From Prevotellaceae bacterium (lineage in GTDB: Bacteria > Bacteroidota > Bacteroidia > Bacteroidales > UBA932), in the NCBI GenBank assembly GCA_031270845.1, contig JAISXF010000064.1, positions 1 to 41,824 of the forward strand: a DNA stretch of 41,824 bases, written 5' to 3'. Positions 1-41,824 of this stretch are shown here, piece after piece. Below the pieces are notes generated by a model. It worked only from the letters and a program-made list of their open reading frames with translations, had not been told where the DNA came from and searched no databases. Position numbers and translations under genes: made by a program. Each line of letters starts with the position of its first letter. Position 1 is the first letter of the stretch.

Positions 1-103
1 TGTTATTTCTTACAATTATGCTGCAAAGATTCGGTTTTTTTAGAAAAACAACTAACGATTTATTTGAATAAAAATTTATCTCAATTTTAAACGCAACAGT
101 ACA

Positions 104-206
104 AATTACGAATTACGAATTACGCATTACGAATTACGAATGAAAGATTTTTAATTACGAATTACGAATTACGGATGAAAGATTTTTAATTACGCATTAC
201 GAAAAA
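104..206. repeat. AATTACG heptamer tandem repeat beyond ftsZ
   Basis: Units of AATTACG (with a CATTACG variant) run head to tail from 104 to about 138. They resume in two further blocks, each preceded by a shared segment GATGAAAGATTTTTAATTACG-like in sequence. The same heptamer in the opposite orientation (AATTCGT) lies at 24577-24650 and 33594-33628. The sequence from 1 to 103 is AT-rich and holds no gene or site that I can support. Confidence 0.85.
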
Positions 207-213
207 GCAGCAT

Positions 214-246
214 AAAAAAAATAACCACAAAAGAATTGTGGTTATT
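214..246 (-). terminator. Intrinsic terminator after ftsZ
   Basis: An 11-bp perfect stem (AATAACCACAA at 220-230 with TTGTGGTTATT at 236-246) closes a 5-nt loop. Read on the minus strand, the hairpin is followed at once by a run of T residues (214-220). It lies about 45 bp beyond the ftsZ stop codon, so it most likely ends the dcw transcript. Confidence 0.88.
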
Positions 247-291
247 ACGGTACTTTTTTAAAAAATACGGGCTCGCTAACACATCCCGCCC

Positions 292-1812
292 TCAATCCTC
301 TGACTGATACAAAAAGGTATTGTTTGTACCTAATTTGTAGGAGCCGTTAATATTGACTATCTGTGCCGTGTTGTCGGCGACGGCGCCGGAAGCAGTGGTC
401 GAAGGCGGGGGGCTGACGGAAGCGTTGCGCCGCCGGAAGGCCGATTCGGTTTCAAGCCGGCTAATATCGTCCCCGCGATCGACTATCAATACCGGCTTTG
501 AGGCCGGTGGCGGAGGCTGGGGCACAGGCACAGGCACGGGCGCCGACTGGCCGGAACCGTCGGAATCGACTTTATATATCCGCTGATTGGGCGCGAGGGT
601 GATGCCCTCGGTGTTGAAGGGTAGGGTAGGGGAAAGCGGCTCGTCGTCCTCTTCGTCGCGGTTGTCGTTATCGTTATCTTCGTCGATGTGGCTGCCGGGC
701 ATTTTGGAGGAGTAGTCGAAGCGGTCGTCGTCGTCGTCATCGCCGAGGGGACGGAATACAACGACCACTTCGTTCTCCTCCGTGCCGTTGTTGCTGCTAC
801 TGCCGCCGGCCGGGGGGATAACGAAATCGAGGTCTTTTATTCGGAAGCCTGTGGCGACGATGGTTACGGAGATATGGTCATCGAAACTGTCGTCGCGTAC
901 GACGCCGCGTTTGCAGTTTTCGATGGCACCGGTTTTTCCCTGTACGGATTTCATTATTTTTTCGAGTTCCGACATAGTGAGGGCTTTTTCGCCGCCCGAC
1001 GAGGTGATATTGACTAACACGTTTTTCGCGCCCGACACGTCGCTATCGTTCAGCAGCGGCGAGGAGAGGGCTTTTTCAACGGCTTCGAGCGCCCGCTGCT
1101 CGCCGTTGGCCTTGCCGGTTCCCATGATGGCCACGCCGCTGTCTTTCATTGCCATTTCGACATCGGCATAGTCGATATTGATAAATCCGGGGCGGGTAAT
1201 GATTTCGGCAATCCCTTTCACAGCGATGGTCAGCACCTCGTCGGCCTTGGGAAAGGCGTCGAAGATGGTGAGGTCGCCGTAGAGGTCGTAGAGGCGCTGG
1301 TTGTCGATCACCAGCAGGCTATCGACATACTGCTTTATGTCGCGGATGCCGGCAAAGGCGCGTTCGATAAATTTAATTCCTTCGTGCCGAAAAGGAATGG
1401 TAACAACCCCGACGGTGAGCTTGCCCATGTCCCGCGAGATGCGGGCAATCACGGGGGCGGCGCCCGTACCGGTGCCGCCTCCCATACCGGCCGTGATAAA
1501 GACCATGCGCGTGTTGCCCGAAAGCAGTTTCCGAACCTTATCTTCACTCTCTTCTGCCGCCCTGCGCCCCTGTTCGGGATTACAGCCAGCACCCAAACCG
1601 GTAGAGCCTAACTGTATTTTATAGGGAACCGGACTCATCGCCAGCGCCTGCGCGTCGGTATTGCACACGGCAAAATCGACGTTCCTGATACCCGTCGCAT
1701 ACATATAGTTTACCGCATTGCTCCCGCCGCCACCAACGCCGATGACTTTGATAAGCGAGTCCGTTACTTCTTCCCAGTTGCTGGGGATAACACTGTCTTC
1801 TTCCATTTCCAT
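292..1812 (-). CDS. ftsZ: Cell division GTPase FtsZ
   Basis: FtsZ is the tubulin-like GTPase that polymerises into the Z-ring at midcell. The 506-residue product has the nucleotide-binding GGGGSNAV near residues 27-34, the tubulin signature GGGTGTG at 111-117 and the T7 loop NIDYAD near 212-217 that completes the catalytic site. The globular domain is followed from about residue 345 by a long linker, first acidic (a run of six Asp, then mixed Asp/Glu/Asn) and then proline-rich (PVPVPVPQPPPP). The protein ends in a short tail, NNTFLYQSED, which resembles Bacteroidota FtsZ C-termini and would bind FtsA. It starts 12 bp after the stop of the OmpA-family gene rather than directly after ftsA, and an intrinsic terminator follows. 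Identification is certain. Confidence 0.98.
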   Translation of the reverse strand: MEMEEDSVIPSNWEEVTDSLIKVIGVGGGGSNAVNYMYATGIRNVDFAVCNTDAQALAMSPVPYKIQLGSTGLGAGCNPEQGRRAAEESEDKVRKLLSGNTRMVFITAGMGGGTGTGAAPVIARISRDMGKLTVGVVTIPFRHEGIKFIERAFAGIRDIKQYVDSLLVIDNQRLYDLYGDLTIFDAFPKADEVLTIAVKGIAEIITRPGFINIDYADVEMAMKDSGVAIMGTGKANGEQRALEAVEKALSSPLLNDSDVSGAKNVLVNITSSGGEKALTMSELEKIMKSVQGKTGAIENCKRGVVRDDSFDDHISVTIVATGFRIKDLDFVIPPAGGSSSNNGTEENEVVVVFRPLGDDDDDDRFDYSSKMPGSHIDEDNDNDNRDEEDDEPLSPTLPFNTEGITLAPNQRIYKVDSDGSGQSAPVPVPVPQPPPPASKPVLIVDRGDDISRLETESAFRRRNASVSPPPSTTASGAVADNTAQIVNINGSYKLGTNNTFLYQSED

Positions 1813-1824
1813 TATTCCAATGCT

Positions 1825-3882
1825 TTAATTGCTGATTACTTTAAATTCCGTCCGGCGGTTCAACTGCCGGTTTTCGTCCGTATCGTTCGGCGCAATCGGC
1901 TGGTCCATACCGTAACCCTTATAGCTTAAACGGGTCTCGACAATGCCTTCCTTTTTCAGATAATCGACAACCGACTTCGCCCGACGCTCCGAAAGAGCTT
2001 TGTTCGACTGCGCACTGCCGATATTGTCAGTATGCCCCGATATTTCGATAATTAGCGACGGCGTATCGTTCATCAGTTGTACCAGCCGGTTCAATTCGCT
2101 CTTCGATTCGGGACGCAGCGTGGCTTTGCCGAAATCAAAGAAAATATTCCGAAGGACGATTTTGCTCCCCACTTCCAATTTTTCCAATCTGATTTCCTGC
2201 TCTATTTCCTGATATCCGGCCGTCTTGGGCACATTGAAGTTTTCGGAATAGAACAGGTATTTCTCGGCCATCACCGTGATGCCGTAGTTTTTGCCCGAAG
2301 GCAGCGATACCATATAGCTCCCCGTCACACTGTTCGACTTAAACAGCGCCAGCTCTTCGTTCTTCTCAATATCGGTGAGCACAATCACCGCCTCGAGCGG
2401 TTCCGACGTCGCCTTATCAATCACACGCCCTTTCAGCAGCGTCATCGACGAAGTATTGAGCGCAATGGCCTTTTCGATGACCTGTTCGGCAATCGGGTTG
2501 ATGCGCCACGCCAGCAGGTTGTCTTCCGAGTTATTGATCATCGGTTTTTCTTCGCCCAGGAAGGTGATGATATAAATATCATGCTTGCCCAGACCGCCTT
2601 TGCGTTCCGACGAATAGTACCCGTGCCGCCCGCTGGCCGAGATGGAGAAAAACACATCGTCGCTGGCTGTATTGATGGGGTAGCCTAAATTTTCGGGCGC
2701 ACTCCAGACGCCGTTTTCAAAGGTCGTTTTGAAAATATCATACCCGCCCATGCCACGATGCCCTTTGGAACTAAAATATAATGTCTTCCCGTCGGGATGG
2801 GAAAAGATAGCTTCCTCGTCGTCGGGCGTATTGACGACGGCCGGCAACAGGTACGCTTCGCCCCACCGGCCTTTGGCATCCTGTTCGCTGACGTAAATAT
2901 CCTGCTTGCCGATGCCGCCCGGCCTGTCCGAGATAAAATACAGCTTCCGCCCGTCGGGCGAAAGCGATACTTTCGATTCATGGTACCGCGTATTGACATG
3001 CTTGTTGAATGCCGTAGGTTTTGACCATGTCTCACCGTCTAATTTGCACTCGAAAATATCCCCGCCGTTGGTACTTTGGAAAACGAATAGCGTTTGTGCG
3101 TCGGGCGAGAGGCCGGCCGACGCGTTGTTGTCCTCGCCGTTGACAATAACGCCGGGGTTCACCGGATAGCCCCACCGGTCGCCCGTACGGACGGCATAGT
3201 AAATATTCTCAAAATTTTCGCCGTCTTTCGATTTTTTCGTCTTCGTCGCATCGGGGCGCGTCGAGGTAAAGAATATAATCGACCCGTCGGCATTAATCAC
3301 CGGACTGTATTCGTGGTATTCGGTATTAATCGTGTTGCCGATGTTTGTAATAAATACCCGCGCCGGGTGCGCCATCATTTCCATGCCTTTTTCGCACTGT
3401 TGAATCCGCCGACCTATTTCCGACCACCGGGAAATAGCCACTTTGGACTGTGTGCCCCGGTAGGCGTTGTACATTTGAATGGCTTTTCCCATCTCTTCGT
3501 TGGCATGATACAGCTGCGCCATCCACCAGAGGATGTCTTCTTCGACATTGGGGTTTAGTTCCAGTGCTTTTTGAAAATGCGTCAATGCCTTTTCCTTTTG
3601 ATTGACGACAAACAGGCAGCGCCCGATTTTATAGTTCAACGACGCGTTGTTCGGGTTAAACGCATTGGCCAGTTCGTAGTATTGCAATGCTTCGGCTGCG
3701 TTCCATTCGCCCTGCTCAAACAACTTGTCGCCGCTTTTGATATTCGACAGCGCATCACTCAATCCCTTTTTCTGGTCGGGGAAATACGCTTTGCTGAATT
3801 CAATATTTTGATTCTGCGCTGCCGCATGGCTCGCCAAAGCGATGAGCGCGCAGGTAACAGTTGTGAATAATATTCTTTTCAT
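1825..3882 (-). CDS. OmpA-family outer membrane protein with TPR and PD40 repeats
   Basis: This 685-residue protein has a Sec signal peptide (MKRILFTTVTCALIALASHAAAQ-type, no lipobox). A TPR-like region follows at about residues 50-130. Next come several PD40/WD40-like propeller repeats (about 185-430) with SPDG..LYF motifs, and a carboxypeptidase-regulatory-like beta-sandwich (about 490-570). The C-terminal OmpA domain contains FDFGKATL, SGHTDNIG and NRRTEF motifs that bind peptidoglycan. This architecture is common in Bacteroidota and is thought to tie the outer membrane to the cell wall; some relatives are linked to type IX secretion or gliding, but nothing here shows that. It lies between a TPR gene and ftsZ with short spacers, so it is probably co-transcribed with ftsZ. 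The exact role is unknown. Confidence 0.9.
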   Translation of the reverse strand: MKRILFTTVTCALIALASHAAAQNQNIEFSKAYFPDQKKGLSDALSNIKSGDKLFEQGEWNAAEALQYYELANAFNPNNASLNYKIGRCLFVVNQKEKALTHFQKALELNPNVEEDILWWMAQLYHANEEMGKAIQMYNAYRGTQSKVAISRWSEIGRRIQQCEKGMEMMAHPARVFITNIGNTINTEYHEYSPVINADGSIIFFTSTRPDATKTKKSKDGENFENIYYAVRTGDRWGYPVNPGVIVNGEDNNASAGLSPDAQTLFVFQSTNGGDIFECKLDGETWSKPTAFNKHVNTRYHESKVSLSPDGRKLYFISDRPGGIGKQDIYVSEQDAKGRWGEAYLLPAVVNTPDDEEAIFSHPDGKTLYFSSKGHRGMGGYDIFKTTFENGVWSAPENLGYPINTASDDVFFSISASGRHGYYSSERKGGLGKHDIYIITFLGEEKPMINNSEDNLLAWRINPIAEQVIEKAIALNTSSMTLLKGRVIDKATSEPLEAVIVLTDIEKNEELALFKSNSVTGSYMVSLPSGKNYGITVMAEKYLFYSENFNVPKTAGYQEIEQEIRLEKLEVGSKIVLRNIFFDFGKATLRPESKSELNRLVQLMNDTPSLIIEISGHTDNIGSAQSNKALSERRAKSVVDYLKKEGIVETRLSYKGYGMDQPIAPNDTDENRQLNRRTEFKVISN

Positions 3883-3894
3883 ACGATGGGTAGG

Positions 3895-4947
3895 TTAAAA
3901 ATTACGGACTTGTTTGATATAGGCTTCGGCCGACGTGCAGCCGTAGCGGAGCGCTTTCGTCCAGTCGTCGACGGCTTCTTTTTCTTTTTGCAGCATTTCG
4001 TAGGTGTTTCCCCTGTTGAGGTAGGCGTAGCCGTATTCGGGGTTCAGCCTGATGGCGCTGTCATAATCCTTGATGGCCGTTTCGTACTGTTTGGTTTTGA
4101 AGTAAGCGTTGCCGCGGTTGTTATAGGCGTAAGCATATTGCGGGTTCAGTTCAATGGTTTTCGAATAATCGGCAATGGCGCCAGCATAGTCGCCCAGTTC
4201 ATATTTGGCCAACCCCCGGTTGTTATAGGCGAGGTAATAGTCCTTGTCAATTTCGATGGCTTTGGTGTACTGTTTGATAGCCGCTTCGTATTTGGCCTGG
4301 TTGCGATACATGGTGCCAAGGTTATTGCAGGCTAATGCAAAGTTCGGGTTTTTCTGCACGGCGGTTTGGTAATCGCGGGTTGCCGCCTCGTCGCGTCCCA
4401 GCAGTTTGTTGGAGCTGCCGCGGTCGTTGTATGCGTTGGCGAGGTTGGGGTTTATCTTAATCGCCTCGTTATACTCGGCAATGGCCTGTTCGTACTCCTT
4501 TTGCTCAAAATAAATACTCCCCCGGTAATAATAGGCCTGGTCTAACGTGGCGTCTTCGGTGATGGCTGTCGAAAAGTCGGCCAGCGCGGCGTCAATATTA
4601 TCCAGTTCATAGTTGGCGCGTCCGCGGCTGTAGTATGCAATAGCCGTCGGGGCATTGGCCAGCACGATATCAAAATCGGCAATCGCTTCTTTATACCTTT
4701 TCAGGTCGCTTTTTACGACGCCCCGATTGTAGTAGGCGACATAAAAATCGTCCTTCGCGCGAATCGCGTCATTGAATTGCTGCAAGGCCTCCTGCAGGTT
4801 GCCTTCCTCGAGCGCCTTTACCCCGGCGTTGTACATCTGCTCCGACGCCAGTTGCTCTTCATTAATCGTAATAACCTGCGCGTACGTTATAAACGGAACG
4901 GACAAACACAAAATGCCTGCCCAAAAAATGTAGATGATTCGTTTCAT
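3895..4947 (-). CDS. Exported tetratricopeptide-repeat protein
   Basis: The 350-residue protein begins with a cleavable signal peptide (hydrophobic segment about residues 4-20 ending in TYAQ). The rest is almost entirely tandem TPR units of about 34 residues, roughly eight or nine of them, with the usual A..YY.RG, A..DY..AI..NP pattern. TPR solenoids bind other proteins; here it would act in the periplasm. The gene is 12 bp upstream of the OmpA-family gene, which also carries TPR-like repeats, so the two may form a periplasmic complex (inference). It sits within the gap separating ftsA from ftsZ. No catalytic domain is visible. Confidence 0.88.
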   Translation of the reverse strand: MKRIIYIFWAGILCLSVPFITYAQVITINEEQLASEQMYNAGVKALEEGNLQEALQQFNDAIRAKDDFYVAYYNRGVVKSDLKRYKEAIADFDIVLANAPTAIAYYSRGRANYELDNIDAALADFSTAITEDATLDQAYYYRGSIYFEQKEYEQAIAEYNEAIKINPNLANAYNDRGSSNKLLGRDEAATRDYQTAVQKNPNFALACNNLGTMYRNQAKYEAAIKQYTKAIEIDKDYYLAYNNRGLAKYELGDYAGAIADYSKTIELNPQYAYAYNNRGNAYFKTKQYETAIKDYDSAIRLNPEYGYAYLNRGNTYEMLQKEKEAVDDWTKALRYGCTSAEAYIKQVRNF

Positions 4948-4982
4948 AGCTGTTTATTGCTTTAAAGTAAAAATATATTTGT

Positions 4983-5295
4983 TTATTCTTTATTCCGAAG
5001 AAGACGTTCCAATTCTGCAAGTTTTTCTCGCAATGCTGTATTTTCTTTCTCTTTTTTCTCGATTGTCTTCCCGTTCTTTTTCCTTCCTGTCCGAACTTCT
5101 CGCTATATCGAGCTTATAATAAGTGAACTCTCGCGGCAGAACGGACAAATCCGCTATCGGCAGCTCTAATATCATGCCGAGAAAAAAACTCGCTATCCGC
5201 CGGTTTTCCATCAACCGTTTAAACGCTGTATCGTATATCGGATTGGCGATAATAAACGGCCTGCTCAATCTTTTATTTCCTTCTTCTGTTTCCAT
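4983..5295 (-). pseudogene. Remnant of a PD-(D/E)XK nuclease-family transposase (Rpn-like)
   Basis: The first 65 or so codons from the ATG at 5293-5295 match the start of the PD-(D/E)XK nuclease-family transposase proteins of Bacteroidales (YDTAFKRLMENRRIASFFLGMILEL region). The reading frame then gives a charged sequence that ends at 4990. A different frame over the same last 100 bp reads TIEKKEKENTALREKLAELE and stops at 4983-4985, which is the leucine-zipper-like coiled coil expected at the end of these proteins. The full family length is near 300 residues, so the catalytic middle has been deleted and the two ends joined out of frame. The 101-codon open frame could still be translated, but it lacks the nuclease core. 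A small mobile-gene fossil within the dcw cluster. Confidence 0.75.
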
Positions 5296-5326
5296 CTGTA
5301 TCGTTTTTAAATATTATCACAGACTG

Positions 5327-5334
5327 CAAAATTA
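5327..5334 (-). promoter_or_regulatory. Possible -7 promoter box downstream of ftsA
   Basis: The minus strand reads TAATTTTG, a full match to the Bacteroidota -7 consensus TAnnTTTG, 32 bp before the ATG of the nuclease remnant. A TTG lies about 24 bp further upstream, slightly beyond the usual spacing for a -33 element. It could give the TPR, OmpA-family and ftsZ genes their own transcription start. A single short motif in AT-rich DNA is weak evidence. Confidence 0.4.
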
Positions 5335-5375
5335 GTAAATGTTTTTGATAGCGTATAACAATGCCCCGTGAAAGT

Positions 5376-6866
5376 TTAAACTCCGGGGGGTTCGTCGGGA
5401 TCTTTCTTAAACAACCCATCCACACCCTGTATCACATCCTGTATTGCATCCTGTATCACATCAAATAGATTTCCACCGGAACCTGCGTTCTCCTTCTGCC
5501 CCCGGGCACGTTTTTTCCATCCACCCTTTGCGCCTGCACCCTTTTTCCCGCCGGAGATTTCGACCGGTTGTTTCCCTGCTTCTTCCTCCATCGGTGCCGC
5601 CTGTAGAGACTGTGCCGCCGCCTCTGCCGGCATCTGGGTAGTGATAACCGCCGCCTTCTCAACGGCAATACCCGCAACCAGCAGCCCGACCGCCGTCGCA
5701 TAATGGCACTGCCGAACCTCCTTCGGCGAATCGGACGTAAGGCTCTGCGGACGTGCGATGCGAACAGGCATCCCCGTCTTTGCCGACACAAATTCTTTCA
5801 AATGTTGCATCATCGCTCCCCCGCCGGTGAACACCAGCCCGCCCGGAAGCCGGTCGGCATAGCCCGAACGGTCGATTTCGTACATCACCGCCTCAATAAT
5901 CTCCTCTATCCGCGCCTCGATAATCCCGGCCAGGAAGGCGAAGCTGACGCGTGTCGTATCGTTTCCGCCGTTTGTATCGACCACCAGCGTGGTATTTGCG
6001 TTCACCATATCGCGATAGCACGACCCGTGCTGAATTTTGATAGCATTCGCATGACGCCGCAGCACCCCGCAGCCGTCACAGATGTCGTCCGTAATTGTAT
6101 TGCCCCCGAAAGGAATCAGGGCTGCATAGCGGACAGTATTATCATACCACACCACGGCGCTGGTGGTGCCGCCGCCTAAATCGACCACCGCCACGCCCAT
6201 CTCCTTCTCATCCTCCGAGAGCACAGCCTGAGCCGCCGCCAGCGGCTTAAACAGCCCCCGTTTCAGATGCAGCCCCGCGTTTTCGATACACCAGCGCAAA
6301 TTATCTACCGGCTCGGCATGGCCGATAAACAAGCGATAGGTTGTCGATAGTCGCTTGCCCGGAATGCCCACCGGATTGGCAATGCCCGCCCGGTTATCGA
6401 CGCCGTACTCCTGGGGCGCAACATACAAAATCTGTTCGGCGCGACCTGCCGCCTGACCGTACAGCTGCGCTTCTATCTCCTTCACCTCGCTCTCCGTAAT
6501 AACCGCCGACCCGTTTGTGCGAAGATGAATATCGGTATTTTCGGCGTACCGGAAACCGCTTCCGGCCATGCCGGTATAGACACTGCGGATATCAATATTA
6601 CAGCGTTCGCGGATATCGGCGACCGTTGCCGCAATCGCATCGCGGACAGCGCCCTCGTTCCGTACTTCGCCCCGCAGCATACTGCCGCGGGGAAGCGGCG
6701 CCTCGCTATGCGCCAGCACATGTACTTTCCCGCCGCCGGCCTCCTCACCGACCAGCGTAATGACCTTCGTCGTGCCGACATCGACGGCGGCGACAAGTTT
6801 CCCATCGCGCGGCGTGGTTCCGGCGGCGGTCTGTTCCCAAAGGGGGAGTTGCGTTAATGCTTCCAT
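5376..6866 (-). CDS. ftsA: Cell division protein FtsA
   Basis: FtsA is the actin-like ATPase that anchors FtsZ filaments to the inner membrane. The 496-residue product shows the phosphate-1 motif AAVDVGTTKVITLV (about residues 26-39), the phosphate-2 motif VVDLGGGTTSAVVW and the adenosine motif GLVFTGGGAMMQ. After the ATPase core there is a low-complexity Ala/Gly/Lys linker and then an amphipathic segment, NLFDVIQDAIQDVIQGVDGL, which is the likely membrane-targeting helix. That helix is encoded by three tandem 12-bp units. The gene starts about 30 bp after ftsQ. Unlike most genomes, ftsZ does not follow directly: about 3.6 kb intervene. Confidence 0.96.
   Translation of the reverse strand: MEALTQLPLWEQTAAGTTPRDGKLVAAVDVGTTKVITLVGEEAGGGKVHVLAHSEAPLPRGSMLRGEVRNEGAVRDAIAATVADIRERCNIDIRSVYTGMAGSGFRYAENTDIHLRTNGSAVITESEVKEIEAQLYGQAAGRAEQILYVAPQEYGVDNRAGIANPVGIPGKRLSTTYRLFIGHAEPVDNLRWCIENAGLHLKRGLFKPLAAAQAVLSEDEKEMGVAVVDLGGGTTSAVVWYDNTVRYAALIPFGGNTITDDICDGCGVLRRHANAIKIQHGSCYRDMVNANTTLVVDTNGGNDTTRVSFAFLAGIIEARIEEIIEAVMYEIDRSGYADRLPGGLVFTGGGAMMQHLKEFVSAKTGMPVRIARPQSLTSDSPKEVRQCHYATAVGLLVAGIAVEKAAVITTQMPAEAAAQSLQAAPMEEEAGKQPVEISGGKKGAGAKGGWKKRARGQKENAGSGGNLFDVIQDAIQDVIQGVDGLFKKDPDEPPGV
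5423..5458. repeat. Three 12-bp repeats encoding the FtsA membrane helix
   Basis: Three tandem 12-bp units (CATCCTGTATCA-like on the plus strand) encode DVIQ-DAIQ-DVIQ near the FtsA C-terminus. Changes in copy number would keep the frame and lengthen or shorten the predicted membrane-targeting helix by four residues. Confidence 0.8.
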
Positions 6867-6896
6867 ATCTTATTTTTTATTACTGCATTTTTATTT

Positions 6897-7670
6897 TTAA
6901 TTTTTCGTGGCCACTATTTGATTGCCGTAGCGTAAATCGAACCGGGAGAAGCGCTCCCAGCCCTCGCGGGGAAGGGCTTCACGGTAAAAGGTGTAGAGTT
7001 TTTTCAACTTGTATTCGTAGTCATCGAACGGGCCTAAGGCGATGAGGTGGTTGCCGACACGCGGGATAAGCTCGATGTTATGGGCGTTGCGCACATGCAC
7101 TTGCAGCACCTGCGAACGCCAGAAAGTATGCCTGTCGAGGAAGCGGGCAAAGGCGTAGAGCTGCTGCAATAGCGTGTCCCTTTCGGGGATGGGGCCGGTG
7201 TAACCGGACGTAACCGCCGCGCCGACTGCACCCGTAACCACCGGCACGTAAGCCGTGTAAGCGTGCGAAAAAGGGAAGACATACCCCGTGTCATCGATAT
7301 AAAAACTTCCGCCCCCAGCCAGCACCCGCACCACCGGCCGGCGCTGGTAAACGCGGACATGCAACACCCCGTCGAGAGTCGTGTAGGCCTGGGTGCTTTT
7401 GACCGCACTTTTCGCGTTCAGGTGTGCCTCAATGAGCTGCGTGTTAATGCGGTCGAGGGGGGTGCCCAGGAGCGGCGGGTTTTCGTTTTCCACCATCCGG
7501 CGCACCCCCGTGGCATCGACAAAGCGGTTTTTATCGCTGTCACAAATCACGACGTCGATAGCGCGACAGTAAATCCGTTGCCGCTGCCGGTTCACGAACC
7601 CCGTCGCCACCGCCAGATAGGCCGCCACCAGCACACACACAATGCACAACGTTATATTTTGTTTAGCCAT
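6897..7670 (-). CDS. ftsQ: Cell division protein FtsQ
   Basis: FtsQ is a bitopic inner membrane protein that links early and late divisome proteins through FtsB/FtsL. I take the start at the ATG whose first base is 7670: it overlaps the murC stop as TGATG, has AGGA a few bases upstream, and places a single transmembrane helix (ITLCIVCVLVAAYLAVATGFV) at the extreme N-terminus. A longer open frame reaches 7742 but would lie inside murC. The 257-residue product then has a POTRA-like stretch (VRRMVENENPPLLGTPLDRI, then HVRVYQRRPVVRVL) and the FtsQ beta domain. Its position between murC and ftsA matches the family. Translation is probably coupled to murC. Confidence 0.93.
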   Translation of the reverse strand: MAKQNITLCIVCVLVAAYLAVATGFVNRQRQRIYCRAIDVVICDSDKNRFVDATGVRRMVENENPPLLGTPLDRINTQLIEAHLNAKSAVKSTQAYTTLDGVLHVRVYQRRPVVRVLAGGGSFYIDDTGYVFPFSHAYTAYVPVVTGAVGAAVTSGYTGPIPERDTLLQQLYAFARFLDRHTFWRSQVLQVHVRNAHNIELIPRVGNHLIALGPFDDYEYKLKKLYTFYREALPREGWERFSRFDLRYGNQIVATKN

Positions 7671-9190
7671 CACGAGTTCCTTTCTGCATAGTTTATTTGA
7701 CACTGCGATAAGGCCTTCCTGCGTTCGTCCCGTTTCATCCACCGCGTAAGAGGCTCGACAAGGCGGTCGATGTCGCCGGCACCGAAGGTTACCAGGACAT
7801 CGATGTCTTTTGTTTGAAGCACCTCGAGCAGGTTGCTTTTAGTGCATAGCTGTTTTTGAGGCAAGGTTACTTTGTCGAAAATCAGGCGGGCAGAGACGCC
7901 GGGGATCGGCGCTTCGCGGGCGGGGTAAATCTCAAGGAGGATGAGGGCATCCAAGAGGCTGAGGCTTTCGGCAAAGCCGTCGGCAAAGTCGCGGGTACGG
8001 GAATAGAGGTGCGGCTGGAAGATGCCGGTGATTTTCCTTCCGGGAAACGTTTCGCGCAGCGAGGTTATCGCCGCCCGCAACTCGGCGGGATGATGCGCGT
8101 AGTCGTCGATATAGGTACCCCGACGGGTATTGACCTGCACATCGAAGCGCCGCTGCACACCGGTGAAGGAGGCGAGTCCCCTCCGAAGGCCATCCGCGAA
8201 AGCGAAGAAGTCGTTCGTATCCCGCTGATTGCATTGCGCGTACGCCCATACTGCCGCCACCGCCGCCACCGCATTTTCGACATTCACCCGCGCGGGGACG
8301 CCGAGCACACAATCGTCGATGACGCCGCCGGGGAGGTGGAGGTCGAAGCGCAACAAACCGCTATCAAGACGCCGTATATCAGAGGCATAAAAGTCCGCCG
8401 CATCCGTGAGTGCGTAGTGGTAAACCGCCGCCGCCGCAGCCGGCCGCCGCAGCGCCGCGCTGCCGAACAGCCGCTCCACACCCTGCTTGAGGATGACCGC
8501 GCCACCGGGCTGTACCTGATGAATAAAATCGACATACGCCTGCTTCATCGCGCCGGCCGTGCCATAAATATCCAGATGGTCGGCATCGACGGAGGTTACG
8601 ACGGCTATCTGCGGGAAGAGCTGCAGGAACGAGCGGTCGAACTCGTCGGCCTCTGCTACCAGCGCCGGCGAGGCAGACAGGAGCAGGTTGCTGTCATAAT
8701 TCTTCGACACGCCTCCCAGGAACGCCGTGCAGCCGTCGCCTGCCTCAGTGAGCAGGTGTGCCGTTAAGGTGCTGATGGTGGTTTTACCGTGCGTGCCGGC
8801 AATGGCGATGGTGGTTTTGCCGGCGGCAATATGCCCGAGCGCCTTCGAGCGTTTGATAATAGGGTATCCGTGTTGCCTGAACCAGTTCAGTTCGCGGTGG
8901 TCGGCAGGCACGGCGGGGGTGTAGATAACCGACACGCCGCCGGGCGCTTCAGGAGCACGGAATGCCGGTGGGATTTTCTCGACATCATCCTCATAATGAA
9001 TGTCGATTCCCTCGGCCTCGAGGGCAGCCGTGAGCGGCGACGGCGTACGGTCGTAGCCGGCTACGACCGCGCCGGCATAGTTATAGTACCGCGCCAGCGC
9101 GCTCATGCCGATGCCGCCGATGCCAATGAAATAGACAGCCGTCGGCAGGAAACCGTCGGCAGGGGGCGGGATATGTGGTTTACTGTTCAT
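7670..9190 (-). CDS. murC: UDP-N-acetylmuramate--L-alanine ligase
   Basis: MurC adds L-alanine to UDP-MurNAc, the first step of stem-peptide synthesis, in the cytoplasm with ATP. The 506-residue protein has the N-terminal UDP-binding GIGGIGMS at residues 23-30, the ATP-binding AGTHGKTT at 131-138 and the Mur ligase C-terminal domain with YAHHPAE. The start codon falls in the first unit of a CATACTT heptamer repeat that fills the space to murG, so its ribosome-binding region is made of repeat DNA. The stop overlaps the ftsQ start by one base. Confidence 0.97.
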   Translation of the reverse strand: MNSKPHIPPPADGFLPTAVYFIGIGGIGMSALARYYNYAGAVVAGYDRTPSPLTAALEAEGIDIHYEDDVEKIPPAFRAPEAPGGVSVIYTPAVPADHRELNWFRQHGYPIIKRSKALGHIAAGKTTIAIAGTHGKTTISTLTAHLLTEAGDGCTAFLGGVSKNYDSNLLLSASPALVAEADEFDRSFLQLFPQIAVVTSVDADHLDIYGTAGAMKQAYVDFIHQVQPGGAVILKQGVERLFGSAALRRPAAAAAVYHYALTDAADFYASDIRRLDSGLLRFDLHLPGGVIDDCVLGVPARVNVENAVAAVAAVWAYAQCNQRDTNDFFAFADGLRRGLASFTGVQRRFDVQVNTRRGTYIDDYAHHPAELRAAITSLRETFPGRKITGIFQPHLYSRTRDFADGFAESLSLLDALILLEIYPAREAPIPGVSARLIFDKVTLPQKQLCTKSNLLEVLQTKDIDVLVTFGAGDIDRLVEPLTRWMKRDERRKALSQCQINYAERNS

Positions 9191-9306
9191 AATTTATACA
9201 TCATACTTCATACATCATACTTCATACATCATACATCCTACTTCATACATCATCCTTCATACATCCTGCTTCCTACTTCATACTTCATACTTCATACCTC
9301 ATACTT
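9188..9306. repeat. Heptamer tandem repeat filling the murG-murC junction
   Basis: Seventeen consecutive 7-bp units (mainly CATACTT and CATACAT, with CCTACTT, CATCCTT and CCTGCTT variants) run without a break from the murC start codon (9188-9190) to 9306. The murG stop codon (9292-9294) and its last few codons lie within the repeat. The entire spacer and the murC translation start region are therefore repeat-derived. Confidence 0.93.
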
Positions 9307-10413
9307 CGCCGCTATCGTCTGTATTTCTTTTACAATTTCGCAGGCGGCGTTGGGTCTGGCAAGGGCTGCGGCGTTTTGGCGCAGGGCGTTGAGGCGTGCA
9401 TCGTTCTGCAGGAGTTTGAGGAGGGCCGGCAGAAGGGCTGTTTCAGCATTGGCGTCGGGAATCATGAGGGCGGCGTCCTGTGCGACTAATGCCTGTGCGT
9501 TTCCGGTCTGGTGGTCTTCGGCGACGTTGGGCGACGGCACAAAGATGCAGGCCTTGCCGGCCATGCATAATTCGGCGATGGCGCCGGCGCCGGCGCGCGA
9601 CACGACGGCGTCGGCAATGGCATAGGCATAGTCCATGCGGTAGATGAAATCGAACGCTTTTATTACCGGCGGGCGGCCGGCGGTTTTCAGCGCCCGAAGC
9701 GCTTCAAGCGCATGTACGATATACGGCTTGCCGGTTTGCCAGACAAACTGCACTTCGCCACAGGCCAGCACGGGCAGGGCGAATGTCATTGTCCGGTTCA
9801 GGGTGCGGGCGCCCAAGCTGCCGCCGACGACGAGGACGGTCTTTTTATCGGGCGAGAGCCCGAAAAATGCCGCCGCCGCCGCCCGTTCGTCGGATGCAGT
9901 CCGGCGGCTGGTGAAGCGTATGGGGTTGCCGGTGAGGCGGATTTTGTCTTTTGGGAAAAAGCGTTCCATGCCGTCGTATGCGACGCAAATCCGGCGGGCG
10001 CGCCGCGCGAGGTACCGGTTGGCCATGCCGGCGTATGCGTTCTGTTCCTGCAGCAGGGTGGGTATTTTCCGCCATTGTGCAGCCCGGAGTATCGGGACGC
10101 TGGCGTAGCCGCCGACGCCGACGACGGCGTCGGGCTTAAAGTCCTTAATCACGCGCAAGGCTTTGCGGATGCTTCTGAGCAGCTTAAAGGGCAGCGCGAA
10201 GTTTTGCCGGCTCCATCTCCGCTGCAGGCCTGCTACGGGCAAGCCGACAACAGGATAGCCCGCCGCCGGCACTTTCTCCATCTCCATCCGGCCTTCCGCC
10301 CCGACAAAGAGGATGACCGTGTCCGGAAACTGCCGACGCAGTTCATCGGCAATCGCTATCGCCGGGTAAATATGTCCGCCTGTGCCGCCGCCACTGATGA
10401 TAATCCTTAACAT
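9292..10413 (-). CDS. murG: Lipid II synthase (GlcNAc transferase) MurG
   Basis: MurG transfers GlcNAc from UDP-GlcNAc to lipid I at the cytoplasmic face of the inner membrane to give lipid II. The 373-residue product has the N-terminal glycine loop SGGGTGGHIYPA at residues 7-18, a second glycine-rich loop GGSLGARTLN, and the donor-binding region VVSRAGAGAIAEL, all in the usual order for a GT-B fold of family GT28. Its last residues (KYEV) are encoded by the heptamer repeat. The upstream gene is ftsW, but a 42-bp tandem array of about 270 bp lies in between. Confidence 0.97.
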   Translation of the reverse strand: MLRIIISGGGTGGHIYPAIAIADELRRQFPDTVILFVGAEGRMEMEKVPAAGYPVVGLPVAGLQRRWSRQNFALPFKLLRSIRKALRVIKDFKPDAVVGVGGYASVPILRAAQWRKIPTLLQEQNAYAGMANRYLARRARRICVAYDGMERFFPKDKIRLTGNPIRFTSRRTASDERAAAAAFFGLSPDKKTVLVVGGSLGARTLNRTMTFALPVLACGEVQFVWQTGKPYIVHALEALRALKTAGRPPVIKAFDFIYRMDYAYAIADAVVSRAGAGAIAELCMAGKACIFVPSPNVAEDHQTGNAQALVAQDAALMIPDANAETALLPALLKLLQNDARLNALRQNAAALARPNAACEIVKEIQTIAAKYEV

Positions 10414-10468
10414 GGTGTTTTACGTTTTATGGTGATTAGTTACTGTAAAAAATTTTGTATTAACCCTT

Positions 10469-10735
10469 CCCCCTTCGGGGGTTTCTTCCACGCAACCTGC
10501 GGCGACATTCCCCCCATTGGGGAAAGTCGTCCCGCAACCTGCGGCAGCATTTCCCCCATTGGGGGAGGTCGTCATGCAAGATGCAGGAATATTCCCCCCA
10601 TCGGGGGAAGTCATCCTGCAACCTGCGGCAGCATTCCCCCCATCGGGGGTTTTCGTCCTGCAAGATGCAGGGATGTTTCCCCCATTGGAAGAAAACGTCC
10701 TGCAAGATGCAGGAATATTCCCCCCGTCGGGGGAA
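10469..10735. repeat. 42-bp tandem array with two hairpins per unit, between ftsW and murG
   Basis: Seven copies of a C5-NNN-G5 palindrome (for example CCCCCATCGGGGG) are centred at about 10475, 10517, 10559, 10601, 10643, 10685 and 10727, exactly 42 bp apart. One copy near 10685 is damaged on its right arm. Between them lie six spacers of two types. Type A contains CCGCA-ACC-TGCGG and type B contains CTGCA-AGA-TGCAG, in the order A, A, B, A, B, B. Both types therefore form a second stem. The array accounts for most of the 346 bp between ftsW and murG, and because 42 is a multiple of three it stays open in several frames. I do not consider those frames genes. Confidence 0.93.
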
Positions 10736-10759
10736 AACGCAGTGTATATTGTGTTACTG

Positions 10760-12028
10760 TTATTCATCTGCGGTAAGCGTATCTTTATTTATGGTTGAAT
10801 CCGTCGCGACGCGTCGTTTTTTCTCCTGCTCATTGGCGGTACGGCTCACGGAGAGAATTATTCCCAGCGCAAAACCCGTAGTGATAAGCGAGCTGCCCCC
10901 GTGGCTTACCAGCGGCAGCGTCTGCCCCGTTACCGGAAAGAGGCCAACCGCGACATTCATGTGCAGCAGCGCCTGGAACACGATTTGCAGCATTATTCCA
11001 AGTATAACGGTGGCGTAGAACAGGTTTTTGCAGGAACGCGCAATCACCGCCACGCGGTAGAAGAGCCACAGGTAGAGGAATAATACGCCGACGCATCCCG
11101 CTACGCCATATTCCTCGACAATGATTGCGAAAATAAAGTCATCGTAGGCATTGGGCAGGATGTGTCTTTGGGTACTGTTCCCCGGCCCCTTGCCGATGAT
11201 GCCGCCCGAAGCGACCGCTATCTTCGCGTTGTTGTATTGAAAAAGCAGGTCTTTTTTATCCTTCTTTACGGCGTCGGAGGAGAAGTGGACGATGACGCGG
11301 TTCGCGACCATCTTCTTCACGCGCGGAAACAGCGGCGTGGTATAGGAAAGCAGCACCACGGCGCCCAAACCGGCCACGCCCAGAGCCAGCGTCTTCCAGA
11401 GGTACGACGCCCGGACGCGCGCGACGGTAAGAATGATAAACACCGTGAAGGCCATCAACAGCGCCGCCGACGTGCTCCCCATCTGTATTAACAAAAGAAA
11501 CAGCACGGCAACCGGCGCCACGATGTGGCGCGCGTACCGCCAAAAGCGCGGAAGCGTATGCCGGCGGCTGTTCTCTTCCAGCACTTTGGCGACATACAGG
11601 ATAATAGCGAACTTCGCCGCCTCCGCCGGGTGGAACGAGAAAAGACCAAGGTCGATGTGGCGCGACGCCTCGTTAAATTCCGACCCGAAAAAGAAGGTAC
11701 AACCCAGCAAAATGAGCGACATATACAGCGCCGGCTTGGCGAAATTACGGTAAATGTAGTAGGGGATGAGCTGACCGACATACACTAACAACAGGCTCAA
11801 GCCGATGAACTTTGACTGTCGGATAAGGTAATCGAAGGCCGAGCCGCCCCGCAGGTCGGCCAGGGAGCTGGTGGCTGAATATACCGCCAGCAGCGACACC
11901 GCCGAGAGGATGATAACCACACTCCACAGCACGCGGTCGCCCTTCGCGGTGTGGCGTAAATCGCTGAACGCCGCGCGCGCCGCCATACGCATGTCGGCAA
12001 ATGTCATATATTTGGGCTTGTCATCCAT
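10760..12028 (-). CDS. ftsW: SEDS peptidoglycan glycosyltransferase FtsW
   Basis: FtsW is the septal lipid II polymerase of the SEDS family, acting with the division transpeptidase FtsI. The 422-residue protein is rich in hydrophobic helices (about ten), beginning near residue 34. It carries the conserved loop AVGLFPVTGQTLPLVSHGGSS near residues 355-375 and EEYGVAG before it. The family's usual length is about 380-420 residues. It begins 12 bp after murD. The gene could in principle be rodA, but its place in the dcw cluster favours ftsW. Confidence 0.95.
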   Translation of the reverse strand: MDDKPKYMTFADMRMAARAAFSDLRHTAKGDRVLWSVVIILSAVSLLAVYSATSSLADLRGGSAFDYLIRQSKFIGLSLLLVYVGQLIPYYIYRNFAKPALYMSLILLGCTFFFGSEFNEASRHIDLGLFSFHPAEAAKFAIILYVAKVLEENSRRHTLPRFWRYARHIVAPVAVLFLLLIQMGSTSAALLMAFTVFIILTVARVRASYLWKTLALGVAGLGAVVLLSYTTPLFPRVKKMVANRVIVHFSSDAVKKDKKDLLFQYNNAKIAVASGGIIGKGPGNSTQRHILPNAYDDFIFAIIVEEYGVAGCVGVLFLYLWLFYRVAVIARSCKNLFYATVILGIMLQIVFQALLHMNVAVGLFPVTGQTLPLVSHGGSSLITTGFALGIILSVSRTANEQEKKRRVATDSTINKDTLTADE

Positions 12029-12040
12029 AGTCGGTTCCTA

Positions 12041-13429
12041 TCACAGACGCCGCACGGCCTCTTTGAACTGCCGGCCGCGGTCTTCATAATTTTTAAACAG
12101 GTCAAAACTCGCGCAGGCGGGCGATAACAACACCGTATCGCCGGGTTCCGCAAGCCGGTACGCCGCCCCGACCGCCTCGTCAATCGACGCCGCATCGAGC
12201 AGCACCGGCACACGCTGTGCAAAAGCACGGTGCAGCTTCTCATTGTCGATACCCAAACAGATGAGAGCCTTCACCTTCTGCGCGGCAAGTTCAAACAAAT
12301 CGGCGTAATCGTTGCCCTTATCGGTACCGCCGGCAATCCATATTACTTTGGTTCTCATGCTCTCGAGGGCGTACCAGGCGGCATTGACGTTCGTGGCCTT
12401 GCTGTCGTTAATATATAATACGTCGCGTACTTTCAGCACCGGTTCGAGGCGGTGTTCGACGCCGCGGAAGGTGGCGAGGCTCTCGCGGATGACCTCGTTG
12501 CGCACCTGCAGTACCTGACCCGCCACCGCTGCCGCCATCGAGTTATAGACATTGTGTTTACCCGCAAGCGCGAGCTCCTCTACGTGCATCGAAAATTCGT
12601 CGCTGTGATAGCGCGCGTGGAGGCGCTCTCCGAGGGTGTAAGCGCCCTGCGGGACAGCGGCGGTCTGCGAAAAGGGAAGTAATTGAGCCTTCAGCACGAT
12701 GTCGTTGAGGTGCGACATCGTGATTTCGTCGTCCGAACAGAAGATGAAGCAATCCCCAGGCTGCATGTTCCGTACGATGCGGAACTTGGCCCGCGCGTAA
12801 GCCGCGAGACTGTTATCATAGCGGTCTAAATGGTCGGGCGTGATGTTGAGAAGCACGGCTATGTCGGCCTTAAAATCAAACATGCCGTCGAGTTGAAAAC
12901 TGCTCAGCTCTAACACATAATAGTCATAATTTTCGGTCGCCACCTGGTAGGCGTAGCTGCTGCCGATATTGCCCGCAAGGCCTACATTGAGGCCGGCGTT
13001 CTTAAGTAAAAAGTAGATAATGGAAGTCGTCGTGGTTTTACCGTTACTCCCTGTGATACATATCTTCTTAGCCCGGCAGTAGCGCCCCGCAAATTCGATT
13101 TCGGAGATCACCGGTATGCCTTTCCCGTGCAGCATTTTGACTACAGGCGCCCTGTCGGGTATTCCGGGGCTCTTGACGACCTCGGCAGCCGACAGCAGCA
13201 GGGCTTCGCTGTGGCCGCCTTCTTCGTAGGGTATATCATAGCTGTCAAGCATCTTACGCGCGTTGTCTTTAAGCTCGCCCGCGTCGGAGAGGAACACGTC
13301 GAAACCTTTTTTACGCGCGAGCACTGCGGCGCCCACGCCGCTCTCGCCGCCGCCAAGCACCGCGATGCGCGTGGCGGGCGTTCCACGCAATGCGGGAGTC
13401 GTTTGCAGGGAGTCGTTTATCATATCCAT
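12041..13429 (-). CDS. murD: UDP-MurNAc-L-alanine--D-glutamate ligase
   Basis: MurD adds D-glutamate to UDP-MurNAc-L-Ala in the cytoplasm. The 462-residue protein has the N-terminal nucleotide-fold loop VLGGGESGVGAAVLA (about residues 24-38), the ATP-binding TGSNGKTTTT at 126-135, NITPDHLDRY in the central domain and YINDSKATN in the C-terminal region, a hallmark of MurD. It starts 11 bp after mraY and ends 12 bp before ftsW, consistent with one operon. Confidence 0.97.
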   Translation of the reverse strand: MDMINDSLQTTPALRGTPATRIAVLGGGESGVGAAVLARKKGFDVFLSDAGELKDNARKMLDSYDIPYEEGGHSEALLLSAAEVVKSPGIPDRAPVVKMLHGKGIPVISEIEFAGRYCRAKKICITGSNGKTTTTSIIYFLLKNAGLNVGLAGNIGSSYAYQVATENYDYYVLELSSFQLDGMFDFKADIAVLLNITPDHLDRYDNSLAAYARAKFRIVRNMQPGDCFIFCSDDEITMSHLNDIVLKAQLLPFSQTAAVPQGAYTLGERLHARYHSDEFSMHVEELALAGKHNVYNSMAAAVAGQVLQVRNEVIRESLATFRGVEHRLEPVLKVRDVLYINDSKATNVNAAWYALESMRTKVIWIAGGTDKGNDYADLFELAAQKVKALICLGIDNEKLHRAFAQRVPVLLDAASIDEAVGAAYRLAEPGDTVLLSPACASFDLFKNYEDRGRQFKEAVRRL

Positions 13430-13440
13430 CTTTTCATTAA

Positions 13441-14727
13441 TTATCTTATCTTTAGGGTTACGATTGAAATAACCGCCAGCAGCACGGTGATGATCCAGAA
13501 TCGCGTAACGATTTTTGATTCAGGCAAAGGCTGGAGCGGTTTTTGTATCAGCGCCACGACGCCGGCATTTCCCGGCTTCTGGAAATGGTGATGCAGCGGC
13601 GCCATTTTGAAGACCCGCCGGCCGACGCCGTACCTGCGTTTGGTGTAGCGAAAATACCCCGTCTGTATTATCACAGAGAGACTTTCAACAAAGAAAATAC
13701 CGCACAGCACGGGCATCAATAATTCTTTGCGAATAACAATCGCGAACACCGCAATGATGCCGCCGATGGCGAGAGAACCCGTATCGCCCATGAACACCTG
13801 CGCGGGATGTGCGTTGTACCAGAGGAAGCCCCCCAGCGCCCCGACGAACGCCGCCATAAACACCACCAGCTCGCCGGTGTGCGGAATGTACATTATATTA
13901 AGGTAATCAGCATAGATACTGTTCCCCGACAAATAGGCGAGAACCCCCAGCGTAGTGCCGGTTATGATGGAGATTCCGGAAACCATCCCATCCATGCCGT
14001 CGGTGAGGTTGGCGCTGTTTGAGACAGCTATAATGATAACAATCACCATCAACGCGTAAAGTACCCAGCCGATGGCCTTCCCCGCCGCGCCGCCCCACGG
14101 AGAGAGCCATGCGTAATCAAACTCGTTCTCCTTAACAAACGGAATGGTGGTTTGCGTCGTCTTCACGTCGCAGAGGTACCGCATTTCTTTTTCCGCGCCC
14201 CCTTCAACGACTTCGGGGCGTGCGCCGGGCGCCGTCTTCGCTACCGGTTCACAGACCTTTATGTCATCGCACAACAGCATCGTTCCCGCCACAATCACCC
14301 CCACGCCAATCTGCCCGAACACCTTAAAGCGCCCGCGAAGGCCTCTTTTATCCTGCCGGAAAACTTTTATGTAGTCGTCTGCAAATCCGATGGCGCCCAG
14401 CGCGATCGCGGTGATAATCATAAGCCATACATACACGTTCGTGAGGTCGCCCACTAACAGCACCGGCACCAGAATAGCCAGCAGGATAATGATACCGCCC
14501 ATCGTAGGCGTTCCCCGCTTCTGCTTTTGGCCTTCGAGGTCAAGGTCGCGGACAACCTCGCCAATCTGCCGCCGCTGTAGCGCGCGGATAATGCGTCTGC
14601 CAAAAATGAGCGCGATAACCAGCGCGATAATCACCGCCACCGCAGAGCGGAATGTCAGATAGTGCAGCAACCCGCCGCCCGGCACATCCCACAGCGTGTT
14701 TAGATAATCAATTAGATGATATAACAT
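13441..14727 (-). CDS. mraY: Phospho-MurNAc-pentapeptide transferase MraY
   Basis: MraY moves phospho-MurNAc-pentapeptide to undecaprenyl phosphate, making lipid I in the inner membrane. The 428-residue polytopic protein shows the catalytic GFADDYIK motif, NSANLTDGMDGM and MGDTGSLAIGG, which hold the conserved aspartates. Compared with the proteobacterial enzyme of about 360 residues it has an extra hydrophilic segment between transmembrane helices (from about residue 156 to 210). Extended forms are usual in Bacteroidota. Inside that segment the sequence APGARPEVVEGGAEKE resembles the RPE(L/P/V)VEG peptides produced when a dispersed palindromic repeat is translated. It follows murE by about 28 bp. 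Confidence 0.96.
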   Translation of the reverse strand: MLYHLIDYLNTLWDVPGGGLLHYLTFRSAVAVIIALVIALIFGRRIIRALQRRQIGEVVRDLDLEGQKQKRGTPTMGGIIILLAILVPVLLVGDLTNVYVWLMIITAIALGAIGFADDYIKVFRQDKRGLRGRFKVFGQIGVGVIVAGTMLLCDDIKVCEPVAKTAPGARPEVVEGGAEKEMRYLCDVKTTQTTIPFVKENEFDYAWLSPWGGAAGKAIGWVLYALMVIVIIIAVSNSANLTDGMDGMVSGISIITGTTLGVLAYLSGNSIYADYLNIMYIPHTGELVVFMAAFVGALGGFLWYNAHPAQVFMGDTGSLAIGGIIAVFAIVIRKELLMPVLCGIFFVESLSVIIQTGYFRYTKRRYGVGRRVFKMAPLHHHFQKPGNAGVVALIQKPLQPLPESKIVTRFWIITVLLAVISIVTLKIR

Positions 14728-14755
14728 AAGGTATGATATTATAAATGATGATGAA

Positions 14756-16210
14756 TTACATAGTCAATCCAAGCGCCGCGTCGCGGTCATCAAAGGGGAT
14801 GCGGCTGCCGGCCATTTCCTGATACCGTTCATGTCCCTTACCGGCAATCAATACGATAGCGCCATCCGTCTGAGCCAGCGCGATAGCGGTACGGATAGCT
14901 TCGCCACGGTCGGTGATAAAGAGCGACCGCGTGCGCGCGTCGGCGTCGAGGCCGGCTTTCATGTCGTTGAGGATGGCTTCGGGGTCTTCAAAGCGCGGGT
15001 TGTCGGAGGTGAATACGGCGCGGTCGCTGTTCGTGGCCGCTATCTGCGCCATTGTCGGGCGCTTGGCTGTGTCGCGGTTGCCCCCGCAGCCGACGACGGT
15101 AATGAGCGGTGTTTCACGCCCGATGCTGCGGACGGTCTGTATCACGTTTTGCAGGGCGTCGGGCGTGTGGGCGTAGTCGATGATAACGATAATGCCGTCA
15201 GCGCGACGCACCACCTCGAAGCGTCCGGCGACCGGTGTGAGGGCGCTCAGCAGGCGCAGCGCCTCGCTTCGGTCGATGCCCAGAAGCCGCGCGGCGGCAT
15301 ATACGGCCAGCAGGTTATAGGCATTGAACGCGCCCACGAGCGGCGTCCAGATGTCCACCCCGTCGATATGCAGCTGCATCCCGTCGAGTGTCTGCTCGAC
15401 AATGCGGGCTTTGAAGTCGGCCCACGAGCGGAGCGCGTATGTTTTTACGGCGGCGCGGGTGTGCTGCCCCATTATCCGGCCGTTGCGGTCGTCGATGTTA
15501 AGCAGGGCAAATGCTCCGGCCGGCAGGCGGTCGAAGAGGCTCCTCTTGGCGCGGATGTAGTCGGCGAACGTTTTGTGATAATCCAGATGGTCGTGTGTGA
15601 TATTGCTGAACAGCGCGCCGGCAAACGCCAGTCCGGCGATGCGTTCCTGCACAATGGCGTGCGAGCTGACCTCCATAAAACAGTACCCGCAGCCCGCCGC
15701 CACCATCTCCCCCAGCAACCGATTGATTGTAATAGCGTCGGGCGTGGTATGGGTGGCCGGGATTTCGCGTGCATCCACATAATTGGCTACCGTTGACAGC
15801 AACCCCGCCCGATACCCCGCTGCCCGGAAGAGGCGGTAGAGCAGGGTTGCGGTGGTCGTTTTTCCATTGGTTCCGGTGATGCCCACCAATTTGAGCCGCC
15901 TCGACGGATGGCCGTAAAATGCCGATGCCATCTGCCCTGCGGCGGCGCGGCTGTCGCCGACCACGACGTAGCACACCGCGGGGTCAATTGCCTCAGCGCA
16001 AGGCAGCTCTTCGCAGACCACCGCCACTGTGCCGCGCGCAATAGCCGCACCGATAAACCGATGCCCGTCGGTTGCCGACCCGCGCAGGGCAAAGAACAGC
16101 CCGCCCGGCACAGCGTCCTGTGCCTTCAGCCACAGCGACCCGATGTCCACCGCGGGGTTTCCGTGTATCGCCTTCGGGCGTATGTCGTGTATCAAATTAT
16201 TTAATAACAT
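14756..16210 (-). CDS. murE: UDP-MurNAc-tripeptide synthetase (meso-DAP-adding) MurE
   Basis: MurE adds the third stem-peptide residue to UDP-MurNAc-L-Ala-D-Glu. The 484-residue protein carries the ATP-binding GTNGKTT at residues 113-119, the central HDHLDYH region, a lysine in AKRSLFD that is carbamylated in the family, and DNPR at 403-406. The DNPR form of this motif is associated with meso-diaminopimelate rather than lysine, so the organism should make DAP-type peptidoglycan. The gene follows ftsI by about 50 bp of AT-rich DNA. No murF is present in the window. Confidence 0.97.
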   Translation of the reverse strand: MLLNNLIHDIRPKAIHGNPAVDIGSLWLKAQDAVPGGLFFALRGSATDGHRFIGAAIARGTVAVVCEELPCAEAIDPAVCYVVVGDSRAAAGQMASAFYGHPSRRLKLVGITGTNGKTTTATLLYRLFRAAGYRAGLLSTVANYVDAREIPATHTTPDAITINRLLGEMVAAGCGYCFMEVSSHAIVQERIAGLAFAGALFSNITHDHLDYHKTFADYIRAKRSLFDRLPAGAFALLNIDDRNGRIMGQHTRAAVKTYALRSWADFKARIVEQTLDGMQLHIDGVDIWTPLVGAFNAYNLLAVYAAARLLGIDRSEALRLLSALTPVAGRFEVVRRADGIIVIIDYAHTPDALQNVIQTVRSIGRETPLITVVGCGGNRDTAKRPTMAQIAATNSDRAVFTSDNPRFEDPEAILNDMKAGLDADARTRSLFITDRGEAIRTAIALAQTDGAIVLIAGKGHERYQEMAGSRIPFDDRDAALGLTM

Positions 16211-16259
16211 TGACCTGTAGTATTTTTTCCGTATAAAATTAGTTTAAATAAAAAACCGC

Positions 16260-18410
16260 TTACCCCAGCTCCAAATAAACGTACAGCCCTTTGGTAGCCT
16301 TTGTTCCCGCCGGTGGCGACTGCTTGAGCACCCGCCCGACGCCGGTGAAACGCACCGTCAAATCCATATTCTCGAGCAGGAAGAGCGCGTCTTTCAAGCC
16401 CATATTCAGCACCGACGGCAACTCGTCGGCGTTAATGTTCTTTGATATTTCCCACACGTATTCCTTTTCGGTGTACACGCCGACCCATGGTGTGTTTTTT
16501 GTCAGGAATTTGGAAGGAATGGCCAGACGGCTCAGGGCGGTTTCCACTTCGGCCTTCCTGCCGCCCTTGACTATTGGCATCTCCGGTGCCACCGGAGGTT
16601 CGCTGCCCGCGAGCTCCGGCCAATCCCGCCCGGCGATGTAGAGTTTGTCGGCGATATTTTTGAATACCGGCGCCGCCCATGTCGATCCGTAGAGGGCTTC
16701 GGTGGTTTTCTCCCCATAGAGTACCACGATAGCGCTGTATTTCGGCGCTTCCGACGGGAAATAGCCGACAAACGACGCCTGCGGCTTGCGGTAGCGCCCC
16801 TGCTTGTACACCCCGTCGAAGAGCAGTTGCGCGGTGCCGGTCTTGCCCGAAATGTGATACCGTTTATCGTTGATGCCCCTTGCCGTGCCGTTTTCCACCG
16901 CCCCGCGCAAGGCGCGATGTATCTCCCGCAGTACCGCCGGCGAACAGATGGCGCTGTTGATAACTTCCGTCGGGAATTTTTTATGGATACCGCCGTCTTT
17001 TTTTTGTATCGCAGTAACGAACTTCGGCTTCACCATTTTTCCGCCGTTGGCCACGGCGTTATAGAGCGTAAGTGTATGCAGGGGCGTGAGCAGCACTTCG
17101 TAGCCGATGGCCTGCATCGGTATCGACACGCCCGACCACACCCTGTCGCCCGGATACCCGATGGTCGGGTTGGCCTCGCCCTTAATCTGCAGCCCCAGCG
17201 GCTTATGGAGGTACATCCCGTAGAGGCGGTCGGTAAACTGCCGTTCGTTGCCGTTGCCGTAGGCCTTGACGGCTGTTTTGGCAAAACCGACGTTCGAGGA
17301 ATGTTCCAGCGCCTCGAGCATCGAGATGGTGCCTAATCCCCGGTGGTCATCGACAAACGGCACGCCGTGGTAGTTCCACGTGCCGGTGCCCACCTCTACC
17401 GGCGTATCGAGCGACACGTGGCTGTCTTCGAGCAGCGCAATGAGCATCGGCAGCTTGAATGTCGAGCCAGGGTTGGTGGCCATGCCGATGGCGTAGTTGA
17501 ACGCCTCGTCGTAGCCGCCGTCGGCGCGGCGCTTCATGTTGGCGATGGCGCGTATTTCGCCCGTAGCGACTTCCATCACAATGGCGGTTCCGGCTTCAAA
17601 GAGGGGGTTCTCCATCATCTTTTCGCGCAATGCTGTTTCGGCGGCGTCCTGAATATCGACATCGAGCGTGGTAACGATATTCATCCCGTCGCGCGGTTCC
17701 TCATCGGACGAGCTGTTAATCGGCATCCACTCGCCGCCCGGAAGACGTTGCACTACCCGTTTGCCGGGCGTACCGCGCAGGTAAACATCGAAGGCATCCT
17801 CAATGCCCACGCCCACGCCGTCGGCGTTCTTCCATCCGATTGTACGGTACGCCAGCCGGTCGTAGGGGTTAGTTCGTTTGCTTTTTGGTTCGACAATCAG
17901 GCCGCCCCGGTACTGCCCCAGACTGAATATCGGAAACTGCTTCACCGCCTGCAGTTCCGTATAGGTTATCCACCGTGGATGCACGAGCAGGTAGCATTTG
18001 CCGGCCTTCCGCGCCTGGAGCAGTGCTGTTTTATACTCTCCGGCCGGTTTATCTTTAAAAAAACGCGCCAGCGCCGCCGCCAGCCCGTCGATATTCGACG
18101 CCCATACCGAATCCAGCGCCACCGTACAGTCGAACCGCAGTTCATAGTAGGGGAGCGACATGGCCAGCACGCGCCCGTCGTTAGCCATGATATTCCCGCG
18201 CACCGCCGACAGGTTTTCCTGTTTCAGGCTGCGCTTCTGTCCTTCCTCTTTCAGTTCGCTGTTCAATTGCAGGGAGACGACCTGCACAATAATCCCAATC
18301 CCCGACAATACTACCAGCAAATATACAAAGCCTATCCGCCGGATGATAGGTTGTGTCTCCCGTCCTTCCTGCGGCGCTTGCGAATGCTTCGTATGACTGT
18401 TTGTTGCCAT
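16260..18410 (-). CDS. ftsI: Division transpeptidase FtsI (PBP3) with C-terminal PASTA domain
   Basis: This class B penicillin-binding protein cross-links septal peptidoglycan. The 716-residue product has one N-terminal transmembrane helix (about residues 28-48), a dimerisation/pedestal domain, and a transpeptidase domain with the three active-site motifs STFK (316-319), SSN (371-373) and KTGT (523-526). A PASTA domain fills the last 60 residues (LPSVLNMGLKDAL to the end). PASTA-bearing FtsI proteins are frequent in Bacteroidota dcw clusters and are sometimes annotated as Spo5D-like. It is followed by murE and preceded by an ftsL-like gene whose stop codon lies in a heptamer repeat 18 bp away. 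Confidence 0.95.
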   Translation of the reverse strand: MATNSHTKHSQAPQEGRETQPIIRRIGFVYLLVVLSGIGIIVQVVSLQLNSELKEEGQKRSLKQENLSAVRGNIMANDGRVLAMSLPYYELRFDCTVALDSVWASNIDGLAAALARFFKDKPAGEYKTALLQARKAGKCYLLVHPRWITYTELQAVKQFPIFSLGQYRGGLIVEPKSKRTNPYDRLAYRTIGWKNADGVGVGIEDAFDVYLRGTPGKRVVQRLPGGEWMPINSSSDEEPRDGMNIVTTLDVDIQDAAETALREKMMENPLFEAGTAIVMEVATGEIRAIANMKRRADGGYDEAFNYAIGMATNPGSTFKLPMLIALLEDSHVSLDTPVEVGTGTWNYHGVPFVDDHRGLGTISMLEALEHSSNVGFAKTAVKAYGNGNERQFTDRLYGMYLHKPLGLQIKGEANPTIGYPGDRVWSGVSIPMQAIGYEVLLTPLHTLTLYNAVANGGKMVKPKFVTAIQKKDGGIHKKFPTEVINSAICSPAVLREIHRALRGAVENGTARGINDKRYHISGKTGTAQLLFDGVYKQGRYRKPQASFVGYFPSEAPKYSAIVVLYGEKTTEALYGSTWAAPVFKNIADKLYIAGRDWPELAGSEPPVAPEMPIVKGGRKAEVETALSRLAIPSKFLTKNTPWVGVYTEKEYVWEISKNINADELPSVLNMGLKDALFLLENMDLTVRFTGVGRVLKQSPPAGTKATKGLYVYLELG

Positions 18411-18413
18411 TGG

Positions 18414-18434
18414 ATATTGAATATTGTCTATTGT
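18414..18434. repeat. Three heptamers at the ftsL-ftsI junction
   Basis: The plus strand reads ATATTGA, ATATTGT and CTATTGT in succession. The ftsL stop codon (18428-18430) lies in the third unit and the ftsI start codon is 4 bp beyond the first. It is short, but it matches the pattern seen at other junctions in the window. Confidence 0.6.
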
Positions 18435-18787
18435 CTGCCGGCTTTTATCCGTTTCGGTGGTGTTTGCGGGGCGGCGATGCTTGTGATGTTCCGTTCCTTC
18501 AGCATTCGGGTGATGGTCGATTGCTTGTTCATTTGCATTAATTTTGATTCAAGGGTTTTATATTCCGCCCGCAGGTTCTTCACCTCCCGTTCAACCTGCC
18601 GCCCGCGGCGCACCGTCTGCGCCATATTGTAATGAAAGCCGATATAAAGCAAGGCCAGCACAAACAAAAAGAACAGAAATCGGCCATGTTTCCGCAGCAG
18701 TACATTGACCGGCCATCCCGAAAAAATCCGGCTGATTATATTCCCCGCTTTATTAATTTTCTGCTTACTCATACTCTTTTCTTCCAT
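18428..18787 (-). CDS. ftsL: FtsL-like divisome protein
   Basis: The 119-residue product has a basic N-terminus, one transmembrane helix (FLFFLFVLALLYIGFHY, about residues 38-54) and a periplasmic coiled coil (EREVKNLRAEYKTLESKLMQ). This is the topology of FtsL, which with FtsB bridges FtsQ to FtsW/FtsI. Sequence identity within the family is low, so the call rests on topology and on the position between rsmH and ftsI. The first ATG (18785-18787) lies in a heptamer repeat; a second ATG five codons later (18770-18772) is an alternative start. Confidence 0.85.
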   Translation of the reverse strand: MEEKSMSKQKINKAGNIISRIFSGWPVNVLLRKHGRFLFFLFVLALLYIGFHYNMAQTVRRGRQVEREVKNLRAEYKTLESKLMQMNKQSTITRMLKERNITSIAAPQTPPKRIKAGRQ

Positions 18788-18808
18788 TAACCATTAATCA
18801 TGAACCAT
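18781..18808. repeat. Four heptamers spanning the rsmH stop and ftsL start
   Basis: On the minus strand the units are ATGGTTC, ATGATTA, ATGGTTA and ATGGAAG. The last codons and the stop of rsmH (18794-18796) and the start codon of ftsL (18785-18787) are both made from these units. Confidence 0.75.
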
Positions 18809-19696
18809 TGCCACTCTCAGCTTCGCGCTGCGTGCCCGCGTATTTTTCCGGATTTCTTCCTCCTTCGGCACAATAGCCTTTTTGGTAATCACGGTAAACG
18901 GCGTCTGTTCCTGCCCGAAGAAATCTTTAGTTACTATTCCTTCTACATTGCCCGTCCGCATAAAGTTTTTCACTATCCGGTCTTCCAGCGAATGATAGGT
19001 AATGACTGCCAGTCGCCCACCCGGCTTGAGCAGCTTCAACGACTGGATCAGCAACTGCTCCAGCGCCGGCAGTTCCTCGTTGACTTCCATCCGCAGCGCC
19101 TGAAAGACCTTTGCCAAGTACTTATGTTCCGCCTGCCGCAGCACACATGGCCTGAGTGCATCGACCAGCGCGCCGACGGTTTCAATCGGCTGCTTCTGCC
19201 GCCTCTCTGCCACGCACCGCGCCACTTTCGGCGCATTGACCACCTCGCCGTACCTTTTGAAAATCGTTTGCAACCGTGCTTCGCTATACGTATTCACGAT
19301 ATGCGCGGCCGTCAAATCCGACTGTCGGTTCATGCGCATATCGAGCGCCGCCTCGAACCGGAACGAAAAACCGCGTTCCGGCGTATCAAACTGGTGCGAC
19401 GACACGCCTAAATCGGCCAGTATTCCATCGACCTGCTCCACGCCTTCGTAGCGCAGCAGGCTACGGATGTACCGGAAATTATTTTCGATAAACGTCAGCC
19501 GCCAATCGTCGATGCGGTTGACCGTGGCGTCGGCATCGCGGTCGAAGGCCAGCAGGCGGCCTTTCGGCAGGCGGTTCAGGATTTCACGGGTATGGCTGCC
19601 GCCGCCGTACGTCGCATCGACATACGTGCCGCCCGCCTTCACGCAAAGCGCATCAACGCTTTCGTGCAGTAATACCGGTATGTGATAGGCAGCCAT
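18794..19696 (-). CDS. rsmH: 16S rRNA (cytosine(1402)-N(4))-methyltransferase RsmH
   Basis: RsmH (MraW) methylates N4 of C1402 in the decoding centre of 16S rRNA using S-adenosylmethionine. The 300-residue product begins with the family motif HIPVLLHESVDAL, followed by the SAM-binding loop VDATYGGGSHTREIL (about residues 26-40) and GILADLGVSSHQFD. The C-terminal part has GGRLAVITYHSLEDRIVK, also a family hallmark. It is the second gene of the dcw operon, about 33 bp after mraZ. Confidence 0.97.
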   Translation of the reverse strand: MAAYHIPVLLHESVDALCVKAGGTYVDATYGGGSHTREILNRLPKGRLLAFDRDADATVNRIDDWRLTFIENNFRYIRSLLRYEGVEQVDGILADLGVSSHQFDTPERGFSFRFEAALDMRMNRQSDLTAAHIVNTYSEARLQTIFKRYGEVVNAPKVARCVAERRQKQPIETVGALVDALRPCVLRQAEHKYLAKVFQALRMEVNEELPALEQLLIQSLKLLKPGGRLAVITYHSLEDRIVKNFMRTGNVEGIVTKDFFGQEQTPFTVITKKAIVPKEEEIRKNTRARSAKLRVAMVHD

Positions 19697-19729
19697 TTTA
19701 TTTTCTTTATAACATAAATATCTTTCGTT

Positions 19730-20191
19730 TTATAGTCCATTGGTCGGTTGGCCTAACAGTTTTTCAAACAACACGGCAAATTCCTTTTCGGGCATCGCTG
19801 CCGCCATCCAGTTTTCCTTTGCCCACACTTGTATTTTAAAATCCTGCCCAACAAATATGACCTCTTTCTGCACCCCGATTTTTTCGAGCAAATGCTTCGG
19901 TATCGTGATCCGCGACATTTTCTCGTCGGGCGTTACAATCGCACGGTTGCGGTTGAACCCTTCCCACACTTCGTTGCCTGCCTGTGTGAGGAGATTGATG
20001 CGCGATTTTACCTGCGCCGACAGCTTGTCCCATTCCTCCATCGTGTAGAGCTCGAGCGAGGCGTTGAATACATTTTTGCGCACGACATACGAGCCGCCTT
20101 TGTCGGCGGCCTGCGCGCGTAACTCCGACGGGAATATTAGCCGTCCCCGGTCGTCTAATTTGCTTGTGTATTCTCCTATAAATGCAGCCAT
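19730..20191 (-). CDS. mraZ: Transcriptional regulator MraZ
   Basis: MraZ is a ring-shaped DNA-binding protein with two SpoVT/AbrB-like domains that controls the dcw operon, usually by repressing its own promoter. The 153-residue product (usual length about 145-155) contains both copies of the core DxxxR region: KLDDRGRLIFPSELR near residues 11-25 and DEKMSRITIPKHL in the second half. It is the first gene of the operon. Directly upstream are a -7 box and four evenly spaced hexamers that fit an autoregulatory site. Confidence 0.96.
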   Translation of the reverse strand: MAAFIGEYTSKLDDRGRLIFPSELRAQAADKGGSYVVRKNVFNASLELYTMEEWDKLSAQVKSRINLLTQAGNEVWEGFNRNRAIVTPDEKMSRITIPKHLLEKIGVQKEVIFVGQDFKIQVWAKENWMAAAMPEKEFAVLFEKLLGQPTNGL

Positions 20192-20217
20192 TTTATTGTA
20201 TAATCTAAAACAGGCTG

Positions 20218-20225
20218 CAAATATA
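20218..20225 (-). promoter_or_regulatory. -7 promoter box of mraZ
   Basis: The minus strand reads TATATTTG, a full match to the Bacteroidota -7 consensus TAnnTTTG, 26 bp before the mraZ start codon. No TTTG -33 element is present at the usual distance; that position is taken by the TTACAY boxes. It is likely the dcw operon promoter. Confidence 0.7.
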
Positions 20226-20234
20226 CACCTTTTT

Positions 20235-20270
20235 TTCCATATATTTACATTTGATTACACTTTTTTACAT
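20235..20270. promoter_or_regulatory. Four 10-bp-spaced boxes, putative MraZ operator
   Basis: On the plus strand TTCCAT (20235-20240), TTACAT (20245-20250), TTACAC (20255-20260) and TTACAT (20265-20270) are separated by exactly four bases each. On the minus strand these read ATGTAA, GTGTAA, ATGTAA and ATGGAA. Known MraZ sites in other phyla are also short direct repeats with a 10-bp period upstream of mraZ (TGGGN boxes in Escherichia coli, AAAGTG-containing boxes in mollicutes). The array abuts the -7 box, where bound MraZ would block transcription. Confidence 0.65.
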
Positions 20271-20297
20271 TTAAAGATGCTAACATGGCGGCAAAAG

Positions 20298-20352
20298 TTA
20301 TTCACAATATCCCGTTAATTTGTTTTTTCTTAATTAAATATATTGTGAATAA
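20298..20352. promoter_or_regulatory. 13-bp dyad containing two DnaA-box-like sequences
   Basis: TTATTCACAATAT (20298-20310) and its exact reverse complement (20340-20352) flank a 29-bp AT-rich stretch. Each arm begins with TTATTCACA, which fits the DnaA box consensus TTATNCACA, in opposite orientations. It lies upstream of the putative MraZ operator. It may be a DnaA-binding control site or a binding site of another regulator; the spacing is too long for an intrinsic terminator. Confidence 0.5.
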
Positions 20353-20375
20353 TAAATTGGAAACAGATGGATGAA

Positions 20376-20462
20376 AGGGTAAAAAATAAAAGGTACAGGG
20401 TACAGGGTAGCCTGCGACAGCCACCCTGTACCCTGCACCTTTTACTTCTTATCCTTTACCTT
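20376..20462 (-). terminator. Terminator-like hairpin built from inverted heptamers
   Basis: The left side (20376-20410) is five heptamers of the type AGGGTAC/AAGGTAC and the right side (20421-20462) is six heptamers of the complementary type GTACCCT/GCACCTT. Arms 20387-20408 and 20423-20444 pair over 22 positions with one mismatch, around a 14-nt loop. On the minus strand the stem is followed by a T-rich tract (TTTTATTTTTT). It separates the last gene of the glycan locus from the dcw promoter region. Confidence 0.75.
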
Positions 20463-20477
20463 GTATCCGCCGAAGGC

Positions 20478-21746
20478 TTACTTTAATACCACCGCCGACG
20501 TTACCGCCCGTTGCGAGCCGTCGGAGGGTTTGATGGTTTCCTGGCCATTGACCAGCATGCACGACGAGCCGCCGCCGTCGAGGTTCAACGCCTCTACACA
20601 ACCCAAATCTTTCAGGATTTGCGCTGTTTCGGCGAGGGTAAACCCGGGCGTGTTGGGGGTTTTGTTGCGGCCTTCGCATACAAAGAGGATCACTTTGTTG
20701 TCGTCGGTATAGCCGATGGCGGTGCGGGGGGTGGCGGGATAAAGGTCGGAGGCCGTCATCTCATCCTCCCACATGGCGGTGGTGGCTATTGAGCCGCTTT
20801 TGATTAATACCGGGCAGCCACCGATAGCCGTCAGTGCGGCATACTCACGCCCGCCGGCGGGGTAGGTCGCCGAAGGCACCAGCCCGCCATTGGTAACCGG
20901 GTTGGGCGCCGGGGCGGGATAGGCGTAGGTCTTGCCCTGCCAGTCTGTCCATGCCCAGGCGGTTTGGTACGTTGTGCCGGCAATATGACCGAAGATGCCG
21001 CGGGTCGGATAGTAGGGTGGGGTAGGGCCGCTCCATACATCGAGGCTGGTGGTAAATACCAGCGCTCCCGCCCGCCATATCAGACTCAGGTTATAGACAT
21101 TCGACCCCGACCATGTTAAGAAGCCGCCATTGATAACCACCGGATAGCTGCCGTCGCTGTAAAACTGCGCGGGTGTTTTGGCGCCGGAGATTTGCGTACT
21201 GCGGACATCGCTGCCTACTTTGGTGCCCGACGGGACGGCGTCGAACGTCCGGCCTTTGCTGGTTTTGGCCACGGCGATATACGCTACGGCATTCTTCCCC
21301 TGCAGTTGCGCCGGCGACTTATAGACGCGGATGCCCGACGGCAGGTCGCCAAACTCGAGGCATTGCTCCCAGCCTTTGTAGGGGCCGACAGGCTCTTCGA
21401 TTTCAGAGGCCCGCATGGTATAGGTTAGCTGTTTCCCGTCGGCTGCGATGGTAAACGTGGCCGGGCTGCCCAAATTATAGACGGCTTCCGCCTCGGCGGG
21501 AGCGACCATCGTCGCGCCTTCGGCCAGCTCGAGCCGGATACGGACATCCGACTTGCTTTGGTCTTCGACCAGCTCCATATCGACTTGATAAATGAAGTTG
21601 TCGATTTTAATTGCACCGGCCGCCTTGTTAAGAATTGTGGCCGATACGACGTAATCCTTGATCACAATAGTGCCCCGGTCGTCGCTACACGCGCTCATGC
21701 CCGTTACCAACAGGCTTAGCGTAAGTAAATAGAAAATCTTTTTCAT
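20478..21746 (-). CDS. Phosphodiester glycosidase (NAGPA/DUF2233) lipoprotein
   Basis: The 422-residue product is a lipoprotein (lipobox ending at Cys20, then SDD, which resembles the acidic surface-export signal of Bacteroidota lipoproteins). Residues about 27-115 form a DUF5018-like beta-sandwich. The rest is an NAGPA/DUF2233 domain with VVINGGF in the middle and the family hallmark ALNLDGGGSSCMLV near the C-terminus. The family includes the human uncovering enzyme, which removes GlcNAc from GlcNAc-1-phospho-6-mannose. The bacterial substrate here is unknown; cleavage of a sugar-phosphodiester bond is an inference. It is the last gene of the glycan locus and is followed by a terminator-like hairpin. 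Confidence 0.85.
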   Translation of the reverse strand: MKKIFYLLTLSLLVTGMSACSDDRGTIVIKDYVVSATILNKAAGAIKIDNFIYQVDMELVEDQSKSDVRIRLELAEGATMVAPAEAEAVYNLGSPATFTIAADGKQLTYTMRASEIEEPVGPYKGWEQCLEFGDLPSGIRVYKSPAQLQGKNAVAYIAVAKTSKGRTFDAVPSGTKVGSDVRSTQISGAKTPAQFYSDGSYPVVINGGFLTWSGSNVYNLSLIWRAGALVFTTSLDVWSGPTPPYYPTRGIFGHIAGTTYQTAWAWTDWQGKTYAYPAPAPNPVTNGGLVPSATYPAGGREYAALTAIGGCPVLIKSGSIATTAMWEDEMTASDLYPATPRTAIGYTDDNKVILFVCEGRNKTPNTPGFTLAETAQILKDLGCVEALNLDGGGSSCMLVNGQETIKPSDGSQRAVTSAVVLK

Positions 21747-21774
21747 GTGTTGAATTGTTTAGTTGTTGAATTGT

Positions 21775-23100
21775 TTAATTGTTCATTGTTTTCATTCCTG
21801 CTTCCACTTCGCCCCAAAGGTCTTTGGCGATGATATGACAGATGTCGAATACCATCACGCCGTCGGAGAGGCGGAGGTTCATTTCGATAGAGCGGGTAAG
21901 GTCGCCGGGGTTGTTGTAGAACTGGTCAACCAGCAGGCCGCCGACGAATGGCCGCCCGCCGAGGATACCCCGAAGCCGCTCACAGGAACCTTCGACGCAA
22001 TACCATTCGCTCGACTGCGCGTGGCTGTCGGTTTCGTTTTGCACGGCGCGGTGGTGGGCGCGGTAGTCGTCGTTGGTGATGTCGGTGTAATAGTTGCCGG
22101 TGGTGTAGAGGTCGAGCAGTTCGGCGTAGCCGGAGTTACGGTATTCGGGCGTAGCCCAGTCATACTCCTGCGACGGGTCGTACGTGCGGCTGGCGAAGTT
22201 CACGCCCACTTCGTAGTACGACGGGTACCATGCGCCGGTGTAGTCGCCGAAGGAAATATCGGGATTGATGCTTTTCACCGCATCGCGCGCCTGCACCATA
22301 AAATCGTAAATAACTTTGGCGCGCCACTCCACCCACTTCGGAAAGTGTTTGCCGTCGGCGCGGTGGTAGCCATTGTCGCCCTTTACCCATTTAAAAATAT
22401 CGTCGGGGAAGGCGGCTACCGGCTCGCCGATGTACTGCTCAAAGGCCGCTTTCGAGGCTTCCGAAAAATCGGCGGAGATACCGTCGTAGCGCACGCGGTC
22501 GAGGATAAGGCCGTCGAGGGCGGGGTATTTGCGCGTAATTTCCTGCAGGATATTTAAGATATACGTGCGATACGATGCGTCTATCGGGTTGACCATCGCC
22601 GAATACTTGTGCTTTTCGGCGGTAACGGGTATGATGCCCCGGTCGGGCGTATAGACCATCGTCGCCCATTCGGGGTGGTCGCTATATACGATGCCGCGGT
22701 CGAAGTAATTATGGCCGGCGACAAAGACATTGAGCGAAGCGTGGACTTCCATGCCCAGAGCGTGGGCTTTTTGGATGAAATGCCCTAAGAAATCGAACTT
22801 CTCGCGCCGGAAGCCTTTCCATTCTTCGAGCGGCGGGGCATAGTCGCTTTCGTAAAGCACCTCGCCCGAAATGGGGCGCATGTCAACTACCGCATGGGTG
22901 AAGCCCAGCGATTTTATTTTCTCCAAATAAAAATCAATGGAGTCGGGCGTGCTTAACCGCTCAAAATTGGCGGTGGCGTCGAACCACATCAGGGCGACCT
23001 TTGGGGTAGCCTCCGGCGTGCTTTGACAGGAGGCAAACAGGCAGCATATCCCGATGAGCAGGAAAAAACCCGGCAGCCGGTACATATTTTTCATATCCAT
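21775..23100 (-). CDS. GHL10-type glycosidase-like lipoprotein (second copy)
   Basis: This protein resembles glycosyl hydrolase-like family 10 (GHL10) TIM barrels. It has ALMWFDATANFE at the start of the barrel, GFTHAVVDMRPISGEVLY on an early strand, and LDGLILDRVRYDG on a central strand. A lipoprotein signal precedes Cys (LLIGICCLFASC). I place the start at 23098-23100. The frame is open to an ATG at 23142, which overlaps the previous stop as ATGA, but those codons come from a heptamer repeat and a stem-loop. An ATG at 23094 is a third option. It is a clear paralogue of the preceding gene. The substrate is unknown. Confidence 0.8.
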   Translation of the reverse strand: MDMKNMYRLPGFFLLIGICCLFASCQSTPEATPKVALMWFDATANFERLSTPDSIDFYLEKIKSLGFTHAVVDMRPISGEVLYESDYAPPLEEWKGFRREKFDFLGHFIQKAHALGMEVHASLNVFVAGHNYFDRGIVYSDHPEWATMVYTPDRGIIPVTAEKHKYSAMVNPIDASYRTYILNILQEITRKYPALDGLILDRVRYDGISADFSEASKAAFEQYIGEPVAAFPDDIFKWVKGDNGYHRADGKHFPKWVEWRAKVIYDFMVQARDAVKSINPDISFGDYTGAWYPSYYEVGVNFASRTYDPSQEYDWATPEYRNSGYAELLDLYTTGNYYTDITNDDYRAHHRAVQNETDSHAQSSEWYCVEGSCERLRGILGGRPFVGGLLVDQFYNNPGDLTRSIEMNLRLSDGVMVFDICHIIAKDLWGEVEAGMKTMNN

Positions 23101-23102
23101 TC

Positions 23103-23144
23103 GGGCAAAAAGTTTTTTGCCCTTACATTGTGCATTGTTCATTG
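23103..23144. repeat. Stem-loop and heptamers between the two GHL10 genes
   Basis: GGGCAAAA (23103-23110) pairs with TTTTGCCC (23115-23122) around AGTT. Directly beside it are the heptamers TACATTG, TGCATTG and TTCATTG (23124-23144), which contain the stop codon of the upstream GHL10 gene (23139-23141) and a potential ATG for the next. Confidence 0.65.
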
Positions 23145-24521
23145 TATATTATTTAAATAATTGTCGATGCCGGCTTTCACTGCCGGCCATTTCTGCGGTT
23201 TCATCTTGAGGTGAATCATATCGAAGAGAAAATAACCGTCGCAGGCGTTGATGGCGGCATTGACCGACTGGGTAAGCGACTGGAGGATGGCCGGCGTGTC
23301 GCCATCCCAGCCGTAGTTACCGACGTCGGGGCCGCCGACGACGAGCGTTTCGCCCATAATTAGCGCCATCGACCGCGAACAGAAGCCCTGCACCGTCCAC
23401 TCGCTGGTGCCGTAAATGCTTGTGGGGCCGGCGTAGGCGCCGATGAGTATCACGTCGGCGTGGTCGGCAAAACCGTAGTTCCGGTAGTTGGCGGAAGCCC
23501 ACTGCGGGTAGTTGGCGGCGGTGTTATACTTCGGGCTTGCCCAATTGACGCCCACGCCGTAGTACTGCGAATACCATCCGCCGACATAGACGCCAAACTT
23601 AATATCGGGGTTCCGTGCCTTGATGCGTGCCCGGGCGGCCTCGATAAAGTCGTGTATCACTTTGACGCGGAACTCCAGCCACTGCTTAAAGTACGGGGGC
23701 AGGGTGGCGGGGAGGTAGGCGGTTTTGATGTCGTGCTGCATGACGCCGTCGGGGAATGCCGGAAGGCTTTGGCCGATGTAGGCTTCAAACTTCGCGCGGG
23801 TTTCGGGGGAGAAGTCGCTGTCCAGTTCATCGAACCGGGCGCGGTCGAGAATAATGCCGTCGAGGTCGTCGTAGGCGGCCAGGTCGTCGAGCAGGCTTAA
23901 GATGTAGCTTTGCACATGGTCGTTCGCGGGGTTGAAGAAGTGGGTGCCGGTGGTGCTGATGTCAAGGGTATTTTGAATACCGGTGGCGGTGAGGAGCTGC
24001 GTCGCCCAGGCTTTTTTCGCGGGGTCGCGGGAGAGGATGCCGTTCGTGCCAAGCGCGGTATTATGGGCGCCCGACATGGTATTGAAGCCGGCATAGACTT
24101 TCAGTCCGAGGTCATGGCCGGCGTCGATAAAGGCCTGCAGGTAGTCCCACTCGGCGGTGCGGGTAATTTTGGTATATACGCCTCCGATCCATGCTCCGAG
24201 CCACTGCACGCGGTCGCCGGTGGCGGTATTGAACAGGACATCGCCCGTTGGCGGGCGCACATCGACGATGACGTGGGTGAATCCGGCGTTCTTGGCCAGC
24301 GTGAGGTCGCGGCGGATATTGTCGCGGCTGTTGGCAAAGTCGGCGAAGTTGGCCATGGCGTCGATCCACATAAAACGGGGTTTTGAGCCGTCGTCGGTAC
24401 CGGGGTCGGGCACTTCGGGGTCTGGCCATTCCCAGGGGGGTGTGTCATGGTTTTCTTTCTTGCACGACCACATCGCCGGCAGCAGGAAGAACAGGCAGAG
24501 GATAAGATAGATTTTGTTCAT
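23139..24521 (-). CDS. GHL10-type glycosidase-like lipoprotein (first copy)
   Basis: I start this gene at the ATG at 24519-24521 because it gives a compact lipoprotein signal, MNKIYLILCLFFLLPAMWSC, followed by KKE. The open frame extends to 24557. A Pro/Asp-rich linker precedes the barrel, which has RFMWIDAMANF, GFTHVIVDVRPPTGDVLF, DLGLKVYAGFNT and LDGIILDRARFDE in the same order as its neighbour. The central motif has Asp-Arg where many GHL10 proteins have Asp-Asp, and both copies share this. The two genes probably arose by tandem duplication and have diverged strongly. Hydrolysis of a surface or host glycan is inferred from the family and context. Confidence 0.8.
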   Translation of the reverse strand: MNKIYLILCLFFLLPAMWSCKKENHDTPPWEWPDPEVPDPGTDDGSKPRFMWIDAMANFADFANSRDNIRRDLTLAKNAGFTHVIVDVRPPTGDVLFNTATGDRVQWLGAWIGGVYTKITRTAEWDYLQAFIDAGHDLGLKVYAGFNTMSGAHNTALGTNGILSRDPAKKAWATQLLTATGIQNTLDISTTGTHFFNPANDHVQSYILSLLDDLAAYDDLDGIILDRARFDELDSDFSPETRAKFEAYIGQSLPAFPDGVMQHDIKTAYLPATLPPYFKQWLEFRVKVIHDFIEAARARIKARNPDIKFGVYVGGWYSQYYGVGVNWASPKYNTAANYPQWASANYRNYGFADHADVILIGAYAGPTSIYGTSEWTVQGFCSRSMALIMGETLVVGGPDVGNYGWDGDTPAILQSLTQSVNAAINACDGYFLFDMIHLKMKPQKWPAVKAGIDNYLNNIQ

Positions 24522-24576
24522 TCGTTGAGTTCTTGCGTGGTTGAATTTCGCGTTCAACCGCAGTTTGTAATTTATA

Positions 24577-24652
24577 ATCCGTAATCCGTAATTTATAATT
24601 TATAATTCGTAATTCGTAATTCGTAATTCGTAATTCGTAATTCGTAATTAAT
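24577..24652. repeat. AATTCGT heptamer tandem repeat
   Basis: Six exact AATTCGT units occupy 24604-24645, preceded by degenerate units (GTAATTT, ATAATCC, GTAATCC and similar) from 24577. The DUF6261 stop codon (24648-24650) is at its edge. It is the reverse complement of the repeat at 104-206. Confidence 0.9.
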
Positions 24653-25376
24653 CCACGGGTGTGGTGGGGGTTCGTTCGGCCATTTCCTGCGCCAGGATTC
24701 GTTTGTAGCGTTCGAGTACGGCGTTCAAATCGCGGATCAGGGCATCGGCGGCATGGTTTCCGACTAACAGCTGGCTTTCTAACTGGCCGGTGATGGCGTG
24801 GTAGAACCGGTCGGTTTCGCTGCGGGTGGTTGTCATCCGGTAGGGGGTTCGTCCGGCGGCTTCCTGATAGCGGTCGGTCATCAGGTCGGTAAATGCGACG
24901 TTGGCGGCCGCCAGTTTCGTAACCCAGGTCCCGACGCCGACGGTTGTAATGGCCGCTGCGGGGGCGGTGAAGGCCAGTTCGCGCAGCAGGTCATTGATGG
25001 CGGCGGTTTCGTCGTCAAGGGTTTTCTTGGCGATGTTTCCGTAGTGGTTGAAAATCGTCATCAATGAGATGGCGGCGGCGACGACGGTGGGGTCGTAGTG
25101 GTGCGTGGCGCCCTGGACGGTGTTTACCAATCCCCGAAAAAGCCTGTCGCGCACGGTGTCCTGCAGGTGGATATGCGCCGTAAATTCGCTTCCGCGAAAA
25201 AAATCCAGCGCCAGCACTTCGTGGCCATAGGCGGTTTTGTATCCTAAAAACAGCGGATTAAAACCGATGACTGTGGGGTCGTGCCGTTCAAAAATAGCGG
25301 ATACGTTTTCGTGGCACTGTACATGTGTTTCGTTTTTCAACAGATGAAAATCGAGAACAATAATGTTTCTGTTCAT
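24648..25376 (-). CDS. DUF6261 family protein
   Basis: The 242-residue product has no signal peptide or membrane helix and appears mostly alpha-helical (long Ala/Leu-rich stretches such as LIRDLNAVLERYKRILAQEM near the end). Its length and pattern (FNPLF.GYKTAY.HEVLALDFFRGSEFT near the start, helical remainder) match the DUF6261 family found in Bacteroidales, whose function is unknown. It is flanked by repeats on both sides: a 41-bp array upstream and heptamers at the stop codon. It does not look like a glycan-processing protein, so its place in the locus may be incidental. Confidence 0.65.
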   Translation of the reverse strand: MNRNIIVLDFHLLKNETHVQCHENVSAIFERHDPTVIGFNPLFLGYKTAYGHEVLALDFFRGSEFTAHIHLQDTVRDRLFRGLVNTVQGATHHYDPTVVAAAISLMTIFNHYGNIAKKTLDDETAAINDLLRELAFTAPAAAITTVGVGTWVTKLAAANVAFTDLMTDRYQEAAGRTPYRMTTTRSETDRFYHAITGQLESQLLVGNHAADALIRDLNAVLERYKRILAQEMAERTPTTPVD

Positions 25377-25443
25377 AATCTTTATTTTTTTAAATAAATA
25401 TAATCTAAATTTAAATAAATGATAAAAAAGGGCTGCCCGGCCT

Positions 25444-25670
25444 GTTCCGGTTTCCGGAAGGAACCAATTCGGTCGAAAAAACCGGTTCCGGTTTCCGGAA
25501 GGAGCAAAATCGGTCGAAAATGGTTGTTCCGGTTTCCGGAAGGAGCAAAATTCGGTCGGATTTGTTTATTCCGGTTTCCGGAAGGAGCAAAATCGGGCGA
25601 AAATGTTTGTTCCGGTTTCCGGAAGGAGCAAAATCGGTCGATGTGCGCTGTTCCGGCATTTTCGTGCGGG
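25444..25670. repeat. 41-bp tandem array with internal palindrome
   Basis: Units begin at 25444, 25485, 25526, 25568 and 25609, with a partial one at 25650 (spacings 41, 41, 42, 41, 41). Each starts with TTCCGG-TTT-CCGGAA, a perfect 6-bp stem, followed by GGAGCAAAATCGGTCGAAAA with small changes and about five variable bases. The variable part is far too short for CRISPR spacers. The array occupies most of the 418 bp between the DUF5018 and DUF6261 genes. Confidence 0.92.
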
Positions 25671-25702
25671 CAGTTCCCTGTTTTCATCATTCATTGTTTA
25701 TT

Positions 25703-25796
25703 ATCCCTGTGCTTCTCTGTGAAGCCCCGGTGTTGTTCCGTGTAATTTTACACGGCGTTACGCCGCGGCTTCACAGCGTTGCACGGAGATTTTTTT
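25703..25796. other. Long compound hairpin with T-run on the plus-strand side
   Basis: CTGTGAAGCC (25717-25726) pairs with GGCTTCACAG (25767-25776). Inside it CCGTGTAA (25738-25745) pairs with TTACACGG (25748-25755), and outside it GTGC pairs with GCAC. On the plus strand a run of T follows (25790-25796). It lies just beyond the DUF5018 stop codon on the minus strand. The T-run orientation suits termination of plus-strand transcripts, or the hairpin may stabilise the 3' end of the minus-strand message. Confidence 0.6.
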
Positions 25797-27597
25797 AAAT
25801 ATCAAAGCAGTCGAACTGGTACCCTACGACGTATCCGTTGGCAAACATAAAATAGACATAGAGGAAATTCCCGTCGGCGGACTGCACAAAAGCGACGTCG
25901 CCACTGCTGTTGCCGTTAGTGGTTCCCGCAGCCTGCGCGCCATACGTGTTGAGCGGACACGCCCACTCGATGGCGCCGTCAACGCCGGGGCCGCCATAGG
26001 CATTGAAGGCGGCGGTAAAGGCGCCGGTACTGGCAGCATTCACTAAATAAGCGCGGTCGGCCTGCCCCCAATTGTAAGCGTTCACGTAATTGACCAGCAC
26101 GTAGGGCGTATTGTTGAACACCGTATAATCGACGGCATTGGCAACGAAGTTCTGGTTCACATCGACGAGGGTGGCGCGTACGGCGTTGGTGCTTCCGTTC
26201 ATCCAGTCGAGCAGCGAATAGATGTCGCTCTGCCCCGCTACCGGGTTCGGTTTGGCCTGCGTTCCCTGTCCATACCGCGCGATGAAGTAATCGGCATTGA
26301 GATCAACATCGGAGGTAGCAACCAGGTCAACATTATAAACATTGGCCGTGCTTCCATTATGCCAGTGCATTCCGGTAACGGTAACGATGTCGGGCGTTTG
26401 CGATACCAGCGTGCCGTTTATTACCTGCCAGCGGGCGAATTTGTCGGCGACGTCGGCATTTTTAAAGGGAACGGTAATGATGGCGTTCGTAGCAATATTG
26501 CCCTGGACGGACATTTTGCGACCCCCGTCGCCGGGCAGCGTGCAGGAGATGTACACTTCCGGCGTAGCCGTGGCCGACGTCTGCTTATAAATCTTAAATG
26601 CGCCGCTTGTGCGGTTGTTCACCAGGTTGCAGATAAAGATATTGCCGCCGTCATCAGCCGTGGTGTAGAAGTTATTCAATCCGCCTCCCGTGATTGATAC
26701 ATCGACGGTGCCTGTACCGATGAGGTCGCCCGTTTTGGCGTCAATCACGATACTGCTGTTTCCGCGCGTGCTAAGGACGATATGGTTCAGGGTTGCCGCA
26801 AGGCCATTGACATTATTGGCTACGCCGACACCCGTGGCCGTTCCCAAGGCGCTTATCAGTTTTGCGAAGAGCAGTTTTTCGCTGCCCGGCCGTATGCCCG
26901 CAGGCAGTTTTGCCGGCACTGATTTGCTCGTGGTGTAGGTGGCCGATGTACCGTCGTGGGCGGTAACGACAAAGGTTTGGGTGTTGTTATAGTCGAGTGT
27001 CGTTGTCCGCGGGTCGGGGCTGATGGTCGCGTGCGGCGATAGTTTAATCGTCGCCGTGCAGGGCGCGATTGGCTCGGAGGCAATCAGGGAAATGGTTTTG
27101 GTGCTTTCCGTGATAATCCCGGTGAGGATGGCATCGCCGGCTAAGGGCAGGGTAAACTCCTCGATCACGCAGGCCGAACTTTTGAGGATAAGGCTCGAGA
27201 TGGTGTACTGTACCTTCTCCTTCCGCTGCGTGGTGACGGTGATAACCGAGGGCTGGGTCAAGTCCATATAGAGCAGCGGCGGGGCGACCGTAACGTTGTC
27301 GTCGAGATTGGCGCGCATACGCATCCGCGAAAGCATGGCCGCAGTAACCGGATTGTCGCTTTCTTCGGGGAAATAATAGGGAACAGGAATCACAATGTTC
27401 GTATTTCCTTCGGTAACGGTAACGGTAAACCGGCCTTTGTCCTGGTCTAAATAATTGCCGGCGGCATCGGTAAAGTAAGCCGTTACGCTGTTGAGTCCCG
27501 AATGTGCTACCGGGGGCAGCAGTTCATCGGGCGTCTGGCACCCGTTGATTGCAAACAGGGCGCCCATCAATATCAGTAAGTAAATTTTACTTTTCAT
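25795..27597 (-). CDS. DUF5018-type lipoprotein with propeller-like C-terminus
   Basis: The 600-residue product is a lipoprotein (signal ending in AINGC, Cys20). It has an N-terminal region with Ig-like beta segments, then a DUF5018-like sandwich (about residues 140-230, with ATISPDPRTTTLDYNNTQTF and VVTAHDGTSATYT). A large C-terminal region has repeated NGTLV, IVIDAKTGDLIGTG and DGNFLYVYF blocks, suggesting a beta-propeller. It follows SusD, in the place where SusE/SusF-like surface glycan-binding proteins are normally encoded, so glycan binding is the likely role. It shares its domain plan with the first gene of the locus. Confidence 0.72.
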   Translation of the reverse strand: MKSKIYLLILMGALFAINGCQTPDELLPPVAHSGLNSVTAYFTDAAGNYLDQDKGRFTVTVTEGNTNIVIPVPYYFPEESDNPVTAAMLSRMRMRANLDDNVTVAPPLLYMDLTQPSVITVTTQRKEKVQYTISSLILKSSACVIEEFTLPLAGDAILTGIITESTKTISLIASEPIAPCTATIKLSPHATISPDPRTTTLDYNNTQTFVVTAHDGTSATYTTSKSVPAKLPAGIRPGSEKLLFAKLISALGTATGVGVANNVNGLAATLNHIVLSTRGNSSIVIDAKTGDLIGTGTVDVSITGGGLNNFYTTADDGGNIFICNLVNNRTSGAFKIYKQTSATATPEVYISCTLPGDGGRKMSVQGNIATNAIITVPFKNADVADKFARWQVINGTLVSQTPDIVTVTGMHWHNGSTANVYNVDLVATSDVDLNADYFIARYGQGTQAKPNPVAGQSDIYSLLDWMNGSTNAVRATLVDVNQNFVANAVDYTVFNNTPYVLVNYVNAYNWGQADRAYLVNAASTGAFTAAFNAYGGPGVDGAIEWACPLNTYGAQAAGTTNGNSSGDVAFVQSADGNFLYVYFMFANGYVVGYQFDCFDI

Positions 27598-27621
27598 AGC
27601 TGTATAATTTTAAAATATGAA

Positions 27622-29274
27622 TTATTTCCATTCGTCGTATTGCTCGATAAGCGAGTTGTTGTTGAGTTCCCCGTTGGGAATGGGCAACACGTAGAGTTTC
27701 GTCAGGAACGAGCGGTCTTCTTTGTCGCAGTCCACATACTCGTATTCGTAGCTACTGTTCTTGTAGGTAATTTTCAAGCCGTGTACGCGGTAGCTGTTGT
27801 ACCCGACGGGGTAGTTCTGGTGCGCGAGCCGCCAGCGGCGCATGTCCCAGTAGAGGTGTCCTTCGTAGGCGAGTTCGATTTTGCGTTCCTGACGGATGGC
27901 GTCGAAGAGAGCATTACCGGAGAGGCCTGTTTTCGGCGGCAGGTTCACGCCCGTGCGGGTACGGACGGCGTTCATGTCGGAGAGCGCCTGCGCCGGACTG
28001 TTGAGCCGGTAGTTGGCTTCGGCACGGTTGAGATAGACTTCGGCAAGCCGGATTTCGACCAGCGACTGCGCGCTGAGCAGGGTAAGGTCGGTATGGGCTT
28101 CGTCTCGCAGTTTGCGCAGGTAGTAGCCGGTGGTGGTTTTTCCTTTCGGATAGGCCTCCGCCCGATACTCCATGTAGCGGCCGTTGGTTCCGTCCACCGA
28201 ATTTTGCATGATTTTGCCCTGCCATGTGCTGCCGTTGTAAATCACGGTAGCGTGGAAACGCGGCTCCAGCTGGCTGTAAGGGGGCGACGTGGTCGTTGTC
28301 CCGTGCCATGTGCTCCAGTCCACAGCCGTACCGTCGGCTTTTTCATAGGCTTCGACCATTTCCTGCGTCGGGCCTCCGGCGCCTCCGGCCTCGTCGTGTT
28401 CTCCGAAGGTGGCATAGGCCATATCGAAGTTATGACTGGGGCCGGTAACGCGGTACTGATATTCCAGGATGGATTCGGAATTATTGCCTTTCCATGCGTC
28501 GGCGTAGTTGTCCGTCAGGCTGTATTTGTTTAAGGCAAATACCGAGTCGGCGGCCACTTTTGCCGACAGCCAGCGTTCGGCATAGAGCATCGCCCGCGAT
28601 TTAAAGGCAAACACGGCGCCTTTGGTCAGGCGACCGGCATTGGCGGCGTCCCATTCGCGCGGCAGCACCGATGCGGCAAAATCCAAATCCGATTCAATCA
28701 AATTCCACGTATCGTCGGCCGACGAGCGGGCTTTGTTCTGTTCAAAATTCAGGTCGGTGTACAGGATAACGCCGCCGTGCCGTTTGGCTAATTGAAAATA
28801 AAGGTAAGCGCGGAAGAAACGCGCCTGCGCTTCAAATGTCCGGTTGGTTGTTTCGTCGAAGTTCGCAAAGTCGCGCATGTTCACCAGAAATTCATTGACC
28901 CGCCGGATGCGTTCGTAAGTCGTCGCCCATACGTTGAGCAGGTTTTGGTCGGGGCCTATGCGGGAAGGATTGAATACAATCATATTCGCATCGCCCGCAC
29001 GGCTGCCGGAGACGTTCGAGCCGTATTTAAACGTTTCGGTGAGTCCTTCGGTCAGGTTGCCGCTGAATTGCGACGGGCTGGCATACATCCCGTACCGGTC
29101 GATATAGGCATAAAAGGTATTGCAGTACATGGTCACGGTTTCGAGTTCCTGCCATACTACTTTGTCCGATATTCGGTCGGTGGGCGTGGTATCAAGGAAG
29201 CTGTCGCAGCCTCCCGCTACTGTAAGTAACAGTATAATGACTGATAGAGATAGTATCTTTTTCATGATATTCAT
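27622..29274 (-). CDS. SusD/RagB-family nutrient-binding lipoprotein (second pair)
   Basis: SusD proteins are surface lipoproteins that close over the SusC porter and bind its glycan substrate. The 550-residue product has a lipobox (TVAGGC) followed by DSFLDTTPTD, the usual SusD N-terminal motif, then helical TPR-like segments including EAQARFFRAYLYFQLAKRHGGV and the C-terminal NRAEANYRLNSPAQALSDMNAVR and RQERKIELAYEGHLYWDMRRW blocks. An ATG at 29265, three codons in, is an equally good start. The gene lies 3 bp after the partner susC. Confidence 0.93.
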   Translation of the reverse strand: MNIMKKILSLSVIILLLTVAGGCDSFLDTTPTDRISDKVVWQELETVTMYCNTFYAYIDRYGMYASPSQFSGNLTEGLTETFKYGSNVSGSRAGDANMIVFNPSRIGPDQNLLNVWATTYERIRRVNEFLVNMRDFANFDETTNRTFEAQARFFRAYLYFQLAKRHGGVILYTDLNFEQNKARSSADDTWNLIESDLDFAASVLPREWDAANAGRLTKGAVFAFKSRAMLYAERWLSAKVAADSVFALNKYSLTDNYADAWKGNNSESILEYQYRVTGPSHNFDMAYATFGEHDEAGGAGGPTQEMVEAYEKADGTAVDWSTWHGTTTTSPPYSQLEPRFHATVIYNGSTWQGKIMQNSVDGTNGRYMEYRAEAYPKGKTTTGYYLRKLRDEAHTDLTLLSAQSLVEIRLAEVYLNRAEANYRLNSPAQALSDMNAVRTRTGVNLPPKTGLSGNALFDAIRQERKIELAYEGHLYWDMRRWRLAHQNYPVGYNSYRVHGLKITYKNSSYEYEYVDCDKEDRSFLTKLYVLPIPNGELNNNSLIEQYDEWK

Positions 29275-29277
29275 TTT

Positions 29278-32200
29278 TTAAAAAGTTAATTTAATACCGC
29301 CGGCAAATACCCGTTGTTGCGGGTAGTATCCGTTGGATACGCCGGGCTGTTCGGGGTCAATATTGTATTTTGTCAGCTCACTGAAGGTAAGCAGATTTTG
29401 TCCCTCCACATATACCCGCAGCGCATTGATGCCGACATAAGCCAGCCATTTTTTCGGAAGGTTGTAGCCGACTTGCAGGCTTTTGAGCCGGAGGTAGTCG
29501 CCGTTGCGGTACCAGAAATCCGACGAATACGCATTGTTGTTACCCGGAGGCGTAATGCTCAGGCGGGGGAAGAGGGCGTTCGGATTGTCGGGCGTCCACG
29601 AGTTTTCTACCAGATACAGCGGCGTATTCGACGTGTGGTAAAACGATTTTGTGAAAAGACTGTTGTCCATCCCCACGCCGGGATATACGCCGGTGAGGGC
29701 TACATGGCGGCCGAGCGCGCCCTGCAGCAGGAAGGAAATGTCGATGCCTTTCCATTCGCCGTAGAACGACAGCCCGCCGGTAAATTCGGGATAGGCCGAT
29801 TTGCCCACATAGCCGCGGTCCTGCTCGTAGGTAATGACCCCGTCGCCGTTGCGGTCTAAATAGCGAATATCGCCTATACGCGGCCTGCCGCTTTCCAGTT
29901 TGGCAGAGTTGTCCACTTCTTCCTGCGACTGATACAGCCCCATGGCAATGAAGCCTTCGAGTACGCCTTCGTCCTTGCCGGTCAGTTTCAAATAATCGGG
30001 CATATTGACCGACTCTTCATGATGCAGCCAGCGGCGTTTGGTGTAGGTTGTGTTCAAATCAATACGGTAGGAAAATTCCCCAATTTTGTTCGCATGGCTC
30101 AGGTGGATTTCAAATCCCGTATGGTCTTTTTTGTCCAAATTCTGCCAGGCATACACATACCCGCCCCATGAATTCGGCGCCGTATTGGAAACCGCTACCG
30201 GAATATCATAAAGGTATTTGTAGAATACATCAAATTCAACGCCCAGCAAGCCTTTCCACAGCGAAGCATCAAAGCCGATATTGTATTGCAGGGCTTTCGA
30301 CCAGGTCAATTTGACGTTGGCCGGTGCGGAGGTGTTGAGTCCGTTTACCACTTGCCCTCCGATAATAGCTACATTGGCCACAGGCAACAGGGTGTTGAGG
30401 TAAAAATAGGCCGGAAGTCCGCTGGTTGAACCGGTCAATCCGATACCGCCGCGCAGTTTGAGATTATCTACAAACGGAGCGGCTTTCTTAAACCATTCTT
30501 CCTCCGACATGCGCCAGCCTATCGAGGCGGCAGGGGTCGTCATCCAGCGGGCGCCGCTGATATTTTTACCGGCGAACTGGTACGTGCCGTCATAGCGCAA
30601 GGTAACTTCGGCAAGGTATTTATCGGCATAGCTGTAATTGATACGCCCCAAAAAGCCTGCCAGCCGCGACTGGCTGCTCGAACCGCTGATGCCTCTCTTT
30701 TCGGCAATAGACGCCCTGCTCAGTTCATCCAGGGCAAGAATATCAAAGCCGGCGCCCGATGCGCTAAAGACATTGCCGTTAGTTTGCCGCGTTTCCATCA
30801 GCGCCAGCGCCGACACAGTGTGCAATCCGAATTTGTTTTCGTACTTCAGGCTGGTGTTGGTAGTAACAGTCGTACTGCGCGTAGCTCCTTCGGCCAGGGA
30901 AGCATCGCCGGGCGACTGGAATTTCGTCTTTGTATAGGAAATATCGCCGGCCGGGGACGAAGGCAACACCGCCCTGTACACGTCGTACGGGTTGGTCAGC
31001 TGCTTCGACATGGCGTCGGTATAGTCATAGGCCACGGCAAACTTTGCACTCAGTCCTTTCACCCACGGGACGTCATAGTTCAACGCCAGGTTGGTTTGTA
31101 AAATATTACTCTTGTCCGTCCGGTAGCCTGCCTCATAGAGCGAACTGGCCAGCGGGCTGACAATCGAACTGGCCGTGGGCGTGGCTACCGGCAGGCCGTT
31201 CCATTCCATCGGCACAAAGGGCAAGGCGCGTACGGCCTGCTGCGCAATGTTGCTGCCTGCCGAGGGGTCGCTGCTCCATGTTGCCCGTTCGCGGTTTTCA
31301 ATACGCCCGCTCACGTCAAAGGTCAAGGTTAAATTTTTGGCAATTTTAGCGTCAATGTTCGAGCGCAGGTTAATGCGGTCGTAATTGAAGTTTTGTACGT
31401 TCCCCGTCTGGTTGAAATAGCCCAGCGAGGCAAAGTACTTGATGTTCTCCGTACCGCCCGATGCATTCACGTTGTACTGCCCGTTGGTACCGACGCCAAA
31501 AGTTTCTTCATACCAGTTGGTGTTGCCCCAGCCGCCTTCGCCGGCGAGCATTTTACGGACATGCTCTTCGGAGAAAATCGGCGTGTCGCCGTCCATCACC
31601 CGCGCCTTGTTGAACCAGTAGGCATACTGCGGCCCGTCTAAAAGCTGCAGCATTTCGGTGTTTGTGCTCACGCCGTAGGATGCGGTGAAGTTAATCCGCG
31701 ACGGGGCTACCTGCCCGCGTTTGGTGGTAACAATAATCACCGCGCTCGCATTTAGCCCGTACACTGCCGCCGACGAGGCGTCTTTCAACACCGATATGGA
31801 GGCAATATCATTCGGGTCGATTTCCTCAAAGCTGCGCTCGATACCATCGACCACCGCCTTGACACCGCTGCCGCGGACTAATAAAGACGACCCGTCGGAA
31901 CCCGGTTGCCCCGATTGCTGCAGGCTGATAACGCCGGCAATCCGGCCACCCAGAAGGTTCGTAACGTTTGTCGTGGGCGCTTTCAGCAGTTCTTCTCCCT
32001 TGATTTGGGAGACGGCGCCGGTAACGCTGATTTTTTTCTGCGTACCGTACCCTACTACTACCACCTCTTCCAATCGCTTTACGTCTTCTTCAAGGACAAC
32101 GTTTAACTCTGCTCGGTTACTCACAGGGGTTTCCTGTGTAATGTATCCTAACAGCGAAATAACCACCGTAGCGTCGGGCGCAGCCTGAATGGCAAAGCGG

Positions 32201-32421
32201 CCGTCGGCATCCGTCAGGGTGGTAACTGCCGTTCCTTTCACCACAATACTGGCTCCGACGACCGTCTCGCCTTTGGCGTCGGTTACCGTGCCGGTTATTG
32301 CTCTCGTTTGTGCGTTTGCAGGCAGTACGCACAACAGACTCCACAGGAAAATACCGGCCCAAAGCCCTGCGCACTTCCACAGCCCGGTTCCCGTTCTTTT
32401 TGGTTTTTTGAATATTCTCAT
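29278..32421 (-). CDS. SusC/RagA-family TonB-dependent transporter (second pair)
   Basis: This is an outer membrane porter for glycan fragments powered by TonB. I use the ATG at 32419-32421, which gives a protein of 1047 residues with a signal peptide ending ANAQ; an upstream ATG at 32457 would overlap the preceding gene. After the signal come a carboxypeptidase-regulatory-like domain (ITGTVTDAKGETVVGASIVVKG), the SusC motif LEEVVVVGYGTQKK, the plug (LLGGRIAGVISLQQSGQPGSDG) and a 22-strand barrel region ending in GGIKLTF, with terminal Phe as in most outer membrane barrels. It is directly followed by its SusD partner. Confidence 0.95.
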   Translation of the reverse strand: MRIFKKPKRTGTGLWKCAGLWAGIFLWSLLCVLPANAQTRAITGTVTDAKGETVVGASIVVKGTAVTTLTDADGRFAIQAAPDATVVISLLGYITQETPVSNRAELNVVLEEDVKRLEEVVVVGYGTQKKISVTGAVSQIKGEELLKAPTTNVTNLLGGRIAGVISLQQSGQPGSDGSSLLVRGSGVKAVVDGIERSFEEIDPNDIASISVLKDASSAAVYGLNASAVIIVTTKRGQVAPSRINFTASYGVSTNTEMLQLLDGPQYAYWFNKARVMDGDTPIFSEEHVRKMLAGEGGWGNTNWYEETFGVGTNGQYNVNASGGTENIKYFASLGYFNQTGNVQNFNYDRINLRSNIDAKIAKNLTLTFDVSGRIENRERATWSSDPSAGSNIAQQAVRALPFVPMEWNGLPVATPTASSIVSPLASSLYEAGYRTDKSNILQTNLALNYDVPWVKGLSAKFAVAYDYTDAMSKQLTNPYDVYRAVLPSSPAGDISYTKTKFQSPGDASLAEGATRSTTVTTNTSLKYENKFGLHTVSALALMETRQTNGNVFSASGAGFDILALDELSRASIAEKRGISGSSSQSRLAGFLGRINYSYADKYLAEVTLRYDGTYQFAGKNISGARWMTTPAASIGWRMSEEEWFKKAAPFVDNLKLRGGIGLTGSTSGLPAYFYLNTLLPVANVAIIGGQVVNGLNTSAPANVKLTWSKALQYNIGFDASLWKGLLGVEFDVFYKYLYDIPVAVSNTAPNSWGGYVYAWQNLDKKDHTGFEIHLSHANKIGEFSYRIDLNTTYTKRRWLHHEESVNMPDYLKLTGKDEGVLEGFIAMGLYQSQEEVDNSAKLESGRPRIGDIRYLDRNGDGVITYEQDRGYVGKSAYPEFTGGLSFYGEWKGIDISFLLQGALGRHVALTGVYPGVGMDNSLFTKSFYHTSNTPLYLVENSWTPDNPNALFPRLSITPPGNNNAYSSDFWYRNGDYLRLKSLQVGYNLPKKWLAYVGINALRVYVEGQNLLTFSELTKYNIDPEQPGVSNGYYPQQRVFAGGIKLTF

Positions 32422-32450
32422 AATAGAATAAATTGAATGAATAATTATTT

Positions 32451-33551
32451 TTAACATGGTAACATAAAATGTTCACAATACAGTTTATACAAGTTCCCCG
32501 CCTGCGTGTAGGCCGAATAGGGACTCATAAAGTGGGAAAATTCAAACGTGATGGCTTTCGACATCGCGGCCTCCTGCGAATGAATGAGTTTTTTTATCAG
32601 CTTGTCCCACCGGATGGGCAGGAAGCGTATCGGCATGTCGCGGTCGAACGATTCGACGTTCGTCCAGCATTCGATGCCGAACTGTTCGGCCAACTCGCGG
32701 TTGGCTACTAAGTAATCCTTCAGTTCGTGGTAATCGACCTGCCCGTCCTGGAAGGCCATAATATCAACCGCCCCGCGAATGCCCGACAGGATTTCCGTCC
32801 AGTCCTTCACGTGCTGCTCGACGGTTGTGGCCTGGTCGCCGGCCATTACCTGGTCGGTTTTCAGGCCGTGAATGTAGGGCGAAATCAGGCAGGGCTTGTT
32901 GCCCGATATGCTTTTGGCATGTTTCCCGATTTCGGCGAACGATTCGATAATGCCTCCCTTGCGACGGCTCACTTCCTGCGACAGGTACCAGCCGTAGAAC
33001 GACGGGTGATGCCCGTACTTTTCCCACACTTCGTCGAGGAAAAGTTTGTTGAGCGACACTTCTTTTTGGGCATCGCCGGCTATCCAGTAACGCCCCGAAT
33101 CGAAGATACCGCAGTAGAATTTCATGCCGTGCTTGTCGGCCAGGTCGAGGAACATGCCCAGCAGGTCGAATGCCGGCTCGTACATGTACGTCCCTTCGTG
33201 TTTCATCAATACTTCGGAACGGAAGGTCATGTAGCGCGCGAATGCGCCGCGGATAAGTATCACGGTGTCGATGCCCATCTGTTTCATAGCGCCGAAGTCG
33301 GCGTCCCACTTGTCGTATCCCCAATTTTGGGAGGGGATGTCCCACGTAATTTCATCGAGGAAGGTGCCGGTAATCGGCAGTCCCGTTCCTTTCGTTATCA
33401 GGCGGTACTTGTCGTCCGATGCCGACAGCCGTATTCCGCCGGCTATTGTGCCGTGCTCGTTTCCGCCGCACGCCGTGAGCGCCATTCCCGCCACCGGAAC
33501 ACTTCCGGCAGCCAATGCCATTGTCTTTAAAAAATCTCTTCTATTGTTCAT
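32451..33551 (-). CDS. DUF4434 TIM-barrel protein with Tat-like lipoprotein signal
   Basis: The 366-residue product begins with NNRRDFLKTMALAAG, a twin-arginine type motif, and also has a lipobox-like LTAC at about residues 25-28. It may therefore be exported folded by Tat and lipidated. The body fits DUF4434 (GH-like TIM barrel): ITGTFLDEITWDIPSQNWG near the start, MKQMGIDTVILIRG, FYCGIFDSGRYW, FYGWYLSQEVSRR and DIMAFQDGQVD in order. The Glu in the YLSQE motif is a candidate active-site residue, which is inference. DUF4434 proteins often sit in polysaccharide-utilisation loci; no substrate is known to me. It lies between the first NAGPA gene and the second susC. Confidence 0.78.
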   Translation of the reverse strand: MNNRRDFLKTMALAAGSVPVAGMALTACGGNEHGTIAGGIRLSASDDKYRLITKGTGLPITGTFLDEITWDIPSQNWGYDKWDADFGAMKQMGIDTVILIRGAFARYMTFRSEVLMKHEGTYMYEPAFDLLGMFLDLADKHGMKFYCGIFDSGRYWIAGDAQKEVSLNKLFLDEVWEKYGHHPSFYGWYLSQEVSRRKGGIIESFAEIGKHAKSISGNKPCLISPYIHGLKTDQVMAGDQATTVEQHVKDWTEILSGIRGAVDIMAFQDGQVDYHELKDYLVANRELAEQFGIECWTNVESFDRDMPIRFLPIRWDKLIKKLIHSQEAAMSKAITFEFSHFMSPYSAYTQAGNLYKLYCEHFMLPC

Positions 33552-33593
33552 TGTTGATTTGCTTATTTATTGATTTGGTTTATCCATTTTCAT

Positions 33594-33628
33594 CAATTCG
33601 TAATTCGTAATTTTTAATTCTTAATAAT
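33594..33628. repeat. AATTCGT-type heptamers overlapping a stop codon
   Basis: Units CAATTCG, TAATTCG, TAATTTT, TAATTCT and TAATAAT run to the 3' end of the phosphodiester glycosidase gene and contain its stop codon (33614-33616) and last codons. Confidence 0.7.
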
Positions 33629-34987
33629 GGCCAGCCCGTTGCATACGGCGCGTTGGGAGCCGTCGGAGAGCACATTTTTGGTGGTTTTACCGATCATCAG
33701 GCAGGACGAGCCGCCGCCGTCGAGGTTGATTGCATCGGTGGCGCCGAGGTACTGCATCACCTGCGCCAGTTCTTTCGTGCTCACCCCCACCGAACCGGCA
33801 TAGCGTCCTTCGACGATGACAAAATAGACAAAGTCCTTTTGCGCAGAGTATCCGACGGCCGTACGCGGATGGTTGGCGGTGTACAGGCTTTCCGCAGGCG
33901 GCTCAAGCACTTCATTACTTCTTAAAATAATATTGCTTCCGCTTACCACATTACGAATCATTGTGGAGTTCATCTCGGGAGCGCCGGAGATGGCATAATC
34001 GACCGTAACCTCTACCTCTTCGCCGGCGTACAGGTTGTTGGTGAGGTAGGTGTTTGCCGTGCCGTTGCCCGAGAGCACAATTTTGCCTTTCGGGATGACC
34101 ATATTGCCCTTGCCGCTCATCGGTTCTTTCCGTTCTATGTTGCACCGCACGCCGATGTGGCTGCTCAAGGTTTCCCACTGTCCCGATTTCGGCGCACACA
34201 GCACCTCTGTACCCCATTCGTTGGTACCGGTGCGCGTGCCTTTGGCGGAATTGTAAAGCACCAGCCAGTTCTCCCATCGGGAGCTGTTCACGTTGGTAAT
34301 GGCAAATTCGACGCTGTTTTTGTTTTTGACCTTCGCGTTAAACGTCAGATTGCCGACATAGGGATGGTTATTCTCGTCAAATCCGACGACCGGATTTTCA
34401 TTATTCCCCAGCGTGTTCATCATTCCCCTGACCACTTCCGCATCGGTAGGCACGCCGTCGGCAGTCATGCCGTAGAAGCCGCCGTTGATGGCCACTTTCA
34501 CCTGCCGGCCTGCCGTTTCATAGCGATTTACCATCGTCAGAGGGGTTTCTTTGCCCGAAAGGCTATCTCTGCCCGACCATGCTTCGATACGATAGCCGGA
34601 GGTGTGGGTATTGTAGCGAACGGCATGAATAACTAAGGGCTTGTTCGCGTCGGTTAATTGCGCCTTGAGGTACCAGAAGCCGTTTTCAAATTCATCCATA
34701 GACGTTGTGGTTACCGTATAGGCCGTTGTCCCGAGGGTCATGGTGGTTGCCAAAACAGGGTCGGGGTCATAGTTGGGGCATCCGGGCTGCGGGTTCGCCT
34801 CACAGGGATCCACATAGTTTGGGCATCCCGGCTGCGGGTTTGCCTCACAGGGATCTGTATAATTGGGGCATCCCGGCTGCGGGTTTGTCTCACAGGGGTC
34901 GGGTTCGGGATTGCTATTCCCGCCGGAGCAGCCGGCATATAGCAGGAACCCGAATATGAGATAAGATAATAAGAGAAGCTTTTTCAT
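33614..34987 (-). CDS. Phosphodiester glycosidase (NAGPA/DUF2233) lipoprotein with Cys-rich linker
   Basis: The 457-residue lipoprotein (Cys20 after LLYAG) has an unusual linker at residues 30-73: three near-identical 15-residue units DPCExNPQPGCPNY, each with two cysteines. The NAGPA/DUF2233 domain follows, with VAINGGFYGM in the middle and DAINLDGGGSSCLMI near the end, the same hallmark as in the gene at 20478-21746. The domain removes a sugar from a phosphodiester in characterised relatives; here the substrate is unknown. It follows SusD of the first pair by 18 bp and so is probably made together with that transporter. It lacks the DUF5018-like domain found in its counterpart. Confidence 0.85.
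   Translation of the reverse strand: MKKLLLLSYLIFGFLLYAGCSGGNSNPEPDPCETNPQPGCPNYTDPCEANPQPGCPNYVDPCEANPQPGCPNYDPDPVLATTMTLGTTAYTVTTTSMDEFENGFWYLKAQLTDANKPLVIHAVRYNTHTSGYRIEAWSGRDSLSGKETPLTMVNRYETAGRQVKVAINGGFYGMTADGVPTDAEVVRGMMNTLGNNENPVVGFDENNHPYVGNLTFNAKVKNKNSVEFAITNVNSSRWENWLVLYNSAKGTRTGTNEWGTEVLCAPKSGQWETLSSHIGVRCNIERKEPMSGKGNMVIPKGKIVLSGNGTANTYLTNNLYAGEEVEVTVDYAISGAPEMNSTMIRNVVSGSNIILRSNEVLEPPAESLYTANHPRTAVGYSAQKDFVYFVIVEGRYAGSVGVSTKELAQVMQYLGATDAINLDGGGSSCLMIGKTTKNVLSDGSQRAVCNGLAIIKN
34769..34900. repeat. 45-bp tandem repeat encoding DPCExNPQPGCPNY units
   Basis: Three in-frame 45-bp units in the coding sequence of the phosphodiester glycosidase encode its Cys/Pro-rich linker. The DNA of the second and third copies is nearly identical, which points to recent expansion or gene conversion. 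Copy changes would keep the frame. Confidence 0.9.
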
Positions 34988-35005
34988 AGTTGATTTGTTT
35001 AGTTG

Positions 35006-36790
35006 TCAATTACTGTATCCCGTATTTTGTTCCAGCGCGGGATTGAGAAATATTTCCTGCTGAGGAATCGGCCACAATTCAAACTTCGGATCCCAGAAGC
35101 GTCCCGGCACAGCGACTCTCAATTTCTGTTTGTAGGCTTCATAAACGGCTATGTCGTTGAGGTCGTGCCGTGGGGTTTTTCTAAAATCCGGTTTTTCGGT
35201 CATTCCTTCATATCCGCCAAATTCTTTCAGCGGCACGCCATAGCTGTCGTATTCGTTTTCAATATCGCCGATTCCCCAGCGACGCATATCCACAAAATGG
35301 AGACCTTCGAGCGCCAGTTCGACCTTTCGTTCGCGGCGCACCAGCTGTCTCATTTTATCAATATTACCGATACGGTCGCTCGATACGTCGGGCATTCCGG
35401 CTCTTCGCCTTACTTCGTTGATGGCGTCGTACACAGACTGGTCCAGTTCATTCAGTTCTATTTTGGCTTCGGCGTAAGTGAGCAGCAGCTCAGCATAGCG
35501 CATAACGGGATAATGGATCGTCGACGCCTGGATGCTTTCTACGCTGTCGGCGGTCATTTTTCCCCAGATATATCCGGCGCCCATGATGGTAAAGCTCGTC
35601 CAGGCCGCGCTGCTGTTGATGTCCATATTGATTACCGACTTCCATGTGTTCGTGCCGTAGTCATATTGCCGGGCGTTGTCATCGTAGGCATTGAGAATGA
35701 CTTTAATCTTCCCGTCTTCCGCGCCGGTGTTGTTGCCCGTGCAGGTATCGCCGTGCATGAGGAGGGTGGCATGAAAACGGGGATCACGGTTTCTCTGCGG
35801 GTGTTTGGGGTCGTAGAGAGGAGATTCGTCGATACGCTTCCCGTCGGTGCATTCGTAAGTATCGGCAAGCAGGGAGGAGGGATGCCGCAGAGTCTGCCCG
35901 TAGAAACGGGAAGCGCTGCCGAAGCCTATCAGGTGGGTTCTTTTAGTGCCGTCGAGCGAATACATTACTTCGATAATTAATTCGCTGCGTACATCAGCTT
36001 TGGCTTGCCCTGTGGTAGTGAAGAGGTCTTCGTAGCGAGTAGCCAGCGTGCGGTGTCCTTTAACCGTATCGGCCGATGCGGCGGCTATCCTGAAATACCC
36101 GGCGCCTTGCCCTCCGTAATTTAAACTGCCCCCCAGCAGGGCTGCACGTGCGCGCACGCCGTATGCGGCGGCCTTGTCCATCCGGCCTCTTGAGGGGGCT
36201 GTCCATTCTAAATATTTGGCGGCTTCGGCTGTCTCGCTCAGGATAAAGTCGAGGATAATAGCTTTTGATGTCCGGGGTTCCCGGTATTGTTCGACGGTCA
36301 CCGGCTTATCGAAAAAGGGCACGTCGCCGTAGGTAGCAATCAGGTTGTAGTAACAGTATGCCCGCAGCACGCGCGCTTCGGCGATATATTGCTTGGCCTT
36401 GTCGCTCAGCCCGTCGATATAGTCTTTGGAACCGTATATTAACGAATTGGTACGGGTAATGAAGGTGTACCAGGTGCGCCACCATTGGAGCACCCGTGTA
36501 TTATTTTGATCGAGGCCTCCACCTGCGCCGATGGTCGGTGGCGCGTCATTACGCTCGAAGGCCATGCCGGTGAACTGGTCTAAAAAGATGTAGTTCGGCA
36601 CCGCATAGCCGAAATTGTACATGTCGAGGTACATGTTATAATACACGCCGGTAAGCCCAAGTTCGATGGCTTCTTCCGTTTTATAGAATCCTGCGGAGGT
36701 ATAGTCGTAGGGTTCTTTGTCCAAGTAGTCTTCACAGGCTGCGGAAGCTACTGCTATAAGGGTTATCAGTAAAAACTTTTTCATATGCAT
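35006..36790 (-). CDS. SusD/RagB-family nutrient-binding lipoprotein (first pair)
   Basis: The 594-residue product has a lipobox (ASAAC) followed by EDYLDKEPYDYTS, typical of SusD N-termini, then the conserved helical blocks EARVLRAYCYYNLIATYGDVPFF, RYAELLLTYAEAKIELNELDQ and RRERKVELALEGLHFVDMRRWG. An ATG two codons in (36782-36784) is the more likely start. It would form the lid of the SusC porter encoded 16 bp upstream. It is only distantly similar to the second SusD in the window, so the two pairs probably import different fragments or glycans. Confidence 0.93.
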   Translation of the reverse strand: MHMKKFLLITLIAVASAACEDYLDKEPYDYTSAGFYKTEEAIELGLTGVYYNMYLDMYNFGYAVPNYIFLDQFTGMAFERNDAPPTIGAGGGLDQNNTRVLQWWRTWYTFITRTNSLIYGSKDYIDGLSDKAKQYIAEARVLRAYCYYNLIATYGDVPFFDKPVTVEQYREPRTSKAIILDFILSETAEAAKYLEWTAPSRGRMDKAAAYGVRARAALLGGSLNYGGQGAGYFRIAAASADTVKGHRTLATRYEDLFTTTGQAKADVRSELIIEVMYSLDGTKRTHLIGFGSASRFYGQTLRHPSSLLADTYECTDGKRIDESPLYDPKHPQRNRDPRFHATLLMHGDTCTGNNTGAEDGKIKVILNAYDDNARQYDYGTNTWKSVINMDINSSAAWTSFTIMGAGYIWGKMTADSVESIQASTIHYPVMRYAELLLTYAEAKIELNELDQSVYDAINEVRRRAGMPDVSSDRIGNIDKMRQLVRRERKVELALEGLHFVDMRRWGIGDIENEYDSYGVPLKEFGGYEGMTEKPDFRKTPRHDLNDIAVYEAYKQKLRVAVPGRFWDPKFELWPIPQQEIFLNPALEQNTGYSN

Positions 36791-36805
36791 TTCTTTTATA
36801 CTCTA

Positions 36806-39800
36806 TTAAAACTGTATATCAATACCCGCCGTGCAGGTGCGCATCACGGGGTAAAACGAACCGGAGCCGCTTGTTATCCATGTCTCAGGGTCGTAGCCTT
36901 CATAGGCATTGCTGATGGTAAAGAGGTTCTGGGCGCTCACATAAAAGCGCACTTTGCCGAGGCGGAGCGACTGCGTGATTTTTTTCGGAAGGGTATAGCC
37001 CACCACGATGTTCTTCACCCGCAGATAAGCGCCGCTTTTTATCCAGAAATCCGACAGAAAGTAATTAGGGTTTACCACGCTGCTCGCAACCGTCAGCAAG
37101 CGCGGGAATGCGGCATTGCGGTTATCTTCGGTCCAGTAGTCGGTTTGGTAGGTGTACATCGACCGGCCATTGAAAAACGGCCGCACGCCCTGACCCGTAT
37201 AGTAAATATCCTTTTTTCCGACGCCCTGCAGGAAAACGGTCAGGTCGATCCCTTTCCATTCCGCGCCAAGGTCGATACTGAATTCGTAGCGGGGGTATGG
37301 ATTGCCTGTTTCGACGCGGTCGTACTCGGGGGTGATCATACCGTCGGGCACGCCGTTCGGGCCGCTGATGTCTTTGTATTTAATATCGCCCGGATGGAAG
37401 TTTTTCAGTTTCGCCGCCACGTCATCAGGCGTGATATTGTAGGCAGGTGAGTTACGCACATCCTCATCCGACTGGTAATAGCCGTCCGAGAGGTATCCTC
37501 TGAAAGCATGCAGAGGGTACTCTTCCTTAACAAAGGAGTCGCCTTCGGCATACACCCGTCCTTTCAGGTCGGTTACCACACTAAGGGCGTCAGCGAGGTT
37601 CGCCGTAATATGATAGCTCGCTTCGCCGATCTTATCCCGCCATGTAAAGGTAAAATCCCAGCCGTTGACCCGCATGTCCCCCGCATTTTGCATGGCCGGG
37701 TTCAAGCCCACCATGTAAGGGATGGTAAACGACTGGAGCATGTTTGAAATCTGTCGCACATAGTAATCGAACGACAGCGTCAGTCTGTTGTTCCATAGTC
37801 CGGCATCAAAGCCGAAGTCGAACTGTGTCGACTTTTCCCAGCCGATAAGCTCGTTGGACACCGATGTTTGTGCCCCACCCAGCAGCTGTTTGTTGTCGAA
37901 CCAGTAGGCATTACCCCCCAGAGCAATAGTCGAGGCGTAGGGGTAGTACGACGACAGGCTTTCGTTGCCAAGCGCCCCCCACGATGCCCGAACTTTCAGG
38001 TGATCGACCGTTGTCTTCAGCCGCTCGAAAAAAGATTCTTCCGAAAGGCGCCAGCCGGCCGACACGGAGGGGAAAAGCCCCCAGCGATAGCCGGGAGTAA
38101 AGCGGGAAGAGCCGTCATAGCGCCCGACAAGTTCAAGAAGATACCGCGACGCATACGAATAGTTCAGCCTGCCGAAGACAGAAGCCTGCGCATATTCAAC
38201 ACGCGAGCCGCTGTTCGCCTGACCCGTACTGCTGCCGTTATTAAGCTCTTCATAGCCCTCAAAATTATAGCCGACGCGCGAAGCCGCCATGTTCCGCCGC
38301 AGGTAATCCTGCGCGCTCCCGCCGCCCATCGCTTTAATATAATGACCGCCAAAGGTCTTTTCGTAGGAAATTTGGGCGGAGAAATGGTTATACACCGTCT
38401 TCGACACCGATTCATACTTCTGCCCTGTCGAAGCAATAGGGTAGGAGTTTTTCAAATACCCCTGATCGTACGTTTTATACGGCTTGACAAACGAATCCGA
38501 ACGGTCTTCAATCATTCGCCGGTTGTAAAACCCGTGTAGCTCGAGGCCTTCCGCCGGATTGGCCGTAACGAAAAAGCGAACGGCCGTCTCCGGCGTCGAA
38601 TAGTTATACACCCCGCCGTCACGGGCAATGGCGATGGGATTATAGCCGTTCTGTCCGTCGCCATAAGTGCCGTCGCGGTTAATACCCGGCAGAATCGGAC
38701 TTAGAGTCAGCGCCGCATTGATAAGAGATTCGGGCGAGTCGATACTCGGCGTCCGCGTGTCGTGTTGACGGAAGCTTATATCAAGCCCGGCTTTGAGCCG
38801 TTCCGAGAGCCGAATGTCGCTGTTTACCCGAAGCGTTACCCGCTGAAAATGATTATTCTCAATCAGCCCGTCCTGATACTGATAAGTCGCCGTAGCAAAA
38901 TAGCTGATAAAATCCGAACCGCTGCTCACACTCACAGCATGTTTATGCAGCAGCGCCTGTTGCTTAAACATCTCCTTACGCCACTGCGTATCATATACAC
39001 GCCAGTTGTCGGGGCCGTAAGTCGCAAGGTCTTGAATAATATCTTCCCGATAAATCCCCGTACCCCCGGCATTGATATTCGCAATATTCATGTTTTTCAT
39101 AAAATCAACAGCCGACACCGGCGTCGCTAACGAGGTCGGCTCATTGAAGCCCGCGTAGCCGCTGTAATTCACCCGCACGCCCTTCTCACTGCCCCTTTTC
39201 GTCGTTACAAGAAGCACGCCGTTCGCCGCCTTCGAACCGTAAATCGCCGCCGACGCCGCGTCCTTCAAAATAGAAATCGACTCAACGATGCTCATGTCAA
39301 TCGCATTGATATCGCTTTCCACATTATCGATCAGTATCAGCGGGTAGGTCGATGTATTGATCGACCCCTTGCCGCGAATCATGATGTCGCCGCCGTCCGA
39401 GCCGGGCTTGCCGCTCGACTGTACCACCGTCATCCCCGCCGCAAGCCCCTGCAGCGCCGCAGAAGTATTCGGCGCATTGCGTTTCGAAAGCTCGCTGCCC
39501 GCAACAACCTGAACCGAGCCGGTAAGATTCACTTTCTTCTGGCTGCCGTACCCGACAACCACCACTTCCTCGAACACGTTCACCGCTTCCTCAAGGATAA
39601 CATTAATCGCATCCTTCCCCCGCACATCAACCGTCTGCGTTACATACCCGGTGTACGATATCGTTACCGCTTCAACCGCCGCGGGCAGCGGAAGCCGGAA
39701 GCGCCCCTCCGCGTTGGAAATCGTCGCCGCCGCAGCGTCTTTGGCCTTCACCGTAGCGCCCGGAAGGCTCTCGCCACGGGCATCGCTAACCTTCCCTGTC

Positions 39801-39898
39801 AGCTCCCGCGTCTGCGCATAAAGAGAGGCGTTGCCGAAAATAAGCGCCGACATTATAATAAGGAAGGAAAGCTTCATCACTGTTAACTGCTTCATCAT
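36806..39898 (-). CDS. SusC/RagA-family TonB-dependent transporter (first pair)
   Basis: I use the ATG at 39896-39898 (a second ATG follows at once), which places a signal peptide ending SLYAQ at the N-terminus and gives 1030 residues. The open frame upstream to 39949 would run into a stem-loop. The protein has the regulatory-like domain (ELTGKVSDARGESLPGATVKAK), the motif FEEVVVVGYGSQKK, the plug with GLAAGMTVVQSSGKPGSDGG, and a barrel region ending CTAGIDIQF. It imports glycan fragments across the outer membrane with its SusD partner. A strong hairpin lies 23 bp before the start codon. Confidence 0.95.
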   Translation of the reverse strand: MMKQLTVMKLSFLIIMSALIFGNASLYAQTRELTGKVSDARGESLPGATVKAKDAAAATISNAEGRFRLPLPAAVEAVTISYTGYVTQTVDVRGKDAINVILEEAVNVFEEVVVVGYGSQKKVNLTGSVQVVAGSELSKRNAPNTSAALQGLAAGMTVVQSSGKPGSDGGDIMIRGKGSINTSTYPLILIDNVESDINAIDMSIVESISILKDAASAAIYGSKAANGVLLVTTKRGSEKGVRVNYSGYAGFNEPTSLATPVSAVDFMKNMNIANINAGGTGIYREDIIQDLATYGPDNWRVYDTQWRKEMFKQQALLHKHAVSVSSGSDFISYFATATYQYQDGLIENNHFQRVTLRVNSDIRLSERLKAGLDISFRQHDTRTPSIDSPESLINAALTLSPILPGINRDGTYGDGQNGYNPIAIARDGGVYNYSTPETAVRFFVTANPAEGLELHGFYNRRMIEDRSDSFVKPYKTYDQGYLKNSYPIASTGQKYESVSKTVYNHFSAQISYEKTFGGHYIKAMGGGSAQDYLRRNMAASRVGYNFEGYEELNNGSSTGQANSGSRVEYAQASVFGRLNYSYASRYLLELVGRYDGSSRFTPGYRWGLFPSVSAGWRLSEESFFERLKTTVDHLKVRASWGALGNESLSSYYPYASTIALGGNAYWFDNKQLLGGAQTSVSNELIGWEKSTQFDFGFDAGLWNNRLTLSFDYYVRQISNMLQSFTIPYMVGLNPAMQNAGDMRVNGWDFTFTWRDKIGEASYHITANLADALSVVTDLKGRVYAEGDSFVKEEYPLHAFRGYLSDGYYQSDEDVRNSPAYNITPDDVAAKLKNFHPGDIKYKDISGPNGVPDGMITPEYDRVETGNPYPRYEFSIDLGAEWKGIDLTVFLQGVGKKDIYYTGQGVRPFFNGRSMYTYQTDYWTEDNRNAAFPRLLTVASSVVNPNYFLSDFWIKSGAYLRVKNIVVGYTLPKKITQSLRLGKVRFYVSAQNLFTISNAYEGYDPETWITSGSGSFYPVMRTCTAGIDIQF

Positions 39899-39920
39899 GA
39901 GTTGTATTTTTTTATAAGAA

Positions 39921-39977
39921 AAATAGCCTGGGTGCGGACGGCAAACCATAGCCCGCAGGCCCGCACCCGCGCTATTT
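39921..39977 (-). promoter_or_regulatory. Stem-loop ahead of the first susC (attenuator or mRNA stabiliser)
   Basis: AAATAGC (39921-39927) pairs with GCTATTT (39971-39977) and GGGTGCGG (39930-39937) with CCGCACCC (39961-39968), separated by a 2x2 internal loop and closed by 23 nt. On the minus strand the stem is followed by TTTTTCTT. It sits between the stop of the DUF5018 gene and the susC start, so it could limit read-through or protect the 5' end of the susC message after cleavage. Confidence 0.65.
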
Positions 39978-39988
39978 CACCGCATCAG

Positions 39989-41428
39989 TTACTGCTTGTT
40001 ACTTAATTCATGGCAATAAACGCCCAAATCGGTAAACAGCGAATACAGACGTATCGTCTTTTCACCGGTCGGTAGCGTCTCTTCAGGCCCATGAGTTACC
40101 GACACCGAACCATTGAGATTCGTCGCCGTGCCTCTTGGAATCTTAACCACTTTCGCAACCGTGTTATTCCGCGTATCCAGAATCGACAGATAGTAAATAC
40201 ACGACGTCTCATCGAGAGGTACTTGCGCCGCACTCACCGATAGCACGGCAATGTAAGCAACACCATTAAAGTCGAAGCGTTTGGCATGATACACATACGC
40301 ACCCCACTTCGAACTGTAAATAACATCTTCGCCCTCCACCTGGAAGCCTTCGATAATCACCCGTTCCTGCGACGCATTCGCCTTATAGCTCACTTCCGAC
40401 GGCGGAATGCCCGACGTCGAACCCGAAGCAAACAGATAATACGGATAAATACTCCCCGTAGTCATCGGTATCAGCGTCTGATAATAACTCCTGTCAGCCT
40501 CCGGACGGCCTTCAATGGCCGTATAATTCGCAGCATTGACCGCACCGGCCGTAACAGTCCAGATATAATGCTGTCTGTCGCCCGCGCCCGTCCCAGGCTG
40601 ATCCTGATTGTAATGGATGATAAACCCATTCGCATTAATATTACCGACAGCGCCGATTTTTCGACCGAACTGCCCGAATTCATTCCCGACAATTTCATAA
40701 AGAAGCGCCGGAGCGCTCTCCAGACTCGTCCACTTATACACAGGCATGTTCGGTTTTGTCCAGGCTCCAAGCGACGTCCCGATAACATTCCCCGCATCGT
40801 CATTAGCTAACGAAAACGGATAATTCCGAAGCGGGTCGGTCGTATGGAATTTCCCGTCCGTACCCGTAACATTCAGCTTCGCGCCCGTAGGAACGCCCGT
40901 ATTCGCATTCAGAATAATCCCCGTCCGCGACACAACCAGCTTCCCGTCCTTGTACGCAATCGTGTTTTCGATACCGCCAGACTGAAATCCAAGTGTTCCC
41001 AGCCAGTCGGTTTGAGCCCACACTTCGGTCGTTTTGGCGAAGCCCTCGGCCACGAATTCGCTTTCCACCAGCGTTACCGTGTAGTTCCGGAACGTCCCGT
41101 CTTCCGCCGTAACTTTGTAGGTTACCGTCTCCGTGAAGTTTTGCGGAGACGTCGCCGCCGGTTCAATCTTCACCCCGTTGTATTCGATGTGCGGCACTAC
41201 GTTTACGAGCACCGACTGGTCGTAACCGAGCGGGATCGTTAGTGCAATCGTGTTCGCTGTGGCGTTAATCACGCCCGTCAGCTCTAAAGTAGGAATACCG
41301 AATGCGGTAATTTCCTTGTCCGCCCTTTTAGGCGTTTCTTCCGGATCCTCAGAACAGGAGGATGCAAACGGAAGCAGCAATACCAGTATCCAAAGATACT
41401 TCACAAGAACCATGTTGTTTTTTTTCAT
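39989..41428 (-). CDS. DUF5018-type surface lipoprotein, first gene of the glycan locus
   Basis: The 479-residue lipoprotein (Cys25 after FASS) has SEDPEE directly after the cysteine, a strong match to the acidic surface-export signal of Bacteroidota lipoproteins. Residues about 40-125 are a DUF5018-like beta-sandwich (ITAFGIPTLELTG to VTAEDGTFRNYTVTLVE). The remainder contains repeated beta blocks (GKLVVSRTGIILNANTGVPTG, GNVIGTSLG, YIAVLSVSAAQ) that suggest a propeller like that of the gene at 25795-27597. It precedes susC, so it may be a surface glycan-binding protein. I find no convincing promoter box in the 150 bp upstream; the 21-bp repeat array begins about 150 bp upstream. Confidence 0.75.
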   Translation of the reverse strand: MKKNNMVLVKYLWILVLLLPFASSCSEDPEETPKRADKEITAFGIPTLELTGVINATANTIALTIPLGYDQSVLVNVVPHIEYNGVKIEPAATSPQNFTETVTYKVTAEDGTFRNYTVTLVESEFVAEGFAKTTEVWAQTDWLGTLGFQSGGIENTIAYKDGKLVVSRTGIILNANTGVPTGAKLNVTGTDGKFHTTDPLRNYPFSLANDDAGNVIGTSLGAWTKPNMPVYKWTSLESAPALLYEIVGNEFGQFGRKIGAVGNINANGFIIHYNQDQPGTGAGDRQHYIWTVTAGAVNAANYTAIEGRPEADRSYYQTLIPMTTGSIYPYYLFASGSTSGIPPSEVSYKANASQERVIIEGFQVEGEDVIYSSKWGAYVYHAKRFDFNGVAYIAVLSVSAAQVPLDETSCIYYLSILDTRNNTVAKVVKIPRGTATNLNGSVSVTHGPEETLPTGEKTIRLYSLFTDLGVYCHELSNKQ

Positions 41429-41580
41429 TTTGTTTAATTTTTTTTAGTTTAACAATAATTGAATGATTTTTTTGTTGATTATATATATGAGCCCAATATT
41501 TTTACACATCGTGCCCCTATTTTCCTTAATTTCCCATGTATTTTTTTAAATAAAACACGTATCTCTTAAAATAAATAACT

Positions 41581-41824
41581 CATCTCCCATCCGCACTCCA
41601 CCATCTCCCATCCGCACACCTGTACATCGCATCCGGAGAAGTGTACATCGCATCCGGAGAAGTGTACATCGCATCCGGAGAAGTGTACATCGCGTCCGGA
41701 GAAGTGTACATCGCATCCGGAGAAGTGTACATCGCGTCCGGAGAAGTGTACATCGCATCCGGAGAAGTGTACATCGCATCCGGAGAAGTGTACATCGCAT
41801 CCGGAGAAGTGTACATCGCATCCG
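41581..41824. repeat. 21-bp tandem array at the window edge
   Basis: Units of GTGTACATCGCATCCGGAGAA begin at 41641, 41662, 41683, 41704, 41725, 41746, 41767, 41788 and 41809 (cut by the window end). A slightly altered unit begins at 41620 and two degenerate units at 41581 and 41602 (CATCTCCCATCCGCAC...). The only difference among the core copies is GCG for GCA in the copies at 41683 and 41725. The low divergence points to recent expansion. Because 21 is a multiple of three, the array is open in several frames on the minus strand; none looks like a real gene. Confidence 0.95.

Follow-up and report, generated by a model that had tools for sequence, protein, structure and literature searches.

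The gap between ftsW and murG in the genome of a Prevotellaceae bacterium is occupied by a tandem array whose units carry two palindromes each, with stems that change in both arms. This raises the question of whether the array serves the neighboring genes as RNA or as a protein-binding site, or whether it is a product of the way in which DNA is copied in this lineage. The window analyzed here, that is, the whole stretch of DNA, comprises 41,824 nucleotides. Arrays were detected with TRF in combination with a simple gene finder based on codons, in this window and in further stretches of the same genome, of its genus, and of other taxa; most of these genomes are fragmented metagenome-assembled genomes (MAGs). 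The features of the locus are given in Table 1.

Table 1. Features of the ftsW–murG region (positions in the window)
Feature	Position	Strand	Basis
Tandem array, 42-bp unit, 6.4 units, two palindromes per unit (dyads 21.0 bp apart)	10469–10735		TRF and dyad profile
First CCCCC/GGGGG palindrome	10469–10481, dyad 10475		Sequence
Other CCCCC/GGGGG-type (stem-1) dyads	10517, 10559, 10601, 10643, 10685 (degraded), 10727		Sequence
First palindrome of the second type, CGCAACCTGCG	10490–10502, dyad 10496		Sequence
Other second-stem dyads	10538, 10580, 10622 (mixed CTGCA/TGCGG), 10664, 10706		Sequence
ftsW–murG intergenic gap holding the array	10414–10759, 346 bp	−	ORFs and Pfam
ftsW, upstream gene	10760–12028	−	Pfam FTSW_RODA_SPOVE
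murG, downstream gene	9292–10413	−	Pfam Glyco_transf_28 and Glyco_tran_28_C
ORF, 115 aa, 14-aa repeats through the array, judged non-coding	10420–10767	−	Codon log-likelihood

The array between ftsW and murG

The array takes up most of the gap within a compact operon for division and cell wall functions. Both the exact 42-bp period (TRF, indels = 0) and the placement between ftsW and murG (ORFs, Pfam), which had been proposed from reading the sequence, were borne out; the higher-order periods 84 and 126 outscored 42 in TRF. Seven stem-1 dyads lie at 10475 + 42n and six stem-2 dyads at 10496 + 42n. A stem-1 dyad and the neighboring stem-2 dyad are exactly 21.0 bp apart, a distance that was far ahead of all others tested. 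The earlier note had counted seven C5/G5 palindromes; the seven dyads at 42-bp steps are present, but one copy has decayed (CCCCC..GGAAG, dyad 10685) and another contains four G only (dyad 10517). At offsets 2–6 from the dyad, 86–100% of the pairs were of the Watson–Crick type in stem 1 and 67–100% in stem 2, and pairing dropped off past offset 6. Because the palindromes are thus local, the 21-bp spacing in the window array is not the trivial product of one long palindrome. In the sister arrays L021, L025, and L030, the palindrome extends over almost the entire unit, so that a spacing of 21 bp is to be expected there.

Head-to-tail repeats within the range of 10–100 bp (TRF) and a non-coding position (gap 10414–10759, negative codon score) agree with a bacterial intergenic minisatellite. 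A CRISPR array was rejected, since the whole unit repeats and unique spacers are absent. The pattern TTCCCCCNNNNGGGGGAA gave 64 matches per strand genome-wide when up to two mismatches were allowed, compared to 3 with the reversed pattern as a control. Several loci of the genome harbor related 42-bp units, but these have diverged and their second stems are different. The window contains a further intergenic array with a period of 41–42 bp (25443–25641), in which every unit carries the palindrome CCGGTTTCCGG, as well as a 45-bp (15-codon) tandem repeat within a predicted gene on the minus strand (repeat 34768–34897, gene 33614–34987).

Paired changes in the stems

The two versions of the second stem and the mixed unit at dyad 10622, all described in the earlier note, were found in the sequence. 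Only three of the six second stems are perfect across 5 bp; an outer mismatch is present in two and a T·G pair in one. In the window, a single stem position changes in both arms between good pairs, and the two versions differ in the loop and the 3′ flank as well (ACCTGCGGCAGCATT vs. AGATGCAGGAATATT). The stem change is tied to these other changes and hence amounts to approximately one event, not to repeated independent covariation, so that the covariation argument from the window array alone is weak. The mixed unit, thought to remain pairable through G–U, does form T·G on the plus strand; ftsW and murG, however, are read from the minus strand, and on this transcribed strand the pair is C·A.

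For a broader comparison, 21 units of this family were aligned; they came from seven array stretches of the genome, two of which (L025 and L030) possibly represent opposite ends of a single array split by contig ends. Here, 91.9% of the cells were paired and all five stem-2 pairs varied on both sides. The covariation score was 0.354, compared to 0.167 after shuffling and at most 0.104 with the partner slid, in a set whose rows are related and whose stem 2 is perhaps not homologous in every array. The complementarity of the stems is clearly maintained across related arrays. The proposal that both arms change together to keep pairing is supported for the family of arrays and weak for the window, where about one event accounts for the change.

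The stem errors in co-directional arrays, read on the transcript, comprised 24 G–U and 32 A·C cells beside 1176 Watson–Crick cells; a G–U preference on the transcribed strand was not found in this set. The symmetry is accordingly held irrespective of which strand is transcribed, which points to maintenance at the DNA level or to template switching in replication and not to selection on RNA. Template switching can make and repair perfect stems in single steps and also yields paired changes (PMC8794818). Such changes alone are no proof of a functional RNA, a caution that applies to repeat arrays in general.

The 21-bp period and the turnover of arrays

In the 20 stretches sampled from the same genome (282 kb), the periods of tandem arrays clustered at 7, 14, 21, 42, and 63. 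Among intergenic arrays with at least 2.5 copies in all stretches of this genome, a count that includes stretches picked for the C/G palindrome, period 21 was found 20 times, 42 16 times, and 63 twice, compared to one array of period 20, two of 22, one of 41, and none of 28. The palindromic intergenic arrays in the sampled stretches of this genome had periods of 21 (13 arrays), 63 (two), and 23, 24, and 41 (one each); in other species of the genus (473 kb), the periods were 21 (11 arrays), 42 (three), 63 (one), 23 (five), 46 (one), and 41 (one). Altogether, 30 of the 40 sampled palindromic arrays had a period that is a multiple of 21 (P about 2 ∙ 10−19, assuming that the length per dyad is uniform over eight values), and seven of the 40 had a period of 23 or 46. 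The units are often unrelated in sequence between loci of the same genome, and the 21-bp dyad spacing is also present in such unrelated arrays and, as read from its unit, in an array of a different MAG (L053). Palindromic arrays were absent from 557 kb of other genera and families, and two were present in loci of other named MAGs that add up to 907 kb (42 bp in L053, 63 bp in L066). We regard the structure of the arrays and the lock of their period as established.

Arrays of shorter period are frequent as well. The window contains heptamer arrays at 100–203, 9186–9307, and 24567–24649 (TACGAAT, TTCATAC, and GTAATTC), and arrays of period 7 or 14 numbered 38 in the 282 kb of the same genome and 34 in the 473 kb of the genus, while they were rare in the other families sampled. 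An origin of the 21-bp units from heptamers, with 7 nt as the quantum of slippage, was rejected, as no 7-bp period is concealed within the palindromic 21-bp units (lag-7 identity 0.216, expected 0.248).

Turnover was followed by scoring arrays as present or absent between species, each represented by one genome. The arrays downstream of three genes of the analyzed genome are missing from the same gaps in the closest species, whose flanking proteins are 80–94% identical. In more distant species, two of these three gaps hold 21- or 42-bp arrays of unrelated sequence, namely a 42-bp and a 21-bp array downstream of the first gene checked (G001) and a 21-bp array downstream of tsaD (G005). No array comparable to that of the window was found between ftsW and murG in relatives; the gap of G001 contains an unrelated 19-bp hairpin array. 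The absence in close relatives, together with unrelated arrays in distant ones, indicates that arrays are quickly born and lost, and we take their turnover between species as established, too. In G002, a 14/28-bp tandem repeat apparently lies within the coding region of murG (L127, 1998–2064). The nearest named relatives of the MurG protein are encoded by MAGs deposited as Prevotellaceae, whose isolate names suggest a termite-gut source.

Origin of the arrays and comparison with known systems

The reading we favor, with a confidence only somewhat above even, is that the array is a lineage-specific intergenic palindromic minisatellite with a 21-bp rhythm, which arose by slippage and template switching and has little or no role for the neighboring gene. 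Replication slippage at hairpins would create and expand the units, while template switching across the hairpin and exchange between units would keep the arms complementary; the neighboring gene would play little or no part. Next to the mixed unit lie units in which a change of several bases has made the stem perfect (TCCTGCA/TGCAGGA), and a mixed unit beside these fits the outcome expected of template switching. Against this origin, slippage by itself predicts neither the exact 21-bp unit nor a second mode at 23. The fixed unit is the interesting part of the finding: unrelated repeats that return to one unit length need a ruler, and finding it would explain how bacterial minisatellites are born. 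Candidate rulers are the helix pitch (21 bp being two turns), a property of the polymerase, a nuclease, or a dedicated enzyme.

Loss of the hairpin-cutting nuclease SbcCD may let palindromic arrays persist in the family. None of the nine genomes of the genus (G000–G008) yielded a match to its nuclease subunit SbcD; above the curated cut-off, SbcD was found in none of the other family members sampled and in eight of 16 genomes that belong to different families of this order. As SbcD is missing throughout the sampled family and palindromic arrays were seen in this genus only among the stretches read from the family, the loss is not sufficient, and SbcCD loss was rejected as the full cause. It predates the arrays and is hence permissive at most. 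Loss of mismatch repair was likewise rejected as a cause, since MutS was matched in 41 of 41 genomes.

A stronger version, which we put forward only tentatively, is that a dedicated mechanism is at work in the genus, which actively generates tandem palindromic arrays from arbitrary local sequence and fixes their unit at 21 bp (in the minor case 23 bp). If so, independent loci and species converge on one unit length without a common sequence.

It is rather unlikely that the spacing itself is under selection, with dyads two helical turns apart presenting one face of the helix to a dimeric or structure-reading protein, a candidate being one related to the nucleoid, supercoiling, or cruciforms. 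Periods of 21 and 42 bp correspond to two and four turns at 10.5 bp, the symmetry is equal on both strands, the local palindromes of the window nevertheless have dyads exactly 21.0 bp apart, and this spacing recurs in unrelated arrays and in that of L053. Helical phasing, however, fits neither the second mode at 23/46 bp nor the lack of a mode at 22 bp, the units share no sequence that a specific protein might bind, and orthologous sites do not keep their arrays. Indels within arrays amount to about 5% of the substitutions (16 to 324), which reveals no special guard on phase; selection on phase, as argued from scarce indels, was therefore not supported.

Still less probable is the insertion into the operon of a mobile element resembling a MITE with a minisatellite, comparable to BrickBuilt of Porphyromonas gingivalis. 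The site without array in relatives and the related 42-bp units at several loci would agree with such an insertion. The array is also flanked by an 8-bp direct repeat, GTTACTGT (10439–10446 and 10753–10760), of which these are the sole two plus-strand copies in the window and which is a possible target-site duplication, but an 8-mer common to both flanks appeared in 6% of shuffles. A heptamer doublet lies within 250 bp of 12 of the 28 sampled arrays with a period of 21n, compared to 13% of random points, which include coding DNA. Terminal inverted repeats were not recognized when the flanks of the window array were inspected by eye, and as the units are unrelated in most arrays of the genome, one mobile family would be insufficient.

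The earlier note had suggested that the array tunes the level of MurG from the leader of its mRNA. Hairpins in the ftsW–murG transcript would then set MurG output through stability, pausing, or translation, which we consider improbable. Only 55 bp separate the array from the start codon of murG, the operon is compact and read from one strand, paired changes are seen across related arrays, and predicted folding is far beyond chance on the transcript strand (z = −9.4). The opposite strand, however, folds nearly as well (z = −8.2), the transcript shows no preference for the G–U intermediates that a cis-regulatory leader would favor (24 vs. 32 A·C), and the mixed unit reads as C·A on the mRNA. Nor is the array conserved at ftsW–murG in relatives, and unrelated 21-bp arrays are present genome-wide, so that the suggested tuning of MurG found no support. 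Similar arrays lie between genes of every orientation; a bias toward convergent genes was absent within the intergenic set of the analyzed genome, and one toward co-directional genes was not significant (Fisher p = 0.11). No Rfam family reached its gathering score; a known RNA family was rejected, the only three hits being below threshold and judged to be due to chance. An array of intrinsic terminators was rejected as well in view of the missing orientation or convergent bias and the lack of U-tracts of note. One weak terminator-like site lies in the array on the minus strand (10714–10698).

Translation of the array as a 115-aa repeat protein is highly improbable and was rejected: the reading frame runs from ATG to stop with an 8-bp overlap with the end of ftsW and stops 6 bp before murG, and the period is divisible by three, but the codon log-likelihood of the frame is −15.8 in total, compared to a per-codon value of about +0.23 in called genes 85–230 aa long, the array can be read through without a stop in five of the six frames, related arrays contain stops in some frames, and Pfam gave no match. 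An artifact of metagenome assembly is scarcely credible, for although the assembly is fragmented and arrays of exactly 118 bp, the length that an assembler with k = 119 would leave, terminate several contigs, the units in the window differ from each other, the array sits between intact genes, and similar arrays are present in independent assemblies of other species. The contigs in question start or end in exactly 118 bp of perfect tandem array (L135, L143, L148, and L151). This length matches the breaks of a short-read assembler with k = 119, and array lengths are therefore probably underestimated. The end of the window (41621–41824) lies inside a 21-bp array of TGTACATCGCATCCGGAGAAG, and the first 118 bp of contig C102 (L151, 1–118) consist of this unit, too; the two contigs are probably neighbors split by this array. 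Arrays of this kind seem to interrupt the assembly of short reads from these bacteria and are thus probably under-counted.

The preferred reading, a palindromic minisatellite of this lineage, was compared with known repeats. In our search of the literature, no relevant report of palindromic arrays with a 21-bp period in Bacteroidetes came up. REP and BIME sequences are extragenic palindromes in many copies that form sequence families tied to RAYT transposases. They resemble the arrays described here in their extragenic position, palindromic structure, and high copy number, but REPs are not arrayed in such a way that their dyads keep a constant distance of 21 bp. Heptanucleotide direct repeats are found in cyanobacteria, Beggiatoaceae, and some Bacteroidetes (PMC4679880, where the 2007 survey of Mrazek et al. 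is covered as well). They, too, are abundant and intergenic, and heptamer arrays are common in the genus analyzed here; they are not palindromic minisatellites, however, whereas the 21-bp palindromic units have no 7-bp substructure. Hairpins maintained by template switching share the perfect stems, which are made or repaired by multi-base reverse-complement copying, but were described for RNA genes and not for tandem arrays of a fixed unit (PMC8794818).

The tandem repeat regions of Borgs are similar in being many, independently born, fast-evolving arrays of unrelated units that are often intergenic, and are almost absent from the host genomes (PMC9879509). Borg repeats are perfect, rich in A, and differ in length, whereas the units described here are often palindromic, diverged, fixed on 21n, and located on a bacterial chromosome. 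In P. gingivalis, also a member of the Bacteroidales, MITEs carry the tandem repeats BrickBuilt (23 nt) and 464/PgRS (41 nt) in variable copy number, and these likewise form intergenic arrays at many loci per genome and families of unrelated units (PMC4596501). BrickBuilt is one sequence family with a leader, a tail, and small inverted-repeat ends (PMC4596501); such ends were not recognized at the window array, and in the arrays described here the units are mostly unrelated between loci and the period is locked mainly on 21.
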